Source of the DNA: a virus
Length of the DNA: 64,000 nucleotides
Strand: one strand, 5' to 3'
IMG/VR virus record: IMGVR_UViG_3300049719_000158
Span: 1-64,000 of that record
Shown here in pieces: positions 1-64,000 of this stretch (its first letter is position 1; the number at the start of each line of letters is the position of its first letter). The position numbers were made by a program, and so were the translations under genes. The notes under the pieces are model-generated. The model was not told the origin of the DNA, ran no database searches, and worked only from the letters and a program-made list of their open reading frames with translations.

Positions 1-9
1 TCGTTCCAT
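1..9 (-). CDS. Start of a gene that runs off the left edge
   Basis: Only the first three codons (Met-Glu-Arg) are inside the window. The ATG lies exactly 6 nt downstream of a promoter of the recurrent leaderless type at 16-44, which is the only reason to call it. Confidence 0.6.
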
Positions 10-15
10 GATCTC

Positions 16-44
16 AGTATATCACATTCTCAAGAAGTTTACAC
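16..44 (-). promoter_or_regulatory. Leaderless-type promoter
   Basis: On the minus strand GTGTAA (39-44) is followed by a 17-nt spacer containing TGAGAATGTGA and by TATACT (16-21). Six bases then separate it from the ATG at 9-7, so the expected transcription start is the A of the start codon. Confidence 0.8.
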
Positions 45-48
45 ATTG

Positions 49-333
49 TTACTCGTCATAGCTCACTTCGTACACCGTGACCAACAGTGAGATTTCAGGG
101 TGCCCTGAGCCAATGCCTCCACGAGTGATCAGCTGATTTTTAAGAGTTCGTTTCTTGACGTTCGCGACGCCAGGCAGTGATTTGAGGCTGCGTGCGAACT
201 CGTCTCGCTCGAGCTTTGCAACTCGATGTGCCTCTTCGCTGTCGAACTCGTACCAACCGTACTCATTGCCTTCAACGAGCGTCCATTTGAAACAGCGATT
301 AACGGGATTGAACCTTTTTACGTTGTGTACCAT
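49..333 (-). CDS. Hypothetical protein, 94 aa
   Basis: I do not recognise this small soluble protein. It is mixed in charge and carries no signal peptide, Cys pair or clear motif. The ATG sits exactly 6 nt from the -10 box of the promoter at 340-368 and has no Shine-Dalgarno site, so translation is probably leaderless. It is followed by the promoter of the next minus-strand gene. Confidence 0.75.
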   Translation of the reverse strand: MVHNVKRFNPVNRCFKWTLVEGNEYGWYEFDSEEAHRVAKLERDEFARSLKSLPGVANVKKRTLKNQLITRGGIGSGHPEISLLVTVYEVSYDE

Positions 334-339
334 GATCTC

Positions 340-368
340 AGTATATCACAATCTCAAGAAATTTACAC
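340..368 (-). promoter_or_regulatory. Leaderless-type promoter
   Basis: GTGTAA (363-368), 17-nt spacer, TATACT (340-345), then 6 nt to the ATG at 333. The -35 hexamer is also the last codon and stop (GTG TAA) of the upstream gene. Confidence 0.82.
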
Positions 369-1214
369 TATGTCTTTGCAACACCTATATCCCTGGATAT
401 AAAAACTGAAATCGGGTGAATGCGAAGTCGTCATGGCTCTACACATGCTTCTGACACCAAAAGCGTGGCCACCCATCAAGGTGCTCACCCAAGGTTCATG
501 ATGGTATGAACCATTTTCGTTCATCACGAACTCGTCAACATTCCCATTGACATCGTGCACGTCGTAGTCGCTCTTACAATCTTTCATTGAACCCACAGGA
601 ACTCTTTTGTCGAGCTTTGCAAAAGGCGTTGTGAGAGGATCATGCCACACTTTATCAACGTTGCAGATCTTTTTGTCTCTCGTGTACCCATCGCCATAGC
701 CAATGGCGTGATTGTTTGGACCTTCACACGCCTTCTGAAACTCAGGCACGTTGCAAAGACGCTTCCCTTCAATCTCGCAACTGTTTTTTGCATCCGTCCA
801 AGAGATGTAGACTCTCGGTAGGTCTGACACTTCTTCGGTGTGCTCATACGTGTCCATGCAAAAATCAAGGTGCACAGTCTTCTTGCTCAAGCATCTCGAA
901 GTCTTTGCGAACTCCTCACACACCACAGGTGTCTTTCCTGGATTCTTGACGTGTGGATCACGTTTTCTCTCCCGTATGCACGTTTGTACTAGTTCAGGGC
1001 AATAATCACCTACAACGTGCTTCATGTCACTTGAACACACTTCCTTCACGCTCAGCTTCACGTTGTCGACTGTGGGCATTTTGAGGTGTTGTAAGGTGGT
1101 AACCTTTGCTTTCGCTCGAATGTCTTGAGCGACAACTTGTTCAACGAACACCAACGATGCGATGCCCATTGACACTGCGATCGACGTTGTGAGTATTGGT
1201 GCAATTTTTGACAT
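363..1214 (-). CDS. Exported FGE/sulfatase-modifying-factor-fold protein
   Basis: A protein of about 283 aa with an N-terminal hydrophobic signal segment ending near VVAQ, so it is likely exported. From about residue 115 it follows the formylglycine-generating-enzyme (SUMF1/C-type-lectin-like) pattern: VYISWTDAKNSCEIEGKRLC, then YGDGY, DVNGNVDEF and finally YIQGYRCC. Phages use this fold in receptor-binding or hypervariable proteins, while cellular FGEs oxidise a sulfatase Cys; catalysis is not implied here because the usual Cys pair was not verified. The ATG overlaps the upstream stop (TGATG), indicating translational coupling. The role is unknown; an exported or virion-surface protein is the best guess. 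Confidence 0.65.
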   Translation of the reverse strand: MSKIAPILTTSIAVSMGIASLVFVEQVVAQDIRAKAKVTTLQHLKMPTVDNVKLSVKEVCSSDMKHVVGDYCPELVQTCIRERKRDPHVKNPGKTPVVCEEFAKTSRCLSKKTVHLDFCMDTYEHTEEVSDLPRVYISWTDAKNSCEIEGKRLCNVPEFQKACEGPNNHAIGYGDGYTRDKKICNVDKVWHDPLTTPFAKLDKRVPVGSMKDCKSDYDVHDVNGNVDEFVMNENGSYHHEPWVSTLMGGHAFGVRSMCRAMTTSHSPDFSFYIQGYRCCKDIV

Positions 1215-1411
1215 CAAAAAGCCTTATATGTAATTGATTTCCACCCTACATACACTTTTACGTCATAACCGGCTTTACGTGCACGATATATCACATCATT
1301 CGGATCTGATTGATTTGATGTACATATGACGTTATCTTTCTTGTTATCAACATCCCAACAAACAACGCGATATGTTCCTGACCAAAAATTCAAATGTGCA
1401 GTCTTCTTCAT
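1214..1411 (-). CDS. Hypothetical protein, 65 aa
   Basis: A small unknown protein. The start is placed at ATG 1411 (MKKTAHLNF) because it lies exactly 6 nt from the -10 box of the promoter at 1418-1446; an upstream in-frame start would lie inside the promoter. Its stop overlaps the ATG of the FGE-fold gene, so the two form an operon. Confidence 0.7.
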   Translation of the reverse strand: MKKTAHLNFWSGTYRVVCWDVDNKKDNVICTSNQSDPNDVIYRARKAGYDVKVYVGWKSITYKAF

Positions 1412-1417
1412 GATCTC

Positions 1418-1446
1418 AATATAACACATTCTCAAAAGATATACAC
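1418..1446 (-). promoter_or_regulatory. Leaderless-type promoter
   Basis: GTGTAT (1441-1446), 17-nt spacer with TGAGAATGTGT, TATATT (1418-1423), 6 nt, ATG 1411. The -35 box abuts the acceptor stem of the tRNA-like element. Confidence 0.82.
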
Positions 1447-1531
1447 AATGATGTGAGGTTTGAACTCACGACTCACAGGGTTACCGTGCGCTTTGGCCTA
1501 ATATCTCTTTCGAGATCCAAGCTAATCATTG
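1446..1531 (-). tRNA. tRNA-like element, abnormal D and anticodon regions
   Basis: Read on the minus strand, CAATGAT and ATCATTG form a perfect 7-bp acceptor stem. GTGAG-TTCAAAC-CTCAC is a perfect T arm with a canonical T loop placed directly next to it. The remainder is not canonical: the D region carries a GCTTGG/CCAAAGC stem enclosing an extra ATCTC-GAAA-GAGAT hairpin. The putative anticodon arm (CACGG/CTGTG) leaves only a 5-nt loop, or a 7-nt loop with mismatches. It is 86 nt long and no anticodon can be assigned. It may be a degenerate tRNA, a tRNA mimic or a processing signal for the adjacent structured RNA. Confidence 0.5.
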
Positions 1532-1543
1532 TAAAAGTCTTTT

Positions 1544-1706
1544 TCGTTTGAGCTCTCATCACGAGACATGAAGCTTTTCGCAAACAATGATCAGTTGTCG
1601 CTATGTCTTCGCTCATCGGTCATGACGCGGTGCACACTCTATAGACGGGGCGTCACTAACGACTCACTAAACAATTCTTCATGCCTCTCGATGAGAGCTC
1701 AAACGA
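1544..1706 (-). ncRNA. Candidate structured RNA, long rod with inner helix
   Basis: This non-coding stretch between two genes folds into a rod. Positions 1544-1573 pair with 1677-1706 with a single mismatch when read as minus-strand RNA. Two positions that would be A-C on the plus strand become G-U on the minus strand, which suggests minus is the transcribed strand. An inner helix (1615-1628 with 1650-1663) has two mismatches and a 21-nt loop. The tRNA-like element begins 12 nt downstream. I recognise no known RNA family; it is not group I intron-like and not a tmRNA arrangement. Confidence 0.55.
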
Positions 1707-1712
1707 TTTCAA

Positions 1713-2018
1713 CTAACACTTGTTACAGGCGTGATTTCCACTAGGCGGTGTTGAGTAACACCCGTTGCCACAGTTCCAGGGAGTTGATCCACTACACCCG
1801 TTATTACAAGTGTGTGTAGTCGTGGTCGTGCCGGTGTCATGAGTGCAGCAAACCGCTCCGTCGTACACGTCGCTGCAAGCAGTGTAGCCTGGATACCCAG
1901 TTGACGACTCGACAACGCACGTGTTGCCGTCGTCACATGATTTGTCAGAACATGCATTTGTCTCCGGTAGGCAGCCAAAAGCAAGTAGAGTTAATAACAG
2001 CGCCAGCGTATTTTTCAT
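1713..2018 (-). CDS. Small Cys-rich exported or lipoprotein
   Basis: A 101-aa protein with a hydrophobic N-terminal signal ending in LLAFGC, a weak lipobox, so it may be lipid-anchored. The mature part is rich in Cys, Thr and Gly (CCTHDTGTTTTTHTCNNGC) and has no recognisable domain; disulfide-bonded surface or periplasmic exposure is likely. The ATG is 6 nt from the -10 box of promoter 2025-2053. Confidence 0.7.
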   Translation of the reverse strand: MKNTLALLLTLLAFGCLPETNACSDKSCDDGNTCVVESSTGYPGYTACSDVYDGAVCCTHDTGTTTTTHTCNNGCSGSTPWNCGNGCYSTPPSGNHACNKC

Positions 2019-2022
2019 GGTT

Positions 2023-2136
2023 TTAATATATCAACTTTCTTATGACGTTACACTTCGTAATGCTATGTTTGAGCATCTCAATTTCTTCGAGAAGCTCCTT
2101 GCGACACTTCTTCACTTTTGGCACGTTGTACGACAT
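2023..2136 (-). CDS. Small coiled-coil-like protein, 37 aa
   Basis: The encoded peptide (MSYNVPKVKKCRKELLEE...) is highly charged and probably helical. AAAGGTG lies at Shine-Dalgarno distance before the ATG, and the gene starts 2 nt after the stop of the lysozyme-like gene, which supports it as a real, co-translated gene. Function unknown. Confidence 0.6.
   Translation of the reverse strand: MSYNVPKVKKCRKELLEEIEMLKHSITKCNVIRKLIY
2025..2053 (-). promoter_or_regulatory. Leaderless-type promoter
   Basis: GTGTAA (2048-2053), 17-nt spacer, TATATT (2025-2030), 6 nt, ATG 2018. It lies inside the 3' end of the small upstream gene. Confidence 0.78.
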
Positions 2137-2137
2137 A

Positions 2138-2794
2138 TCACACCTTTGACATCATAATGTCTTCCTTTGAACACCCACAGTCTGACGTGTACGGGTGCAT
2201 CAATTCATGCTCTCTTGCGAGCTTCTTGGCTCGTAACCTCTCCTTCATTCCTGGAACGAGCTTTGACTTCGCTATCCAATAGAGCGTTGAGAGCATTGAT
2301 GCATAGTTTGTTTCTGGTCCCCCGTAGTAGTTACACTGCTTCAATGTGTGTGCACTCTCAACTGCACTTTCATGTCCAAAAGCTCGATAAGCAGATTGAC
2401 ACTTGTCTATGACGTGCCAATATGCCTGTCCTGCTTCTTCAAACGTATTAAATGCTCTATAAATCGCTTCCTTTGAGTGCACGTACCACTGCTGTGACTT
2501 GTCATACACGGGTCCGAGATTCCCAAGATTGTGTTGCCAAACGATTGAACCTTCAGCGTTCTCTAACGAAACTTGAGCCCACGCCATAGATAAACGCGCG
2601 TCTGATGGCTCTCTATTATAGTTGACAACGTATGCGTCATAAAGCACGTCGATCAGGTCATCTCGAGATATTGGCGTTAGTACCTTTGGCACTTCACACG
2701 TCAGACACTGGTGTTTTGGAGCCCACCTCGCATTGACGCTTGACGTGGTGAGTATGATGCACGTCAGTGTTAACAGCTTTGCTACGTTTTTCAT
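2138..2794 (-). CDS. Exported lysozyme/glucosaminidase-like protein
   Basis: A 218-aa protein with a clear signal peptide (about residues 1-22) followed by a Cys pair. The segment from about 62 to 180 has the look of the FlgJ/GH73-lysozyme fold: a helix with WAQVSLENAEGS (the Glu is a candidate catalytic acid), then HNLGNLG, an Ala/Tyr-rich helix (FEEAGQAYWHVI) and GGPETNYASMLSTLY. It would cleave peptidoglycan in the periplasm or serve as a virion lysin. The assignment rests on pattern only; the second catalytic residue was not located. Confidence 0.5.
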   Translation of the reverse strand: MKNVAKLLTLTCIILTTSSVNARWAPKHQCLTCEVPKVLTPISRDDLIDVLYDAYVVNYNREPSDARLSMAWAQVSLENAEGSIVWQHNLGNLGPVYDKSQQWYVHSKEAIYRAFNTFEEAGQAYWHVIDKCQSAYRAFGHESAVESAHTLKQCNYYGGPETNYASMLSTLYWIAKSKLVPGMKERLRAKKLAREHELMHPYTSDCGCSKEDIMMSKV

Positions 2795-2801
2795 AATGAC
2801 A

Positions 2802-2831
2802 ATGATAATTCATTTTGTTTGAAGTGTACAC
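2802..2831 (-). promoter_or_regulatory. Leaderless-type promoter (minus arm of divergent pair)
   Basis: GTGTAC (2826-2831), 18-nt spacer, TATCAT (2802-2807), 7 nt to the ATG at 2794. It is back to back with the plus-strand promoter at 2857-2885. Confidence 0.6.
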
Positions 2832-2856
2832 TTTTTATTTGCCTCCACGCGTAGTT

Positions 2857-2885
2857 GTGTATATTAACAGAGAATGTGATATATT
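2857..2885 (+). promoter_or_regulatory. Leaderless-type promoter
   Basis: GTGTAT (2857-2862), 17-nt spacer with GAGAATGTGA, TATATT (2880-2885), then GAATTC and ATG 2892. A textbook example of the recurrent element. Confidence 0.85.
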
Positions 2886-2891
2886 GAATTC

Positions 2892-3092
2892 ATGAACATA
2901 TCTGAGGCTCAGTATAAGAAATTCCTTAGCGTGTGTGTGGACTTCGCAAAAGGCGAATACGTTTTGTCACACGACGATGACGTTTCGAAAGCTCGAGCAA
3001 ACAATCCAATATTCAAGGACGGGTATCAACGTGGCAAAGCAGATTTTGCTGGATGGGTGCTTGAGTTTTTGAATGGTGACATAACCGAATAA
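2892..3092 (+). CDS. Hypothetical protein, 66 aa
   Basis: A small acidic unknown protein. It is the first gene of a plus-strand operon, with its ATG 6 nt from the -10 box and no Shine-Dalgarno site. The next gene follows after 13 nt with a strong AGGAG site. Confidence 0.75.
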   Translation: MNISEAQYKKFLSVCVDFAKGEYVLSHDDDVSKARANNPIFKDGYQRGKADFAGWVLEFLNGDITE

Positions 3093-3105
3093 CAGGAGAT
3101 TTAAC

Positions 3106-3735
3106 ATGAACACATCAGTCATCGACAATCAGATCCAAGCAGTAATCGATAACAAGCAGAAGCGCAAGGACGCAGGTCTCACAGACGAGGAACGTACGGC
3201 TCGACGTGCCGCAAAGCTGCTCAAGGACGAGTCAGAGCGTCGACGCAAAGCAGAGAAGCATGCAAACACAGCAGCAAAGCGCGCCGCAAAGAGGCCTCCA
3301 CACGTCATATCACTCGACAAGGCTGAAGCAAAGCTGCCTGCCCTTACAGATCGTGCAATGTACATCTACGACGAGGTAATAGGCGCTCTTGACATCGACG
3401 ACATCAATGCGCTCGCGCAGCATTTGGCACACACCGTTCGCAAGGCTGCAGTAAAGGCTAGCCTCGAGGGTGCGAACGTTGAGGTGGGTGATACAGTCAG
3501 AATCACAGTGGGTCCAGCAAAGCTCATCGGTAAAGTGGGCGTAGTCAAGTCAGTCAAGCGAATTCACTGCTACGTCGAGGTTGAGGGCGAGAAGCACGAA
3601 CATTACGCATACGTGTCAGACGTCGCAAGGGTGGCTAAGAACGTCAAGCTATCGCAAACGGCGGGTTACTTTTCAACGATTTTAGGAGACGACGATCTTG
3701 GATCTGTCGCGCCCGGCGATACATTTGGAATGTGA
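3106..3735 (+). CDS. Basic protein with KOW-like domain, 209 aa
   Basis: The N-terminal 75 residues are Lys/Arg/Ala-rich and helical (ERTARRAAKLLKDESERRRK), suited to nucleic-acid contact. About residues 125-165 form a KOW/SH3-like barrel pattern (VEVGDTVRITVGP...IGKVGVVKSV...CYVEVEG) as in NusG and ribosomal proteins. An RNA- or DNA-binding role in transcription or translation is inferred. AACAGGAG precedes the ATG at good spacing. Confidence 0.6.
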   Translation: MNTSVIDNQIQAVIDNKQKRKDAGLTDEERTARRAAKLLKDESERRRKAEKHANTAAKRAAKRPPHVISLDKAEAKLPALTDRAMYIYDEVIGALDIDDINALAQHLAHTVRKAAVKASLEGANVEVGDTVRITVGPAKLIGKVGVVKSVKRIHCYVEVEGEKHEHYAYVSDVARVAKNVKLSQTAGYFSTILGDDDLGSVAPGDTFGM

Positions 3736-3743
3736 TAGAAATT

Positions 3744-3902
3744 ATGGAACTCAAAGAATACATCAGTCACATGCATTGTCTCATTACGGATTTTGAAAAT
3801 TACTGGAAAGAACATGAAAGCGATGAAAACTTTCCACAAAATTTGCCGATTGAATCATGGGACGAACAGCTTGATTTCTTTGCAGAACATCCAAACGAAT
3901 AA
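3744..3902 (+). CDS. Hypothetical acidic protein, 52 aa
   Basis: The short reading frame starts MELKEYISHMHC and ends FFAEHPNE. It follows the KOW-like gene by 8 nt, so it is probably in the same operon. No motif is recognised. Confidence 0.55.
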   Translation: MELKEYISHMHCLITDFENYWKEHESDENFPQNLPIESWDEQLDFFAEHPNE

Positions 3903-4047
3903 TTTTCACAATAAAATGTAAATTTATGTTCATGCACAAGGACTCATTTTCGAGTACAAAGACATGATTCCTCTTAAAACTGATGAAAATGGGAATAGTG
4001 AAATACCCGGGCCTGAAGGAATACGTTTCAATTAATTGTTTTTAAAA

Positions 4048-4076
4048 GTGTAAACATCATCAGGATGTATTAATAT
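4048..4076 (+). promoter_or_regulatory. Promoter of the recurrent type, leadered gene
   Basis: GTGTAA (4048-4053), 17-nt spacer, TAATAT (4071-4076). Here the start codon is 57 nt downstream, and the leader holds a hairpin and an AGGAG site, so this unit is not leaderless. Confidence 0.65.
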
Positions 4077-4093
4077 CATCAAGTAATCAGAAA

Positions 4094-4109
4094 TCGGCAA
4101 TTATGCCGA
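4094..4109 (+). promoter_or_regulatory. Leader hairpin
   Basis: TCGGCA-ATTA-TGCCGA makes a 6-bp stem with a 4-nt loop, 15 nt before the ACAGGAG ribosome site of the coiled-coil gene. It may stabilise the mRNA. Confidence 0.5.
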
Positions 4110-4133
4110 ACTCAAATACAGGAGATAAAAATC

Positions 4134-4334
4134 ATGGATCAGGTAACTAAGGATAAGCTAACCATACGTCAGTCAAAGCTCACTGCCGTCAAGGCAGCTC
4201 TCACCGCAAAGGTGCTCAAGCTCACTGCCAACGTCGAGAAGGCTGAAGCAAAGCGCGAGGCAGTCGAGGACAAGCTCTCTGCGGTGCAGTCAAAGCTCAA
4301 CAAGGTCGACGCAAAGCTCGCCGACGCTGAGTAA
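4134..4334 (+). CDS. Coiled-coil protein, 66 aa
   Basis: The sequence is almost entirely heptad-like Lys/Ala/Leu/Val (KLTAVKAALTAKVLKL, VEDKLSAVQSKL), predicting one long coiled coil and oligomerisation. ACAGGAGATAAA precedes the ATG. It lies directly upstream of the tRNA cluster and may be co-transcribed with it. Function unknown. Confidence 0.75.
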   Translation: MDQVTKDKLTIRQSKLTAVKAALTAKVLKLTANVEKAEAKREAVEDKLSAVQSKLNKVDAKLADAE

Positions 4335-4381
4335 CGCAAACTTATCGCCCAGAGCTATGTGCAATGTGCAATGGGCAGCAC

Positions 4382-4464
4382 GGTGCAGTGCTCGAGTGGT
4401 CTATGAGACCAGACTGTAAATCTGGCGACGCTGTCAAACGTAGGTTCGAATCCTACCTGCACCA
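4382..4464 (+). tRNA. tRNA-Tyr (anticodon GTA)
   Basis: GGTGCAG/CTGCACC acceptor stem, anticodon stem CCAGA/TCTGG with loop CTGTAAA, long variable arm as expected for Tyr, and T arm GTAGG-TTCGAAT-CCTAC. CCA is not encoded. Confidence 0.92.
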
Positions 4465-4474
4465 CTCGTCTTAT

Positions 4475-4547
4475 TTCGGATTAGTTCAGTTGGTAGAACG
4501 CTTGACTGTTAATCAAGAAGTCCTAGGTTCGAGTCCTAGATCCGGAG
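4475..4547 (+). tRNA. tRNA-Asn (anticodon GTT)
   Basis: TTCGGAT/ATCCGGA acceptor stem, anticodon stem CTTGA/TCAAG with loop CTGTTAA, and T arm CTAGG-TTCGAGT-CCTAG. It starts 10 nt after tRNA-Tyr. CCA is not encoded. Confidence 0.92.
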
Positions 4548-4554
4548 CAACAAC

Positions 4555-4628
4555 GGGCCCATAGCTCAATCGGTCAGAGCCCTGGCCTCATAAACCAGAT
4601 GTTCTCGGTTCGAGTCCGAGTGAGCCCA
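4555..4628 (+). tRNA. tRNA with CAT anticodon (Met, or Ile if lysidine-modified)
   Basis: The anticodon loop is CTCATAA and the T arm CTCGG-TTCGAGT-CCGAG. There are two C-A mismatches, one in the acceptor stem (GGGCCCA/TGAGCCC) and one closing the anticodon loop (CTGGC/ACCAG). Whether it is elongator Met or Ile(CAU) cannot be decided by eye. Confidence 0.85.
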
Positions 4629-4642
4629 CAACGGGAGACAAA

Positions 4643-4783
4643 GTGGAAACGACAATAAAATCGCTGAGATGCATGATAACAGAAGTGTTAATGCTTGAAA
4701 AGGCTGCGTCTCGAGAAATGTGGCAAGATCACCTAGTTAACTTCTTGACAGGAGCACTAGGTGAATGCGATGCGTGTCTTTAG
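4643..4783 (+). CDS. Hypothetical protein, 46 aa, GTG start
   Basis: It starts with GTG after an ACGGGAGACAAA ribosome site and encodes METTIKSLRCMITEV...GALGECDACL. It lies directly after the tRNAs. Function unknown. Confidence 0.55.
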   Translation: METTIKSLRCMITEVLMLEKAASREMWQDHLVNFLTGALGECDACL

Positions 4784-4828
4784 TGGCAAGACAAAGAAAA
4801 ATTTTAACAAAGAAAAGCATACAAAGAA

Positions 4829-4936
4829 GTGCGCGAAGAACTCAATGAAGTCGATGCAAAGATACAAAGAAATTCAGAGCGTACTGATCAAGACACGTTA
4901 GATTTTTGGAAAATGACAGACGATTTTTTGTTATAA
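4829..4936 (+). CDS. Possible small acidic protein, 35 aa
   Basis: A GTG-initiated frame (VREELNEVDAKIQRN...) has protein-like helical composition but no clear ribosome site. It may be a fragment of a damaged gene. Confidence 0.25.
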   Translation: MREELNEVDAKIQRNSERTDQDTLDFWKMTDDFLL

Positions 4937-4956
4937 ACGTCCGGAGACCAATCAAA

Positions 4957-5163
4957 ATGACGCCAGCAATCGTGTTTTTCCGCCTCTTCTGCTCCCTCAC
5001 GCCCGCAGCAACGCCTGCTTACTTCGCAACGTTTGACAGTGGCAACGGTGACAAGGACACCTGTGAAATGGCAGCGACGATGTTTGCAGTCTACTACAAG
5101 CAATTGGAGCACCACGCTGAGGCAAAGTGTTGGTGCAACGAGATGAAGCCGGCGCATGCGTAA
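4957..5163 (+). CDS. Small exported Cys-containing protein, 68 aa
   Basis: The ATG at 4957 follows CCGGAGA. Residues 1-20 (MTPAIVFFRLFCSLTPAATP) look like a signal peptide, and the mature part has three Cys and ends in an Ala/His-rich tail. A longer frame starts at 4906 but would bury the signal. Function unknown. Confidence 0.5.
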   Translation: MTPAIVFFRLFCSLTPAATPAYFATFDSGNGDKDTCEMAATMFAVYYKQLEHHAEAKCWCNEMKPAHA

Positions 5164-5170
5164 ATTTCAG

Positions 5171-5267
5171 TCTCCCGTGCATGCACGCCATGGCGTAAGG
5201 GCGTGACTTTTGTGGACGACTAACGATGTCTTGTATCGCGTGCTTCGGGCGCATGCACGACGGGAGA
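5171..5267. ncRNA. Long imperfect inverted repeat, candidate structured RNA
   Basis: TCTCCCGTGCATGC at 5171-5184 pairs with GCATGCA...CGGGAGA at 5251-5267: 14 bp with a 3-nt bulge. The 66-nt loop contains the perfect palindrome ACGCCATGGCGT. No gene occupies 5164-5314 and the next promoter starts at 5281. It could be a small RNA, a regulatory hairpin or a transcription terminator without a U-run. Confidence 0.45.
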
Positions 5268-5280
5268 TATTTTTCATAAA

Positions 5281-5309
5281 GTGTATATTTTTTGAGAATG
5301 TGTTACTCT
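5281..5309 (+). promoter_or_regulatory. Leaderless-type promoter
   Basis: GTGTAT (5281-5286), 17-nt spacer with TTGAGAATGTGT, weak -10 TACTCT (5304-5309), then 5 nt to ATG 5315. Confidence 0.72.
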
Positions 5310-5314
5310 AAATC

Positions 5315-5503
5315 ATGGAAAATATCAGCGACAAGCTACGAAGAAACGAATACAACGGCACGTTGCCTTATACGAACCCAAAGTCTGATCAGGTCGAACA
5401 CAAGGCATACCACGCCGAGCAACACGCTCTTTACAATGAATTCGTGTGCGACCTGTACGCTACTCTGAAGCTTACAACTACACATCTAACCTCGTCGACC
5501 TGA
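5315..5503 (+). CDS. Hypothetical protein, 62 aa, C-terminus doubtful
   Basis: First gene after a leaderless promoter. The N-terminal part (MENISDKLRRNEYNG...HALYNEFVCDLYATL) looks genuine, but the last 12 residues are Thr-rich and low quality. Another frame continues EAYNYTSNLVDLIK to a stop at about 5512, so a late one-base frameshift is likely. Confidence 0.5.
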   Translation: MENISDKLRRNEYNGTLPYTNPKSDQVEHKAYHAEQHALYNEFVCDLYATLKLTTTHLTSST

Positions 5504-5571
5504 TCAAGTAATACGCGTCAATTAGACACAAACGAAAAACAAACACTTACACTCACTGATGGGAGATAAAA

Positions 5572-5739
5572 ATGAAACGATTGTTGACGTTGGATCTGAA
5601 TCAAAGTCTTGCGACGTGCGGATTTTGGGGCGCTTTCGCACTATCATATCACTTCAATCACAGTTGGAGCTACGCAATACTACACGGTTTCCTGAATTGG
5701 ATCTACATTGTCGTGAAGTGTTGCATGATGTATCTGTGA
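5572..5739 (+). CDS. Small membrane protein, 55 aa
   Basis: The ATG at 5572 follows a perfect GGGAGATAAAA ribosome site. The product has one or two hydrophobic segments (CGFWGAFALSYHF; YAILHGFLNWIYIVVKCC). It could be a holin-like or other inner-membrane peptide. A longer overlapping frame starting at 5559 lacks its own ribosome site and was not used. Confidence 0.6.
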   Translation: MKRLLTLDLNQSLATCGFWGAFALSYHFNHSWSYAILHGFLNWIYIVVKCCMMYL

Positions 5740-5795
5740 CGAGCCACTCGCACATTAACCTGCATGCTCGTGCACGCGAACGGGAGAGCGCATTC

Positions 5796-5960
5796 ATGAT
5801 AAAGAAACAGGTCGTCGTTGAGCGTGAAGCTGAAGACATCACGTACGAAGCGTTCCTGCTGCAACAACAAGGTTATGAACACTACGCAACGCTGGGCAAC
5901 AAGGTGTACATGAAGCGCGGCAAGAAGACGGTGGTGCTCATTGACACACCACAAAAGTGA
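5796..5960 (+). CDS. Hypothetical basic protein, 54 aa
   Basis: The ATG at 5796 follows ACGGGAGAGCGC. The protein is compact and charged (MIKKQVVVEREAEDITYEAF...KRGKKTVVLID) and strand-rich. Function unknown. Confidence 0.6.
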   Translation: MIKKQVVVEREAEDITYEAFLLQQQGYEHYATLGNKVYMKRGKKTVVLIDTPQK

Positions 5961-6167
5961 CGGTTGCAAACACAGGGCGTTTGAGCTTCCTCTCAAGAAG
6001 ATTTCAAGATTTCTCAAGGTAGTCACGTGCAACCTGACGACAGGAGCACCAAACTTGCAGCGTCAAAGCCGTAGCAAGCTGATATTTCGAAAGGTCTTAA
6101 TCACTTTTGTTCTCGAAAATCAGATCACGAAGTGTAAAAAACGGGAGCACGTGGTAGAATTGCTCCA

Positions 6168-6338
6168 GTGGAAACTCAAGATCACCCAATCGTAGAGCTT
6201 GATGAGCTCATGGCAAAATACTTCAAAGAGCGTCCAGACGAGTACAAGCCCAGGCAATCTGCCTTAGCAGGCAGCTACGGTGCTGACAACGAGGGAATAG
6301 GAACAGTCGTCTGCCGAGCGACGCAACAATGTTCATGA
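6168..6338 (+). CDS. Possible small protein, 56 aa, GTG start
   Basis: The frame METQDHPIVELDELMAKYFK...RQSALAGSY has real-protein composition. It stops at TGA 6336-6338, but the same frame stays open for about 50 more codons (KSDARDNYLSQCRAK...), so a nonsense change in a longer gene is possible. The GGGAG upstream is too far for a good ribosome site. Confidence 0.35.
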   Translation: METQDHPIVELDELMAKYFKERPDEYKPRQSALAGSYGADNEGIGTVVCRATQQCS

Positions 6339-6690
6339 AAAAGTGACGCAAGAGACAACTATTTGTCGCAATGCCGGGCAAAAGCACGCGTGGGTGCTAT
6401 TTATTACGATGGTGACAGCTGTCGTGAGGAGACACGTGTGTACTCTCGCAGACCCCCTCGAAGCCGCCAATCACTCCTGATCTCCCATTACTAATCTTGC
6501 GAATATTTTCGTTGAGTTCCCCCTCTGAGCGCTCGCGAGAGATTACCATTTTTGTCAAAATAACATTTGTTTTAAAAGACTAAAATCACACCAATTGCTA
6601 ATTTTTCACCCTTCGGCACCTTGACGTTGAACTTAATGAACACTGCGCGTTGATTTGGTTGTAATCCGTTTGAAGTAGAGGAGATTGTTC
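6339..6690. other. Gap without a supported gene
   Basis: The first 150 nt may be the read-through part of the preceding frame. The rest is AT-rich with no convincing start site, promoter of the recurrent type, tRNA or strong hairpin. Confidence 0.4.
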
Positions 6691-6894
6691 ATGAGCGACT
6701 GTGCAAAGACGAAGATGCTTGAACACGTTAGAGCGCGTGGCAACGTTGAGAGAAGCGAGTTGAGCGACGAATTCGTCGACGTGAATGACGTGCTCGACGA
6801 GCTGATTGCTTCCAGAGAGCCCGTTTGCAGGGAATGCAACGTGCCTGAGATTGCTGATGATTGCTGCGTTGACATAATCTCTATTGATAATTGA
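6691..6894 (+). CDS. Hypothetical acidic protein, 67 aa, wHTH-like start
   Basis: The ATG at 6691 follows AGAGGAGAT. Residues 8-45 resemble a small winged-helix unit (MLEHVRARGNVERSELSDEF) and four Cys occur in the C-terminal third. A regulatory role is only a guess. Confidence 0.6.
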   Translation: MSDCAKTKMLEHVRARGNVERSELSDEFVDVNDVLDELIASREPVCRECNVPEIADDCCVDIISIDN

Positions 6895-6936
6895 GAAGAT
6901 TTTTGATTTGGTCTCCCGTTGAGTGAAAGGAATGAA

Positions 6937-7053
6937 ATGACTGACAAAGAATTTTTGATGTGATTGCACGAGAGGCTCGAACGCGTGTACGGTGAAGATC
7001 GCTTTGTCGACTATATGCGCAAGTTGAAGGCGATAATCATGGCACGCCCCTGA
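6937..7053 (+). pseudogene. Small conserved-type phage protein interrupted by TGA
   Basis: AAAGGAATGAA precedes ATG 6937. The frame reads MTDKEFLM, TGA (6961-6963), then LHERLERVYGEDRFVDYMRK to a stop at 7053. From memory, phage relatives of this small family carry a Trp where the TGA falls (FLxWLHxRL), so TGG to TGA is the simplest explanation. This needs alignment. Confidence 0.5.
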
Positions 7054-7182
7054 ACAGGCGTTCTTGCTTCAATTCTCTTGAAGAGGTGAGACAGCGCGAG
7101 AGTGCGACTAAAAATCAAGTGAATGAAATTTGTAGAACGTTTAACTTGATGTGATGTGTTGTATTATGAAAGTACGAAATAA

Positions 7183-7793
7183 ATGATTGAAACTCGATTT
7201 CAACGTGTGAATGCATCTGAGTTTTGCGAAAGGTACAGTTCTGATCCCGTTGAACTGAATTCAATCGCTAAACTTCTTGGCGTCTGTGATTCAGGTCCGT
7301 GGTTGGTCGGTGGGTGCGTCAGGCGTCAAATGACGAGCGCAAAACAAAATTCAGACTTTGACGTTGGGTTTGTGGACTTAGCTCAACTTGAACTTACGTC
7401 CGAATTATTGACTAATGCTAAGTTTTCACTAACGAAGGAGACCATGTTTTATCGACAGTTCGACGGTGAGCTCGATGGAAAGAAAATCAAAATTCAGCTC
7501 CTGAAAGTCAAACTCTCGGTACGATTGAAGAGATACTGAACGAGTTTGATTTCACGCTTTGTCAGACTGCATACGACGGCGTAGATTTTATCTTAGACCC
7601 GTACACGTTGTGGGACATTGGTCGAAAACACGTGTCGGTCAACAAGATTTCATTTGCTGCGTCGAGCGTCAGGAGACTTATAAAATATTCAAAGCAAGGT
7701 TACTTTGCGTGTCAAGGGTGCATCGTTGAGATACTTGAAACAGTCGCAAAGGATCGTTCAGTGATCAATGCGAAAGTCGATTACGTAGATTGA
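7183..7793 (+). pseudogene. Nucleotidyltransferase-superfamily protein, frameshifted
   Basis: The first part (to about 7500) has LVGGCVRRQMTSAKQNSDFD, matching the GG-x-VR...DxD signature of the poly(A) polymerase/tRNA nucleotidyltransferase head. The second part (FDFTLCQTAYDGVDF...LDPYTLWDIG...KISFAASSVRRL) lies in another frame and ends at 7793. Joining them needs a -1 shift near 7505, giving LLESQTLGTIEEIL. No slippery heptamer is visible, so an indel is more likely than programmed frameshifting. Confidence 0.55.
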
Positions 7794-7801
7794 GAGATAA
7801 C

Positions 7802-8047
7802 ATGAAACAAGAACTTGAAAGTCATGACGAATATTTGCTCCGGTTGAAGATGCATGGACCGAGCGACTTTGACGATGCCCGCCAGATCAAGGAGACGTTC
7901 GTTGACTTAGCACAAAGCGCGATGGCATCAAGCAACGTTCATGAGACGCGCTTTGTGCTTAATGAGCTACACGAAGTCGATCAGGACTGCCAATGTGCAA
8001 CCTCTATTTCAAAGAAGAGTGTTATCGACGTGAACGTGAACCGCTAA
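7802..8047 (+). CDS. Hypothetical protein, 81 aa
   Basis: The ATG at 7802 follows GAGAGATAAC. The protein is acidic and helical (MKQELESHDEYLLRLKMHG). The last 18 residues overlap the next small frame and look low quality, so the true end may be earlier or frameshifted. Function unknown. Confidence 0.5.
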   Translation: MKQELESHDEYLLRLKMHGPSDFDDARQIKETFVDLAQSAMASSNVHETRFVLNELHEVDQDCQCATSISKKSVIDVNVNR

Positions 8048-8100
8048 AACTCGATCCTGAATATTTCCGCGAATTATTCTCACGCGTGCCAATGAAATGA
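7993..8100 (+). CDS. Small protein, 35 aa
   Basis: The frame MCNLYFKEECYRREREPLKLDP... begins after TCAGGACTGCC and ends just before the next ribosome site. It overlaps the preceding gene by 55 nt and could be that gene's frameshifted C-terminus. Confidence 0.4.
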   Translation: MCNLYFKEECYRREREPLKLDPEYFRELFSRVPMK

Positions 8101-8107
8101 GGACAAA

Positions 8108-8351
8108 ATGAAGTGGAAAGCTAAAATTAAGCCAAATGTTGGCGACAAAACGACCAAACTTAAGTTTGCATGGTTGCCTATTCTTTCAAGAGAAAATGAG
8201 TTGGATATGGCTCGAAACGTATCTTGCAACATATGAATGTCGACAATGAAAAATCATATACACCACAACGTGTGGATGGTCGCCAAGTCAAATTTCGACG
8301 TACGTGTACACGTGGCATCGTATTGAAGTAAAAGGTCTATATGCGGCATGA
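8108..8351 (+). pseudogene. Damaged copy of the MKW-family small phage protein
   Basis: It starts MKWKAKIKPNVGDKTTKLKF like the intact protein at 23627. The frame then shifts by +1 near 8190 into WIWLETYLATYECRQ, hits TGA at 8247-8249 where a Trp or similar would be expected, and continues YTTTCGWSPSQ to 8351. GAGGACAAA precedes the ATG. Confidence 0.55.
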
Positions 8352-8562
8352 AAAGTTGATGATGGAACAGTTCGTTGAGTTCTGCAACGACGAAGCGAGG
8401 TTTCGCCATAACGAACGCATAAGCAATTGGTGTAGAAAGCGTGCAGTCATGTTGTTGGCATACGCGTTTGGTGTCAGAACGATTTGGCACAAACGTAATG
8501 AGAATGGCATCGTTGACTTGGACGTGTGGTCACGTAAAGTGCGAGGGTTGCCGGTCAACTAA
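8341..8562 (+). CDS. Hypothetical basic protein, 73 aa
   Basis: The frame MRHEKLMMEQFVEFCNDEARF... is rich in Arg, Trp and aromatic residues. AAAGGTCT precedes the ATG. It lies immediately before the GroEL promoter. Function unknown. Confidence 0.6.
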   Translation: MRHEKLMMEQFVEFCNDEARFRHNERISNWCRKRAVMLLAYAFGVRTIWHKRNENGIVDLDVWSRKVRGLPVN

Positions 8563-8563
8563 T

Positions 8564-8593
8564 ATGTACGACTATTATTAGAATGATTATAGT
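8564..8593 (+). promoter_or_regulatory. Leaderless-type promoter of groEL
   Basis: ATGTAC (8564-8569, one change from GTGTAC), 18-nt spacer, TATAGT (8588-8593), 6 nt, ATG 8600. No Shine-Dalgarno site precedes groEL. Confidence 0.62.
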
Positions 8594-8599
8594 CTCCAC

Positions 8600-10189
8600 A
8601 TGTCAGATGATGTGAAAGAGACTTTTACCCGTGTTGTTTTTGCAGACGAAGCTCGCAAGGAGCTGTTCAAGGGAATTGAGACGACCTACAACGTCGTAGC
8701 ATCAACTCTTGGCCCACGTGGTCACTGCGTGTTGATACAGGCAGGAGACAATAAGATACCCATCTCTACAAAAGACGGAATTACGGTGAGCAAGTCGATA
8801 AACATTCGCGATCCATTGCAGCGCATGGGCAGTAAATTAATCACGGAATCGTCCAGTAATACGAACGACGTTGCAGGCGATGGCACGACGACTGCTAGCG
8901 TGTTGTCGTATGCCATGATAAAACAGTGCTTAAAGTTAGTCAACTCCGGGTATGATCCCATTGAGCTTTCTCATGGCATTGAGCTTGCCGTCAAAGACGT
9001 CTCAAAAGAGCTCGACAAGAACGCGAAGAAGCTCACGACACGGGACGAAATTGCGCAAATAGCGACGATATCTGCAAACGGTGACAAGGCATTGGGCAAC
9101 CTCGTCGCGAGCGCTATCGACAAGGTGGGCATTCAAGGCATTGTAACAGTTGAGGATGCAAAGGGAACAGAAACGAGCCTCTGCGTCGTCGACGGGTTGT
9201 CTTTTGAGAGAGGTTTCTTGAGCCCTTACTTTGTCACAAACCAGGAGAAGATGAACGTCTGCTACGACAACGCGTACGTCTTGATAACAGATAAGAAACT
9301 TTCTTCGGCTCAGGAATTAATTCCTCTCCTGGAAACCGTTGTGCGGTCTCAACGACCCCTTCTCGTGATTGCAGATGACATCGAGGGGGAAGCGCTCCAT
9401 TTGTTGGTAGTAAACCGTCTTAAATCTGGGTTGAAGGTCGTGGGTGTCAAGGCACCTGGATATGCCCAACACAAGGTCGACATCTTAGGCGACCTATGCA
9501 CGTTGACGAACGCAAAGTTGGTGTCGGCGTCGACAGGACTTGCGTTAAAGGACGTGAAGCTGAGTGATCTGGGAACGGGAACTAAAATCACAGTCGACGC
9601 AAAGTCGACCACGATTGTAGCCAACAACAAAGAAGTAGTGAAGCAACGCGTCGATGAGCTTCAGTCGCAGCTTCAGGACGTGACGTTGACGGGTGAAGAC
9701 CAGATAAAGCTACGTTATCGCATAGCTCGATTGTCGAACGGCGTCGCAATGATCAGGTGTGGAGGAGTTACTGAAGTCGACATGATCGAAAGAAAGTACA
9801 GGCTCGAGGACAGTTTAAATGCAACGAGAGCTGCGGTTGAGATGGGAATAGTTTCCGGCGGTGGGATTGCTCTCTGGAGAGCGAGCGAGAACGTTGCGAT
9901 GGTTACAGTTTCGGCTGACTTTGATGCGGGCTACGACATCGTCAGGCACGCTTGTAAGGCGCCCTTGCGACGCATTGTTGAAAATGCAAACAAGTCTCCG
10001 GACGTCGTTGAACTCAAGGTGAGAGAGGGATTTGACTACGATGCGAGCAAAGACGAGTATTGTAACTTGGTGGAACGAGGAATAATTGATCCTCTAAAAG
10101 TTGAGTTAACTGCATTGAAGAATGCGGCAAGCGTTGCTATAACTTTTCTTCAACTCGATGCTTGTGTGGTGACAGATGAAATTGTTTAA
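8600..10189 (+). CDS. groEL: Phage GroEL-family chaperonin
   Basis: A full-length 529-aa group I chaperonin subunit (cellular GroEL about 548). The ATP site is intact: TLGPRG at 36-41, DGITV at 59-63 and AGDGTTT at 92-98. GGVTEVDMIERK and the following EDSLNATRAAVEMGIVSGGG match the conserved equatorial segment near 400. The usual C-terminal GGM tail is missing and the end is TDEIV. Some large phages encode GroEL to fold their capsid or other proteins, sometimes without GroES; no GroES gene is seen in this window. It is expressed from its own leaderless promoter and followed by a damaged homing endonuclease whose start lies inside its last codons. Confidence 0.95.
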   Translation: MSDDVKETFTRVVFADEARKELFKGIETTYNVVASTLGPRGHCVLIQAGDNKIPISTKDGITVSKSINIRDPLQRMGSKLITESSSNTNDVAGDGTTTASVLSYAMIKQCLKLVNSGYDPIELSHGIELAVKDVSKELDKNAKKLTTRDEIAQIATISANGDKALGNLVASAIDKVGIQGIVTVEDAKGTETSLCVVDGLSFERGFLSPYFVTNQEKMNVCYDNAYVLITDKKLSSAQELIPLLETVVRSQRPLLVIADDIEGEALHLLVVNRLKSGLKVVGVKAPGYAQHKVDILGDLCTLTNAKLVSASTGLALKDVKLSDLGTGTKITVDAKSTTIVANNKEVVKQRVDELQSQLQDVTLTGEDQIKLRYRIARLSNGVAMIRCGGVTEVDMIERKYRLEDSLNATRAAVEMGIVSGGGIALWRASENVAMVTVSADFDAGYDIVRHACKAPLRRIVENANKSPDVVELKVREGFDYDASKDEYCNLVERGIIDPLKVELTALKNAASVAITFLQLDACVVTDEIV

Positions 10190-10814
10190 ACTTACAAAGA
10201 AATTTTGTGTCTATGTTGATTTCATTTAACAAAATGGCAAATTTATTGCAGGTTACGTTGGTAAAGGTATTCAAGGGCGTTTAAATCAATCAGGACGTAA
10301 TTCTCATCATGAAGATATTGCGGAACATCATGATTGGAAACGAGTTGTTGGATTTGAGACTGATGACGAAAGCGAAGCTTTTGATGTCGAAAAGACTTTA
10401 ATACGAGAACTTCGAACATATGAACATGATCCTGAAAAAACTCGATACGCTTGTAACCAAACGATGGGTGGTGAAGGTGGGTGTACAGGATACAAAATGT
10501 CAGATGAAGAAAAAAAGTTAAGAAGTGAAAAACAAAAAAATGTATGGAATTATCCCGGATATCGAGAAAACATCATATCAAAAATTTCAACGACACAGAA
10601 AAATCACAAACAATCAGAAACAACAATTCAACGTAAACGTGATAACTTTTTGAAAGATAATGTAAAAGAATTTCATTCTAAGATTGCAAAAACTTCTCAA
10701 GCGTTGCGCAGACTGGGACGACGTATCGTCAAGTATTTTAATTTTAAAGATGCATCAATGACAACGTATTGTAGAGTAAAAACGTATCATTTTGTTATCG
10801 GTGACAACAAATGA
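10176..10814 (+). pseudogene. GIY-YIG homing endonuclease with NUMOD3 motif, in-frame TAA
   Basis: From ATG 10176 the frame reads KKFCVYVDFI, TAA (10227-10229), then NGKFIAGYVGKG...WKRVVGFETDDESEAFDVEKTLI and continues without break to 10814. KFCVYVDFI...YVGKG is a GIY-YIG-type nuclease core, and GYKMSDEEKKLRSEKQ is a NUMOD3-like DNA-binding motif. The copy at 34666 has Glu where this one has TAA. Free-standing copies of this type spread into phage genes. Translation from ATG 10464 could give only the DNA-binding part. Confidence 0.65.
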
Positions 10815-11170
10815 AAACAGATGATGGCACGGAATTTGATTTTGACGTAGCAGATATATTTGAACCGGGAGAAATTATAGAATATTGGCATCCCGGTTGT
10901 ATTCGATTTTGTGATGTTGAAGGTAATCTTACGGGTGAACATGATCGATTAAGTCGTGGAACACATGTAAAAATTGTCAAAGAACATTGTCGATTTGAAG
11001 GAATTTTTCCGGGTATAAATTACGTTGTTGAAATAGTTACAGAAGGTCGCGGACAACATTTGGGTGACATTCCAAACGGTACCTTTGGTATTGTGGGATC
11101 ACCACATCTACTTCGTTTTGGCGACGTTACTTCTGAACACGCGATAAATAAAATGGGTTGGTGCATATAA
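10811..11170 (+). CDS. Hypothetical beta-rich protein, 119 aa
   Basis: The ATG overlaps the preceding stop (ATGA). The sequence has many Gly, Val and His with short strands (ILE FEPGEIIEYWHPG; IFPGINYVVEIV), suggesting a small beta-barrel. No family is recognised. Confidence 0.65.
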   Translation: MKTDDGTEFDFDVADIFEPGEIIEYWHPGCIRFCDVEGNLTGEHDRLSRGTHVKIVKEHCRFEGIFPGINYVVEIVTEGRGQHLGDIPNGTFGIVGSPHLLRFGDVTSEHAINKMGWCI

Positions 11171-11171
11171 A

Positions 11172-11330
11172 ATGTTAAGAATTGAAAAAAGCATGTATTT
11201 GAGATTATTTTGGGGCAAAACGAAGAAAATATGTCATGTTTTACATTACAATTATAATGTTCCAATATGGGTTCTCAAGGCATTAGGGTTTGCACGTTTT
11301 TTAAATTGGTGTGAACAACGCGTAAAGTGA
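11172..11330 (+). CDS. Hypothetical basic protein, 52 aa
   Basis: The frame MLRIEKSMYLRLFWGKTKK... ends RFLNWCEQRVK and lies between two genes with almost no spacing. It has amphipathic, aromatic-rich helices. Function unknown. Confidence 0.5.
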   Translation: MLRIEKSMYLRLFWGKTKKICHVLHYNYNVPIWVLKALGFARFLNWCEQRVK

Positions 11331-11336
11331 GAAATC

Positions 11337-11621
11337 ATGTTTTATCAATACAATGACGTTGATGCAATAATCGTAAGCGACGACATAACGCTTCGGACAA
11401 AGAGCGTCTTGAATGCAGACGGATTTGTTTGTGGAAGAGCGTGTGATAATGCAAACGTTCCTCCGACGCTTTTGATCAAAGAAAACGATTTCATCATAAC
11501 GTCAAAACAGTTTGAACAACATCCAGAAATATTTAATAATCTAATCTTAATGTGTGAAAAGGGTGAAATTGGTCGTGTTTTGTACAATGAGGGCGACAAC
11601 GTTGTTGTCATGTACCCGTGA
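11337..11621 (+). CDS. Hypothetical protein, 94 aa
   Basis: An unknown alpha/beta protein (MFYQYNDVDAIIVSDDITLR). GTGAGAA lies upstream. Its stop overlaps the GTG start of the next gene. Confidence 0.65.
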   Translation: MFYQYNDVDAIIVSDDITLRTKSVLNADGFVCGRACDNANVPPTLLIKENDFIITSKQFEQHPEIFNNLILMCEKGEIGRVLYNEGDNVVVMYP

Positions 11622-11914
11622 TTGAGAATTTCTTTGTCTCCGGTGTTGATGAGCCTTTACGCGTTTATCGACACGTGAATCCAGATGGAAGCATGGGTGG
11701 GTACGTGTGCTTGAACGTGGTTGTAAATCCACATGAAAAAATTGAATTTGACGAAATTGTTCTTTCAGAGAAAGAATACACGAACAAAAATTTGTTCGAA
11801 CGGTTAGTAACAATGACAAGTGATTTCAATAGTGATCAACTTGGCACAGTATCACTTTTTTGTCCACAAAGCAAATATGTGGTGAAATTACACATTGGAT
11901 GGAAAAAATCGTGA
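11618..11914 (+). CDS. Hypothetical protein, 98 aa, GTG start
   Basis: The GTGA overlap with the preceding gene supports coupling and the start. It is beta-rich (YVCLNVVVNPHEKIEF) and ends in VKLHIGWKKS. No family recognised. Confidence 0.65.
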   Translation: MIENFFVSGVDEPLRVYRHVNPDGSMGGYVCLNVVVNPHEKIEFDEIVLSEKEYTNKNLFERLVTMTSDFNSDQLGTVSLFCPQSKYVVKLHIGWKKS

Positions 11915-11935
11915 GACGAGTGAGCTAATTATTTC

Positions 11936-12490
11936 GTGTACCTCTTTGAAAAGATACGATCAAAGTCATTCGATTGGAACGAATTCGTCAATGTGACTTC
12001 TGTTGGAAAGCCATTTCAACAACGCAAACGTGCATTGCAATATGCTGAAGAACATGGGCTACTAAAACTTGGTGAAGGCAGCACTCGACGCGTCTTCGTG
12101 TTGACACCAAAACTGGCTCTCAAGGTTGCAATTGACGATGACGGCAGAGCGCAAAATAAAAAAGAGGACGCAGCTTATTACAAGACGCATTCGCCAATCA
12201 TCACAAAAGTGTTTAAGAACAGCCACGACTACTCGTGGATAGTAAGTGAACTTGTCAGGCCCGTAAAGAGCGATCAAGAATTTTACGATTTGACCGGTCT
12301 TGAACGTTCATCAAATCGTTTTACTCTTGGATTGTTCGCTCAAAAACGTGAACTCGAAAAAAACGATTTTTTACAAGAACTCACAAAATTTTGTCAAAAA
12401 ATGAAAATTGCTGACTACGACATTGATCGCATTGAACAATATGGAGTGACGGCAGATCAACGTATCGTCTTGCTCGATTTTGGCATCTGA
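11936..12490 (+). CDS. Kinase-fold-like protein, paralog 1
   Basis: A 184-aa protein starting with GTG. It matches the paralogs at 20557 and 37115: a short N-terminal region with FDWNEF, then LKLGEGSTRRVF (glycine-loop-like), LALKVAID (candidate ATP-lysine), ITKVFKNSHDYSWIVSELV (hinge-like) and a terminal IVLLDFGI (DFG-like). No HRD catalytic loop is evident, so activity is uncertain and a pseudokinase is possible. Unlike its paralogs, its presumed capsid-targeting N-terminus is shortened. It is co-directional with the next internal-protein candidate. Confidence 0.55.
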   Translation: MYLFEKIRSKSFDWNEFVNVTSVGKPFQQRKRALQYAEEHGLLKLGEGSTRRVFVLTPKLALKVAIDDDGRAQNKKEDAAYYKTHSPIITKVFKNSHDYSWIVSELVRPVKSDQEFYDLTGLERSSNRFTLGLFAQKRELEKNDFLQELTKFCQKMKIADYDIDRIEQYGVTADQRIVLLDFGI

Positions 12491-12499
12491 GTGGAAATT

Positions 12500-12760
12500 A
12501 TGAAAATTACAATAAGAGAACTCAAGACATTGATACGGGAATATGGGCTTTTTGACGATTGGATGCATTCAGGTGAATATTGTAACTGTTCCGGGTTTTC
12601 AGATGCAAGAGCGAAGGGAACACAGGATAGCGTTTTAGCAGCGTCACAGGGTCTCGGAGATGAAGACGAACGTGTGAACGATGATGACAGGGAGTTCAGT
12701 GAACGAGAAAAACGTCAGATAGGTTGGAGCGTTCCGAGTTTAGACGACGAGCTTAGTTAA
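12500..12760 (+). CDS. Candidate virion-internal protein with capsid-targeting-like N-terminus
   Basis: An 86-aa product. It starts MKITIRELKTLIRE, nearly the same as the N-termini at 13112, 38198 and 62560, and contains the (L/I)xE site IRE. The remainder is acidic and probably disordered. TGGAAATT precedes the ATG; a GTG nine nt upstream is an alternative start. It ends one base before the convergent gene at 12762. Confidence 0.6.
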   Translation: MKITIRELKTLIREYGLFDDWMHSGEYCNCSGFSDARAKGTQDSVLAASQGLGDEDERVNDDDREFSEREKRQIGWSVPSLDDELS

Positions 12761-12761
12761 T

Positions 12762-13112
12762 TCACGCGCCTCTCATCACCGACGTCGGAATGGGTGAACT
12801 CATGTTGACGTATGGGTCCTGTTGACACCACGCAACATTTTCATCATTTGGAGGACATGGTCCAAAAATATCTTCGTCAGTCTCAAAGTCTATGTTTTGA
12901 TCCCTGAGGTGTGTCGGTAACTCAACGTCTTCACCCGCGTCATTAATTGTGTCTAAATTCTGACTGTTCAAGAACGTCAGCTGTTCCCTCGATGTCACGC
13001 CCAATGGCTGATTGGGTCCATCGTATGGAACTTGCTTGTGATTGACACCACCACCATTTTCAATGAGCGATCGTCTTATCAATCGTCGAAGTTCTCTTAT
13101 TGTCGTCTTCAT
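12762..13112 (-). CDS. Candidate virion-internal protein with capsid-targeting-like N-terminus
   Basis: A 116-aa product beginning MKTTIRELRRLIRRSLIE, the shared amphipathic start with an LIE site, followed by an acidic Asn/Pro-rich, likely disordered body. It is convergent with the plus operon and nothing separates the two stops except one base. Confidence 0.6.
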   Translation of the reverse strand: MKTTIRELRRLIRRSLIENGGGVNHKQVPYDGPNQPLGVTSREQLTFLNSQNLDTINDAGEDVELPTHLRDQNIDFETDEDIFGPCPPNDENVAWCQQDPYVNMSSPIPTSVMRGA

Positions 13113-13121
13113 GAAGTATAA

Positions 13122-13457
13122 TTAAGGAACTCCAAACATTTGTGTCAAAAGTCTAAACGCCTTTTGCTTGTTCACGCTAACTCTCATCATGTCTCGCATA
13201 ATGCGTGCCATCGTTATCTTATCACACAGTTCGAACACACGAGTGCACCACCCACGCTCACAATTTTTTCTTCCGTTGACGCAACTTGTGCAATCACAGC
13301 ATTCGCAGCCGCAGTCTTCGTCTCCACAAGTTTCGCATGGCGGTTCTTCGAAAGGACAGTCATCACACACGACGCATCCACCAACCCACTCAGCAAGTTC
13401 AGGAGACAATAACATTTCTTTTCCGCAACGCGTGCAGTGATCGACTACGTGTGTCAT
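13122..13457 (-). CDS. Cys-rich zinc-ribbon protein, 111 aa
   Basis: About 18 Cys occur in CxxC pairs (HCTRCGKE; CVVCDDC; CETCGDEDCGCECC), strongly suggesting several zinc ribbons in the first 75 residues, followed by a helical tail. A role in nucleic-acid or protein binding is likely. The ATG overlaps the upstream stop (ATGA). Confidence 0.7.
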   Translation of the reverse strand: MTHVVDHCTRCGKEMLLSPELAEWVGGCVVCDDCPFEEPPCETCGDEDCGCECCDCTSCVNGRKNCERGWCTRVFELCDKITMARIMRDMMRVSVNKQKAFRLLTQMFGVP

Positions 13458-13696
13458 GGCGTCTCAACAGGTTGCACGATTTCGTACCAGTCACCCTTTC
13501 GCGCAACGGGCAAATCACATGTGTAGTCGATCATCTCACGATTTGTTTCTTTGCACATCACGATTGTGTCGCCGTAATAATGTTCCTGTACAGTGAAAAG
13601 CATGTCATCATCGATGACATGTTGTGAGCGATAGGTCGCCTAACGTCTTGATTTTGTTTTCAACATACTTCTTGCAGTTACAATTTCACATGTCAT
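13454..13696 (-). pseudogene. Small protein with in-frame TAG or paired frameshifts
   Basis: GAAGGAGAAAACA precedes ATG 13696, and the final TGA overlaps the next start, so both ends look functional. In the straight frame a TAG falls at 13640-13642. Between about 13680 and 13615 the neighbouring frame reads a better protein (CNCKKYVENKIKTLGDLSLT). After that the first frame resumes with MLFTVQEHYYGDTIVMC. Two compensating indels are the simplest reading. Confidence 0.5.
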
Positions 13697-13707
13697 TGTT
13701 TTCTCCT

Positions 13708-13989
13708 TCACCTGTCGTTCGTTATGCTCACGTAGACAGGAACACCTTTCCAGAACGCGCAAGCAATTCCTGCCTTGATGTAGTCCTGCAACATCACACA
13801 CAGTATCATGTGTTTCTGTAGGTCGTTCGTGCTCTTTATCAAAAGTCTAAGTTTGTGTTCTATTAGATCCTCAAACTTTGACGCATCAGTTCCCTGTGGG
13901 AGCCTGTGCCTGACGTGCAACACGAATGGCGTGCACTCGTTCAGTGGCACGTGCATCTGTTCTTCGTTCGCGAAACACTTTGCTTGCAT
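13708..13989 (-). CDS. Hypothetical protein, 93 aa
   Basis: The start at ATG 13989 (MQAKCFANEEQMHVPL) lies 4 nt after the upstream stop; a TTG 18 nt earlier is possible. The product is an unknown soluble alpha/beta protein. Confidence 0.6.
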   Translation of the reverse strand: MQAKCFANEEQMHVPLNECTPFVLHVRHRLPQGTDASKFEDLIEHKLRLLIKSTNDLQKHMILCVMLQDYIKAGIACAFWKGVPVYVSITNDR

Positions 13990-13993
13990 GTAA

Positions 13994-14449
13994 CTAACTT
14001 TCTTCAACTGCTGTTTCTATGGGTTGTTCGGGCATCACGACGTCTTCGTTTTCCTCGACGTTCTTCATCCGTCGCTGTCGCTTCTTCTTTCCACGCGTCT
14101 TCTTCAAGTGTTCATCGGTAAGAATGCCACATCGTGGTGGATTTTTGGGGTCAATGCCATAGTTATCTACGCGAGTGTCATCAAGAAGATCGACCGTGAC
14201 GGTGTCGTGAAATCCGTTTGGATCATCGAACCCAACGACCGTGCAAATGTCGAGCGTGAACCTATCTTTGTTGGTGTCCCAATCGTGAGTGTCAAAGCGT
14301 TCTACCAGAACCTTGTCTCCCTTTTTTGGAATGAACACGCCATCGACGATTGCAGGTTGCAGGTCTTCAATCTTTAACAATGGGTGCGGAAACTCAGGAG
14401 TGAACTTGTAGACAATTCCACGAACTTTCTTTTCTTTGTCCTTAGCCAT
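13994..14449 (-). CDS. Hypothetical protein, 151 aa
   Basis: A basic N-terminus and a Lys/Arg-rich stretch near 115-130 (KKTRGKKKRQRR) frame a beta-rich core (GDKVLVERFDTHDWDTNKD; VVGFDDPNGF), and the tail is acidic. Nucleic-acid binding is plausible. The ATG is 6 nt from the -10 box at 14456-14461 and has no ribosome site. Confidence 0.65.
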   Translation of the reverse strand: MAKDKEKKVRGIVYKFTPEFPHPLLKIEDLQPAIVDGVFIPKKGDKVLVERFDTHDWDTNKDRFTLDICTVVGFDDPNGFHDTVTVDLLDDTRVDNYGIDPKNPPRCGILTDEHLKKTRGKKKRQRRMKNVEENEDVVMPEQPIETAVEES

Positions 14450-14455
14450 AAGCTT

Positions 14456-14484
14456 AATATATCACACTCGCATAGAACATTCAC
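14456..14484 (-). promoter_or_regulatory. Leaderless-type promoter
   Basis: GTGAAT (14479-14484), 17-nt spacer ending GAGTGTGA, TATATT (14456-14461), 6 nt, ATG 14449. Confidence 0.7.
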
Positions 14485-14898
14485 TTTGCAAATTTTTCCA
14501 TCTTACGTATGCACAAAGCGCATGATCAACGGGAGGCTTTTTTGGAACGATGTTTTTGCAAAATATCTCCCAACTTGCCGCACCGTATTGCCCAATGCCG
14601 GGTAGCTCTCTTGCGTGTGTAAATCCGCCAATGTAAGCTTTTGCAAGTTTCATGAGTGTCTTTGACCTCCTGTTTGAAAAACCAAGAGGTTCAACAATGT
14701 AACAAGCTCATTCATGTCTGCGTTGACAACGTTTTTGGGATCACTGTACTTCTTGATGAAGTTAGGGAACATTTTGTCAACCTGCTTCCTCGTTGTACAA
14801 TTCAGGAACACTGCGACGCAAAGTGTTAGAAACTCATTGTCACAGATGTACTCTTGCAAGAGACAGATTGGAGATAATATTACTATTTTTGTTCGCAC
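14462..14898 (-). pseudogene. MBD4-like HhH-GPD DNA glycosylase, frameshifted
   Basis: Two frames together make one glycosylase. The upstream frame (14650-14898) has LCVAVFLNCTTRKQVDKMF, matching the first helices of MBD4/endonuclease-III-like enzymes. The downstream frame (14462-14653) has ELPGIGQYGAASWEIFC, a helix-hairpin-helix, and PPVDHALCAY holding the candidate catalytic Asp. Joining needs one base near 14675, where LLxFSNRRSKTLMK links the halves (a lost G in TTGGTTTTT). Relatives remove T or U opposite G. The start is uncertain (GTG 14898). Confidence 0.6.
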
Positions 14899-15065
14899 TC
14901 AGGTTCCGTGTCGAGTTCTTGTTCAGCGTTAGTGCCGTATCCAAGATGTTTTTCAGCATCAAAATTTGGTTTTTCTGAGTGAAAACGACAGTTATAACAG
15001 TGTTTTGAGTCGTACAATGGGCATCGCCACGTGCAGTCGCAGCATGATTTACGTGTGTTTTGCAT
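14883..15065 (-). CDS. Small zinc-finger-like protein, 60 aa
   Basis: It starts at ATG 15065, two bases after the upstream stop. Two CxxC-type pairs (CCDCTWRC; HCYNCRFH) suggest one zinc site, followed by an acidic tail. A longer frame upstream is only a shadow of the next gene. Confidence 0.6.
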   Translation of the reverse strand: MQNTRKSCCDCTWRCPLYDSKHCYNCRFHSEKPNFDAEKHLGYGTNAEQELDTEPECEQK

Positions 15066-15066
15066 G

Positions 15067-15261
15067 TCAATTCGCCGCATCTGCCATCGACGGCAGTTTT
15101 GAGAAGATGACGAGCGTTTCACGTCCTGGGTTCTTTGCAAAGATTTCATTGATCTTTTCCTTGTCGAGAGCAATGATCGTTCCATTTTTGACAGTGCACG
15201 TCGCGACGCCCTGAAGTTTCGCAATGTTCATGAGGTAATTGATTTTGTCATCGTCGTTCAT
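15067..15261 (-). CDS. Hypothetical protein, 64 aa
   Basis: The frame MNDDDKINYLMNIAKLQGVA... starts in an ATGA overlap with the upstream stop. It is a small alpha/beta protein of unknown role. Confidence 0.65.
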   Translation of the reverse strand: MNDDDKINYLMNIAKLQGVATCTVKNGTIIALDKEKINEIFAKNPGRETLVIFSKLPSMADAAN

Positions 15262-15551
15262 TTTGATTCACTTTCGTACTTATTTTCCGGACTCCACGTC
15301 CAAAAAGTCCACTCACCGTTTACAAGAACTGGTCTGTGTTCACAGTTGTGATCGTCACATGGATTACATCCTGCATTCACGCAGCACTCATAGTGATAAC
15401 ACGTGTCGCACACCCAACGACCGTCAACACACTGTGTGTGTAACACATGACTTCGAGCGTATATTTTTGTTGGTTCATCATCACCGTGGTGACAAAACAA
15501 CTCTTCAATGCCCGTCTGACACATGTGACAGGAACAAAAATCACAATACAT
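15258..15551 (-). CDS. Cys/His-rich zinc-binding protein, 97 aa
   Basis: There are many Cys and His in knuckle-like pairs (CDFCSCHMC; CDTCYHYECC; CDDHNCEH), so it probably binds two or more zinc ions. TATATT lies 9 nt upstream of the start but without a matching -35. Function unknown. Confidence 0.65.
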   Translation of the reverse strand: MYCDFCSCHMCQTGIEELFCHHGDDEPTKIYARSHVLHTQCVDGRWVCDTCYHYECCVNAGCNPCDDHNCEHRPVLVNGEWTFWTWSPENKYESESK

Positions 15552-15584
15552 TATGTGAAGAATATAAACAATTTATGAAGTGAA

Positions 15585-16118
15585 TTACAAATTCAAGTCA
15601 CTCATCATATTTTTAAAATAAGTGCTAAACGGGCTTGTTTCAGGATTTAGCAACGTTGATTTATCGACCCACTTGACATCGCCCTCATCACTGGGCGTTA
15701 TCTCACCTTCGACCTTACACGCAAAGCACGCCACTGTGAATGCATCATTTTTGTCAATGTAGATCTGGTTGCAAGACAACACCATGAGGCCCGTTTCTTC
15801 AAAACACTCTCGTGCTGCGGCTTTAGAAAATGGTTCACATCGCTCGCAATGCCCGCCAGGCAGCCCCCAAGAATTTACTCCCACGCCCCTGCTCACCGCA
15901 AGTATCTTGCCATCTTTTCGTCTAATGAAACATATTGCGGCACGATTTTTGCTGTCCCAATCATTGTCGCGCTCTTCGTCGCTAAAGATGTTTTGTCCAC
16001 GCTCGGGAGATAGTTCAACGTCATAGCGAAGATTGTGGGGACTATCGAAATAACGTAATCCACCCGTTCCAAATCCGTCAAGGACTTCCCATAAATATTG
16101 TCGAAGCAAGCGTTTCAT
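15585..16118 (-). CDS. Nudix hydrolase with capsid-targeting-like N-terminus
   Basis: A 177-aa protein. Residues 60-175 form a Nudix domain: GLPGGHCERCEPFSKAA then RECFEETGL gives the GX5EX7REUXEE signature near 90-115. It would hydrolyse a nucleoside diphosphate linked to another moiety (damaged nucleotide, sugar nucleotide, NAD or RNA cap). The N-terminus MKRLLRQYLWEVLDG resembles the shared capsid-targeting-like peptide with an LWE site, so it may be packaged. CATAAT sits exactly 6 nt before the ATG, but no -35 match is seen. Confidence 0.85.
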   Translation of the reverse strand: MKRLLRQYLWEVLDGFGTGGLRYFDSPHNLRYDVELSPERGQNIFSDEERDNDWDSKNRAAICFIRRKDGKILAVSRGVGVNSWGLPGGHCERCEPFSKAAARECFEETGLMVLSCNQIYIDKNDAFTVACFACKVEGEITPSDEGDVKWVDKSTLLNPETSPFSTYFKNMMSDLNL

Positions 16119-16314
16119 GACTTAATTATGTATGTCCCAATGGACAACGTGGTGTTAAAGGATGTAAACATTCTGACAAAAGCTGTGACGTTACATCAAA
16201 AAGATTTAGGCTCTTCGTAGATTAGCAAAACGAATATGTAATCAATTGTTGATAAAAAATTTTATTGTCACTGCAAACATACAAGTATTTTCTAATATAG
16301 ATTATGAACAAGAA
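16119..16314. other. Intergenic region with NUMOD3-like relic
   Basis: On the plus strand, 16140-16205 reads NGQRGVKGCKHSDKSCDVTS without a start or ribosome site, similar to a NUMOD3 repeat. It may be a remnant of a homing endonuclease. Confidence 0.3.
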
Positions 16315-16521
16315 TTACTTCTTAAACACTTGCCAACATAACATTCCTATACTAAGAACGAAAGGCATAACCCAACGCTTCCAACTTGTCATATTTTCAT
16401 GTTCTTTGGTGTGAGTTATACGCCAATCGTTTAAAATAGCAATTGAAACAGTCATTGACGTCGTTAATTCATCAACTTTTTCCACAAGATGGTCCAGTTT
16501 GTCATCAATTGAGCGTGTCAT
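16315..16521 (-). CDS. Holin-like small membrane protein, 68 aa
   Basis: A charged N-terminal coiled-coil segment (MTRSIDDKLDHLVEKVDEL) is followed by one transmembrane helix (WVMPFVLSIGMLCWQVF) and a Lys-Lys tail. This topology recalls XhlA-type holin partners. It lies next to a putative peptidoglycan hydrolase, which supports a lysis role, but this is inference. Confidence 0.5.
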   Translation of the reverse strand: MTRSIDDKLDHLVEKVDELTTSMTVSIAILNDWRITHTKEHENMTSWKRWVMPFVLSIGMLCWQVFKK

Positions 16522-16581
16522 TGTTTCACCTATACGTCGCGTGTCATTTAAGTTCCCTCTTTGATAATTAGGAAATTCACG

Positions 16582-17148
16582 TCAAAATACGGGTAAATTG
16601 ATCATGTTTGTGTCAAAAAATCCGATCAAATTTCTTCCATTGTCAAACATCGGGCCCAACGTTCGCTTGCCCATTGAACACTCAGTGCCATCGTTTTTGC
16701 CGCCCTCGGCAGTCGTCCACGTATTATTTCCCATGTCTTCAACGAATATTCCAACGTGGCAATTATCAGGGCTTGCTTTGCTTTGAACGAAAAATATTGC
16801 TCCTGGTGCAGGCTGCGTTGTGTCAGGTGTCCTGTACTTTGTCCACGACGGGTGAGAAAATCCAAAAGGCACCCAACCTTCAAGTAAAGTCTTGTTATTC
16901 TTTGCAGGATTTACTTTACATCCGCAATAGTACAATACAGCTCTCACGAATATGCCACAACTTGTGTGAATGCCTGATAGATCAACGCTGTCATCGCCGC
17001 ACGAAATGAATTGCTTGTAGTAATCGTGCTGTAGCTTATTGCTCATTGGTCCACGAGACAACACTTCCTGAGCACAGCGAGATACACGTTCGTTTGTAGG
17101 TTCGCCTTGTTTATTTTGAAAGAAAAAATAGTAGTTGTAATCAATCAC
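16582..17148 (-). CDS. NlpC/P60- or CHAP-like cysteine hydrolase, possible endolysin
   Basis: A 188-aa product with GTG start. HTSCGIFVRAVLYYCG has a Cys at the start of a helix and CHVGIFVEDM supplies a His strand, the usual Cys-His arrangement of papain-like peptidoglycan amidases or peptidases. No signal peptide is present, so a holin would be needed. CATAAT lies 6 nt from the GTG, as for the Nudix gene. The neighbouring holin-like gene fits a lysis pair. Confidence 0.5.
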   Translation of the reverse strand: MIDYNYYFFFQNKQGEPTNERVSRCAQEVLSRGPMSNKLQHDYYKQFISCGDDSVDLSGIHTSCGIFVRAVLYYCGCKVNPAKNNKTLLEGWVPFGFSHPSWTKYRTPDTTQPAPGAIFFVQSKASPDNCHVGIFVEDMGNNTWTTAEGGKNDGTECSMGKRTLGPMFDNGRNLIGFFDTNMINLPVF

Positions 17149-17151
17149 ATA

Positions 17152-17388
17152 TTAATTATGTTTACAAACGTAAAACGAAATGAACATATTTGGAGATGTC
17201 ACAAATACGTCGTATTCGTCTTGTGTCATTCCTAAGAATTCGTGAAGTTTTATGTTCGTATTTTCATGATGCCAATAATCAATTGCGTCATCGATTTCTT
17301 CGTAAATATCATCAACGTTTCCAAATATGAAACGTTCCATCACAGGTACGTGATATTTTTTGGGAGTTATTTTGTAATAATTTTTCAT
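17152..17388 (-). CDS. Hypothetical acidic protein, 78 aa
   Basis: It starts in an ATGA overlap with the exonuclease stop (MKNYYKITPKKYHVPV). The DDIYEEIDDAIDYWH helix is acidic. Function unknown. Confidence 0.6.
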   Translation of the reverse strand: MKNYYKITPKKYHVPVMERFIFGNVDDIYEEIDDAIDYWHHENTNIKLHEFLGMTQDEYDVFVTSPNMFISFYVCKHN

Positions 17389-18281
17389 TCTGCGTTCCAC
17401 AAAGTGTCAAATGTTTTTGTAAACTTCTCCCAGTACGATGATTTCAACATCGACTTGAATTCGAACCCTTCAAACTTTGTTGCGACTACTTCCCAATTTC
17501 GTTCAGGATTTGAACTCGTAACTTTCATGACGTCGCTCTCGTCGAATTCGTAGAACTTGATGAGCTGCAAGTTTTTCTTCAAACGTTCCTTCGCAGCTTC
17601 ACCGTATTTTTCTTCAACATTGCGAAGCAAAACGATCGGGAGAGGAATTTGTTTCTTTGAAGACGTTGAAATCGCGACGCACTCATCAATAAGTTTTTTT
17701 GCTGTAACAGGTCCAACGTCTTCAATTCCTTCAACGTTGTCGCTATCATCGCCAGTTAGCGACTTCACAAGCAAGTAGTGATCAATGTTTTCAACGAACG
17801 ACTTCTGGACGGGATTGTACAATCGAACGTTTAGGAACGTATTCAAAAGTTGAATAAAATCTGTGTCTGTGCTTATGACTATGAAGTTAACCGAACGTGA
17901 TGCACGATTAACTACGTTAAAAATTAAGTCGTCTGCCTCGACGTGTGGATGTCGCATCACTGAGACAGGAAAATACTTGCTCAACAAGTCAATGATTTCA
18001 TCGCACTGTACATAAAACTTCTTACGCTTCTCAATCTCTATGGGATCAGAAGTCTTGCGATTTGCTTTGTACTCGCTATCAATTTCGACACGTCGTTGTT
18101 CGTGACCTTCAAGCGTAAAAATGATACGTTGAGGATTGAACTTTTCGATCAGTGACTTGAGAGATCGAAACAAGTTAAACGTGCATGCATGGTCTCCCAA
18201 TTGAAATCCGCTTCGAGCGCGATGCAACATATTTTGACCATCAAAGATGAGTGTCAATGGATAATTGTCATTTTGTGTCAT
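17385..18281 (-). CDS. 5'-3' exonuclease / flap endonuclease (T4 RNase H type)
   Basis: A 298-aa FEN-superfamily nuclease. LIFDGQNMLHRAR holds the first metal Asp, VEADDLIFNVV the central acidic pair and ISTDTDFIQLL another pair. SLTGDDSDNVEGIEDVGPVTA gives the last acidic cluster and a helix-hairpin-helix. It removes RNA primers and 5' flaps during lagging-strand synthesis. The start is set at ATG 18281 because TATAAT lies exactly 6 nt upstream; an in-frame TTG further upstream would lie in the promoter. Confidence 0.88.
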   Translation of the reverse strand: MTQNDNYPLTLIFDGQNMLHRARSGFQLGDHACTFNLFRSLKSLIEKFNPQRIIFTLEGHEQRRVEIDSEYKANRKTSDPIEIEKRKKFYVQCDEIIDLLSKYFPVSVMRHPHVEADDLIFNVVNRASRSVNFIVISTDTDFIQLLNTFLNVRLYNPVQKSFVENIDHYLLVKSLTGDDSDNVEGIEDVGPVTAKKLIDECVAISTSSKKQIPLPIVLLRNVEEKYGEAAKERLKKNLQLIKFYEFDESDVMKVTSSNPERNWEVVATKFEGFEFKSMLKSSYWEKFTKTFDTLWNAE

Positions 18282-18287
18282 GTGAAA

Positions 18288-18317
18288 ATTATAATCTATT
18301 TTGACACACAATTACAA
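18288..18317 (-). promoter_or_regulatory. Leaderless-type promoter of the exonuclease
   Basis: TTGTAA (18312-18317), 18-nt spacer, perfect TATAAT (18288-18293), 6 nt, ATG 18281. It overlaps the end of the upstream transporter gene. Confidence 0.65.
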
Positions 18318-18734
18318 TGCTATGAATACTGTTCCCAAAATTATTGACAACATTCCGATCACCTTCATCAATGTTATCGTCTCATGTAAAAACATGTAAC
18401 AAAAAAGAAACGTCAACATGGGATAACAAGAAGTTAAAGAAACAGCTACGTTAACTGGCACGGTGACCATTGCTTTGTTCAAAGCAAGTTGCGCAATCAT
18501 GTTGACCGCGTATGCTCCGGCTGCCCACCAAAATGCATTCAATGAAAAGTTTAATTGAACGTGATTTTTTACAGCAATAAAATACAATGTAGGTAAAAAG
18601 AATGCACCGCTGACACCGACCAATAGCGTAACTGCGATCGGAGACGACGCGATCAGTGCACGCTTCATCGCGATTGGCCAAAATGCCCACGAAATTGTTG
18701 TCGCCACTATCATTCCTACATCTATCAACTTCAT
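18312..18734 (-). CDS. EamA/DMT-like half transporter, 140 aa
   Basis: Four to five hydrophobic helices cover most of the protein (WAFWPIAMKRAL; VTLLVGVSGAFFLPTLYF; VAVSLTSCYPMLTFLFCYMFLHE; IGMLSIILGTVFIAL). The C-terminal pattern P-x-LTxLxxxxxLxExxTxxxxxGxxLIxxG is typical of EamA (drug/metabolite) transporters. At about half the usual 10-TM size it would have to dimerise, like SMR/EmrE or ArnE-type proteins. The substrate is unknown. Confidence 0.7.
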   Translation of the reverse strand: MKLIDVGMIVATTISWAFWPIAMKRALIASSPIAVTLLVGVSGAFFLPTLYFIAVKNHVQLNFSLNAFWWAAGAYAVNMIAQLALNKAMVTVPVNVAVSLTSCYPMLTFLFCYMFLHETITLMKVIGMLSIILGTVFIAL

Positions 18735-18738
18735 GTTA

Positions 18739-19146
18739 CTAACCCATTCTTACTCGTGCTTTTGTGCCATCTTCAAGAGTTATCATTTGACACCCATCTT
18801 CACCCAACGTGCGATTTGTTGGACCTCGTGGAAGAGTGGGAGGTGTTTGAGGTGTTTCAACTTGCGCTTGCAAATACCATTCCTTGGCATTCTTCTGTGC
18901 GTCGTCAATGATCGCGTTTATCGCTCCTGTTGCCCTCTCGATCAGTGTCTTCTTTGCTGACTTTGCGTCGTCAAAGAATTCAGTTCCAATGTCAGTCAAG
19001 GGAACGGGAGCGTTATTCTTGTACTGAACAAGGTACGCAACGTCAGACCCGCTCAGCGTCTTTTTGACAATTTCTTCAACGACGAGCACGGGTTGAACTG
19101 TGTTTCCCTTGACGACGTATATCGTTTGTCCCAATTTGTATGTCAT
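18739..19146 (-). CDS. Hypothetical protein, 135 aa
   Basis: A beta-rich N-terminal half (GQTIYVVKGNTVQPVLVVEEI) is followed by an Ala-rich helix and a Pro-rich linker with a small C-terminal strand pair. No family recognised. The ATG overlaps the previous stop. Confidence 0.65.
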   Translation of the reverse strand: MTYKLGQTIYVVKGNTVQPVLVVEEIVKKTLSGSDVAYLVQYKNNAPVPLTDIGTEFFDDAKSAKKTLIERATGAINAIIDDAQKNAKEWYLQAQVETPQTPPTLPRGPTNRTLGEDGCQMITLEDGTKARVRMG

Positions 19147-19316
19147 AGTTTCATCCGCGGAGATAAATTTGATCCCAAAGACATCTTCTCTCTGTCAATC
19201 ATATTTGGTTCTTCAGCAACACCTGGCGGTGGCTCATTTGTTTCAGCTTCAATCACGTCACGTTCTTCGTCTGTTATTGCGTTCCAATAACGTTCTAGCG
19301 CGCCAACGTACTTCAT
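19143..19316 (-). CDS. Small protein, 57 aa, possibly truncated by an upstream TAA
   Basis: MKYVGALERYWNAITDEERD... ends in an ATGA overlap with the next gene. The same frame is open upstream to ATG 19370 (MSLFLARAEAN) except for TAA at 19335-19337, so the real gene may be longer and damaged. The helical start resembles small conserved phage proteins. Confidence 0.5.
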   Translation of the reverse strand: MKYVGALERYWNAITDEERDVIEAETNEPPPGVAEEPNMIDREKMSLGSNLSPRMKL

Positions 19317-19391
19317 CTCTTCTTTTGCGAAAGATTAGTTCGCTTCTGCACGAGCTAAAAATAGCGACATTTTTGTAATAAGCCAATCATG

Positions 19392-19604
19392 TCACTTATC
19401 CTGCAAACGGATTATCTTTTTTATCAAAAGAACAAATATACGTATCAAAAGGAATGTGATAAATAGCGGCCAAAATATGCAGCGCGCACAAATTATTGGT
19501 GATTTTAAGTAATAAAACGTATCGTCCTCGAGAATATCTCCTGTAATAAAAGCGGCCGCTAATGCGACGATGCAAATCGCTAGCCAAACGAATAATAATG
19601 TCAT
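19392..19604 (-). CDS. Small inner-membrane protein, 70 aa
   Basis: Two strong transmembrane helices (LLFVWLAICIVALAAAFI; IFWPLFITFLLIRIFVLLI) flank an acidic loop; the C-terminus is basic. The ATG overlaps the previous stop. Function unknown; a holin or membrane-modifying peptide is possible. Confidence 0.65.
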   Translation of the reverse strand: MTLLFVWLAICIVALAAAFITGDILEDDTFYYLKSPIICARCIFWPLFITFLLIRIFVLLIKKIIRLQDK

Positions 19605-20017
19605 GTCTCTTCACTTTCGTGTTCACACTCGCAGCATTCGCACTCACCCTGACACGCTTCTGAAAAAGCATTTTCACACTCAGGTTCAGGTCCATCGCCT
19701 TCGTACTGCGGGTCTGCCTGAAGCTCAAACACGCCCAATGTCGCAGGAGCAGAAATCGACACAATGTAGTCAGGTACAACGTCACCCACGGGCACGTCAG
19801 CTTCAATGCACAGCCTCACGATCTTGTTCCAAAGCACCTGTTCGACCATCGAACGATTTCCAACCTTTGCGAGCGCCTGGCTGATCGTCTCGCGCATGTC
19901 AGAGGGTAACATGACACTCATGACGTCGCGCAAGTGCAAAAGCTGATACCGAGTGAGCTGCAATGCGAACACGTCGTTAGTCTTTGAGATAAATTCTTCT
20001 TCAGTCGGCATGGTCAT
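19601..20017 (-). CDS. Hypothetical protein with Cys-rich acidic tail, about 138 aa
   Basis: AAAGGAAAA precedes the start; the ATG at 20017 (MTMPTEEE) is chosen over 20029 because the latter lies on the ribosome site. The body is helical. The tail (CQGECECCECEHE) has clustered Cys that may bind metal. Confidence 0.6.
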   Translation of the reverse strand: MTMPTEEEFISKTNDVFALQLTRYQLLHLRDVMSVMLPSDMRETISQALAKVGNRSMVEQVLWNKIVRLCIEADVPVGDVVPDYIVSISAPATLGVFELQADPQYEGDGPEPECENAFSEACQGECECCECEHESEET

Positions 20018-20025
20018 TTTTCCTT

Positions 20026-20223
20026 TCATTGAATGCGTAAAATGTTGTTTTGCGTTTCAAGGGCATCCGGGTGAGCTTTCTTCAACCTTTCGAGCAAGTG
20101 TCCAATGATAACCTACTCGACAATCGAAGGAAGTTGCTCACCATTCCTGACAATGGCTTGTGCGTACTCTTGATTTGCTAAAGCGAAAGCTGCACGAAAC
20201 GTGCCAGTATCCGGATGTTTCAT
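20026..20223 (-). pseudogene. Small protein interrupted by TAG
   Basis: The ATG at 20223 follows the DsbA-like gene and the last TGA overlaps the next gene's first ATG. The frame MKHPDTGTFRAAFALANQEY... is broken by TAG at 20113-20115 and resumes VIIGHLLERLKKAHPDALE. A Trp codon changed to TAG would explain it. Confidence 0.5.
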
Positions 20224-20226
20224 TTT

Positions 20227-20508
20227 TCACACCGTAGTTAAGGCCTCTATGAACAAGTCAAAGCAATCACGATGTTCAACTTCGCTCTGAATTTTAGTGA
20301 CTTTAAGCGCCGCATTCAAAGTGCGAATATCAAGTTTGTCAGCGTACTCTTCGACTAATGCCTTGCGATCGTCTTTGAGCGTTGAAATCTCATTTTCAAT
20401 GTTCTGCATGCGATCCATGAATTCCTTCACGGTTGCACGTAATGCATTGATTTCATCAGGTTGAAGTTGACCAATATCTACTGTTTGTTTCTTACTACGT
20501 TTTGCCAT
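20227..20508 (-). CDS. DsbA-like / DUF2312-like DNA-binding protein, 93 aa
   Basis: A predicted coiled-coil helix (FMDRMQNIENEISTLKDDRK) is followed by DKLDIRTLNAALKV and an acidic end. The order matches T4 DsbA, a double-stranded DNA-binding protein acting at late promoters, and GapR-type proteins. A nucleoid- or transcription-related role is inferred. TAATAT lies 6 nt before the ATG without a -35 match. Confidence 0.5.
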   Translation of the reverse strand: MAKRSKKQTVDIGQLQPDEINALRATVKEFMDRMQNIENEISTLKDDRKALVEEYADKLDIRTLNAALKVTKIQSEVEHRDCFDLFIEALTTV

Positions 20509-20556
20509 GTTTGAATATTATCAAACACAACGTCAGGTGTATAAACTAATTCATAA

Positions 20557-21156
20557 CTACAATCCATACCCATAATCTAAAAGTCTTAGCTCACCATCCG
20601 CATTAGTCCCCCGCTGCTCTGCAATGCAAAATTCAGCAGGGTCAAGTACGGCGCCTTCAAACCTTCGCAAGAGCTCAATGAACGCATTGTGGTTGTTTTC
20701 GTCCTCAATGACGTTGTACGCTTCGTCTTCAAAGAAGCCTGTGATCTTTTTGAGCTGTCGTTCGTTCTTGATGGGTTTCACGAGCTTCGACACGAGCCAC
20801 GTACAGTGTTCACCGGTTGCGTATTTAAAAATCTTCGTGATGGGCAAGTGTTTCAACTTTTCGAACTGTTCAACCTCAAACTTGTTCTGATTAATTCCTC
20901 TGCTATTACGAGCAATTTTTAACACCTTTTTGCTCGTTAAAACGAGAGCTTCACGTGAAGAAGCATCGCCAATTTGTTGCAAACGTTCTTCGGCATAGTG
21001 ACGTGCTTGAACGATGTCGCCCGGTTGATCAGAGAACTCGTCCGGAGAGCTTGCAAGTCGCTCAAACTCTTGCATGTTGAACTTTTTGTCGTAAGCTTGA
21101 CGAATTCGCTCACGTATTAATCGACGCAGTCTTAGTTCATTGAAAGGGTGAGACAT
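20557..21156 (-). CDS. Kinase-fold-like protein, paralog 2, capsid-targeting-like N-terminus
   Basis: A 199-aa paralog of the proteins at 11936 and 37115. The N-terminus FNELRLRRLIRERIRQAYDK carries IRE, the presumed cleavage-type site. Then come VLKIARNSRG (candidate ATP-lysine), ITKIFKYATGEHCTWLVSKL (hinge-like) and NADGELRLLDYG (DFG-like). No HRD loop is seen. Possibly packaged and acting on host proteins after injection, as T4 Alt does, though Alt is an ADP-ribosyltransferase. It starts in a TAATG overlap. Confidence 0.6.
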   Translation of the reverse strand: MSHPFNELRLRRLIRERIRQAYDKKFNMQEFERLASSPDEFSDQPGDIVQARHYAEERLQQIGDASSREALVLTSKKVLKIARNSRGINQNKFEVEQFEKLKHLPITKIFKYATGEHCTWLVSKLVKPIKNERQLKKITGFFEDEAYNVIEDENNHNAFIELLRRFEGAVLDPAEFCIAEQRGTNADGELRLLDYGYGL

Positions 21157-22187
21157 TACAAACTTCTTACGCGTTGGATCACTTTATTATAATCGAGTAT
21201 GTACTGCGAGTTCTCCGGAACTCCTGCTTTCCTCGCTGACTGGACCTGACCCAACAAATTCTTCACGATGAACTGCTTTGAAGAAGCCTTCACTGCTTTC
21301 AATAACTGTTGTTCAGCTTGTTGCATGTCTTCTTGCGGAAGCGACTTTAACTTTGACAAATCAATTTTTCTACCCGTGATTCGCGACAGGTCATCTACGC
21401 TCTTTGCATCCGCGATGCCCTTTGCGGTGTTGTATGCTTGCGTGAGAGCGCCTTGCACGATCTTTTGCGCTGACTGCTGCGCTCGTTGCGTTTCAGGTGA
21501 GTCTAAGAATGCATTGACGAGCTTCTCTGATGAGAGAACTGACACAACATCCTTTTTTGGTTTTGCGTCGTCTTCATGTAATAGATCACCTGTGCGCAAC
21601 GAACTTTCGTAATTGTTGTACGAACTATCGTTTCCATTCGATTTTTTATCGGTGATGTGAAACACGTTCTTTATTTTTGAGAGAACGCCGTCTAATCTTC
21701 CGCCCGATAATATCGACGCTGCTTTCATCACTGACGCGGGAGCTTTTTGTAAAAAGTCTGCCGCAAAAAACATTTTTGGGCTATATAACATAGCTAAAAA
21801 TTGCACGTCTGAGTCCATCAGACTGTTCCATGTAGCATCGTACACGGGTTTGTACTGTTGTTTTAGCTTTTCAATTTGTCGTTGCTCAGCATCGAATATA
21901 TCTTTATAATCAGAAGACAACGAAGGTATAAGCGTTGAACCAATTGTTTCAAAAGCAGATTTTAATAAAGTTTGTGCTTTTACGCTTGTTTCTTGCGACT
22001 TTCCGGAAATTGTTTTTCCCACATCAAGGAACGGATCAAGAAATGTCTTTTTGAGTGCGTCTTGACTTGTGAGCGACATTCCAAATGGGCTATCGTTTGC
22101 TGCGAAATCGCCTAACGATCCCATGTCGTTTCCAACATCACCGTCTTCGGTTAGAATGAGTTTTACGTATTCTCGCAACAGTTTCAC
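21156..22187 (-). CDS. Candidate virion-internal protein, 343 aa
   Basis: The GTG at 22187 gives MKLLREYVKLILTEDG, a capsid-targeting-like start with the site LTE; the longer frame would run into tRNA-Pro. The remainder is helical and rich in Ser, Lys and Ala (SLTSQDALKKTFLDPFLDVG; TLLKSAFETIGSTLIP) without a recognised fold. It may be an internal or core protein of the head. Confidence 0.6.
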   Translation of the reverse strand: MKLLREYVKLILTEDGDVGNDMGSLGDFAANDSPFGMSLTSQDALKKTFLDPFLDVGKTISGKSQETSVKAQTLLKSAFETIGSTLIPSLSSDYKDIFDAEQRQIEKLKQQYKPVYDATWNSLMDSDVQFLAMLYSPKMFFAADFLQKAPASVMKAASILSGGRLDGVLSKIKNVFHITDKKSNGNDSSYNNYESSLRTGDLLHEDDAKPKKDVVSVLSSEKLVNAFLDSPETQRAQQSAQKIVQGALTQAYNTAKGIADAKSVDDLSRITGRKIDLSKLKSLPQEDMQQAEQQLLKAVKASSKQFIVKNLLGQVQSARKAGVPENSQYILDYNKVIQRVRSL

Positions 22188-22229
22188 GTTAATAACTATT
22201 CTTACAACACAAGTTTGTTTTTGAATTTG

Positions 22230-22303
22230 TCTGGATGACACGAATCGAACGTGCAATCCCCGCGCCCCAGACGCGGTGCTTTACCAAGTTGAGCCACACC
22301 CAG
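22230..22303 (-). tRNA. tRNA-Pro (anticodon TGG)
   Basis: Minus strand: CTGGGTG/CATCCAG acceptor stem, anticodon stem CCGCG/CGCGG with loop TCTGGGG, and T arm GCACG-TTCGATT-CGTGT. Position 33 is C instead of the near-universal U. CCA is not encoded. Confidence 0.88.
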
Positions 22304-22386
22304 GATTTTAATTATATTCTATTTCTCAATACTCACTGAACCCAGGACAATTTTGACAACCGTCAAGATCAAATTCACGACATCAA

Positions 22387-22739
22387 CTACACATGTGTGT
22401 GCCCAAATTTAAACGTTTTGCGTTCACCGTCTAGCGTCTCACCGAATTCTGTGATTGCTTCGTTGAGCTCGTCGAGTTCGTCTGACAACTTATCGAGCGC
22501 TGACGTGTCAAAGTCATTTTCTTCGTCGACTTCTAACATCCTATCGTATTTTTTACGCAATGCATGAGCTATTGTGATCAGTTCGTCGTTCCAACATTGT
22601 CTAAAACAAACTTGATCTCCCGACAGTATCAAATCGTACCCACACTTTCCGATATTATCTCAACATACACGTTGACGTTGTCAACTTTCCAGTAGTTGTT
22701 ATCAATTTTCAATGACAGTTCAACGTTCGAAATGTTCAT
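22387..22739 (-). pseudogene. Small acidic protein, frameshifted
   Basis: ATG 22739 overlaps the NADAR stop and encodes MNISNVELSLKIDNNYWKV...VEIISES. The frame then needs one extra base near 22635 (GTGGG) to continue as GYDLILSGDQVCFRQCWND...FKFGHTHV to 22387. Without the shift, only a 36-aa peptide and a TTG-started 81-aa frame exist. Confidence 0.5.
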
Positions 22740-23233
22740 GTCAATTCGTAACCTTTCAACCAATATGTTCGAATGTTCATTAAGATATTGCCAAGTTTAT
22801 TTTCTCCCGTGCCAGATCTGTAGTCTCGCCCCCAATACACGTCGTACCACGAGTTTAATTCAATGAGTTCTTTTTCTAGTGTTTCAATTAATTTGCAGCG
22901 TAGTTCAACATTTCTATAAAATTTGTCGAACAAAATTATTGACATCACGTCAAAACGTTTCTTATTCCATTCATTAGGCGTGTAAAGTTTGTTAAATGTC
23001 TCAAATTTCCATGCTTTCTTTGACTCACTCGGTGACATTGACGTGAACGATGACCTGTGTTCTGGTATTAGTTTTGCTGCTTGATACGCATTTTCACTGC
23101 TTGGATAAAGTAACATGTCAAAACATACATCACAGCGATGAAAATTTGATAACCATCTATAGTTATCAAAAAATCCTGCGATTTGTGTATCATCATGAAT
23201 GATGTACGTTTTGTAATCAATCATGTTTAACAT
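22736..23233 (-). CDS. NADAR (YbiA-like) family protein
   Basis: A 165-aa single-domain protein. AGFFDNYRWLSNFHRCDV, YPSSENAYQAAKL and WGRDYRSGTGENKLGNILM match the NADAR/YbiA family, which hydrolyses N-glycosidic bonds of ADP-ribose-type or riboflavin-pathway molecules. Members can remove ADP-ribose from guanine in DNA, so an anti-DarT or NAD-linked anti-defence role is plausible. GGAGATGAAAA gives a good site for ATG 23233. Confidence 0.82.
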   Translation of the reverse strand: MLNMIDYKTYIIHDDTQIAGFFDNYRWLSNFHRCDVCFDMLLYPSSENAYQAAKLIPEHRSSFTSMSPSESKKAWKFETFNKLYTPNEWNKKRFDVMSIILFDKFYRNVELRCKLIETLEKELIELNSWYDVYWGRDYRSGTGENKLGNILMNIRTYWLKGYELT

Positions 23234-23514
23234 TTTTTCATCTCCATTTTGATCCCGTCGTCATTAGGAAACCTCACAACACTTGGTAAACGGGTAACTG
23301 TCTTTACGATTGTCTTGACGACGATTTCGGGTTCAGGACACCTGTTCGTGCAAGTATCAACGCACTCATTGACGGTGATTTCATCCGAGCTAAGCGCAGA
23401 TTCAATCACGTCTTCAACGATGCCCGCGTCTTCGGGTACGGTGATACCTTGTCGAACAGGAGACGACAAGCAACTTGATAAGATTAGTGATAAAAACAGT
23501 ACACATTTTTTCAT
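23227..23514 (-). CDS. Small lipoprotein, 95 aa
   Basis: MKKCVLFLSLILSSC is a lipoprotein signal with the lipid Cys at position 15. The mature part is acidic, with a Cys triplet (CVDTCTNRC) and a VKTIVKTVTRLP strand. It could be an outer-membrane spanin subunit or a surface-exclusion protein. The start at 23514 follows GGATAAA. Confidence 0.65.
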   Translation of the reverse strand: MKKCVLFLSLILSSCLSSPVRQGITVPEDAGIVEDVIESALSSDEITVNECVDTCTNRCPEPEIVVKTIVKTVTRLPSVVRFPNDDGIKMEMKKC

Positions 23515-23591
23515 TTTATCCAGCTTTCTTAGCACGTGTAGTTACAGTAACACATGTCATTTACTTCGTACACAATTTACGTAATAATTTA

Positions 23592-23620
23592 GTGTAACTA
23601 TTATGAGAGTGTGATAAACT
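23592..23620 (+). promoter_or_regulatory. Leaderless-type promoter
   Basis: GTGTAA (23592-23597), 17-nt spacer with TGAGAGTGTGA, TAAACT (23615-23620), 6 nt, ATG 23627. Confidence 0.8.
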
Positions 23621-23626
23621 ATTTAT

Positions 23627-23848
23627 ATGAAGTGGAACAAAAAAGAAAAACCAAAACCTGGTGACGTTCGATTTGTAAAACAGTTTTTGTTCATGCCAAA
23701 GTGTCTTAAGACAATTGGTCAAAATGATACGTTAACGTATCGTTGGCTTGAAACTGTGTGCATAAAACAAGCATACACCGCCGAACACCATGGTGACCTT
23801 CATCCTTATGACTATAAATGGGTTGATCTTGGATGGGTAGGGTTATGA
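23627..23848 (+). CDS. MKW-family small phage protein, 73 aa
   Basis: The start MKWNKKEKPKPGDVRFVKQF, with a later RWLETV and a final YKWVDLGW, follows a family of small phage proteins that I recognise by pattern only. A damaged second copy lies at 8108. It heads a leaderless two-gene unit with the NMNAT-like gene. Function unknown. Confidence 0.65.
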   Translation: MKWNKKEKPKPGDVRFVKQFLFMPKCLKTIGQNDTLTYRWLETVCIKQAYTAEHHGDLHPYDYKWVDLGWVGL

Positions 23849-24477
23849 ATATAGTAGGATTATTACCTTGCGCGTGTAAACCATACCATATTGGCCATCA
23901 TTTATTGATTCAGCACGCCGCTCGAGAATGCGACGTCGTTAAACTATTTGTTTCCACCGCGGACCGCAAACGTGGAGGTGAGGCGGTTGTGTTGGGCGAA
24001 GACATGCATAAGATCTTCATTTTCCAAATAGAAAAGTTGCTTCCGAAGAACGTTGAAGTGAAGTATGGCGGTTCTCCAGTGAGCAATGCGTGGGAACTCG
24101 TTGGAATGGTCGACAAAACACAACCGCTTGACATTAGCAAATCATATGTTTTATATGGTGATCCCACTGACATCAACGAAAATTTTCCGCAAACGTCATT
24201 AGCAAAGTACACGCCAAACTTACTAAAGTTAGACCTCGTAAAAACAGTTTCGGTTTCACGGTTATCTACTGTCAACGTGTCAGGCACTATGATGCGCAAT
24301 TGGCTTTCAACGGGAAACAAACAAGATTTTTGTGATCATTTGCCACATGGCATTGACGTTGATTTGATATGGAACACGCTAAAAGCGTCTGCAGACAACG
24401 AATTATTGAAGCGTGTTCAACGAATGAGCACAAAAGCAATAACGTCAAAAACGATAAAACCAAAGAAAAAGTTATGA
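23845..24477 (+). CDS. NMNAT-like nucleotidyltransferase
   Basis: A 210-aa protein whose ATG overlaps the preceding stop (ATGA). The Rossmann-type nucleotidyltransferase signature is present: PYHIGHHLLI (HxGH) at the N-terminus and TVNVSGTMMRNWL near 150-162 (the ISSTxxR position). Relatives join ATP or CTP to NMN, pantetheine phosphate or similar. NMNAT is the best guess because a NADAR gene lies divergently next door. The basic tail is unusual. Confidence 0.7.
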   Translation: MNIVGLLPCACKPYHIGHHLLIQHAARECDVVKLFVSTADRKRGGEAVVLGEDMHKIFIFQIEKLLPKNVEVKYGGSPVSNAWELVGMVDKTQPLDISKSYVLYGDPTDINENFPQTSLAKYTPNLLKLDLVKTVSVSRLSTVNVSGTMMRNWLSTGNKQDFCDHLPHGIDVDLIWNTLKASADNELLKRVQRMSTKAITSKTIKPKKKL

Positions 24478-24491
24478 AAACACGATATTGA

Positions 24492-25532
24492 TCAATCTTC
24501 CAATATTTTTACTTTTGGCAAAATTTTAAAGTCTCCCTTTGACGCACAATCAACGATACAATCGTTCATCAAACGGGGGTAACACTTGTTATTCTTGTAA
24601 AAGATGACACCTGTCGTGTCGCTTTCGGCGCTCAACATCTCTTCGTGAAGAGCTTTCTCAAAGTCTCCAAACTCTTTCACAAACAGTTCTTTGTTAGCCT
24701 CAATGACACCCTTCGTCAAGCTGTTTCTGACGTCGCACCTGCCGACGTTGATAAAGTCGTTCAACTTTGATAGCTCAACGAGCTTCTCACAAACTTTGCA
24801 CGTTGAGTATGAGCTCTTACCTAATCGAACTGACCCGTTCTGAAGTTCTTTTACGTGAAAAGTTGTGCCATTATCGCAGTTTACGTCGTGGTATCCAACG
24901 CCGCGGCACCAGTTTGTGTCTGCAAACAAAAATAGGCTCAATATTTCTCCCCGCCCATTCACTCTGTCAAAGATGTTGAAGACAGGATCAAAAATTGGTG
25001 CTATGTCAAAGTAGTTCTTTCCGTGTTTTTCCAGAGCGTCATTGATCGTCCCGAATGGAAACAATGCCTCAAACAACTCTCTTGGATTACTCGTGAACAA
25101 CACGCTCAAAAGGTGTAAATAGAGATCACGTCCTTGCGAACGCACTGAACACACCTGTTTATCGAGAGCGTTTATTTTGTCAAACCTGATGCACGAATAT
25201 TCATTTTCGTTTCGTCGAGCATACAACCAATTTACATATTCAGTGTCATAATACACGCCCTTTAAATCGCCAATTTTGGGCGCATGTTTTTTTGATTGCG
25301 ACCACGCCCACGTTCTGTCAGAAGAATTCACCTTCCTCAACGTTGACAATATCGAAAGTTGTTCGTCCTGCCAATACTTTCGTGCGTGATTTACTTCGTC
25401 AAGCGTCCAGCGCTGCGCTTCGTTACGTAGGTCAATGAAACCCAGCTTGCACAACGTTTCCTGCATTTCAGGCGTCACGCAGTCACCTGATGCAACATAA
25501 TTTTCTACACCGTTGACACTCAACGTAATCAT
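24492..25532 (-). CDS. Unknown protein with PD-(D/E)XK-like core, 346 aa
   Basis: From about 195, GRGEILSLFLFADTNW, a later Asp and TTFHVKELQNGSVRLGKS resemble the E...D...xVK core of restriction-type nucleases. Two Cys pairs follow (CKVCEKL). The N-terminal half has no recognised domain. A DNA or RNA nuclease is possible but unproven. It is convergent with the NMNAT gene. Confidence 0.4.
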   Translation of the reverse strand: MITLSVNGVENYVASGDCVTPEMQETLCKLGFIDLRNEAQRWTLDEVNHARKYWQDEQLSILSTLRKVNSSDRTWAWSQSKKHAPKIGDLKGVYYDTEYVNWLYARRNENEYSCIRFDKINALDKQVCSVRSQGRDLYLHLLSVLFTSNPRELFEALFPFGTINDALEKHGKNYFDIAPIFDPVFNIFDRVNGRGEILSLFLFADTNWCRGVGYHDVNCDNGTTFHVKELQNGSVRLGKSSYSTCKVCEKLVELSKLNDFINVGRCDVRNSLTKGVIEANKELFVKEFGDFEKALHEEMLSAESDTTGVIFYKNNKCYPRLMNDCIVDCASKGDFKILPKVKILED

Positions 25533-25549
25533 ATTGATGATTGTTATTT

Positions 25550-25568
25550 ACATCATCACTAATGATGT
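25550..25568. other. Short hairpin between genes
   Basis: ACATCAT-CACTA-ATGATGT makes a 7-bp stem with a 5-nt loop in the 38-nt space after the glycosyltransferase stop. It has no U-run, so a rho-independent terminator is unlikely. Confidence 0.4.
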
Positions 25569-25570
25569 GT

Positions 25571-26476
25571 TCAATTAGAGTGTAACTTGAGTACACTGTG
25601 TTGCATCTCGTAGAAATCGCTTGGCTTCTCAAAGTGGTGCCACGTGCACAAAGTTGCCCTATCGTTCAACACGTGCAACACTTTTGCTTGGTGCTCTGTG
25701 ACATGTGAAAATGCCGCGCAGCGTTCGTAGTCAATGTGACCATCCTGAGTGATAGGATAAAACACGTTGAAGTCAGCGACGCACTTCAACTTTTTGCTGT
25801 GTATCCAATTACGTTGTTTTTGAATTCCAGTGTCATGGCACCATGGCTTGTCTGATGGCTTATCGATCTTTTGCGACGATATCATTCTCGTCTCGCACTG
25901 AATTACGCTCAACGCGTTGCACAACACCTGATCCTGCGCAATCGTGTAAGGCCACATGTGTTGCGCATCAAATGACAAGTTGACATCATTGTGCAACACG
26001 TCGTACGCTTGAACATAGTGCTCGTGCGTTGATATGACTTCTTGAACTTGTGAAAATGCAGCAGCGTTCATGAGCAACCCTGCGCCGCCATTGAACCTGG
26101 GACCCTTTCTCAAAGCTTCAGCGCGCGCATCAACGTTCGTGCCTTTGCCAAATGCTTTCCACAGGTTCGCATCCTTGCTCGTCACCATGCCAATTCTATA
26201 GTACACGACGCACGGTGTTGCAGGAAGTCGCGACAATAATAGTTTTACGTTGTTTGCGTTCACCCATGTGTCGTCGTCTATGAAGAACAACCAGTCGTGA
26301 GAGTTTGGCTTTTCAAAATATTTTAGCCACTTGCGCGTCGTTGACATGACCTTAAGACGCACGTCAATGTCATCGGCGTCATTGAGCATCTCAACGTTTT
26401 GCCCAAAAAGACACGTTTCACGTTGCGCTTTACAAAGTTCAACCTGCTTGTCACATGTCGTGACTACGTACTGCAC
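25571..26476 (-). CDS. Fringe/GT31-like glycosyltransferase, copy 1
   Basis: A 301-aa product with GTG start overlapping the previous stop. WLFFIDDDTWVN supplies the DxD metal/sugar-nucleotide motif and GPRFNGGAGLLMNAAA the acceptor-loop motif seen in Fringe/beta-3-galactosyltransferases. No signal or membrane anchor is present, so it acts in the host cytoplasm. Its tandem neighbour is a divergent paralog. Sugar modification of phage DNA bases or of virion proteins is possible. Confidence 0.72.
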   Translation of the reverse strand: MQYVVTTCDKQVELCKAQRETCLFGQNVEMLNDADDIDVRLKVMSTTRKWLKYFEKPNSHDWLFFIDDDTWVNANNVKLLLSRLPATPCVVYYRIGMVTSKDANLWKAFGKGTNVDARAEALRKGPRFNGGAGLLMNAAAFSQVQEVISTHEHYVQAYDVLHNDVNLSFDAQHMWPYTIAQDQVLCNALSVIQCETRMISSQKIDKPSDKPWCHDTGIQKQRNWIHSKKLKCVADFNVFYPITQDGHIDYERCAAFSHVTEHQAKVLHVLNDRATLCTWHHFEKPSDFYEMQHSVLKLHSN

Positions 26477-27522
26477 TTGAACTTCTCCATGTCGTACATC
26501 ATCTTAGGTTGCTTTATTCTATGAAGAGAGATTAGATTTGCGTCACTCTCTATGACGTGAGCATTTTTTCTACCCGTTGGGTCGTGCACCCTTGCGAGCT
26601 CCCACGCTTTCTCACAGTCAAGTTCATTGCGAGTTCCTGGCACAACAGGATACGCTGGAGACAAATCGGACACGCACTTTTCTGCTCCTGTTTTCCAGTG
26701 TCCCAACTTTTTCTGAAAGTGCGTGTCGTGCATCCATGGGTGGGATGAAACATACGCGTCTTCAACTATCTTTATGATCGTTCCGTCGTCATTTTTCTTC
26801 TTTGTGATCTTTTGCAACGGAGGTGCGTACACTTCTTTGTACACTTGCGACTTTGACACATTGTACTCAGCGCATGACTTTTCAATTGCGAGCGCGAGAG
26901 GTCTTCGCATCACGTGATCCTGACCCATGAAGAATGGAAACATTGCGTCAGCACCTTCTGACAACGACTTTGAATTTCGCGTTGCATCAATCGCTGCTGA
27001 CATGTGATTATCGGTTCGCATTATCGACGCGATAATTTCGGACGCCTTGACGTTCATCAAAAGTCCTGCCCCACCGTGATATCCTGTTGCGTACTTTGTC
27101 TTTTCGTGAAACAAGTCCTTTGCGCGTTGTGGGTAGTCTGTCAATCCAGGAAACATTGACCTCGTCTTGCCGCTAAGACATGTTGCAGCATCGAACGACC
27201 AAAACGCCGGGCAATTGTACGTTGAAATGACCGGAAATGATGTTGGTAGCTGAGAACATGCGCGCTCAAGGTTTTCAGTGAACACCCACGTGTCGTCATC
27301 GATAAAAAACAGCCAATTATGTGTGCCAAAATCTTCACGATCCCACCACCGCAGCGTCTTGCGTGCAGTGCTCAACAACGCTAATTCTTTGTCAAGGTTG
27401 TCTTCGTCATTGAGCACGTCAACGTCTTGTCCAAATAAACACGTTGAAAGTTGAGCGTTCATAAGCTCAACGTATCGATTACACGTGATTGTTACATATT
27501 TGACGTTATGTTTACCTTGCAT
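26464..27522 (-). CDS. Fringe/GT31-like glycosyltransferase, copy 2
   Basis: A 352-aa paralog of the preceding gene. NWLFFIDDDTWVFTENLER and YHGGAGLLMNVKAS are conserved, and an insertion of about 45 residues (KEVYAPPLQKITKKKNDD) is unique to this copy. Its start overlaps the ligase-like stop, so the three genes form one operon. Two paralogs could add successive sugars or use different donors. Confidence 0.72.
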   Translation of the reverse strand: MQGKHNVKYVTITCNRYVELMNAQLSTCLFGQDVDVLNDEDNLDKELALLSTARKTLRWWDREDFGTHNWLFFIDDDTWVFTENLERACSQLPTSFPVISTYNCPAFWSFDAATCLSGKTRSMFPGLTDYPQRAKDLFHEKTKYATGYHGGAGLLMNVKASEIIASIMRTDNHMSAAIDATRNSKSLSEGADAMFPFFMGQDHVMRRPLALAIEKSCAEYNVSKSQVYKEVYAPPLQKITKKKNDDGTIIKIVEDAYVSSHPWMHDTHFQKKLGHWKTGAEKCVSDLSPAYPVVPGTRNELDCEKAWELARVHDPTGRKNAHVIESDANLISLHRIKQPKMMYDMEKFKCST

Positions 27523-28666
27523 ATCGATAATATCCCAATATTTTATTCACACGACCAAAATTCGCAGTCAACTTTAACATCTTTCCAAAACAATTAAATA
27601 CTATTCCTTCAATGGGCAACGTGTTATTCACGTTGAAATTCATTGTCTCTTTTTCAACGAACGACTTTGTCTTCACGTCCTCAGACTGACGCATTTCATT
27701 TATGACGTTTTGCAATGTATCTTTTATTCGTTTTGTCTCACGTTCAGGATCATTCACCAACACAGGTTGAACTTGTTTCAATACTTCGTGCGAAAAGTCT
27801 TTGATTATCGTCTCAAACGGTTCAACGTACTTTTGTACGAGTTGTGGTCCCACGTTCTTAACGTAGTCAGAAACTTGTGTTTGCTGCGACTTTGGCAACG
27901 TTTTCTTTATTTCAGTGAGCGACAAAGCGTTGTCGTCCTTCACGATCCTGTTAGCGACATGAGCTGCGATGACGGGAGCCAAAAGTAAATCTCTTCTAAC
28001 GTCCTTCAAGACTTGAACTTTCAAGTAATCAAGCAACGTATTTTCGTTTGTAAGCTCTGCCTCACCAATCAGATCGTTCATCTTTGATAAGGACACTTGT
28101 GCAACTTCACAATCAAGTTGTTTCAAACAAACGTTGAAAGGCCTGTGTAACGTCCACCCGTCGACTTTGATTTTAACAGGAAAGTTTGCATTGCACTTTA
28201 CATTTACAATTTCACCCTTGATGACTTCAAAGACCGGTGCGTCATGGAATATCACGTGATTACCATCGTACTCAATCACGTTCCTCGTGGGTCCATAGAT
28301 GATCTCAATAGAGTAAAACCTACTCCCATTAGCGAAGATGTTTCTAAGAACTTCATCGCTTTCTTTTTTAAAGACGCTTGACAATACTTTGTACACGTTG
28401 ATGAACGCATCCTGCACGTCGCCACGACCGTCAAACTTGTTCGTGAGCTCATTGCATGACAACCCTCCTGTCAACATTTCGGTCTTGTTACGAGCGACAC
28501 GAACGCCAAGTTGGGAAACAGAAAACATCAAATTTTGACCGTCAAACTTAGTGCTGACACCTCGCATTTTACCTGCTGAAACACGTAAGATTATGTCTTT
28601 GATCTCACCAAAAGTGAAGTTAAAACACTCAGTGATGTGTGCGATGTGGCCAGCACTTCCGCCCAA
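27512..28666 (-). CDS. Ligase-like nucleotidyltransferase of phage type
   Basis: A 384-aa protein starting with TTG after a perfect AGGAGGG ribosome site. GGSAGHIAHITE at the start and STKFDGQNLMFSV near 44-56 fit the KxDG adenylation motif of polynucleotide ligases; SIEIIYGP and VFEVIKGE may be later nucleotidyl-transfer motifs. This type is found in large phages. Whether it seals RNA or DNA, or only transfers a nucleotide, is unknown. Confidence 0.6.
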   Translation of the reverse strand: MGGSAGHIAHITECFNFTFGEIKDIILRVSAGKMRGVSTKFDGQNLMFSVSQLGVRVARNKTEMLTGGLSCNELTNKFDGRGDVQDAFINVYKVLSSVFKKESDEVLRNIFANGSRFYSIEIIYGPTRNVIEYDGNHVIFHDAPVFEVIKGEIVNVKCNANFPVKIKVDGWTLHRPFNVCLKQLDCEVAQVSLSKMNDLIGEAELTNENTLLDYLKVQVLKDVRRDLLLAPVIAAHVANRIVKDDNALSLTEIKKTLPKSQQTQVSDYVKNVGPQLVQKYVEPFETIIKDFSHEVLKQVQPVLVNDPERETKRIKDTLQNVINEMRQSEDVKTKSFVEKETMNFNVNNTLPIEGIVFNCFGKMLKLTANFGRVNKILGYYRYAR

Positions 28667-28667
28667 T

Positions 28668-28862
28668 TTACCCTCCTAATAAAAAGTACGTTTGAAGAAT
28701 GTTTGAGGCAAGAATTGTCCCTTCATATTCTCCTGCTTTTATGCGCACCACTGCTTCAAGAAAACCACAGCGCAACGATGAATTACGAGCGAACTCTTCG
28801 CCCTCGTCAAGCAACTCATCTTCAGTATACTCCCAAAAGTGTTCTCCAGTTTGTGTTGGCAT
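28668..28862 (-). CDS. Hypothetical acidic protein, 64 aa
   Basis: The frame MPTQTGEHFWEYTEDELLDE... ends at the ribosome site of the ligase-like gene. GTATAG or TATAGT lies 5-6 nt before the ATG, but no -35 match is seen. Function unknown. Confidence 0.6.
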   Translation of the reverse strand: MPTQTGEHFWEYTEDELLDEGEEFARNSSLRCGFLEAVVRIKAGEYEGTILASNILQTYFLLGG

Positions 28863-28868
28863 GTTTCA

Positions 28869-29525
28869 CTATACCACAATGTCGTCGAAAATTAATGGAA
28901 TTCGTTTCTTCGTTTCTTCAAGCGTCATCAACATCAACTCTCTCATCTGCGGATGTGCAGCCTTTGACGTACGAAGATTAAAAACATGTCGCCATTCGCG
29001 CAAATTAGCAGTCATGACAATCTCGGTTTTGAGCGAGTTCGGAAGCACAGTGTGCGCCTGTTGAGGCGAAGCTCCCGCTTGAAGCAACGCAAAGTATGAA
29101 ACTTCAGCGTGTTGACATACGTCTTTCCAAATAGTGTAAAAACGTTGATTTGCTGTTAAGTTCTCTATTACACGTTCATCTTCGTCATCAACCCAAAAAC
29201 AAGGTTCTATGACTGTAATTTCGTTACCAAACTTGTCTTTGTTGTAGTTACAATATCGTGTGCTTTCCTGGGAGAGAGAACACAATCGATGCCTAACGAG
29301 TTCATGCGTCACACCGCGGTCACACACGAATTTTATTGTCATGGATGCGTGTTCGATGACGCTCTCATGATGTCCTTCAAGTATTTTCTTGACGAACGGA
29401 AGCGCAGTACCAGGTAAAATCTTGTCTTCACTTTTATAACAAACACAACCGGCGAGCTCAAGAAGCTCAAGTGGATTCGCAGGAGATATATTCAGAATTT
29501 CAAATGATGGTTTGATTATTTTCAT
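28869..29525 (-). CDS. thyX: Flavin-dependent thymidylate synthase ThyX
   Basis: A 218-aa product of family-typical length. RHRLCSLSQESTRY at 78-91 is the ThyX signature (RHRxxSxxxxSxRY), preceded by HESVIEHASMTIKF, which binds FAD/dUMP. It methylates dUMP to dTMP using methylene-tetrahydrofolate and NADPH, so the phage supplies dTMP independently of host ThyA. The ATG overlaps the preceding stop. Confidence 0.95.
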   Translation of the reverse strand: MKIIKPSFEILNISPANPLELLELAGCVCYKSEDKILPGTALPFVKKILEGHHESVIEHASMTIKFVCDRGVTHELVRHRLCSLSQESTRYCNYNKDKFGNEITVIEPCFWVDDEDERVIENLTANQRFYTIWKDVCQHAEVSYFALLQAGASPQQAHTVLPNSLKTEIVMTANLREWRHVFNLRTSKAAHPQMRELMLMTLEETKKRIPLIFDDIVV

Positions 29526-29686
29526 GTTTCAATCTCAAAATATTTCTGCAAGTGTTCGTTCGTTATTTGCTCGTCTTGTTCAAGACACAATTGTTTTCGA
29601 AGTTTTTCAATAAAATTAAACGTTAGCGTGACTGTTATATTACCATTTTGTGAATGCACATTTTGCGTTTTGTACAAGTGTGTCAT
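29522..29686 (-). CDS. Hypothetical protein, 54 aa
   Basis: GGTGGTGAT precedes the ATG and the stop overlaps thyX (ATGA). It is a small strand-helix protein (MTHLYKTQNVHSQNGNITV) of unknown role. Confidence 0.6.
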   Translation of the reverse strand: MTHLYKTQNVHSQNGNITVTLTFNFIEKLRKQLCLEQDEQITNEHLQKYFEIET

Positions 29687-29687
29687 A

Positions 29688-30080
29688 TCACCACCATAAA
29701 TTTGTGTAATACTCTTCGAACAATTTTAGTCCCTCATGAAATTTTTCACATGGTTCAGTGTCATAAGACCAATAGTCTTCAGACGCCGCAAATTCAAATG
29801 CGTCAATCATCTTGTCGAGTATCGTTTGCCATTCTTTGTGCGATGATAAGTCACAAGGATATGCATATACACCATTTCGAAAAGCCTTAAGACGAGGCAA
29901 AATTAATTTTGCTAACGAGTGATCGAGCGACCACAATTCGGTGTCGTCAAAGCCACGAACCCTTCGTTGCACAAAGTGTTTGAATAGGCGTACGTGACTA
30001 CGTAATTTGTATGAAAAATGATGATACAACTTAACAAACTGACATACGTTCATGTCAAAGATAATAAAATAAATATGCAT
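29688..30080 (-). CDS. Conserved-type phage protein, 130 aa
   Basis: DDTELWSLDHSLAKLILPRL, SSHKEWQTILDKMIDAFEF and the Trp-rich end are a pattern I recall from hypothetical proteins of many phages, of unknown function. The length is usual for that family. Confidence 0.6.
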   Translation of the reverse strand: MHIYFIIFDMNVCQFVKLYHHFSYKLRSHVRLFKHFVQRRVRGFDDTELWSLDHSLAKLILPRLKAFRNGVYAYPCDLSSHKEWQTILDKMIDAFEFAASEDYWSYDTEPCEKFHEGLKLFEEYYTNLWW

Positions 30081-30101
30081 TCATGTATACGTTCGTGAAT
30101 T

Positions 30102-30306
30102 AAAATTGCGACTGAAGAAACTCGAAAAAAGATAAGTGAAGCAGGACTTATTGCTCAAAATCGTCCGGAAGTAAAAAGCAAAAAGGAGCAAATCAATGCT
30201 TGCATATAACACAAAACCAGGTGTTAGAGAACACAAAAGTAAAATGGCACGTATTGCACAAAGCATTAAAACGCGCTGCAAAACGTTTTATGTCATCAAT
30301 TATTGA
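30102..30306 (+). pseudogene. NUMOD3-type homing-endonuclease remnant
   Basis: Plus-strand frames read KIATEETRKKISEAGLIAQN and, after a shift, AYNTKPGVREHKSKMARIAQ: two NUMOD3-like DNA-binding repeats without start, ribosome site or catalytic domain. The minus-strand frame opposite is not credible as a protein. Confidence 0.5.
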
Positions 30307-30337
30307 AAATTATTACATTGACATAAAAAAGTTGTAA

Positions 30338-30961
30338 TTATCTATTTTTGGGTTGAATTGGCATCATTTTTGGTGCCATAGTATTTTCTACACCCGTTTG
30401 TTTCACTGAACTTGAAACGCTATTTTTCGTTATCGTAGGTTTTATGTGCTTTACGTTTTGTTGGTCATTTGTAATATTTCCTTTTTTCATCTTTATTGAA
30501 GGATCGGGATCTTCAGGTTCGGTCGCGGTCTGCGCATCAACAACTCCAGTGACAATTTGAGAAATACCTTTTAAAAATGCGAGAAGAGCAGTTTTTTCAG
30601 CTTTTGAAAGATTATTAACATAACTTGTCAAATTTGACTTTACAATTTCGTCTCTGTTAAAACTTTTCCCAGCACGTATAGAATTTAAGACGTCGATAAC
30701 GGCTTCAGGACTAACGTCGCCTGTTTTAAGTTCGTCACCCGTCTTCGTCTCAGGTTGTTCTTTCGTTGCATCAGGTGTCTTCATCGCATCACTTGGTGCA
30801 GTTTTAGCTGTATCACCTTTATCGCTAAAGAGTTCGCTCGAAGAGACTTGTGCTTCTTGTTTTTCCTCTTCATCTAACGCGTTCTTGTGAAGAGTGTCAT
30901 TGATCGCCTCATTGATGTATTCACGAAGCGAGCGAGAGGTGCGTAAAATCGTTGTTGTCAT
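30338..30961 (-). CDS. Candidate virion-internal protein, 207 aa
   Basis: The N-terminus ILRTSRSLREYINEAI carries the INE site and helix pattern of the capsid-targeting-like group. The rest is Thr/Pro/Asp/Lys-rich low-complexity sequence around one helical island (VIDVLNSIRAGKSFNRDE...LLAFLKGISQIVTG). Probably a disordered packaged or scaffold-associated protein. Confidence 0.55.
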   Translation of the reverse strand: MTTTILRTSRSLREYINEAINDTLHKNALDEEEKQEAQVSSSELFSDKGDTAKTAPSDAMKTPDATKEQPETKTGDELKTGDVSPEAVIDVLNSIRAGKSFNRDEIVKSNLTSYVNNLSKAEKTALLAFLKGISQIVTGVVDAQTATEPEDPDPSIKMKKGNITNDQQNVKHIKPTITKNSVSSSVKQTGVENTMAPKMMPIQPKNR

Positions 30962-30976
30962 ACTTCTTATAACTAT

Positions 30977-31162
30977 TCATTCACGATCAAAGTTGACGTT
31001 GCAACGTTCACAATCACACTCATCGTGGTGTTCAAACTCATCAAATTCATCAATCATAAGCGTTGAATATGTTCGAATTCGTGTTTTCACTGAAGGCAAA
31101 ATGACCAATTCACCCTTTTTGAAACCTTTACATACACTCATGAGTGCATCAAATAAGCTCAT
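30977..31162 (-). CDS. Small protein with terminal Cys cluster, 61 aa
   Basis: The frame MSLFDALMSVCKGFKKGELV... ends HHDECDCERCNVNFD, a possible metal site. It follows the upstream stop by one base. Function unknown. Confidence 0.6.
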   Translation of the reverse strand: MSLFDALMSVCKGFKKGELVILPSVKTRIRTYSTLMIDEFDEFEHHDECDCERCNVNFDRE

Positions 31163-31163
31163 A

Positions 31164-31535
31164 TTATTTTCCTATCGTAAGGTCACACGTTCCATCGTGT
31201 AAGTTTGACATGTGATACTGCGTTAAGCGTGTAACGCAAGTGTTTGTGTATTTGAAGATTTTGTCTCCGCTCGTCACGTACGCGCACTCAAATCGTGGAA
31301 CAATTTCAACGACTTCTAATGCAGACGCAATGTCAACGCGAAGCGTAACGCTCAGTTCACCCACGGTGTGTGAAATGTTGACCAGTAAACCCGACAGTTC
31401 TAATGTTTCGTCTTTGTCCTTAAGACGAACCATGACAAACGTCGACTGTTTTACTTTTTCTTCGATAGGATCAGGTTGATGACCTTCTGCCCAATCCATT
31501 TCAATTTGATCAATGAAATCTACGTCTTTAGACAT
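31164..31535 (-). CDS. Hypothetical protein, 123 aa
   Basis: The ATG overlaps the UDP-sugar enzyme stop. The protein is beta-rich ([30 protein letters not shown]), suggesting a small beta-sandwich or barrel. No family recognised. Confidence 0.6.
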
Positions 31536-32487
31536 TTCTCAACTCTTTTCTAAAATAAGAAATGGTTGAAATTAGCCCATCTTTGAGAGAAACTTTTGGT
31601 TCCCATCCTAATAACTCTTTTGCTTTCGTGATGTCAGGCTTGCGTTGGAGTGGGTCGTCTGAAGGCAACGTGCGGTACACAAGTTTACTCTTTGAAAGAG
31701 TGAGCTTAATTATCGTCTCAGCGAGTTGTTTCACCGTAATTTCACTTGGATTACCCAAGTTTATTGGACCTGTGATTGTGTCATCACTGTTCATCAACTT
31801 GACAAAACCCTCAATGAGATCGCTAACGTAGCAAAAGGACCTTGTCTGCGACCCGTCACCATACAACGTGATGTCTTCGTCTTTTAGTGCCTGACATATG
31901 AAGTTTGAGACTACACGCCCATCGGACGGGTTCATCGCAGGTCCAAAAGTGTTGAAAATTCGCGCAATCTTGATGCGAACGTTGTGTTGTCGGTGATAAT
32001 CAAAAAACAAAGTCTCCGCAACTCGCTTGCCCTCGTCGTAGCATGAACGTATGCCGATTGGATTTACGTTGCCATGGTACTCTTCACTCTGCGGATGATG
32101 AGCCGCGTCAGGGTCACCGTAGACCTCTGAAGTGGAAGCCTGAAACACCTTTGCGCCAGTCCGACGAGCAATGCCCAACACGTTGATCGCGCCTAGGACG
32201 CTCGTCTTTGTGGTGTGCACGGGATTGTGCTGGTAATGAGGGGGCGACGCAGGACAGGCGAGATTAAAAATTTGATCTACGTCTAATGTAATTGGTTCAC
32301 ACACGTCGTGTCGAATTACCTCAAAGCGCGCTGGATAATCGTGCATCAACTGCACGATGTTGTCCTTGCGACCGGTGAAGAAGCTGTCGAGGCAAATGAC
32401 TTCATCATGAGGGTGATGCCACAAAAGTCTTTTGCAGAGGTGACTGCCGATCATCCCAGCGCCACCTGAAATTAACGTTTTTGTCAT
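31528..32487 (-). CDS. UDP-glucuronate decarboxylase-like NAD(P) sugar epimerase
   Basis: A 319-aa extended [20 protein letters not shown] is the NAD loop, [16 protein letters not shown] the YxxxK catalytic segment, and [20 protein letters not shown] with [19 protein letters not shown] is characteristic of UXS (UDP-glucuronate to UDP-xylose). With GalE at 58.1 kb it could supply sugar donors for the three glycosyltransferases. GAAGGAAG precedes the ATG. Confidence 0.85.
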
Positions 32488-32772
32488 TTAAACTTCCTTC
32501 GTGAACCACCATTCGCACCACTCTGGAACCGTAAATCCGAACTGAAGCGTTGTTTTTGGTGGTGCTAACAATTTCCACCCATCGCCTAAAGCATGTAAGG
32601 GCGTAGAATAACTTCGTATTGTTGGTATGTCAATTTGACTTGTTTTGACGTCTAATCCAAATTCTATCATCGCAGATGCAACAAATAATCCGGACTCTGA
32701 TGATTGGTTTATAACACTGTCACGAATGTGTGATGATTTCGTTACTAAAACAAGTATAATTTGATGTGTCAT
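32488..32772 (-). CDS. Hypothetical protein, 94 aa
   Basis: The unknown protein (MTHQIILVLVTKSSHIRDSV) has a hydrophobic first strand and a Trp-rich end (VPEWCEWWF). It is the first gene of a leaderless unit that continues into the UDP-sugar enzyme. Confidence 0.7.
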   Translation of the reverse strand: MTHQIILVLVTKSSHIRDSVINQSSESGLFVASAMIEFGLDVKTSQIDIPTIRSYSTPLHALGDGWKLLAPPKTTLQFGFTVPEWCEWWFTKEV

Positions 32773-32778
32773 ACTAAG

Positions 32779-32807
32779 ATAGTATACTACGCGTTTACGT
32801 TATACAC
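32779..32807 (-). promoter_or_regulatory. Leaderless-type promoter
   Basis: GTGTAT (32802-32807), 17-nt spacer, TACTAT (32779-32784), 6 nt, ATG 32772. Confidence 0.75.
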
Positions 32808-33128
32808 AATGTCTCTGTAAAATTGATCACACGCCGCGGCGTAGCTCTTGTCGAGCTCAGTGATGACGTCAATTCCACGCGTGAAGACTTCAATCGTCAC
32901 TTCAAACGTCATTGCTTCGCTAACCTTTTCAATCACGATCTCTGCGTTGTGTTGAGACTGAAGTTCATAGTACAACACGTCTGCGACGAAGCGTACCCTT
33001 TGTTCGGGAGACAAAAACTTGTAAATCTTTCTGAGCACAACAATGTCACACCCACGATCTACCTGACGCCACCTGTCCTGAGCAACGATTGCGGGTTCAC
33101 GATCAATGGGATTGATTGGGTTGTTCAT
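32787..33128 (-). CDS. Pterin-carbinolamine-dehydratase-like protein, 113 aa
   Basis: The order WRQVDRG, LRKIYKFLSPEQRVRFVADV, SQHNAEIVIEK and IDVITELDKSYAAACDQFY matches the fold of 4a-hydroxytetrahydrobiopterin dehydratase: helix with QHxAxI, strand, then the T/T-x-LDxxxA helix. Phages carry such homologs with unclear function. The active-site HHP motif is replaced by QHN, so catalysis is doubtful. Confidence 0.5.
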   Translation of the reverse strand: MNNPINPIDREPAIVAQDRWRQVDRGCDIVVLRKIYKFLSPEQRVRFVADVLYYELQSQHNAEIVIEKVSEAMTFEVTIEVFTRGIDVITELDKSYAAACDQFYRDIVYNVNA

Positions 33129-33303
33129 TTTTGTGATCTTTTGTGCTTCGCACAGTGCAATTAATTATTGACGTTGCCACAATTAGCAACATACATGTGA
33201 AAAATGAGACGAGATCCATTTGCCAAAATTGCATTTTATCACTTTCCAAAAATCATTATTGATGCCGTAAAAATCAAAAATGCAATACAAAAATCCCAGA
33301 AGT

Positions 33304-33516
33304 TCATTCGTCACACCCACTCTTCTTTACATCAACCTTCACCGACATAATCACGTCGTCAACCCACGTGATTGTTACACCACCAAAAATAGTCATCGAC
33401 ATGAACAGCACGTTGCCGGAGAATATCTTGAGCAACATGCTTGCACGAGCAAAGACTTCAGGTGAGAGCTTGGATTTTAGAGAGGTTAACTGTTTAATTG
33501 CTTCTTGGTTTGTCAT
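33304..33516 (-). CDS. Hypothetical small membrane-associated protein, about 70 aa
   Basis: ATG 33516 (MTNQEAIKQLTSLKSKL) is chosen over an upstream in-frame start that lies in AT-rich promoter-like sequence. One hydrophobic stretch (NVLFMSMTIFGGVTITW) may insert in the membrane. Function unknown. Confidence 0.5.
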   Translation of the reverse strand: MTNQEAIKQLTSLKSKLSPEVFARASMLLKIFSGNVLFMSMTIFGGVTITWVDDVIMSVKVDVKKSGCDE

Positions 33517-33555
33517 TGATAAGATTGTATAATACGGAGGGTGAAGAGTACACAA

Positions 33556-34666
33556 TCATGGTGGATTACCTGAATGTGCTTCAACGTTAAAGTTTTTAAT
33601 TCCTAAAGTTTTCATTATGCGTTTTGCAAATCTTCGTAACGCGAGCGAATTTTTCGCGCCTACGCTTTTCTTTTGTTTGACTTCCTGCTTGTTTTGAGAA
33701 ATTAGTGATGCATTTCGTTTTCGAATTGTTGTTTCTGGATGATTTTGCGCTTCACGACAACGTTGAAGTTCAAGTTAAGTTTTCTTTCGTCCCAATTGAG
33801 TTTCTCGTTTTCGTTTTCTTGCTTCAGGCGTACCTTGCGCTTTTTTCATGTTCATTTTTGCTTCTTCAGATCTTTTTACGCCTGTTTGTCGAATTGATTT
33901 TGCACGACATTGTTCTTCAGATAATTTCCAACGTTTTCCTCTATGCTTACGTTTTTTCTCAATGACTTCCGGACGATTTTGCGCGGCGATCATATTTGCC
34001 CGCGCGATTGGTGTCGCAGGTCCACGTTTTTGTTGAGCGCGCGCCATGTTTTCACGTTGCTCGGGCGTACGTTTTTGACCAACCATTTTTAAACGACGCT
34101 TTTCTTGCGTACTTGGTCGATTTGCAACGTCTTTGTTACGCGCACAAAGCGCAGCGTGTCGAACAGGATCATTTTTTAATTCAACAATTGCTCTTCGTAA
34201 ACCTGCTGTTCGTTTTGCTTTTATTGTCGGATCATTTGCAGAACGTTTGTAATTTACCAATGCCTCATCTGATCTTTTTACGCCTTTGTTCGCTTTTGAA
34301 ATTAATTGTCGTGTTTCTTGACTAACGCCACGACCAACGACGCATTCTCCTCCGGGAGTTTGATTACACACGTATAATGTTTTTTGAAAATCAAACGTAC
34401 CATCTATATATTGACCTATACGTGTGAAGTTCTCTTATTAGAAGTTTTTCAACTTCAAAAGCTTCATTCTCATCGTCAGTCTCAAATCCGATAACACGTT
34501 TCCATTCATACTTTTTTGTATAACATTGATGTTGTCGATTACGACCTTTTTCGTTTACGCGATTTTCATTGCCTTTACCGACATATCCAGGAATGAATTC
34601 ACCGTCTTTTTCGATGAAATCAACATATACACAGAATTTCTTTGTGAGAATAAAACACTTCTCCAT
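33556..34666 (-). pseudogene. GIY-YIG/NUMOD3 homing endonuclease, broken twice
   Basis: The N-terminal frame (34391-34666) has KKFCVYVDFIEKDGEF and GYVGKG, a GIY-YIG core homologous to 10176. After a one-base shift near 34430 the second frame gives CNQTPGGECVVGRGVSQETR and four or more NUMOD3 repeats. TAA at 33775-33777 interrupts it, and the same frame continues NHPETTIRKRNASLISQNK to 33556. CCAAAGGAAATATTAA precedes the start. Confidence 0.65.
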
Positions 34667-34720
34667 TTAATATTTCCTTTGGTGAAATACTAAACAAAGT
34701 TTTGTTGTACGTACAAAGAA

Positions 34721-36025
34721 TTAATCTTCTTGTTCGTCTTCTACGTTAACGCGATCCAATGCCATCTCGCGTTTGATTGCTTTTCCGAGGTACTCGCGGA
34801 AACCGTCCAAAAGTTCGATCTCATTTGGATTATTTAATAAAAATTGAATATCTTCTGGGCTCAGTTCTCCCGATGACGACAAAATATCTATATATTCGCG
34901 GATTGCATATAACGTAATTAGACGCAAATCGTCAGGATCCATCGACGCGACGTAACTTGCTTTCGCCAGCGCACGATCTACGCTCGCTTTCGCGCCTGCA
35001 ACGCTAAATCCCAAGTCTTTTGCTATGTCTTTGAACGACGCGCCTTCTTTATTCGACTTAAATCTCTTCTCTTCATCGTCCTCGTCTTCATCATCTTCTT
35101 CGGTCGCTTCTTTTACTTCTCCCGTGCCAACAGTAGCTTCCGGTTTCTTCGATTGCAGACTTTCTTGCTTTTCTGCCTGCGTCTCTTGAGCTACTTCTTC
35201 CTTTTCGCCCGTCGTTTCTTCAGCCTCAGGTTCCTCTTCTTTTTTCTTTGGCCACATTGCATCGTGTGCGTCAAGGTTCTTCTTCCACGCCTCGACTGCG
35301 GGATCCTCTGACGTCTCGATTAGAACCTTGCGAATTTCATTGCGAATTGCTTCTTCTGTTTTCATGTTGCTTCCTGGCCACACGGGCTCGTTTGTAATTG
35401 TGACTTCTGCGGGCACGTCTTCTTTAATTTCAACCCACCAGTGTGAATTTTTTCTCGTCCCACCGCCGCCCACAAAAGGTTTGTTGACTTCGCCCTTGTT
35501 GACGACCTGAAAATTAATTCCAAGCGCAGTTAGTTCTTTTGCGATTTTATTTGCAAAATCATCGGCGCGCATTCCTTGCTTGTAAAAAAATCCCCGACGC
35601 AGGACGACGTTGCCTTCTTTGTTTTTGCTAACGTCATCAACGCCTGGCAAGTCTCCCTCTCTGACGAGCTTCACTATCCTTGACCCAAAGCTACCCTTGC
35701 CTTCAGTCAACTTTCGTGCTTCTTCAACCTTGTCATTCGTGCTCGTCGCCGTGTCTATCGCGTCCTTTATGTCGTTGTAAGCTTTGTTCACCTTTTCGTC
35801 AGGCACTTCGCCGATGTCGTTCGCCATCAGCACGAGGCTCTTCTTGAGCTCTTCGCCATTGCGAGGTTCAACGTCCTTGTTGAAGGGATCTGTTTCAATT
35901 GCAGACGGATCTGCATTTGGGTTGACGTTCACCGCTGTAGAGTGTGACACGCCATAGTCGTGGTTATCGAGAGCTTCCTTGACGAGCTCTGATAGCGCTT
36001 GTTTGCTGATGACAACGCTTTTCAT
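34721..36025 (-). CDS. Large candidate virion-internal protein, 434 aa
   Basis: The N-terminus MKSVVISKQALSELVKEAL resembles the capsid-targeting-like group, and a second similar stretch (EAIRNEIRKVLIE) occurs near 225. Residues 260-330 are extremely Glu/Lys/Asp-rich and disordered. The end has a sigma-region-4-like helix-turn-helix (SFKDIAKDLGFSVAGAKASV) and a helical module. A core or scaffold role, or a packaged DNA-binding protein, is possible. Confidence 0.5.
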   Translation of the reverse strand: MKSVVISKQALSELVKEALDNHDYGVSHSTAVNVNPNADPSAIETDPFNKDVEPRNGEELKKSLVLMANDIGEVPDEKVNKAYNDIKDAIDTATSTNDKVEEARKLTEGKGSFGSRIVKLVREGDLPGVDDVSKNKEGNVVLRRGFFYKQGMRADDFANKIAKELTALGINFQVVNKGEVNKPFVGGGGTRKNSHWWVEIKEDVPAEVTITNEPVWPGSNMKTEEAIRNEIRKVLIETSEDPAVEAWKKNLDAHDAMWPKKKEEEPEAEETTGEKEEVAQETQAEKQESLQSKKPEATVGTGEVKEATEEDDEDEDDEEKRFKSNKEGASFKDIAKDLGFSVAGAKASVDRALAKASYVASMDPDDLRLITLYAIREYIDILSSSGELSPEDIQFLLNNPNEIELLDGFREYLGKAIKREMALDRVNVEDEQED

Positions 36026-36049
36026 GTGTATAAATAGTTTCGTGGAGAA

Positions 36050-36448
36050 TTAATTCAATTCGTTCTTTGTCTTTTTGGAGCTTTGTTGTGTAATGGCAAC
36101 GTCTGTTTCAGAAATGCCTTCTCGCAATGCGTCTGCCACGATCTTGTCGAGCGTCTCAATGCTTCCCTTGAGGTTCAACACCGATTGGTAGTTCATGTTT
36201 ATTGCCTTTGCGTAGTCGAGCAGCTTTACGATTATGTCTCCAACATTCTTCAACGTCGTCCTGAATGCCACTGACCTGTTTAGCTGCTCGTCTATGTCCT
36301 TCAACGAATTCACGTCGCTTTGCACGCCCGCAATGACGTTATTGTTGACGAGCAACACCGCTTCGAGAGACTGCCTCAACAGCTCATTTTCTGCGCGCAG
36401 TGCCGCGACAACTTCACTCTTCTCAAGCAATTTATCAATGAACTTCAT
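36050..36448 (-). CDS. Coiled-coil protein, 132 aa
   Basis: AAAAGGAAGAAG precedes ATG 36448 (MKFIDKLLEKSEVVAALRAE). Heptads run through most of the sequence (ENELLRQSLEAVLLVNNNV; GSIETLDKIVADALREG). Oligomeric structural or regulatory function is likely; no family named. Confidence 0.65.
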   Translation of the reverse strand: MKFIDKLLEKSEVVAALRAENELLRQSLEAVLLVNNNVIAGVQSDVNSLKDIDEQLNRSVAFRTTLKNVGDIIVKLLDYAKAINMNYQSVLNLKGSIETLDKIVADALREGISETDVAITQQSSKKTKNELN

Positions 36449-37100
36449 CTTCTTCCTTTTCGTCAATCATGCGGTACAGGACGTCGTCGTCTATCGTTGA
36501 CATGTTGTCCAAGCGCGCTCTCTCGAGCTGATCTTTTCTAAGAGCTTTTTTCTTCAAGTGCTCCACGTCGTGCTTTGCGAGGCGCTTTGATAATTTATCC
36601 ACTATACCACATGCAACGCTGTTATTAACAATGTAGAGGCGACAAAATTCACTTAGTATCGCCTGCAAGGGCAGGTCGCTAAGCAACAACTTCACTCGGC
36701 AACGCTGTAGTATTTCCTTTGGCACGACGAAGTGCGTCAAGGTGTGTGCGTCTTTTTTCTCCTGTCGCCTGGCTTTTTCTTCGTCTGAAATGGTGTGTTG
36801 ATAGAAGTAAGGCCACTTTTTGTCAGTCCTTCGTGGCTTTACGTTTTCTGCATTTATTGCTTCTTGCTTTGCTTTTTCGAGGTTTTCTTTCGCAGTTGCA
36901 AAAGCCAAGTCGTTGACAATTTTTTCTGCCTGTACCTCATTGTCAGAGTACGCCCTACAAAACTCAACGAGAGTTGCCTGCATGCTAATGTCGAGCGGCA
37001 ATAATTTTTCTCTGCACTTCTGCAACACGTCCTTGTGCAACACCAGGTGCACGGTGCGGTGCGTCATGAATGGATTTGTGTTTAGCGTTTCAATTGCCAC
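36435..37100 (-). CDS. Protein with two RHH-like repeats, 221 aa
   Basis: Two similar units occur, at about 18-65 (VHLVLHKDVLQKCREKLL...LVEFCRAYSDN) and 125-175 (HFVVPKEILQRCRVKLL...LSEFCRLYIVNN), separated by a Lys/Glu-rich linker. Each looks like a strand-helix-helix ribbon-helix-helix, so one chain could form a pseudo-dimer and bind DNA. The GTG start lies 6 nt after TATAAT. Confidence 0.55.
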   Translation of the reverse strand: MAIETLNTNPFMTHRTVHLVLHKDVLQKCREKLLPLDISMQATLVEFCRAYSDNEVQAEKIVNDLAFATAKENLEKAKQEAINAENVKPRRTDKKWPYFYQHTISDEEKARRQEKKDAHTLTHFVVPKEILQRCRVKLLLSDLPLQAILSEFCRLYIVNNSVACGIVDKLSKRLAKHDVEHLKKKALRKDQLERARLDNMSTIDDDVLYRMIDEKEEDEVH

Positions 37101-37106
37101 GATAAA

Positions 37107-37137
37107 ATTATAATTTACGAAAGTCCGTACTGTACAC
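37107..37137 (-). promoter_or_regulatory. Leaderless-type promoter, weak -35 spacing
   Basis: Perfect TATAAT (37107-37112) is 6 nt from the GTG start at 37100. GTGTAC (37132-37137) lies at a 19-nt spacing. Confidence 0.5.
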
Positions 37138-37690
37138 CTTGCGCGTAGCCATAGTCTAACAAACGAAGTTCACCATCTGCATTTGTTCCCCACTGTTGTG
37201 GAATTGCTAGTTCATCAAGATATAATCCTCCATCAATACATTCTTTCGCAATTTTAATAAACGTATTGTCTAGGTCGATTCCATCAGACGCATCGTATAC
37301 TAAATCTGACACATATCGTCCTGTTAATTTTTTAAATTGTTCGTCAGTTTCAATTGGATTCACGAGCTCACAAACCAACCATGACGGTTCGCTGCCTTCT
37401 TCGTGTTTTAAAATTTTTGTCACCGGTAAGTTTTTCAAACGTTCATAGTTACGAACCTCAAACGCATTTTGTTTAAGACCACGTAAACATGTAGCAATTT
37501 TTAAAACTGAGTGTGACGTCAACAAATACGCTGCTCGCGATGAGTTACCAAGACATTTTAGCCGTTCTTGTGCATATCTTCGAAGAATGACTATGTCATT
37601 GTCTTCAATGCTCAAAAATTCATTCCATTTGAACTTCTTGCTTGTCTCCTGTCGAATTTTTTCACGTATGAGTTGACGTAATAAGTCCAT
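37115..37690 (-). CDS. Kinase-fold-like protein, paralog 3, capsid-targeting-like N-terminus
   Basis: A 191-aa protein. MDLLRQLIREKIRQETSKKF carries the IRE site and is nearly the same as paralog 2. VLKIATCLRG, VTKILKHEEGSEPSWLVCEL and NADGELRLLDYG repeat the lysine, hinge and DFG-like landmarks. No HRD loop is seen. It is embedded in a run of internal-protein candidates. Confidence 0.6.
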   Translation of the reverse strand: MDLLRQLIREKIRQETSKKFKWNEFLSIEDNDIVILRRYAQERLKCLGNSSRAAYLLTSHSVLKIATCLRGLKQNAFEVRNYERLKNLPVTKILKHEEGSEPSWLVCELVNPIETDEQFKKLTGRYVSDLVYDASDGIDLDNTFIKIAKECIDGGLYLDELAIPQQWGTNADGELRLLDYGYAQGVQYGLS

Positions 37691-37694
37691 CGCA

Positions 37695-38198
37695 TCACCC
37701 AGCCGCTGACGTCAATTCTGGGCCGCCGCCGATGCCAGAATTGGGAGAAGCGTACTCACTGTCCTCGACGTCCTCTTGAGACTTGCCTACGACCAATCCA
37801 TGTTGCTCTCTCAGCGCGTCCTCGAACGAGGTCACGATTGACTTGTTGTATGACTTCGTCAAGAAATTCTTTGCTCTGTTGACTATCGTGTCATGAAACT
37901 CAAGCAAGTTCTCGTAATTCTCGATCATGTTTGCGATGCTGTTCGCAAAGTTTTCAACGTCAAACTCGTCGAGCGTCTCGTCCTGCTTTGATTGTGTAGG
38001 CATGTCGCCTTCAAGGAGCTGGCGACAATAACCAAACCAATCGTGCGTTTCGTTCTTCGCCTTGTGAGCCTCTTGTTCATATTCAGAAAAATAACGATCC
38101 AACTGATTATCTAACGACGCGCCAAGAACTCGCTTGTCTTTAATGACATTGCCCTCTTCATTGATCAATTGTCGAAGCTCTCGTAGTGTAATTTTCAT
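37695..38198 (-). CDS. Candidate virion-internal protein, 167 aa
   Basis: It begins MKITLRELRQLINEEG, the clearest form of the shared N-terminus, with INE. The rest is acidic and helical and ends in a Gly/Ser-rich tail. The ATG overlaps the SOD-like stop. Confidence 0.6.
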   Translation of the reverse strand: MKITLRELRQLINEEGNVIKDKRVLGASLDNQLDRYFSEYEQEAHKAKNETHDWFGYCRQLLEGDMPTQSKQDETLDEFDVENFANSIANMIENYENLLEFHDTIVNRAKNFLTKSYNKSIVTSFEDALREQHGLVVGKSQEDVEDSEYASPNSGIGGGPELTSAAG

Positions 38199-38905
38199 AG
38201 CAACCTTGCGATTTTTTCTGATTTATTAAATCTTTCTTCGATCACATTCCAATTTATGCTGCGCATGAACGCAATCGCTGCAGACTTTTTGTCGGTCGAG
38301 TAGTCGATTATGTTTGCGTGCTCGTACATGTCCAAGACTATCAGCGGCATGAAGCCCACCATGACGTCCTGTGACATGTTACTGATTATTGTGTTAATGT
38401 ACGACTTTAGGAAAAAGTTATATCCACAAACTGCCCATCCATTGCCGGCAGACAACGCGCAGGCAATGAAGTCTGTCTGCCAATCGTCAAACGTTCCGAA
38501 TGTGCTCGACAACTTCATGTAAGGGAGACTGTCGACGTAGCACTCCGAATGAGGATCGAACGCATTAGCAAAGTATAATTCATGTAGTTGAACTGCGTTC
38601 AAGTTGTAAGTCTCATCGAGCTTCAGCAATCGAAACGTGCTGTGCCTTGAGTTCGTTTCATCTTTGTTCACGCCGTCGAGCTCAGCGCTCACCCTGTTAA
38701 AAGTTTCAACGTATTGCTTGTACAGCTCGGTGTGCAGCTTCTTCGTGCGTTCAGATGTGAGCTCTGAAACTTGCTTGTATTGCTTTGGCTCAGCAACGTA
38801 AGCCTCACCAAGCAGGTCTGACTTTGCGCCCTTCACGCTCGTCTTGACGATTGACTTAATGTCGAGCGAGCCAATGAGTTCTTCAATTGATTTTTTCATG
38901 TTCAA
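38195..38905 (-). CDS. Fe/Mn superoxide dismutase-fold protein, possibly packaged
   Basis: A 236-aa protein. The second half follows the SOD C-terminal domain: GWAVCGYNFFLKSYIN, then IVLDMYEHANIIDYSTDKK (Asp and His are the usual metal ligands) and INWNVIEERF. NAVQLHELYFANAF may give another ligand His. The N-terminal 30 residues (MKKSIEELIGSLDIKS) resemble the capsid-targeting-like group. It could protect the virion or injected DNA from oxidation or be structural only; complete ligands were not verified. Confidence 0.6.
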   Translation of the reverse strand: MNMKKSIEELIGSLDIKSIVKTSVKGAKSDLLGEAYVAEPKQYKQVSELTSERTKKLHTELYKQYVETFNRVSAELDGVNKDETNSRHSTFRLLKLDETYNLNAVQLHELYFANAFDPHSECYVDSLPYMKLSSTFGTFDDWQTDFIACALSAGNGWAVCGYNFFLKSYINTIISNMSQDVMVGFMPLIVLDMYEHANIIDYSTDKKSAAIAFMRSINWNVIEERFNKSEKIARLL

Positions 38906-38922
38906 CCTATAAGTATTTGTGA

Positions 38923-39811
38923 TTACGTTAGTTCAATCGGTAAATCTTTACGTTTAAATTGCGCATCTGTGACGCGTATTAATTTTAATTCATTTTCATT
39001 AAAATATTTGTCTTGTTCACGATCTGTGAGATATTTTTTGTGTATCTGAACGTCACGCGGATGTTTATATTCAGCAATTACATCTAACGAGCGATTTAGA
39101 CCGTGCCAATAGACACCATCAAACTGAACATATGTATTAATATCTTTGATGTAAAAGTCTATTGGCCATCCTTTGATTGAAATTTGACGTTCAACATTGA
39201 TAAATTTTTTGCATAAAAATACGTAAAAATCGTCTTCTATTTTTGATTTTGCGTATGTACCATTTTTCTTCATTGTTTCATGTCGTTGTCTTGCACGTTT
39301 TTGTTGCGTCAAAATGAATTCTTAACATTATTCCATTGTCTTTAATATTTTTCCACATTTTCATAGTACCTGCGACTGCTTTTGCAAGCACTTCTGGGCG
39401 TGCGACATTACACTCAACACCATATTTTTCAATACACGTTTGTTTTATTTTTTCTTTCACACTTTTAGCTTGTTGATGATGTTCAACGCCAAAACGTACA
39501 AGACACGTTTGTTTTACTTTTTCTTTACATTCTTGTGTTTGAGAATAAAATTCAACACCGTTTTTATCAAAACAATTTTGTTTAATTGTTTGTCTTACTT
39601 CTTGCGCTTGCCATGGATTCTCAACGCCATAGTGAATAATACATGTTTCTTTAGATTTTTCTCTAATTTTTCCATGTCCAAGTGATATTTTCATACATTC
39701 AAGCGAACAATAATGACATTCACTTTCAATTGTTAATCCACCTCTGTGTTTGTTTTTACGTGAAAATTCTATACTACACGTATCACATTTTAACAAAACA
39801 TATTCAATCAT
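38923..39811 (-). pseudogene. EDxHD (Vsr-like) homing endonuclease, frameshifted
   Basis: The upstream frame (39278-39811) has repeats such as CIIHYGVENPWQAQEVR and CLVRFGVEHHQQAKSVKEK. The downstream frame (38923-39312) has SKIEDDFYVFLCKKF, GWPIDFYIKDINTYVQFDG and YWHGLNR, the nuclease core of the I-Bth0305I-like family. One indel near 39300 separates them. It sits between internal-protein genes. Confidence 0.7.
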
Positions 39812-39896
39812 TAAATGAGAATGAGATGGACGTTTGTGTGGTAAGAAATACGTAGATATAAACACATTAAAATTATAATATATGTGTTATTACTTG

Positions 39897-40178
39897 TCAT
39901 TCAAGGACGTATTCATTCTCGAACGTTGTAGCATCAACGATAAATAATTTACCTTCTGACGTTCGAAGTACGACATCTTGAGGTGAAACACTGTCAACTG
40001 TGTATTTTAATCCGGATTTACGATGTTGGACCTTTAGCTCAGGTGCAACCAATATCGTGTCTTTGTCACCAACAACACCGGAGAACGTAATGTTTGCCTT
40101 TTCGCACAGCGTCTTGACGCGAGACGTCCATTCTTCTCGCATTACGTCGATGATGTCTGTTTCAGTGAGCTTACGCAT
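39897..40178 (-). CDS. Small beta-rich protein, 93 aa, possible targeting N-terminus
   Basis: It starts MRKLTETDIIDVMREEW, loosely like the capsid-targeting-like group, followed by an SH3/KOW-like strand set (DTILVAPELKVQHRKSGLKY). ATG 40178 is preferred over an upstream start inside the previous gene. Confidence 0.55.
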   Translation of the reverse strand: MRKLTETDIIDVMREEWTSRVKTLCEKANITFSGVVGDKDTILVAPELKVQHRKSGLKYTVDSVSPQDVVLRTSEGKLFIVDATTFENEYVLE

Positions 40179-40179
40179 G

Positions 40180-40416
40180 TTATCTACTAACAATCTTCTC
40201 AACTTGTGAGATCATTTCAGGAATAAAAGACGATTGAGCGTATTTGAGCGTTGAAAGGATCTCAACGTAATCATTGGTTGTTTTCATTTTGTCTATCATT
40301 TGTGATAAACTTTCAAGATCATTAAAAATATCTTGTTTTCTGCGCCACCCAGATGAATATGCGTCAAGTTCTTCATTGATGATACGTCGTAATTGTGATG
40401 TCTTAATCGTCGACAT
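40180..40416 (-). CDS. Candidate virion-internal protein, 78 aa
   Basis: MSTIKTSQLRRIINEEL matches the shared N-terminus with INE, followed by a helical body. The AT-rich TTAATATAAC lies directly before the ATG. Confidence 0.6.
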   Translation of the reverse strand: MSTIKTSQLRRIINEELDAYSSGWRRKQDIFNDLESLSQMIDKMKTTNDYVEILSTLKYAQSSFIPEMISQVEKIVSR

Positions 40417-40426
40417 GTTATATTAA

Positions 40427-40963
40427 TTATTCGCCTGTCCAAACTTTACCGTCAAACGTTCTAATTAGGCCTAAACTAATTTTCTGAATTTCTTCTAATG
40501 TCGGTGGAATTATGTGTGTTCTCACTTCAATTCCCGCTTCTCTCAGCATGTTCAATGCAACCATGAAAGTTTCACCCATACCGCCCGTAGGAGCATCTGT
40601 GCCGTCAGGAAACACGACAGTCTTTATTCCCGATTGTATGATCGCCCGTGCGCAGTCGGCACAGGGCGAGTGATTACAGTACAACGTGCATCCCTCAAGA
40701 CTTTCACCACGACGCGCCGCAGCGTATACTGCATTTCGCTCAGCGTGCTCAACCCAGAAATATTTTGTTGGGCGCTCTGAGCGTTCTTCAACGTCATCTG
40801 ACAAATTTCTTGGTATTCCGTTGTAGCCTGTCGCCCTGACGTTGCGCACGTCATCGACTATGACTGCGCCCACCTTCGTGGACGTGTCCTTTGACCATGA
40901 TGATATCAGTTTGGCGAGCTCAAGAAACCGATTGTCCCATTTGTTACTCACTTTGTCACCCAT
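40427..40963 (-). CDS. dcd: dCMP deaminase
   Basis: A 178-aa zinc deaminase: HAERNAVYAAARRG (HAE at 73-75) and NHSPCADCARAII (Cys 101 and 104) form the catalytic zinc site. TSTKVGAVIVDD and ATGYNGIPRN are typical of dCMP deaminases. It makes dUMP for thymidylate synthesis. T4 dCMP deaminase is regulated by dCTP/dTTP, which may apply here. The symbol cd or dcd is conventional only. Confidence 0.92.
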   Translation of the reverse strand: MGDKVSNKWDNRFLELAKLISSWSKDTSTKVGAVIVDDVRNVRATGYNGIPRNLSDDVEERSERPTKYFWVEHAERNAVYAAARRGESLEGCTLYCNHSPCADCARAIIQSGIKTVVFPDGTDAPTGGMGETFMVALNMLREAGIEVRTHIIPPTLEEIQKISLGLIRTFDGKVWTGE

Positions 40964-41099
40964 CGTAGCTGTTGCATGTATTGTTCTCGAACGTTAGCTC
41001 GTGAAGACACATCACCTGGGTTGTCACTGCTAAAACAATTGACGACGCGAGGCACGTCTCAATGAGGCACGCTGACACAACACACGTAGCTTCAATCAT
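40956..41099 (-). CDS. Small hydrophobic Cys-containing protein, 47 aa
   Basis: It overlaps both neighbours (ATGA at its start, stop overlapping the deaminase start), strong evidence for a real gene. One hydrophobic segment (LIETCLASSIVLAVTTQVMC) suggests membrane association. Function unknown. Confidence 0.6.
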   Translation of the reverse strand: MIEATCVVSACLIETCLASSIVLAVTTQVMCLHELTFENNTCNSYDG

Positions 41100-41902
41100 T
41101 TCTTTGTCTTCCATTCTTTCACAGACGTGCGTGAGACTTCAACGAGCTCGTACTCAACGACTTCGCAGTCGTAGTCTTTACTGTAATGGTCGTTGTACGC
41201 TACCATGTGAGCGCTCACGTGACCACGCGTTGACCACGTTTTACCAACTTTTGTGAACACATTCGACCCAAGAGACGGTAATCGAAACAGTCCGGTTTTC
41301 TTGTTGCGAATTTTGTAGACTTTTTGTCTTTGATTTTCAGAATCACGTATGTCAATTTCACACAATTTAGAAAGTTGATCATGAAGCGCTTTTGCATCAA
41401 TTGATTTATTTCCCCATGACGAAAGCAATGTGTTAAGTTTTGCGTCGTCTTTTTCGTCCCACTTAAGATCTGTTTTTACTTGAGTGGTGTCAATTCTATT
41501 TCCAACACACACTTTGTCGTCATAATGACGAGGATACCACTTCTTTGCACATGTGTTACATTTCATCATACCGTTTAACGTGTATGTAACATTTTTTGAT
41601 GTACATTCCGGACAATATCCCATTGTAAGCGATATTTGTTCGCGGTGTCTGTCACAATTTCCATCATGATCATAGTCACGTTCGCAGCACTGTTCGCCTT
41701 GAAATGCCCAGTAGACAAATTCTTTGAACAGTTCTCTTGAAACACAATAAACGTTCGTGTTTTCCTTTTCGTGATTGAACGGCCGCCAACAACCCGTGCC
41801 TTCAGTAAAATAGTCTTGATCGCTGAGCCAATTATCAAACGGAGAATATTTCGAAACTTCAATCACAATTTCATTCAATCGATTTTTTCGAATGTCAATC
41901 AT
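41096..41902 (-). CDS. Zinc-ribbon protein, 268 aa, possible targeting N-terminus
   Basis: MIDIRKNRLNEIVIEVSKY is loosely like the capsid-targeting-like group. YCPECTSKNVTYTLN followed by MKCNTCAKKW is a clear CPxC...CNxC zinc ribbon near 95-125, and a Cys/His-rich patch precedes it (CCERDYDHDGNCDRH). The C-terminal third is beta-rich. DNA or RNA binding is likely. Confidence 0.55.
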   Translation of the reverse strand: MIDIRKNRLNEIVIEVSKYSPFDNWLSDQDYFTEGTGCWRPFNHEKENTNVYCVSRELFKEFVYWAFQGEQCCERDYDHDGNCDRHREQISLTMGYCPECTSKNVTYTLNGMMKCNTCAKKWYPRHYDDKVCVGNRIDTTQVKTDLKWDEKDDAKLNTLLSSWGNKSIDAKALHDQLSKLCEIDIRDSENQRQKVYKIRNKKTGLFRLPSLGSNVFTKVGKTWSTRGHVSAHMVAYNDHYSKDYDCEVVEYELVEVSRTSVKEWKTKK

Positions 41903-42078
41903 CTTTCAATCCTCTTTTGCTTTGCAAACTCAAGCGCGTGTGAGATCCAATCACATGAAATCACACCGTCGATCACCTTGTCGTACACTTCGTTCACCGC
42001 ATCCTGTATTTGATACCACGATGTAGCAGTTTTAATTTTACTCTCAAACATGACAATTTCGTAAGGCTTGTTTTCCAT
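41899..42078 (-). CDS. Hypothetical protein, 59 aa
   Basis: The start at ATG 42078 (MENKPYEIVMFESKI) is preferred; a GTG nine nt earlier overlaps the upstream stop. A helical small protein of unknown role. Confidence 0.55.
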   Translation of the reverse strand: MENKPYEIVMFESKIKTATSWYQIQDAVNEVYDKVIDGVISCDWISHALEFAKQKRIER

Positions 42079-42083
42079 GACAT

Positions 42084-42854
42084 TCACTTTCCATACAATT
42101 CTTCATAACGACGCTTCGTGATGCTAATTTCACCAGTTTTTGCATAGTGATCTATGAGATAGAAGTGCCTGGAATAGATGTGGAGACTGCCTGCGTTCCA
42201 ATAAAGATCACCAACGGGATAACCAATTTCTTGTACAAATTCTTTCAAAATTGTCTGCTGCCATGCACAATCGTTGCGGAGTCCCAGTATCGCGTCCGAG
42301 GAACGCATCGTGACTATCGCATTCAATTTTCCGTCACGCATTAGATATTGCACACAATTCGTACAAACAAAATCTTGACGTCCATTCAAATTATACTCGC
42401 TCCACATCGTGGGACGCGTATAGATGATGATTGCTCTCCTGCTTTCGGGATTTTTCTTTAGCTCTTCAACTGCGTGTTCGAATTGGCGACCGTTTGCTTC
42501 TGATTTGACAATGTGGCCATAATTTGAATTGATGAACCCATCCTTGTCAGCAACTGCTTTCCACACTGCGGGTGCACCACCCGGAATGTCGTTCACGTTC
42601 AGTGACATTGACTTGTACCACGCAAGCTCTCTCTCGATGTACTCGTGATTTAATTCTCCAAAGATCGTGTTCTCGTCAACAACAAACGTCGCATTGATGA
42701 TCTCGACTGTGTCACCACCCATCAACGAAGTCATTGACGCTTCCCTGCAATAACCTGTGAACTTCTTCGCTTTGTATAAATTAACGAACTCTTTACGTAC
42801 GTCTGCTACTGTGTGATGTTGCATGGTAATATTGTATTCAACTCGTTGCGTCAC
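42084..42854 (-). CDS. dCMP hydroxymethylase-like thymidylate synthase homolog
   Basis: A 256-aa ThyA-fold protein. Aligning DGKL places the catalytic Cys at 164 (DFVCTNCVQY). MRSSDAILGLRNDCAWQ corresponds to the RSxDxxLGxPFN segment of ThyA, with Asp 195 where ThyA has the dUMP-binding Asn. That substitution is characteristic of dCMP hydroxymethylases such as T4 gp42. The product would be 5-hydroxymethyl-dCMP. The GTG start overlaps the preceding stop. Confidence 0.72.
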   Translation of the reverse strand: MTQRVEYNITMQHHTVADVRKEFVNLYKAKKFTGYCREASMTSLMGGDTVEIINATFVVDENTIFGELNHEYIERELAWYKSMSLNVNDIPGGAPAVWKAVADKDGFINSNYGHIVKSEANGRQFEHAVEELKKNPESRRAIIIYTRPTMWSEYNLNGRQDFVCTNCVQYLMRDGKLNAIVTMRSSDAILGLRNDCAWQQTILKEFVQEIGYPVGDLYWNAGSLHIYSRHFYLIDHYAKTGEISITKRRYEELYGK

Positions 42855-43114
42855 GTATTGTCATTGACCCACTTAAACACGTCGTCGCCAAAAACCGTCG
42901 TCATCATGCACTCATATGCCCAGTGTTGAATGTCCTTGATTTCATACCCGTATTCACAAACGTGATCAACATTTTTCTTCGCAAGTTCAACGAGTTCATG
43001 CCAGTCGATACATAATTGTACATTTGGCTTCTCGCTTTTAACACGTTTACGACGTTCTAACTCTTCAATGAGTTCATCGTCATTGACGTCACGTAAAATA
43101 CTCTCAAGGTTCAT
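42851..43114 (-). CDS. Hypothetical protein, 87 aa
   Basis: The start at ATG 43114 (MNLESILRDVNDDELIEELE) overlaps the upstream gene's end; the longer frame upstream is a shadow. A helical acidic N-terminus is followed by Trp/His-containing helices. Function unknown. Confidence 0.6.
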   Translation of the reverse strand: MNLESILRDVNDDELIEELERRKRVKSEKPNVQLCIDWHELVELAKKNVDHVCEYGYEIKDIQHWAYECMMTTVFGDDVFKWVNDNT

Positions 43115-43376
43115 TTTTTGTCTCGCTCTTTCGCTTACGTGACTTCTTCTCGCGTGGTGGCAGTGCCAACACGACTTTTTGCTTCCCATCGTCTATCTCA
43201 ACATTTGCAACAAAGTCAAACTTCTTCAGTTCATATAACTTATCAGTGTCACACCAGCCACCCACGGTGGTTGTGAGCACGAGGTCGACGTTGAGTAACT
43301 TTTTGCGCGACAGCTTGCATGCACACTTGAATGCGTCGCTTGAAGTTGTCACAATAACGTAATCAACGGTCATCAT
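43104..43376 (-). CDS. Hypothetical protein with basic tail, 90 aa
   Basis: A small alpha/beta domain (VDYVIVTTSSDAFKCACKLS) ends in a Lys/Arg-rich tail (REKKSRKRKSETK). The start overlaps the zinc protein's stop. Confidence 0.6.
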   Translation of the reverse strand: MMTVDYVIVTTSSDAFKCACKLSRKKLLNVDLVLTTTVGGWCDTDKLYELKKFDFVANVEIDDGKQKVVLALPPREKKSRKRKSETKNEP

Positions 43377-43746
43377 ATACGTCCTTCACTTTTTTAAAAT
43401 AACACTTCATTGATGTTATGTACTCACGCTTGTTGACGTAATATGCATCACTGTTTTCCTTCTTACCACACAATCTGTTCAAGTAACCACACGTTGGACA
43501 CACGAATTGTCCTTCGTCCTCTTTCCAATAATCACCCACCTGAACTGAATAGGGCGCAACGTAGAAGTGTGTCTGAATGTACGTTAGGTCTGACACCTTG
43601 TGCAACGTGTTGCAGCCTTTGTTTTTGTACCACGGTGAACAACATCTTATGAGAACTTGTGAATGAAGTGCTTCAATTAACGAATTAATGTCACATCTTT
43701 TCTGCTCAAGTTGAGTTATTTTCTTTTCAATCAGTTCGTTGTTCAT
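43363..43746 (-). CDS. Zinc-ribbon protein, 127 aa
   Basis: After a coiled-coil start (ELIEKKITQLEQKRCDINSL), CCSPWYKNKGC and FVCPTCGYLNRLCG give Cys pairs for one zinc site. Start at ATG 43746. Probably a nucleic-acid-binding or adaptor protein. Confidence 0.6.
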   Translation of the reverse strand: MNNELIEKKITQLEQKRCDINSLIEALHSQVLIRCCSPWYKNKGCNTLHKVSDLTYIQTHFYVAPYSVQVGDYWKEDEGQFVCPTCGYLNRLCGKKENSDAYYVNKREYITSMKCYFKKVKDVYDDR

Positions 43747-43750
43747 TACG

Positions 43751-43837
43751 TTATCCAATCATCTGAAACACGATCCACGAGTATCCCGCAACGATACCGG
43801 AGACCAAAAACAACGCGTCAAAAATGTAATTCTTCAT
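43751..43837 (-). CDS. Small membrane peptide, 28 aa
   Basis: AGTAGGAGTTCAC precedes the ATG. One transmembrane helix (ALFLVSGIVAGYSWIVF) makes up most of the product. Confidence 0.55.
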   Translation of the reverse strand: MKNYIFDALFLVSGIVAGYSWIVFQMIG

Positions 43838-43845
43838 GTGAACTC

Positions 43846-44016
43846 CTACTTACGATTGTAATCAAACCTGTCACTGCGCACTTCTATCACGCCCATTTGT
43901 GCAAGGTAACAAATTATTGCTTCACGCACAACGCCACCCTTTTGGCCGGTTGTCATGGCATATGCTTGTAGCTTTTCGTACAAGTCATTGTCGATGACAT
44001 CAGACACTTCCTTCAC
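43846..44016 (-). CDS. Small RHH-like protein, 56 aa
   Basis: The GTG overlaps the zinc-ribbon stop (GTGA). The product (VSDVIDNDLYEKLQAYAMTT then GGVVREAIICYLAQMG) has the strand-helix-helix look of ribbon-helix-helix regulators. Confidence 0.55.
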   Translation of the reverse strand: MKEVSDVIDNDLYEKLQAYAMTTGQKGGVVREAIICYLAQMGVIEVRSDRFDYNRK

Positions 44017-44234
44017 TTTTCACATCCCTTGCAATTGCCTTCACACTTTACATTTGAACTATACCCATCCTTGTACCAATGCTGTCCCTTTAGCACGAAT
44101 GACGTTCCAGCAATTTGTCGCTTCAACGCAGGCTGACCGCACGCTTCACACGTCGTCAAGGGTTCGGCTGTGATGCGTTGCTCAACTTCAAATTCTTTGT
44201 TGCATGAAGTACAAACGTAGGGATAAGTGGGCAC
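44013..44234 (-). CDS. FmdB-type zinc-ribbon protein, 73 aa
   Basis: MPTYPYVCTSCNKEFEVEQR and TTCEACGQPALKRQIAGTSF match the FmdB/CxxC_CxxC_SSSS regulatory zinc ribbon, here with an extra CEGNCKGCEK tail. GTG start with an AAAGGAAAA site in a 21-nt leader. The family's molecular role is poorly known. Confidence 0.8.
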   Translation of the reverse strand: MPTYPYVCTSCNKEFEVEQRITAEPLTTCEACGQPALKRQIAGTSFVLKGQHWYKDGYSSNVKCEGNCKGCEK

Positions 44235-44255
44235 AGGTGATTTTCCTTTGTAATT

Positions 44256-44284
44256 ACAATATCACACGTCACAAGTAGTTACAC
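44256..44284 (-). promoter_or_regulatory. Promoter of the recurrent type, short leader
   Basis: GTGTAA (44279-44284), 17-nt spacer ending GTGTGA, TATTGT (44256-44261). The start codon is 21 nt further and has a ribosome site, so the same promoter class also drives a leadered mRNA. Confidence 0.65.
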
Positions 44285-45039
44285 AAAACTTTCACTTCTT
44301 CATCAGTTAAGTCTTTCCATTCTTTGTCACGTAGCCTATTCAACAAACTGCCTTTGCATTGTCCGCAAGTCAACTTTCGAATGTCAGTGACAATGCGTTG
44401 TTTGAGCTCCTCAGGATTAACCCAATTTCCAACGTTTGTGCACGAAGTCGAAAGGTGTGTTTTAAGAGGTTTCATGAGTTTAACGTCTTTTGACAAAGAT
44501 ATACGAATAAGTTTCATATTGTGTTCATGAAAGTATTCATTTTGTTTTATGTCAATCAACATTTTGTGATGTATTTGACCATCACGTGGCGTACGATGTT
44601 TTGCAATTTCTTCTATTGGTCTATCAAGACCATGCCAATATGGGCCGTCATATTGAATGTATGTATCAATTGTATTCACGTAAAAATCAATTGCCCATAT
44701 TGTTGATTACTTTTTGTTTCGTTCACCAAAATCTTTGTCTAAGAAACGTGCACTTTCCATATATTTGTATGAACGTTGTTCAATGAGTGTTAATTCATCA
44801 CCATGAACAAATTTAAGTACACGATCAATTTGTTCATAAGTAAATGTTTTTTGTGTTTTAAAATTTGAACGATTACATCCTAATAGTAATCGAAGTGGTG
44901 TTGTTTTAAACGTACCGCGTTTGCTATCAACGCACGTGCAACGTCTCGCTATTGAAACATATGTTTCGTCAATAAGAGTAATTGTATTTCCGTGAAGAGA
45001 TTTAATGAACTCTTTTATGTCGTCAAGCGTATATTTCAC
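44269..45039 (-). pseudogene. EDxHD homing endonuclease with internal deletion
   Basis: The upstream frame (44707-45039, GTG start overlapping the glycosyltransferase stop) has the N-terminal repeat type also seen at 53734 (NTITLIDETYVSIARRCTC; ARFLDKDFGERNKK). It stops, and the next frame resumes within the nuclease core (WAIDFYVNTIDTYIQYDG; YWHGLDR) to 44269. About 150-200 residues in the middle are missing, including the first catalytic segment. Confidence 0.6.
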
Positions 45040-46307
45040 AATCCCATAATTTCCATTGCTTTTTGCGTCGTAGCTTCGTATGAACATCGTTCTCTAATAA
45101 CACGTTGCAAATTGTTTAAATGTTGTTGTTTTGATACTTGAAACGTATTCAATAGTTTATCGAGTGTATCAATAAAGTTTGAAAAATCTGGATTATACAA
45201 GAATGGATAACCCGCTTCTTTCGCTATTGCTGCGTATTCGTTACAATTTGCCCATATGGGCATCATACCAAGCGTTATACACTCTCTTGATGCAGTTCCT
45301 CCATACGTATCAACATCGTACGCGCCTATTACAACGTGTGAATTTTTTGCAACAAATTTATATTCGTTTCTATTAAACGCATTGCCGCCAATACTAATAT
45401 AGCCATGTGCGCCACACTTTTCTTCAAGTTGTTTATTTGAAAATTTCTGATTAGGATTTCCTGCGATAACAACAAAATCTTGTCGATGTTTGTAAAGTTT
45501 CGGAAGAATTTCAAACATAAATTTCATACCTCGAGTAAAATCATTACTTCCGGTACTGATACGATTAGGAAAAAACAGAATTTTCTTTCCCTTCGTCTTT
45601 TGTTCAAACTCACACATATCGAAACGTACGTTGTCATAATTTATTTCGGACGTAATTTCTGCAATCGAATATCCATCGTCATAGGGTGAGCTCTTCTTCA
45701 TGATTTCGTCAACGACTTTATCCTGTAAAACTTCTCTTGCATCATCTTCAAACTGATCAAGCGCCGTTTGACACTGCCAGAAATTATAATCAGCTTTTTG
45801 CGCCGCCTCAAGTTGTCCCAACCAAATTGACGCTTCTTCAGGAAATTTTGGATTTGTTGGACAATCAATAAAATGTGCATGGACAACAAATTTTGGCGTA
45901 TAACCAGCGCGTAAAAAGAATAATGCCTTATAGTGCCTCAATAATAGTGGATCGTTAACATAAACGATATCATAGCGCATGTTTGTGTACGGCTTCATGC
46001 GTGTTAAGCTAAGTGCTTCGTCCATTTCGTCTATGTTGAAATCGTAACGCGTTGCAAGTGCGTTTGGAATGACACGATGTGCCTTGTAAAGGACCATCCC
46101 TCCACCTTGAAATAAGTCAGGATTTATTTGTTCCGGTTGTTCAACGAGTTGTTCACGAAGTGGCCCTGTGATGTCAATCAGGAGATTGGGAGACAATTTC
46201 AACATCTCTCGAATTCGTCCGACACACATCTGCCAGCCGCTGTCTTGTCCTAACCCTGCTTTACCATTAATAAAATTGCTTAATTGCGTTTGGAAAAGTA
46301 CTCGCAT
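45036..46307 (-). CDS. Glycosyltransferase, GT4-like
   Basis: A 423-aa protein. The C-terminal Rossmann half holds FVVIAGNPNQKF, then YDVDTYGGTASRECITLGM, the G-x-E-like donor-binding segment of GT-B enzymes, and MMPIWANCNEYAAIAKEAG. No membrane anchor. With UXS- and GalE-like enzymes in the same genome, sugar transfer to DNA bases, lipopolysaccharide or virion proteins is possible; the acceptor is unknown. Confidence 0.7.
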   Translation of the reverse strand: MRVLFQTQLSNFINGKAGLGQDSGWQMCVGRIREMLKLSPNLLIDITGPLREQLVEQPEQINPDLFQGGGMVLYKAHRVIPNALATRYDFNIDEMDEALSLTRMKPYTNMRYDIVYVNDPLLLRHYKALFFLRAGYTPKFVVHAHFIDCPTNPKFPEEASIWLGQLEAAQKADYNFWQCQTALDQFEDDAREVLQDKVVDEIMKKSSPYDDGYSIAEITSEINYDNVRFDMCEFEQKTKGKKILFFPNRISTGSNDFTRGMKFMFEILPKLYKHRQDFVVIAGNPNQKFSNKQLEEKCGAHGYISIGGNAFNRNEYKFVAKNSHVVIGAYDVDTYGGTASRECITLGMMPIWANCNEYAAIAKEAGYPFLYNPDFSNFIDTLDKLLNTFQVSKQQHLNNLQRVIRERCSYEATTQKAMEIMGL

Positions 46308-46319
46308 ATGCTTCCTATT

Positions 46320-46547
46320 TTAATCACTGACCAAATTTTTGTTAAGCATTCCACGTTTTCGAACGCTGTAATTCACGTATCCTCTGCGTCTATGCGGAAA
46401 CTTATGTAAGTCTATGTTCATATCGTCCCATATGACGTCCCACAAAGGCGTGCTCATCGACCAATACGCATCATCGTTCTCGCCAGCGTCGATTGAACAC
46501 TGTACAATTAGATTGTAAATTTGTTGAGAATTACGTGCCAAATTCAT
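46320..46547 (-). CDS. Hypothetical protein, 75 aa
   Basis: The frame MNLARNSQQIYNLIVQCSID... ends with a basic segment (FPHRRRGYVNYSVRKRG). It overlaps the preceding gene by 17 nt. Function unknown. Confidence 0.6.
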   Translation of the reverse strand: MNLARNSQQIYNLIVQCSIDAGENDDAYWSMSTPLWDVIWDDMNIDLHKFPHRRRGYVNYSVRKRGMLNKNLVSD

Positions 46548-46803
46548 GTTCAGCAGTTATTTGTGTCATGTACCAAATCGCCATTTTCAATGGACAATAT
46601 TTATCAAGTAAAATTTCAGTGCAAATATTCAATTCCAACAAACATAATTTTGTGTAATTCCACTTATCACGACGAATTTGTTCATGCGTGAACTGTGGAA
46701 AATCTTTCAGTGTTCCATCAATTGGATGGTACCACTGTGGGTCGTCTTTGTACGCGTAAGACGCATATTGCATATCATGTTCATGGTGACATAATTCTAA
46801 CAT
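46531..46803 (-). CDS. Hypothetical protein, 90 aa
   Basis: His- and Tyr-rich start (MLELCHHEHDMQYASYAYKD), helical end. A GGAG site lies 8 nt before the ATG and the start overlaps the upstream stop (ATGTTAG). Confidence 0.6.
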   Translation of the reverse strand: MLELCHHEHDMQYASYAYKDDPQWYHPIDGTLKDFPQFTHEQIRRDKWNYTKLCLLELNICTEILLDKYCPLKMAIWYMTQITAEHEFGT

Positions 46804-46931
46804 TTCACGAACTCCATGATCGTCTTCACGATCTCGTGTTGCTTGTCTTCAAGGATTGTCTCATATCGTCCATTCAAATGCTCTTCATCGCTACACTTCA
46901 CGACCATTTCGTCAGTGAACACACGTAACAT
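46797..46931 (-). CDS. Small acidic protein, 44 aa
   Basis: MLRVFTDEMVVKCSDEEHLN... fits exactly between its neighbours, with its stop overlapping the next start. It may be an unknown helical protein. Confidence 0.55.
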   Translation of the reverse strand: MLRVFTDEMVVKCSDEEHLNGRYETILEDKQHEIVKTIMEFVKC

Positions 46932-46932
46932 A

Positions 46933-47178
46933 TTATTTTCTTTTCTGGACACTTTCACGATAACGTTTAAGTAATTTATTGATCGAACTACTTGAACAAT
47001 TCAGCATTTTTGCGATATTATCGACTGACATTGTTTTTCGAAACTTAGCTACTTTTTCGTCATCAAGTTTTAATAACTTACCACGTGGTAAACGTTTATT
47101 TGTGACAAATATACCCGCATTAGATGCATTTTTTAAAATTTTGGTAATTTCTTTAAATGAACAGTCATAAGCATTCAT
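46933..47178 (-). CDS. HTH protein, likely DNA-binding module of the homing element
   Basis: An 81-aa basic protein. LDDEKVAKFRKTMSVDNIAK followed by SSSINKLLKRYRES is a resolvase/NUMOD-type helix-turn-helix. It starts in a TAATG overlap with the GIY-YIG fusion gene, so it may act with it or be its split-off C-terminus. Confidence 0.6.
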   Translation of the reverse strand: MNAYDCSFKEITKILKNASNAGIFVTNKRLPRGKLLKLDDEKVAKFRKTMSVDNIAKMLNCSSSSINKLLKRYRESVQKRK

Positions 47179-48221
47179 TATTTCACCATATGTACAGCCG
47201 CTATTTTTTTGTGCATTACTTCAGGCCATTCAATAAATTCAAGCACCTCTTTTACTTGACGATCTAAATCTTCGTCATCAACATAAAGTATATGAACGTT
47301 ACCATGTGACCAGTTTTTAAAACAATGATAAAGTTCTGAAATATATGTTAACGCTTTTTCATTTATTGTTGGGTCTAAATCATCACATATTCCAACAAAT
47401 GATTTTCTGGTGCATATCAAAATTTTTGCACCAATTTTGGTGTAATCATAATCTAACTTACGTAACATCCTCAAATCTGTTTCACGCTTAAAATATTGTG
47501 CATAAACCCATTCACACATATATGCACGATCAACTAATACACTTGTACACAATTGATATAATACATCCACAAAACGTGGTTCTGCATATCGTATTTCATT
47601 AATAAATCTATCTTGAGATAACAAGAAATTTTCATGTTCGTTTGAAACTTTAAAATAATTTATTCCTGTTATACGTTCAATTTCTCTAAGAATTGTTGTT
47701 TTTCCACATCTATCGGGTCCACCGCATAAAAGAACAACTTGTTGAGGATTTCCTCGACGATTTGTTCGTTCTTGAGCATTTTTGTGTTTTATACGATCTT
47801 CTTCTGACCACTTACGACCCATTCCTGCTTTACTTAAATTTGAATGAGTTTCAGTGGAAACAATTCTGTGCCACGACGACATTTTTAATTTTGTTTCAAA
47901 CGTCATTTCGCACCCGCACATTCCTTCACCTCCACGTGTCATATTGTATCCTTTGTCAGGATAATCATATATGAACGTTTGGTGCTCAGAAATTAGACGA
48001 ATTTCTGCACTTTTTGCTTCTTCGCAAGAAGCAAATTCACCCAATATTTCATGTATCCATGCATCAATACCGTATTTTTGTATTGCTCTATGAAAAGCGT
48101 ATTTTGATCCTCGCTTTGCTGATTTAATATGTCCTCGCCAGCATTCACTAATAGATGAATTAGTCCATCCAATGTACGCTTTTCCGTTAGTTGAATTTGT
48201 ATGTTTATATACAAGAGGCAT
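47178..48221 (-). CDS. GIY-YIG endonuclease fused to a P-loop nucleotide-kinase-like domain
   Basis: A 347-aa protein; ATG 48221 is chosen from the promoter position. Residues 1-95 are GIY-YIG (LVYKHTNSTNGKAYIGWTN; HRAIQKYGIDAWIHEIL), 100-160 hold a NUMOD3-like part (TFETKLKMSSWH; GRKWSEEDRIKHKNAQERTN). From about 168, VVLLCGGPDRCGKTTILREI is a Walker A typical of dNMP/thymidylate kinases, with SVLVDRAYMCEWVYAQYF as the DRxxxSxxAY-like segment and VHILYVDDEDL near the end. The combination is unusual; a homing element captured in frame with a kinase gene is likely. Confidence 0.72.
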   Translation of the reverse strand: MPLVYKHTNSTNGKAYIGWTNSSISECWRGHIKSAKRGSKYAFHRAIQKYGIDAWIHEILGEFASCEEAKSAEIRLISEHQTFIYDYPDKGYNMTRGGEGMCGCEMTFETKLKMSSWHRIVSTETHSNLSKAGMGRKWSEEDRIKHKNAQERTNRRGNPQQVVLLCGGPDRCGKTTILREIERITGINYFKVSNEHENFLLSQDRFINEIRYAEPRFVDVLYQLCTSVLVDRAYMCEWVYAQYFKRETDLRMLRKLDYDYTKIGAKILICTRKSFVGICDDLDPTINEKALTYISELYHCFKNWSHGNVHILYVDDEDLDRQVKEVLEFIEWPEVMHKKIAAVHMVK

Positions 48222-48229
48222 GTGACAAT

Positions 48230-48259
48230 ATTCTATTCTAACCAACGACAATTGTACAC
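48230..48259 (-). promoter_or_regulatory. Recurrent-type promoter of the fusion gene
   Basis: GTGTAC (48254-48259), 18-nt spacer, TAGAAT (48230-48235), 8 nt to ATG 48221. Spacing is slightly off the usual 17/6. Confidence 0.5.
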
Positions 48260-48260
48260 A

Positions 48261-48395
48261 CTACAATAACTTAAACTCTGGATGTTCTTCGAGAAGAACA
48301 CGCATTGCAACGTCGTAGTCGTTCGGTTCAATGAACGAAAATCTCAATGCCCACCCAAGTGCTTCATGAATGATATCAAATTCCTTTTAAGACAT
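48261..48395 (-). pseudogene. Small protein with TAA at codon 3
   Basis: ATG 48395 directly follows the upstream stop. The frame is Met-Ser-TAA (48387-48389) and then stays open as KEFDIIHEALGWALRFSFIE...EHPEFKLL to 48261, clearly protein-like. AAAAGGAA right after the TAA could also serve a non-ATG start. Confidence 0.45.
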
Positions 48396-48533
48396 TTAAT
48401 TGTCTTCCTTTTCGTCAGGAACGTTCAAAAACACGTACATCGACAATAATGCCAAGACTATTGCGACGAACAACCACGCGTCTTGCGTCATGTGTGGCCA
48501 TTGAAAGTGAACGAGCCACGTTGGGGGCTTCAT
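48396..48533 (-). CDS. Small membrane protein, 45 aa
   Basis: It starts in an ATGA overlap and has one transmembrane helix (WLFVAIVLALLSMYVFL) with an acidic tail. Function unknown. Confidence 0.6.
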   Translation of the reverse strand: MKPPTWLVHFQWPHMTQDAWLFVAIVLALLSMYVFLNVPDEKEDN

Positions 48534-48835
48534 TGTTCGACGATGCTACGCACCGCCTCAGAGAAGTTTGTGAAAGCTTGCTTTGCGACGAGGCCTATGT
48601 ACCATCCTATGCCTCCAAACGACAACTTATACGCATAACCTCCGCGCTTGCCTGCGTTATCAATGCGGGCAACGAGTTGTTCGTCGTGCATCTTCTTCAA
48701 CGCGCTCGCAACAGTCGCAGAAGACAGATGCGTAGAAAAAATTTTGTTGAGTTCAGCAACTAACTGAGCGCACGTCATTGATTTTGGCGAACGTCCGAGA
48801 ATTATTAAAAGTTGCTGTCGAATGGTGAGCGTCAT
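48530..48835 (-). CDS. Winged-helix DNA-binding protein, 101 aa
   Basis: MTLTIRQQLLIILGRSPKSM, then TVASALKKMHDEQLVARID and GGYAYKL form a winged helix-turn-helix, so a transcription regulator is likely. The last 30 residues are hydrophobic/aromatic (IGWYIGLVAKQAF) and may contact the membrane or dimerise. GAAAAGGTAAG precedes the ATG. Confidence 0.65.
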   Translation of the reverse strand: MTLTIRQQLLIILGRSPKSMTCAQLVAELNKIFSTHLSSATVASALKKMHDEQLVARIDNAGKRGGYAYKLSFGGIGWYIGLVAKQAFTNFSEAVRSIVEQ

Positions 48836-48886
48836 AAACTTACCTTTTCTTGTTTTTCTTTTCTACTTTCGAATCCAAGCTTTTTT

Positions 48887-49087
48887 CTATTTGCGTTCCA
48901 ATATTGCAATTTGCAACGTTGCGTAGTCATCGCCCATGTGATGCCCACACACAGGATAAACGTGCCTGTAACCTATCATAAGATATGCTCCTCGTGGATT
49001 TGGACACCCGCACTGCAAACACCAAACAAAGCGCTTTCGCCACGTGCATCGGTGCCATAAAGCAAATCGCCATCCAACATGTGTCAT
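48887..49087 (-). CDS. Trp/Cys-rich zinc-binding-like protein, 66 aa
   Basis: It starts in a TGATG overlap with the lipoprotein stop. RKRFVWCLQCGCPNPRGAYL and VYPVCGHHMG give Cys/His pairs for a zinc site. Function unknown. Confidence 0.6.
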   Translation of the reverse strand: MTHVGWRFALWHRCTWRKRFVWCLQCGCPNPRGAYLMIGYRHVYPVCGHHMGDDYATLQIAILERK

Positions 49088-49326
49088 CACTTGCACTCTT
49101 TACAATAAGTCTCGCATAGACTATGCTCACAACACCACTTCTTTTCACACCCTGAAACGACCCAAAACTTGGGTTCACTAAACGCTTTTGAGTACGTGCC
49201 CTTGAAACCTGAGACAAACGTGAGGTTGGTGCACTTCGTCATGTATTGACTTATTTGCATACGATCGTCGTATGAAATGCAGCTGAACAAAGATAAAGAA
49301 ACGAGCATTGCTAGAATTGTTTTCAT
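49087..49326 (-). CDS. Small Cys-rich lipoprotein, 79 aa
   Basis: MKTILAMLVSLSLFSC is a lipoprotein signal with lipid Cys 16. Eight further Cys lie in the mature part (CEKKWCCEHSLCETYCKEC). Likely anchored in the outer or inner membrane. The start overlaps the preceding damaged frame. Confidence 0.7.
   Translation of the reverse strand: MKTILAMLVSLSLFSCISYDDRMQISQYMTKCTNLTFVSGFKGTYSKAFSEPKFWVVSGCEKKWCCEHSLCETYCKECK

Positions 49327-64000: not shown

Follow-up and report, generated by a model that had tools for sequence, protein, structure and literature searches.

Some free-standing homing endonuclease genes of phage T4 lie beside genes of nucleotide metabolism, with segF beside gene 56 and mobE beside nrdA/nrdB (PMC2988022). 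The Seg proteins of T-even phages carry a GIY-YIG domain, as does the phage gene described here, and SegF shares with it the neighborhood of a nucleotide-metabolism gene (PMC2988022). GIY-YIG domains are also fused to many other partners, and single fusions may reflect mobility and not function (Dunin-Horkawicz et al. 2006, PMC1564403). Among the phages that we compared, Vibrio phages VP-1 and 1.244.A encode nucleases of the same GIY-YIG subfamily as ours (34–35% identical) in frame with the terminase large subunit. In VP-1 (positions 1-2196 of the locus), the terminase ORF also appears by eye to hold an intein in its ATPase part, and thus two mobile elements would share one frame. On the kinase side, YorR of Bacillus phage SPbeta (PDB 2axp, 3kb2) and the "thymidylate kinases" of T4-like phages (phrog_761) are stand-alone proteins without a nuclease.

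The locus studied here lies in a window of 64,000 nucleotides, the whole stretch of viral DNA that was analyzed, and differs from all of these systems. Unlike the Seg proteins as described in PMC2988022, its GIY-YIG ORF is fused in frame to its neighbor, lacks the catalytic arginine, and no C-terminal DNA-binding part was found in it. In the Vibrio phages the nuclease is C-terminal to a partial terminase, the rest of which is a separate ORF, and the arginine is kept, whereas in the window the nuclease is N-terminal and the partner, a thymidylate kinase-like (TMK-like) domain, is complete. GIY-YIG fusions to other proteins are already known, and the pairing with a kinase is new among those examined.

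The fused ORF is at 47178..48221 on the minus strand. Read from 48221 to 47178, it translates as 347 aa from an ATG start to a TAA stop, while the plus strand over the same positions is full of stops. A TTG 10 codons upstream of the ATG would give an alternative product of 357 aa. Since 347 open codons have a probability of about 6e-14 at the base composition of this ORF, the frame is not a chance one, and codon periodicity is strong in both halves. The single frame joining nuclease and kinase that an earlier sequence-only reading had proposed was thus borne out, on the minus strand, and the fusion of a GIY-YIG homing-endonuclease half to a kinase half in one frame is confirmed. The GIY-YIG domain occupies about aa 1-100 (47922..48221, minus strand) and is followed by a linker with NUMOD3-like repeats at aa ~101-156 (47754..47921, minus strand). 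The two halves meet at aa ~156-161, and the link to the kinase N-terminus is only about 10 residues long. There is a short inverted repeat at the joint (47739-47760). A scan of the region for promoters and terminators gave results near chance (10 found against 7.1 expected, and two terminator-like against 1.1 expected). A search of the fusion against a defense-system library returned homing-endonuclease models and weak P-loop matches only, and the structure model of the whole fused protein was poor (pLDDT 50) and was left out of the evidence.

The GIY-YIG assignment of the first half held up. Pfam PF01541 matches aa 2-82 with 25.8 bits, above the gathering score of 22.6, and phrog_314 matches aa 1-158 (1.5e-30). 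Phrog_7168 (homing endonuclease) also matches (4.6e-19), and NCBIfam TIGR01453 (group I intron endonuclease) matches aa 4-151 (1.3e-13) with 51.5 bits, slightly under its cut-off of 56.05. The NUMOD3-like part, which had been read from the sequence as well, can plausibly be recognized by eye, whereas the Pfam matches of the fused protein at E ≤ 1 do not include NUMOD3. To place this half among its relatives, we translated 99 loci in six frames and took all stop-to-stop ORFs that reach 60 aa. These gave 2,882 ORFs, of which 94 are GIY-YIG at E ≤ 1e-4; 85 of the 94 come from the 80 best of the 220 GIY-YIG relatives confirmed in viral contigs. After the window's own ORF and identical copies had been removed, 72 distinct GIY-YIG stretches were aligned with the first 110 residues of the fused protein. 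Y5, Y16, G18, K49, E73, N93, G97, and G98 are invariant in all 72 relatives and in the window, and His31, which is also kept, is common to 66 of them. However, the catalytic set of Tyr, Tyr, Arg, His, Glu, and Asn is incomplete, as codon 27 (48141..48143, minus strand) encodes Cys where 71 of the 72 relatives have Arg. The one exception, from Acinetobacter phage Octan, is poorly aligned at this position. Position 27 corresponds to Arg27 of I-TevI and I-BmoI, which is of critical importance for catalysis (PMC1952068, PMC3161791). The nuclease half is therefore probably dead or weak. Since the I-TevI R27A mutant retains residual activity (PMC1952068), some nuclease function may remain. This half thus descends from the GIY-YIG homing branch but, with Cys27 in place of the catalytic Arg, is only a putative working member of it.

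The kinase half (aa 157-347; 47181..47753, minus strand) is a complete TMK-like P-loop kinase domain, where a P-loop kinase-like domain had been proposed. It carries a GPDRCGKTT P-loop and DRAYMCEWVY, and all of the kinase motifs compared (P-loop, DRxYxxEWVY) are kept. The Walker A motif GPDRCGKT (aa 168-175; 47697..47720, minus strand) is identical in two stand-alone phage kinases, those of viral contigs L003 and L008. The first of these, a 179-aa ORF found with the kinase half as query, aligns from end to end with the window kinase, with flush N-termini and 57 of 175 residues identical (33%, E 3e-27 as a pair; L003 aa 1-171 are aligned). Phrog_761, the PHROG thymidylate kinase family, scores 2.3e-40 with a protein of a T4-like Yersinia phage, 3e-15 with L003, 1.2e-12 with L008, and 3.7e-4 with the window half. 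The curated Pfam Thymidylate_kin cut-off is met by none of these four (PF02223; window half 14.9 bits against 27), and for NCBIfam TIGR00041 (dTMP kinase) no match was listed for the fused protein, while L003 scored 21 against 83.25 bits. For this reason we call the domain TMK-like and not a thymidylate kinase. A profile of the three kinases found YorR of SPbeta as its best PDB match (E 1.5e-4). Consistent with this, the structure model of the kinase half (pLDDT 63, pTM 0.65) gave YorR first with Foldseek (E 2.6e-5), and in a second fold comparison thymidylate kinases came first (Z 11.5, rmsd 4.5, 160 aligned residues) and YorR scored Z 10.9. Protein P0003, compared together with YorR and the T4-like phrog_761 kinases, is 25% identical to L003. 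Kinase activity is predicted, and the domain looks intact.

There are two other kinases of this broad sort in the window, at about 57555-58112 (phrog_2107) and about 60545-61171 (Pfam TMK 4.4e-12), and the fused kinase is thus the third TMK-like protein. The Walker A of the fused kinase had been likened to that of the NTPase at 57555. The likeness holds for the P-loop (9 of 15 residues) but does not extend beyond it, and the profile match is weak (probability 45%). Neither of the two is a close relative of the fused kinase, and paralogy with either is unsupported. Elsewhere in the window, at 22739-23233 on the minus strand, there is a NADAR-domain protein (Pfam PF08719, 3.2e-20), a family that is tied to NAD/ADP-ribose metabolism.

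Occurrence of the kinase alone in relatives, suggested earlier as a check, was found in the viral contigs L003 and L008 (IMGVR_UViG_3300023210_000014), and alignment searches of viral contigs yielded no kinase relatives besides these two. Five further loci from genome contigs look like ordinary bacterial dTMP kinases (L010 was read; all five score weakly). In L003, the kinase gene is grouped with those for ribonucleotide reductase, dUTPase, and DNA polymerase B, as named from their translations. L003 and L008 are syntenic, sharing a small Zn-ribbon-like ORF (38% identical), the kinase (59%), dUTPase (72%), and DNA polymerase B (68%). The small upstream ORF is separated from the kinase by 57 nt in L003 but by 966 nt in L008. 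This 966-nt stretch holds a 309-aa endonuclease ORF (NUMOD3 1.5e-8, TnsA-like 0.001, phrog_15427 endonuclease 5.9e-11) that runs at its 3' end into the kinase gene, overlapping the TTG start; AAGGAG lies shortly before this TTG. L008 therefore resembles the window in that a gene of this kinase family has an endonuclease gene at its 5' end. It differs in that the nuclease belongs to another family and is a separate, overlapping ORF, and the kinase keeps its own TTG start. As the window kinase is only 33% identical to that of L003, the parallel is one of place and not of event. Of the three close members of this kinase family identified in the analysis, two (the window and L008) thus have an endonuclease at the 5' end of the kinase, and the two nucleases are unrelated, which suggests that the 5' end of the kinase gene is a place where unrelated endonuclease genes settle.

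The window kinase has no start of its own. The fusion point is its natural N-terminus, so nothing interrupts the kinase, and its own start is gone. Close to the junction, the frame offers just two possible starts, ATG114 and ATG134, neither of which has a properly spaced Shine-Dalgarno sequence. From aa 135 to 199 it contains no ATG, GTG, or TTG, and the next common start codon, TTG200, is inside the kinase. We therefore rejected an internal start from which the kinase would be expressed separately. Separate production of the two domains, by internal initiation or by splicing, would have counted against a single fused protein, and we found no usable start and no sign of splicing.

The composition of the fused gene sets it apart from most of the window. 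The GIY-YIG half has a third-position GC (GC3) of 0.23 and the kinase half one of 0.17, and the helix-turn-helix (HTH) ORF that follows has 0.21, compared with 0.46-0.56 for GalE, the DnaE halves, RNR, and the kinases at 57555 and 60545. When the 41 largely non-overlapping ORFs that reach 150 aa are ranked by GC3, the fused ORF comes second from the bottom, and the four lowest are all of homing-endonuclease type: the fused ORF, 39281-39865 (DUF7487), 52499-53794 (DUF7487), and 33778-34371 (NUMOD3). In L003, GC3 is 0.19 for the kinase and 0.23 for DNA polymerase B. Since the fused gene shares the AT-rich third positions of the phage's other homing genes, the two halves probably arrived together, and the composition is most simply explained by joint entry of nuclease and kinase from an AT-rich phage. 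Low GC3 is, however, no proof by itself, as it is not unique to homing genes: a glycosyltransferase-like ORF at 45039-46307, named from its translation and without a Pfam or PHROG family match, has a GC3 of 0.32.

Several other homing genes were seen in the window. The DUF7487 homing-type ORF at 39281-39865 (minus strand) has the lowest GC3 (0.18) of the 41 ORFs. The gene dnaE (DNA polymerase III alpha) is in two ORFs, 53897-56650 and 50607-52508 (minus strand), with a DUF7487-type homing endonuclease ORF between them at about 52496-53794, an arrangement which we take to resemble a "fractured gene". Judged from motifs seen by eye, both halves of dnaE seem to contain a mini-intein, and for the C half there is also a Pfam intein match (9.5e-6). 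Over 60 aa, an ORF at about 44269-44679 (minus strand) shares 48% identity with the C-terminal part of the endonuclease at about 52496-53794, and 44707-45087 (minus strand) resembles its N-terminal repeats by eye, the two together being a decayed copy. Furthermore, a GIY-YIG-like 91-aa ORF at 34391-34666 (minus strand, by eye) is followed by a NUMOD3 ORF at about 33775-34371, and these are probably one homing endonuclease broken in two.

The explanation that we favor, with moderate confidence, is that a homing gene inserted itself just where a kinase gene begins, became fused to it in frame, and lost most or all of its cutting activity, while dependence on the kinase keeps the frame open. A free-standing GIY-YIG homing endonuclease gene would have arrived at the 5' end of a phage TMK-like gene, by homing or otherwise, its target being perhaps the conserved stretch that encodes the P-loop. 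It would then have fused in frame, and the kinase, having lost its own start, would now be produced solely as the C-terminal part of the fused protein. This phage would later have acquired the fused cassette from a source genome richer in AT. Having lost its catalytic arginine, the nuclease half is probably inactive or crippled. The outcome would be a kinase whose N-terminal domain is a former homing nuclease that may still bind DNA. The frame of the nuclease may be unbroken because any frameshift or stop in it would cost the phage its kinase as well, and the contrast with the other homing genes of the window that are in pieces (44272-44679, 33775-34666) fits this locking of the frame. We infer the insertion as origin, the transfer, the loss of cutting, the kinase activity, and the selection for frame from sequence comparison. 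The proposal that a homing element was captured in a kinase gene and kept as one protein was thus right in part. A homing-type nuclease is joined to a kinase in one protein, but the kinase is uninterrupted and the fusion is at its natural N-terminus. No sister phage without the insert was found by a search of viral contigs with the C part of DnaE or by a 24-kb megablast against phages, and so the insertion in this phage is not seen directly.

Alternatively, the nuclease might still home, with the useful kinase guarding it against loss, since its removal would take away the start of the kinase. Cutting would be slow because Arg27 is missing or is functionally replaced by Arg29. All other active-site columns are kept, the residual activity of I-TevI R27A (PMC1952068) would allow for slow cutting, and two of the three close kinase genes have an endonuclease at their 5' end. 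However, Arg is found at position 27 in 71 of 72 relatives, and Arg29 is unlikely to be catalytic because its column varies (K, N, R, S, Q, G). Moreover, the HTH-like C-terminal part that was seen by eye in the close relatives L020, L021, and L023 is absent from the fusion. We therefore consider a working chimera of this kind unlikely. A nuclease that uses a nucleotide substrate, which had also been proposed, is likewise unlikely, as Cys27 replaces the catalytic arginine.

The fusion might also be a new composite enzyme selected as one machine, in which the nuclease-derived half serves as a DNA-binding or localizing domain for the kinase, or the kinase controls the nuclease. The open frame with strong codon periodicity in both halves is consistent with this, and the presence of a third TMK-like protein besides those at 57555 and 60545 leaves room for a special role. 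However, the fusion is a single example. The kinase profile matches only one of the 94 GIY-YIG ORFs examined, the window's own, and the other three ORFs among the four with a G....GK[ST] pattern have no kinase match. The median length of these ORFs is 229 aa, and only three exceed 330 aa, namely that of the window and the two Vibrio terminase fusions, which were taken from the top phage matches. When the whole fused protein was searched by tblastn against 50,697 phage records, 774 matched and none covered 80% of the query. No GIY-YIG/thymidylate-kinase fusion was found in the titles and abstract openings of open-licence PMC papers, and PMC3853054 reports GIY-YIG and thymidylate kinase as different genes. 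The possibility that the fusion is widespread or already described, which would have spoken against its being new, thus gained no support from these ORFs or papers. A single GIY-YIG fusion may mirror mobility and not function (PMC1564403), and we regard a composite enzyme as improbable. About equally improbable is a taming by fusion, in which the nuclease, once in frame with a gene that the phage needs, can no longer lose its frame to a stop or frameshift and can decay only at its active site, and would now be a DNA-binding domain that places the kinase on DNA.

An accident or artifact is also rather improbable, be it a functionless dead-end fusion or a sequencing or assembly error that deleted the stop between two neighboring genes. 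The fusion is known from one metagenomic contig, no second copy was found in our searches, and an assembly or base error could create the joint or Cys27. On the other hand, the kinase has no start of its own near its N-terminus, and thus undoing one error would not restore an ordinary kinase gene. Both halves also share composition and codon periodicity.

Downstream, an 81-aa HTH ORF at 46933..47178 (minus strand) has an ATG that overlaps the stop of the fused ORF by one base (TAATGA), and the two may be translationally coupled. A comparable TAATGA overlap is described for nrdA/mobE of T4 (PMC2988022). One could suppose that the kinase was inserted into a homing endonuclease gene whose C-terminal HTH part is now this ORF. 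The overlap would fit, and positions 1-130 of the phrog_7168 profile match the fused ORF and 208-268 the HTH ORF, the latter weakly (E 0.0073). But the best PHROG match of the HTH ORF is a transcription regulator (2.3e-5), and its score of 48 against the best of 93 homing-endonuclease tails is not above those of shuffled copies (average 45.1, sd 4.6). The HTH ORF was therefore rejected as a split tail, and a nuclease divided in this way is very unlikely. No relatives of the HTH ORF were confirmed in viral contigs, and phage records yielded just two matches, both weak (E 0.2 and 0.4).

GIY-YIG genes are often located in group I introns. A spliced gene, with the GIY-YIG part in an intron or intein that is removed, would agree with that location and with the TIGR01453 match but is barely credible, as the splicing check at the junction gave no group I or II intron with Rfam at gathering or at E ≤ 10 in 46300-49300 and no Hint or intein family among Pfam matches of the fused ORF at E ≤ 1 (the same search lists Intein_splicing at 9.5e-6 for the dnaE ORF), the link of about 10 residues leaves no room for an intron core or a Hint domain, and no 5' exon of the kinase is seen upstream.

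The usual view of homing genes is that they are gained, decay by frameshift or deletion, and disappear. Locking of the frame by fusion would give such a selfish nuclease another fate, that of a permanent domain in a useful enzyme, and the order of events, fusion and then loss of cutting, is suggested here by one sequence. L003 and L008 would mark the 5' end of the kinase gene as a settling place of unrelated endonuclease genes, perhaps through recognition of the conserved P-loop codons. With a cutting half that is without a key catalytic residue and a kinase half that looks intact, the fusion may show how a selfish gene is tamed.
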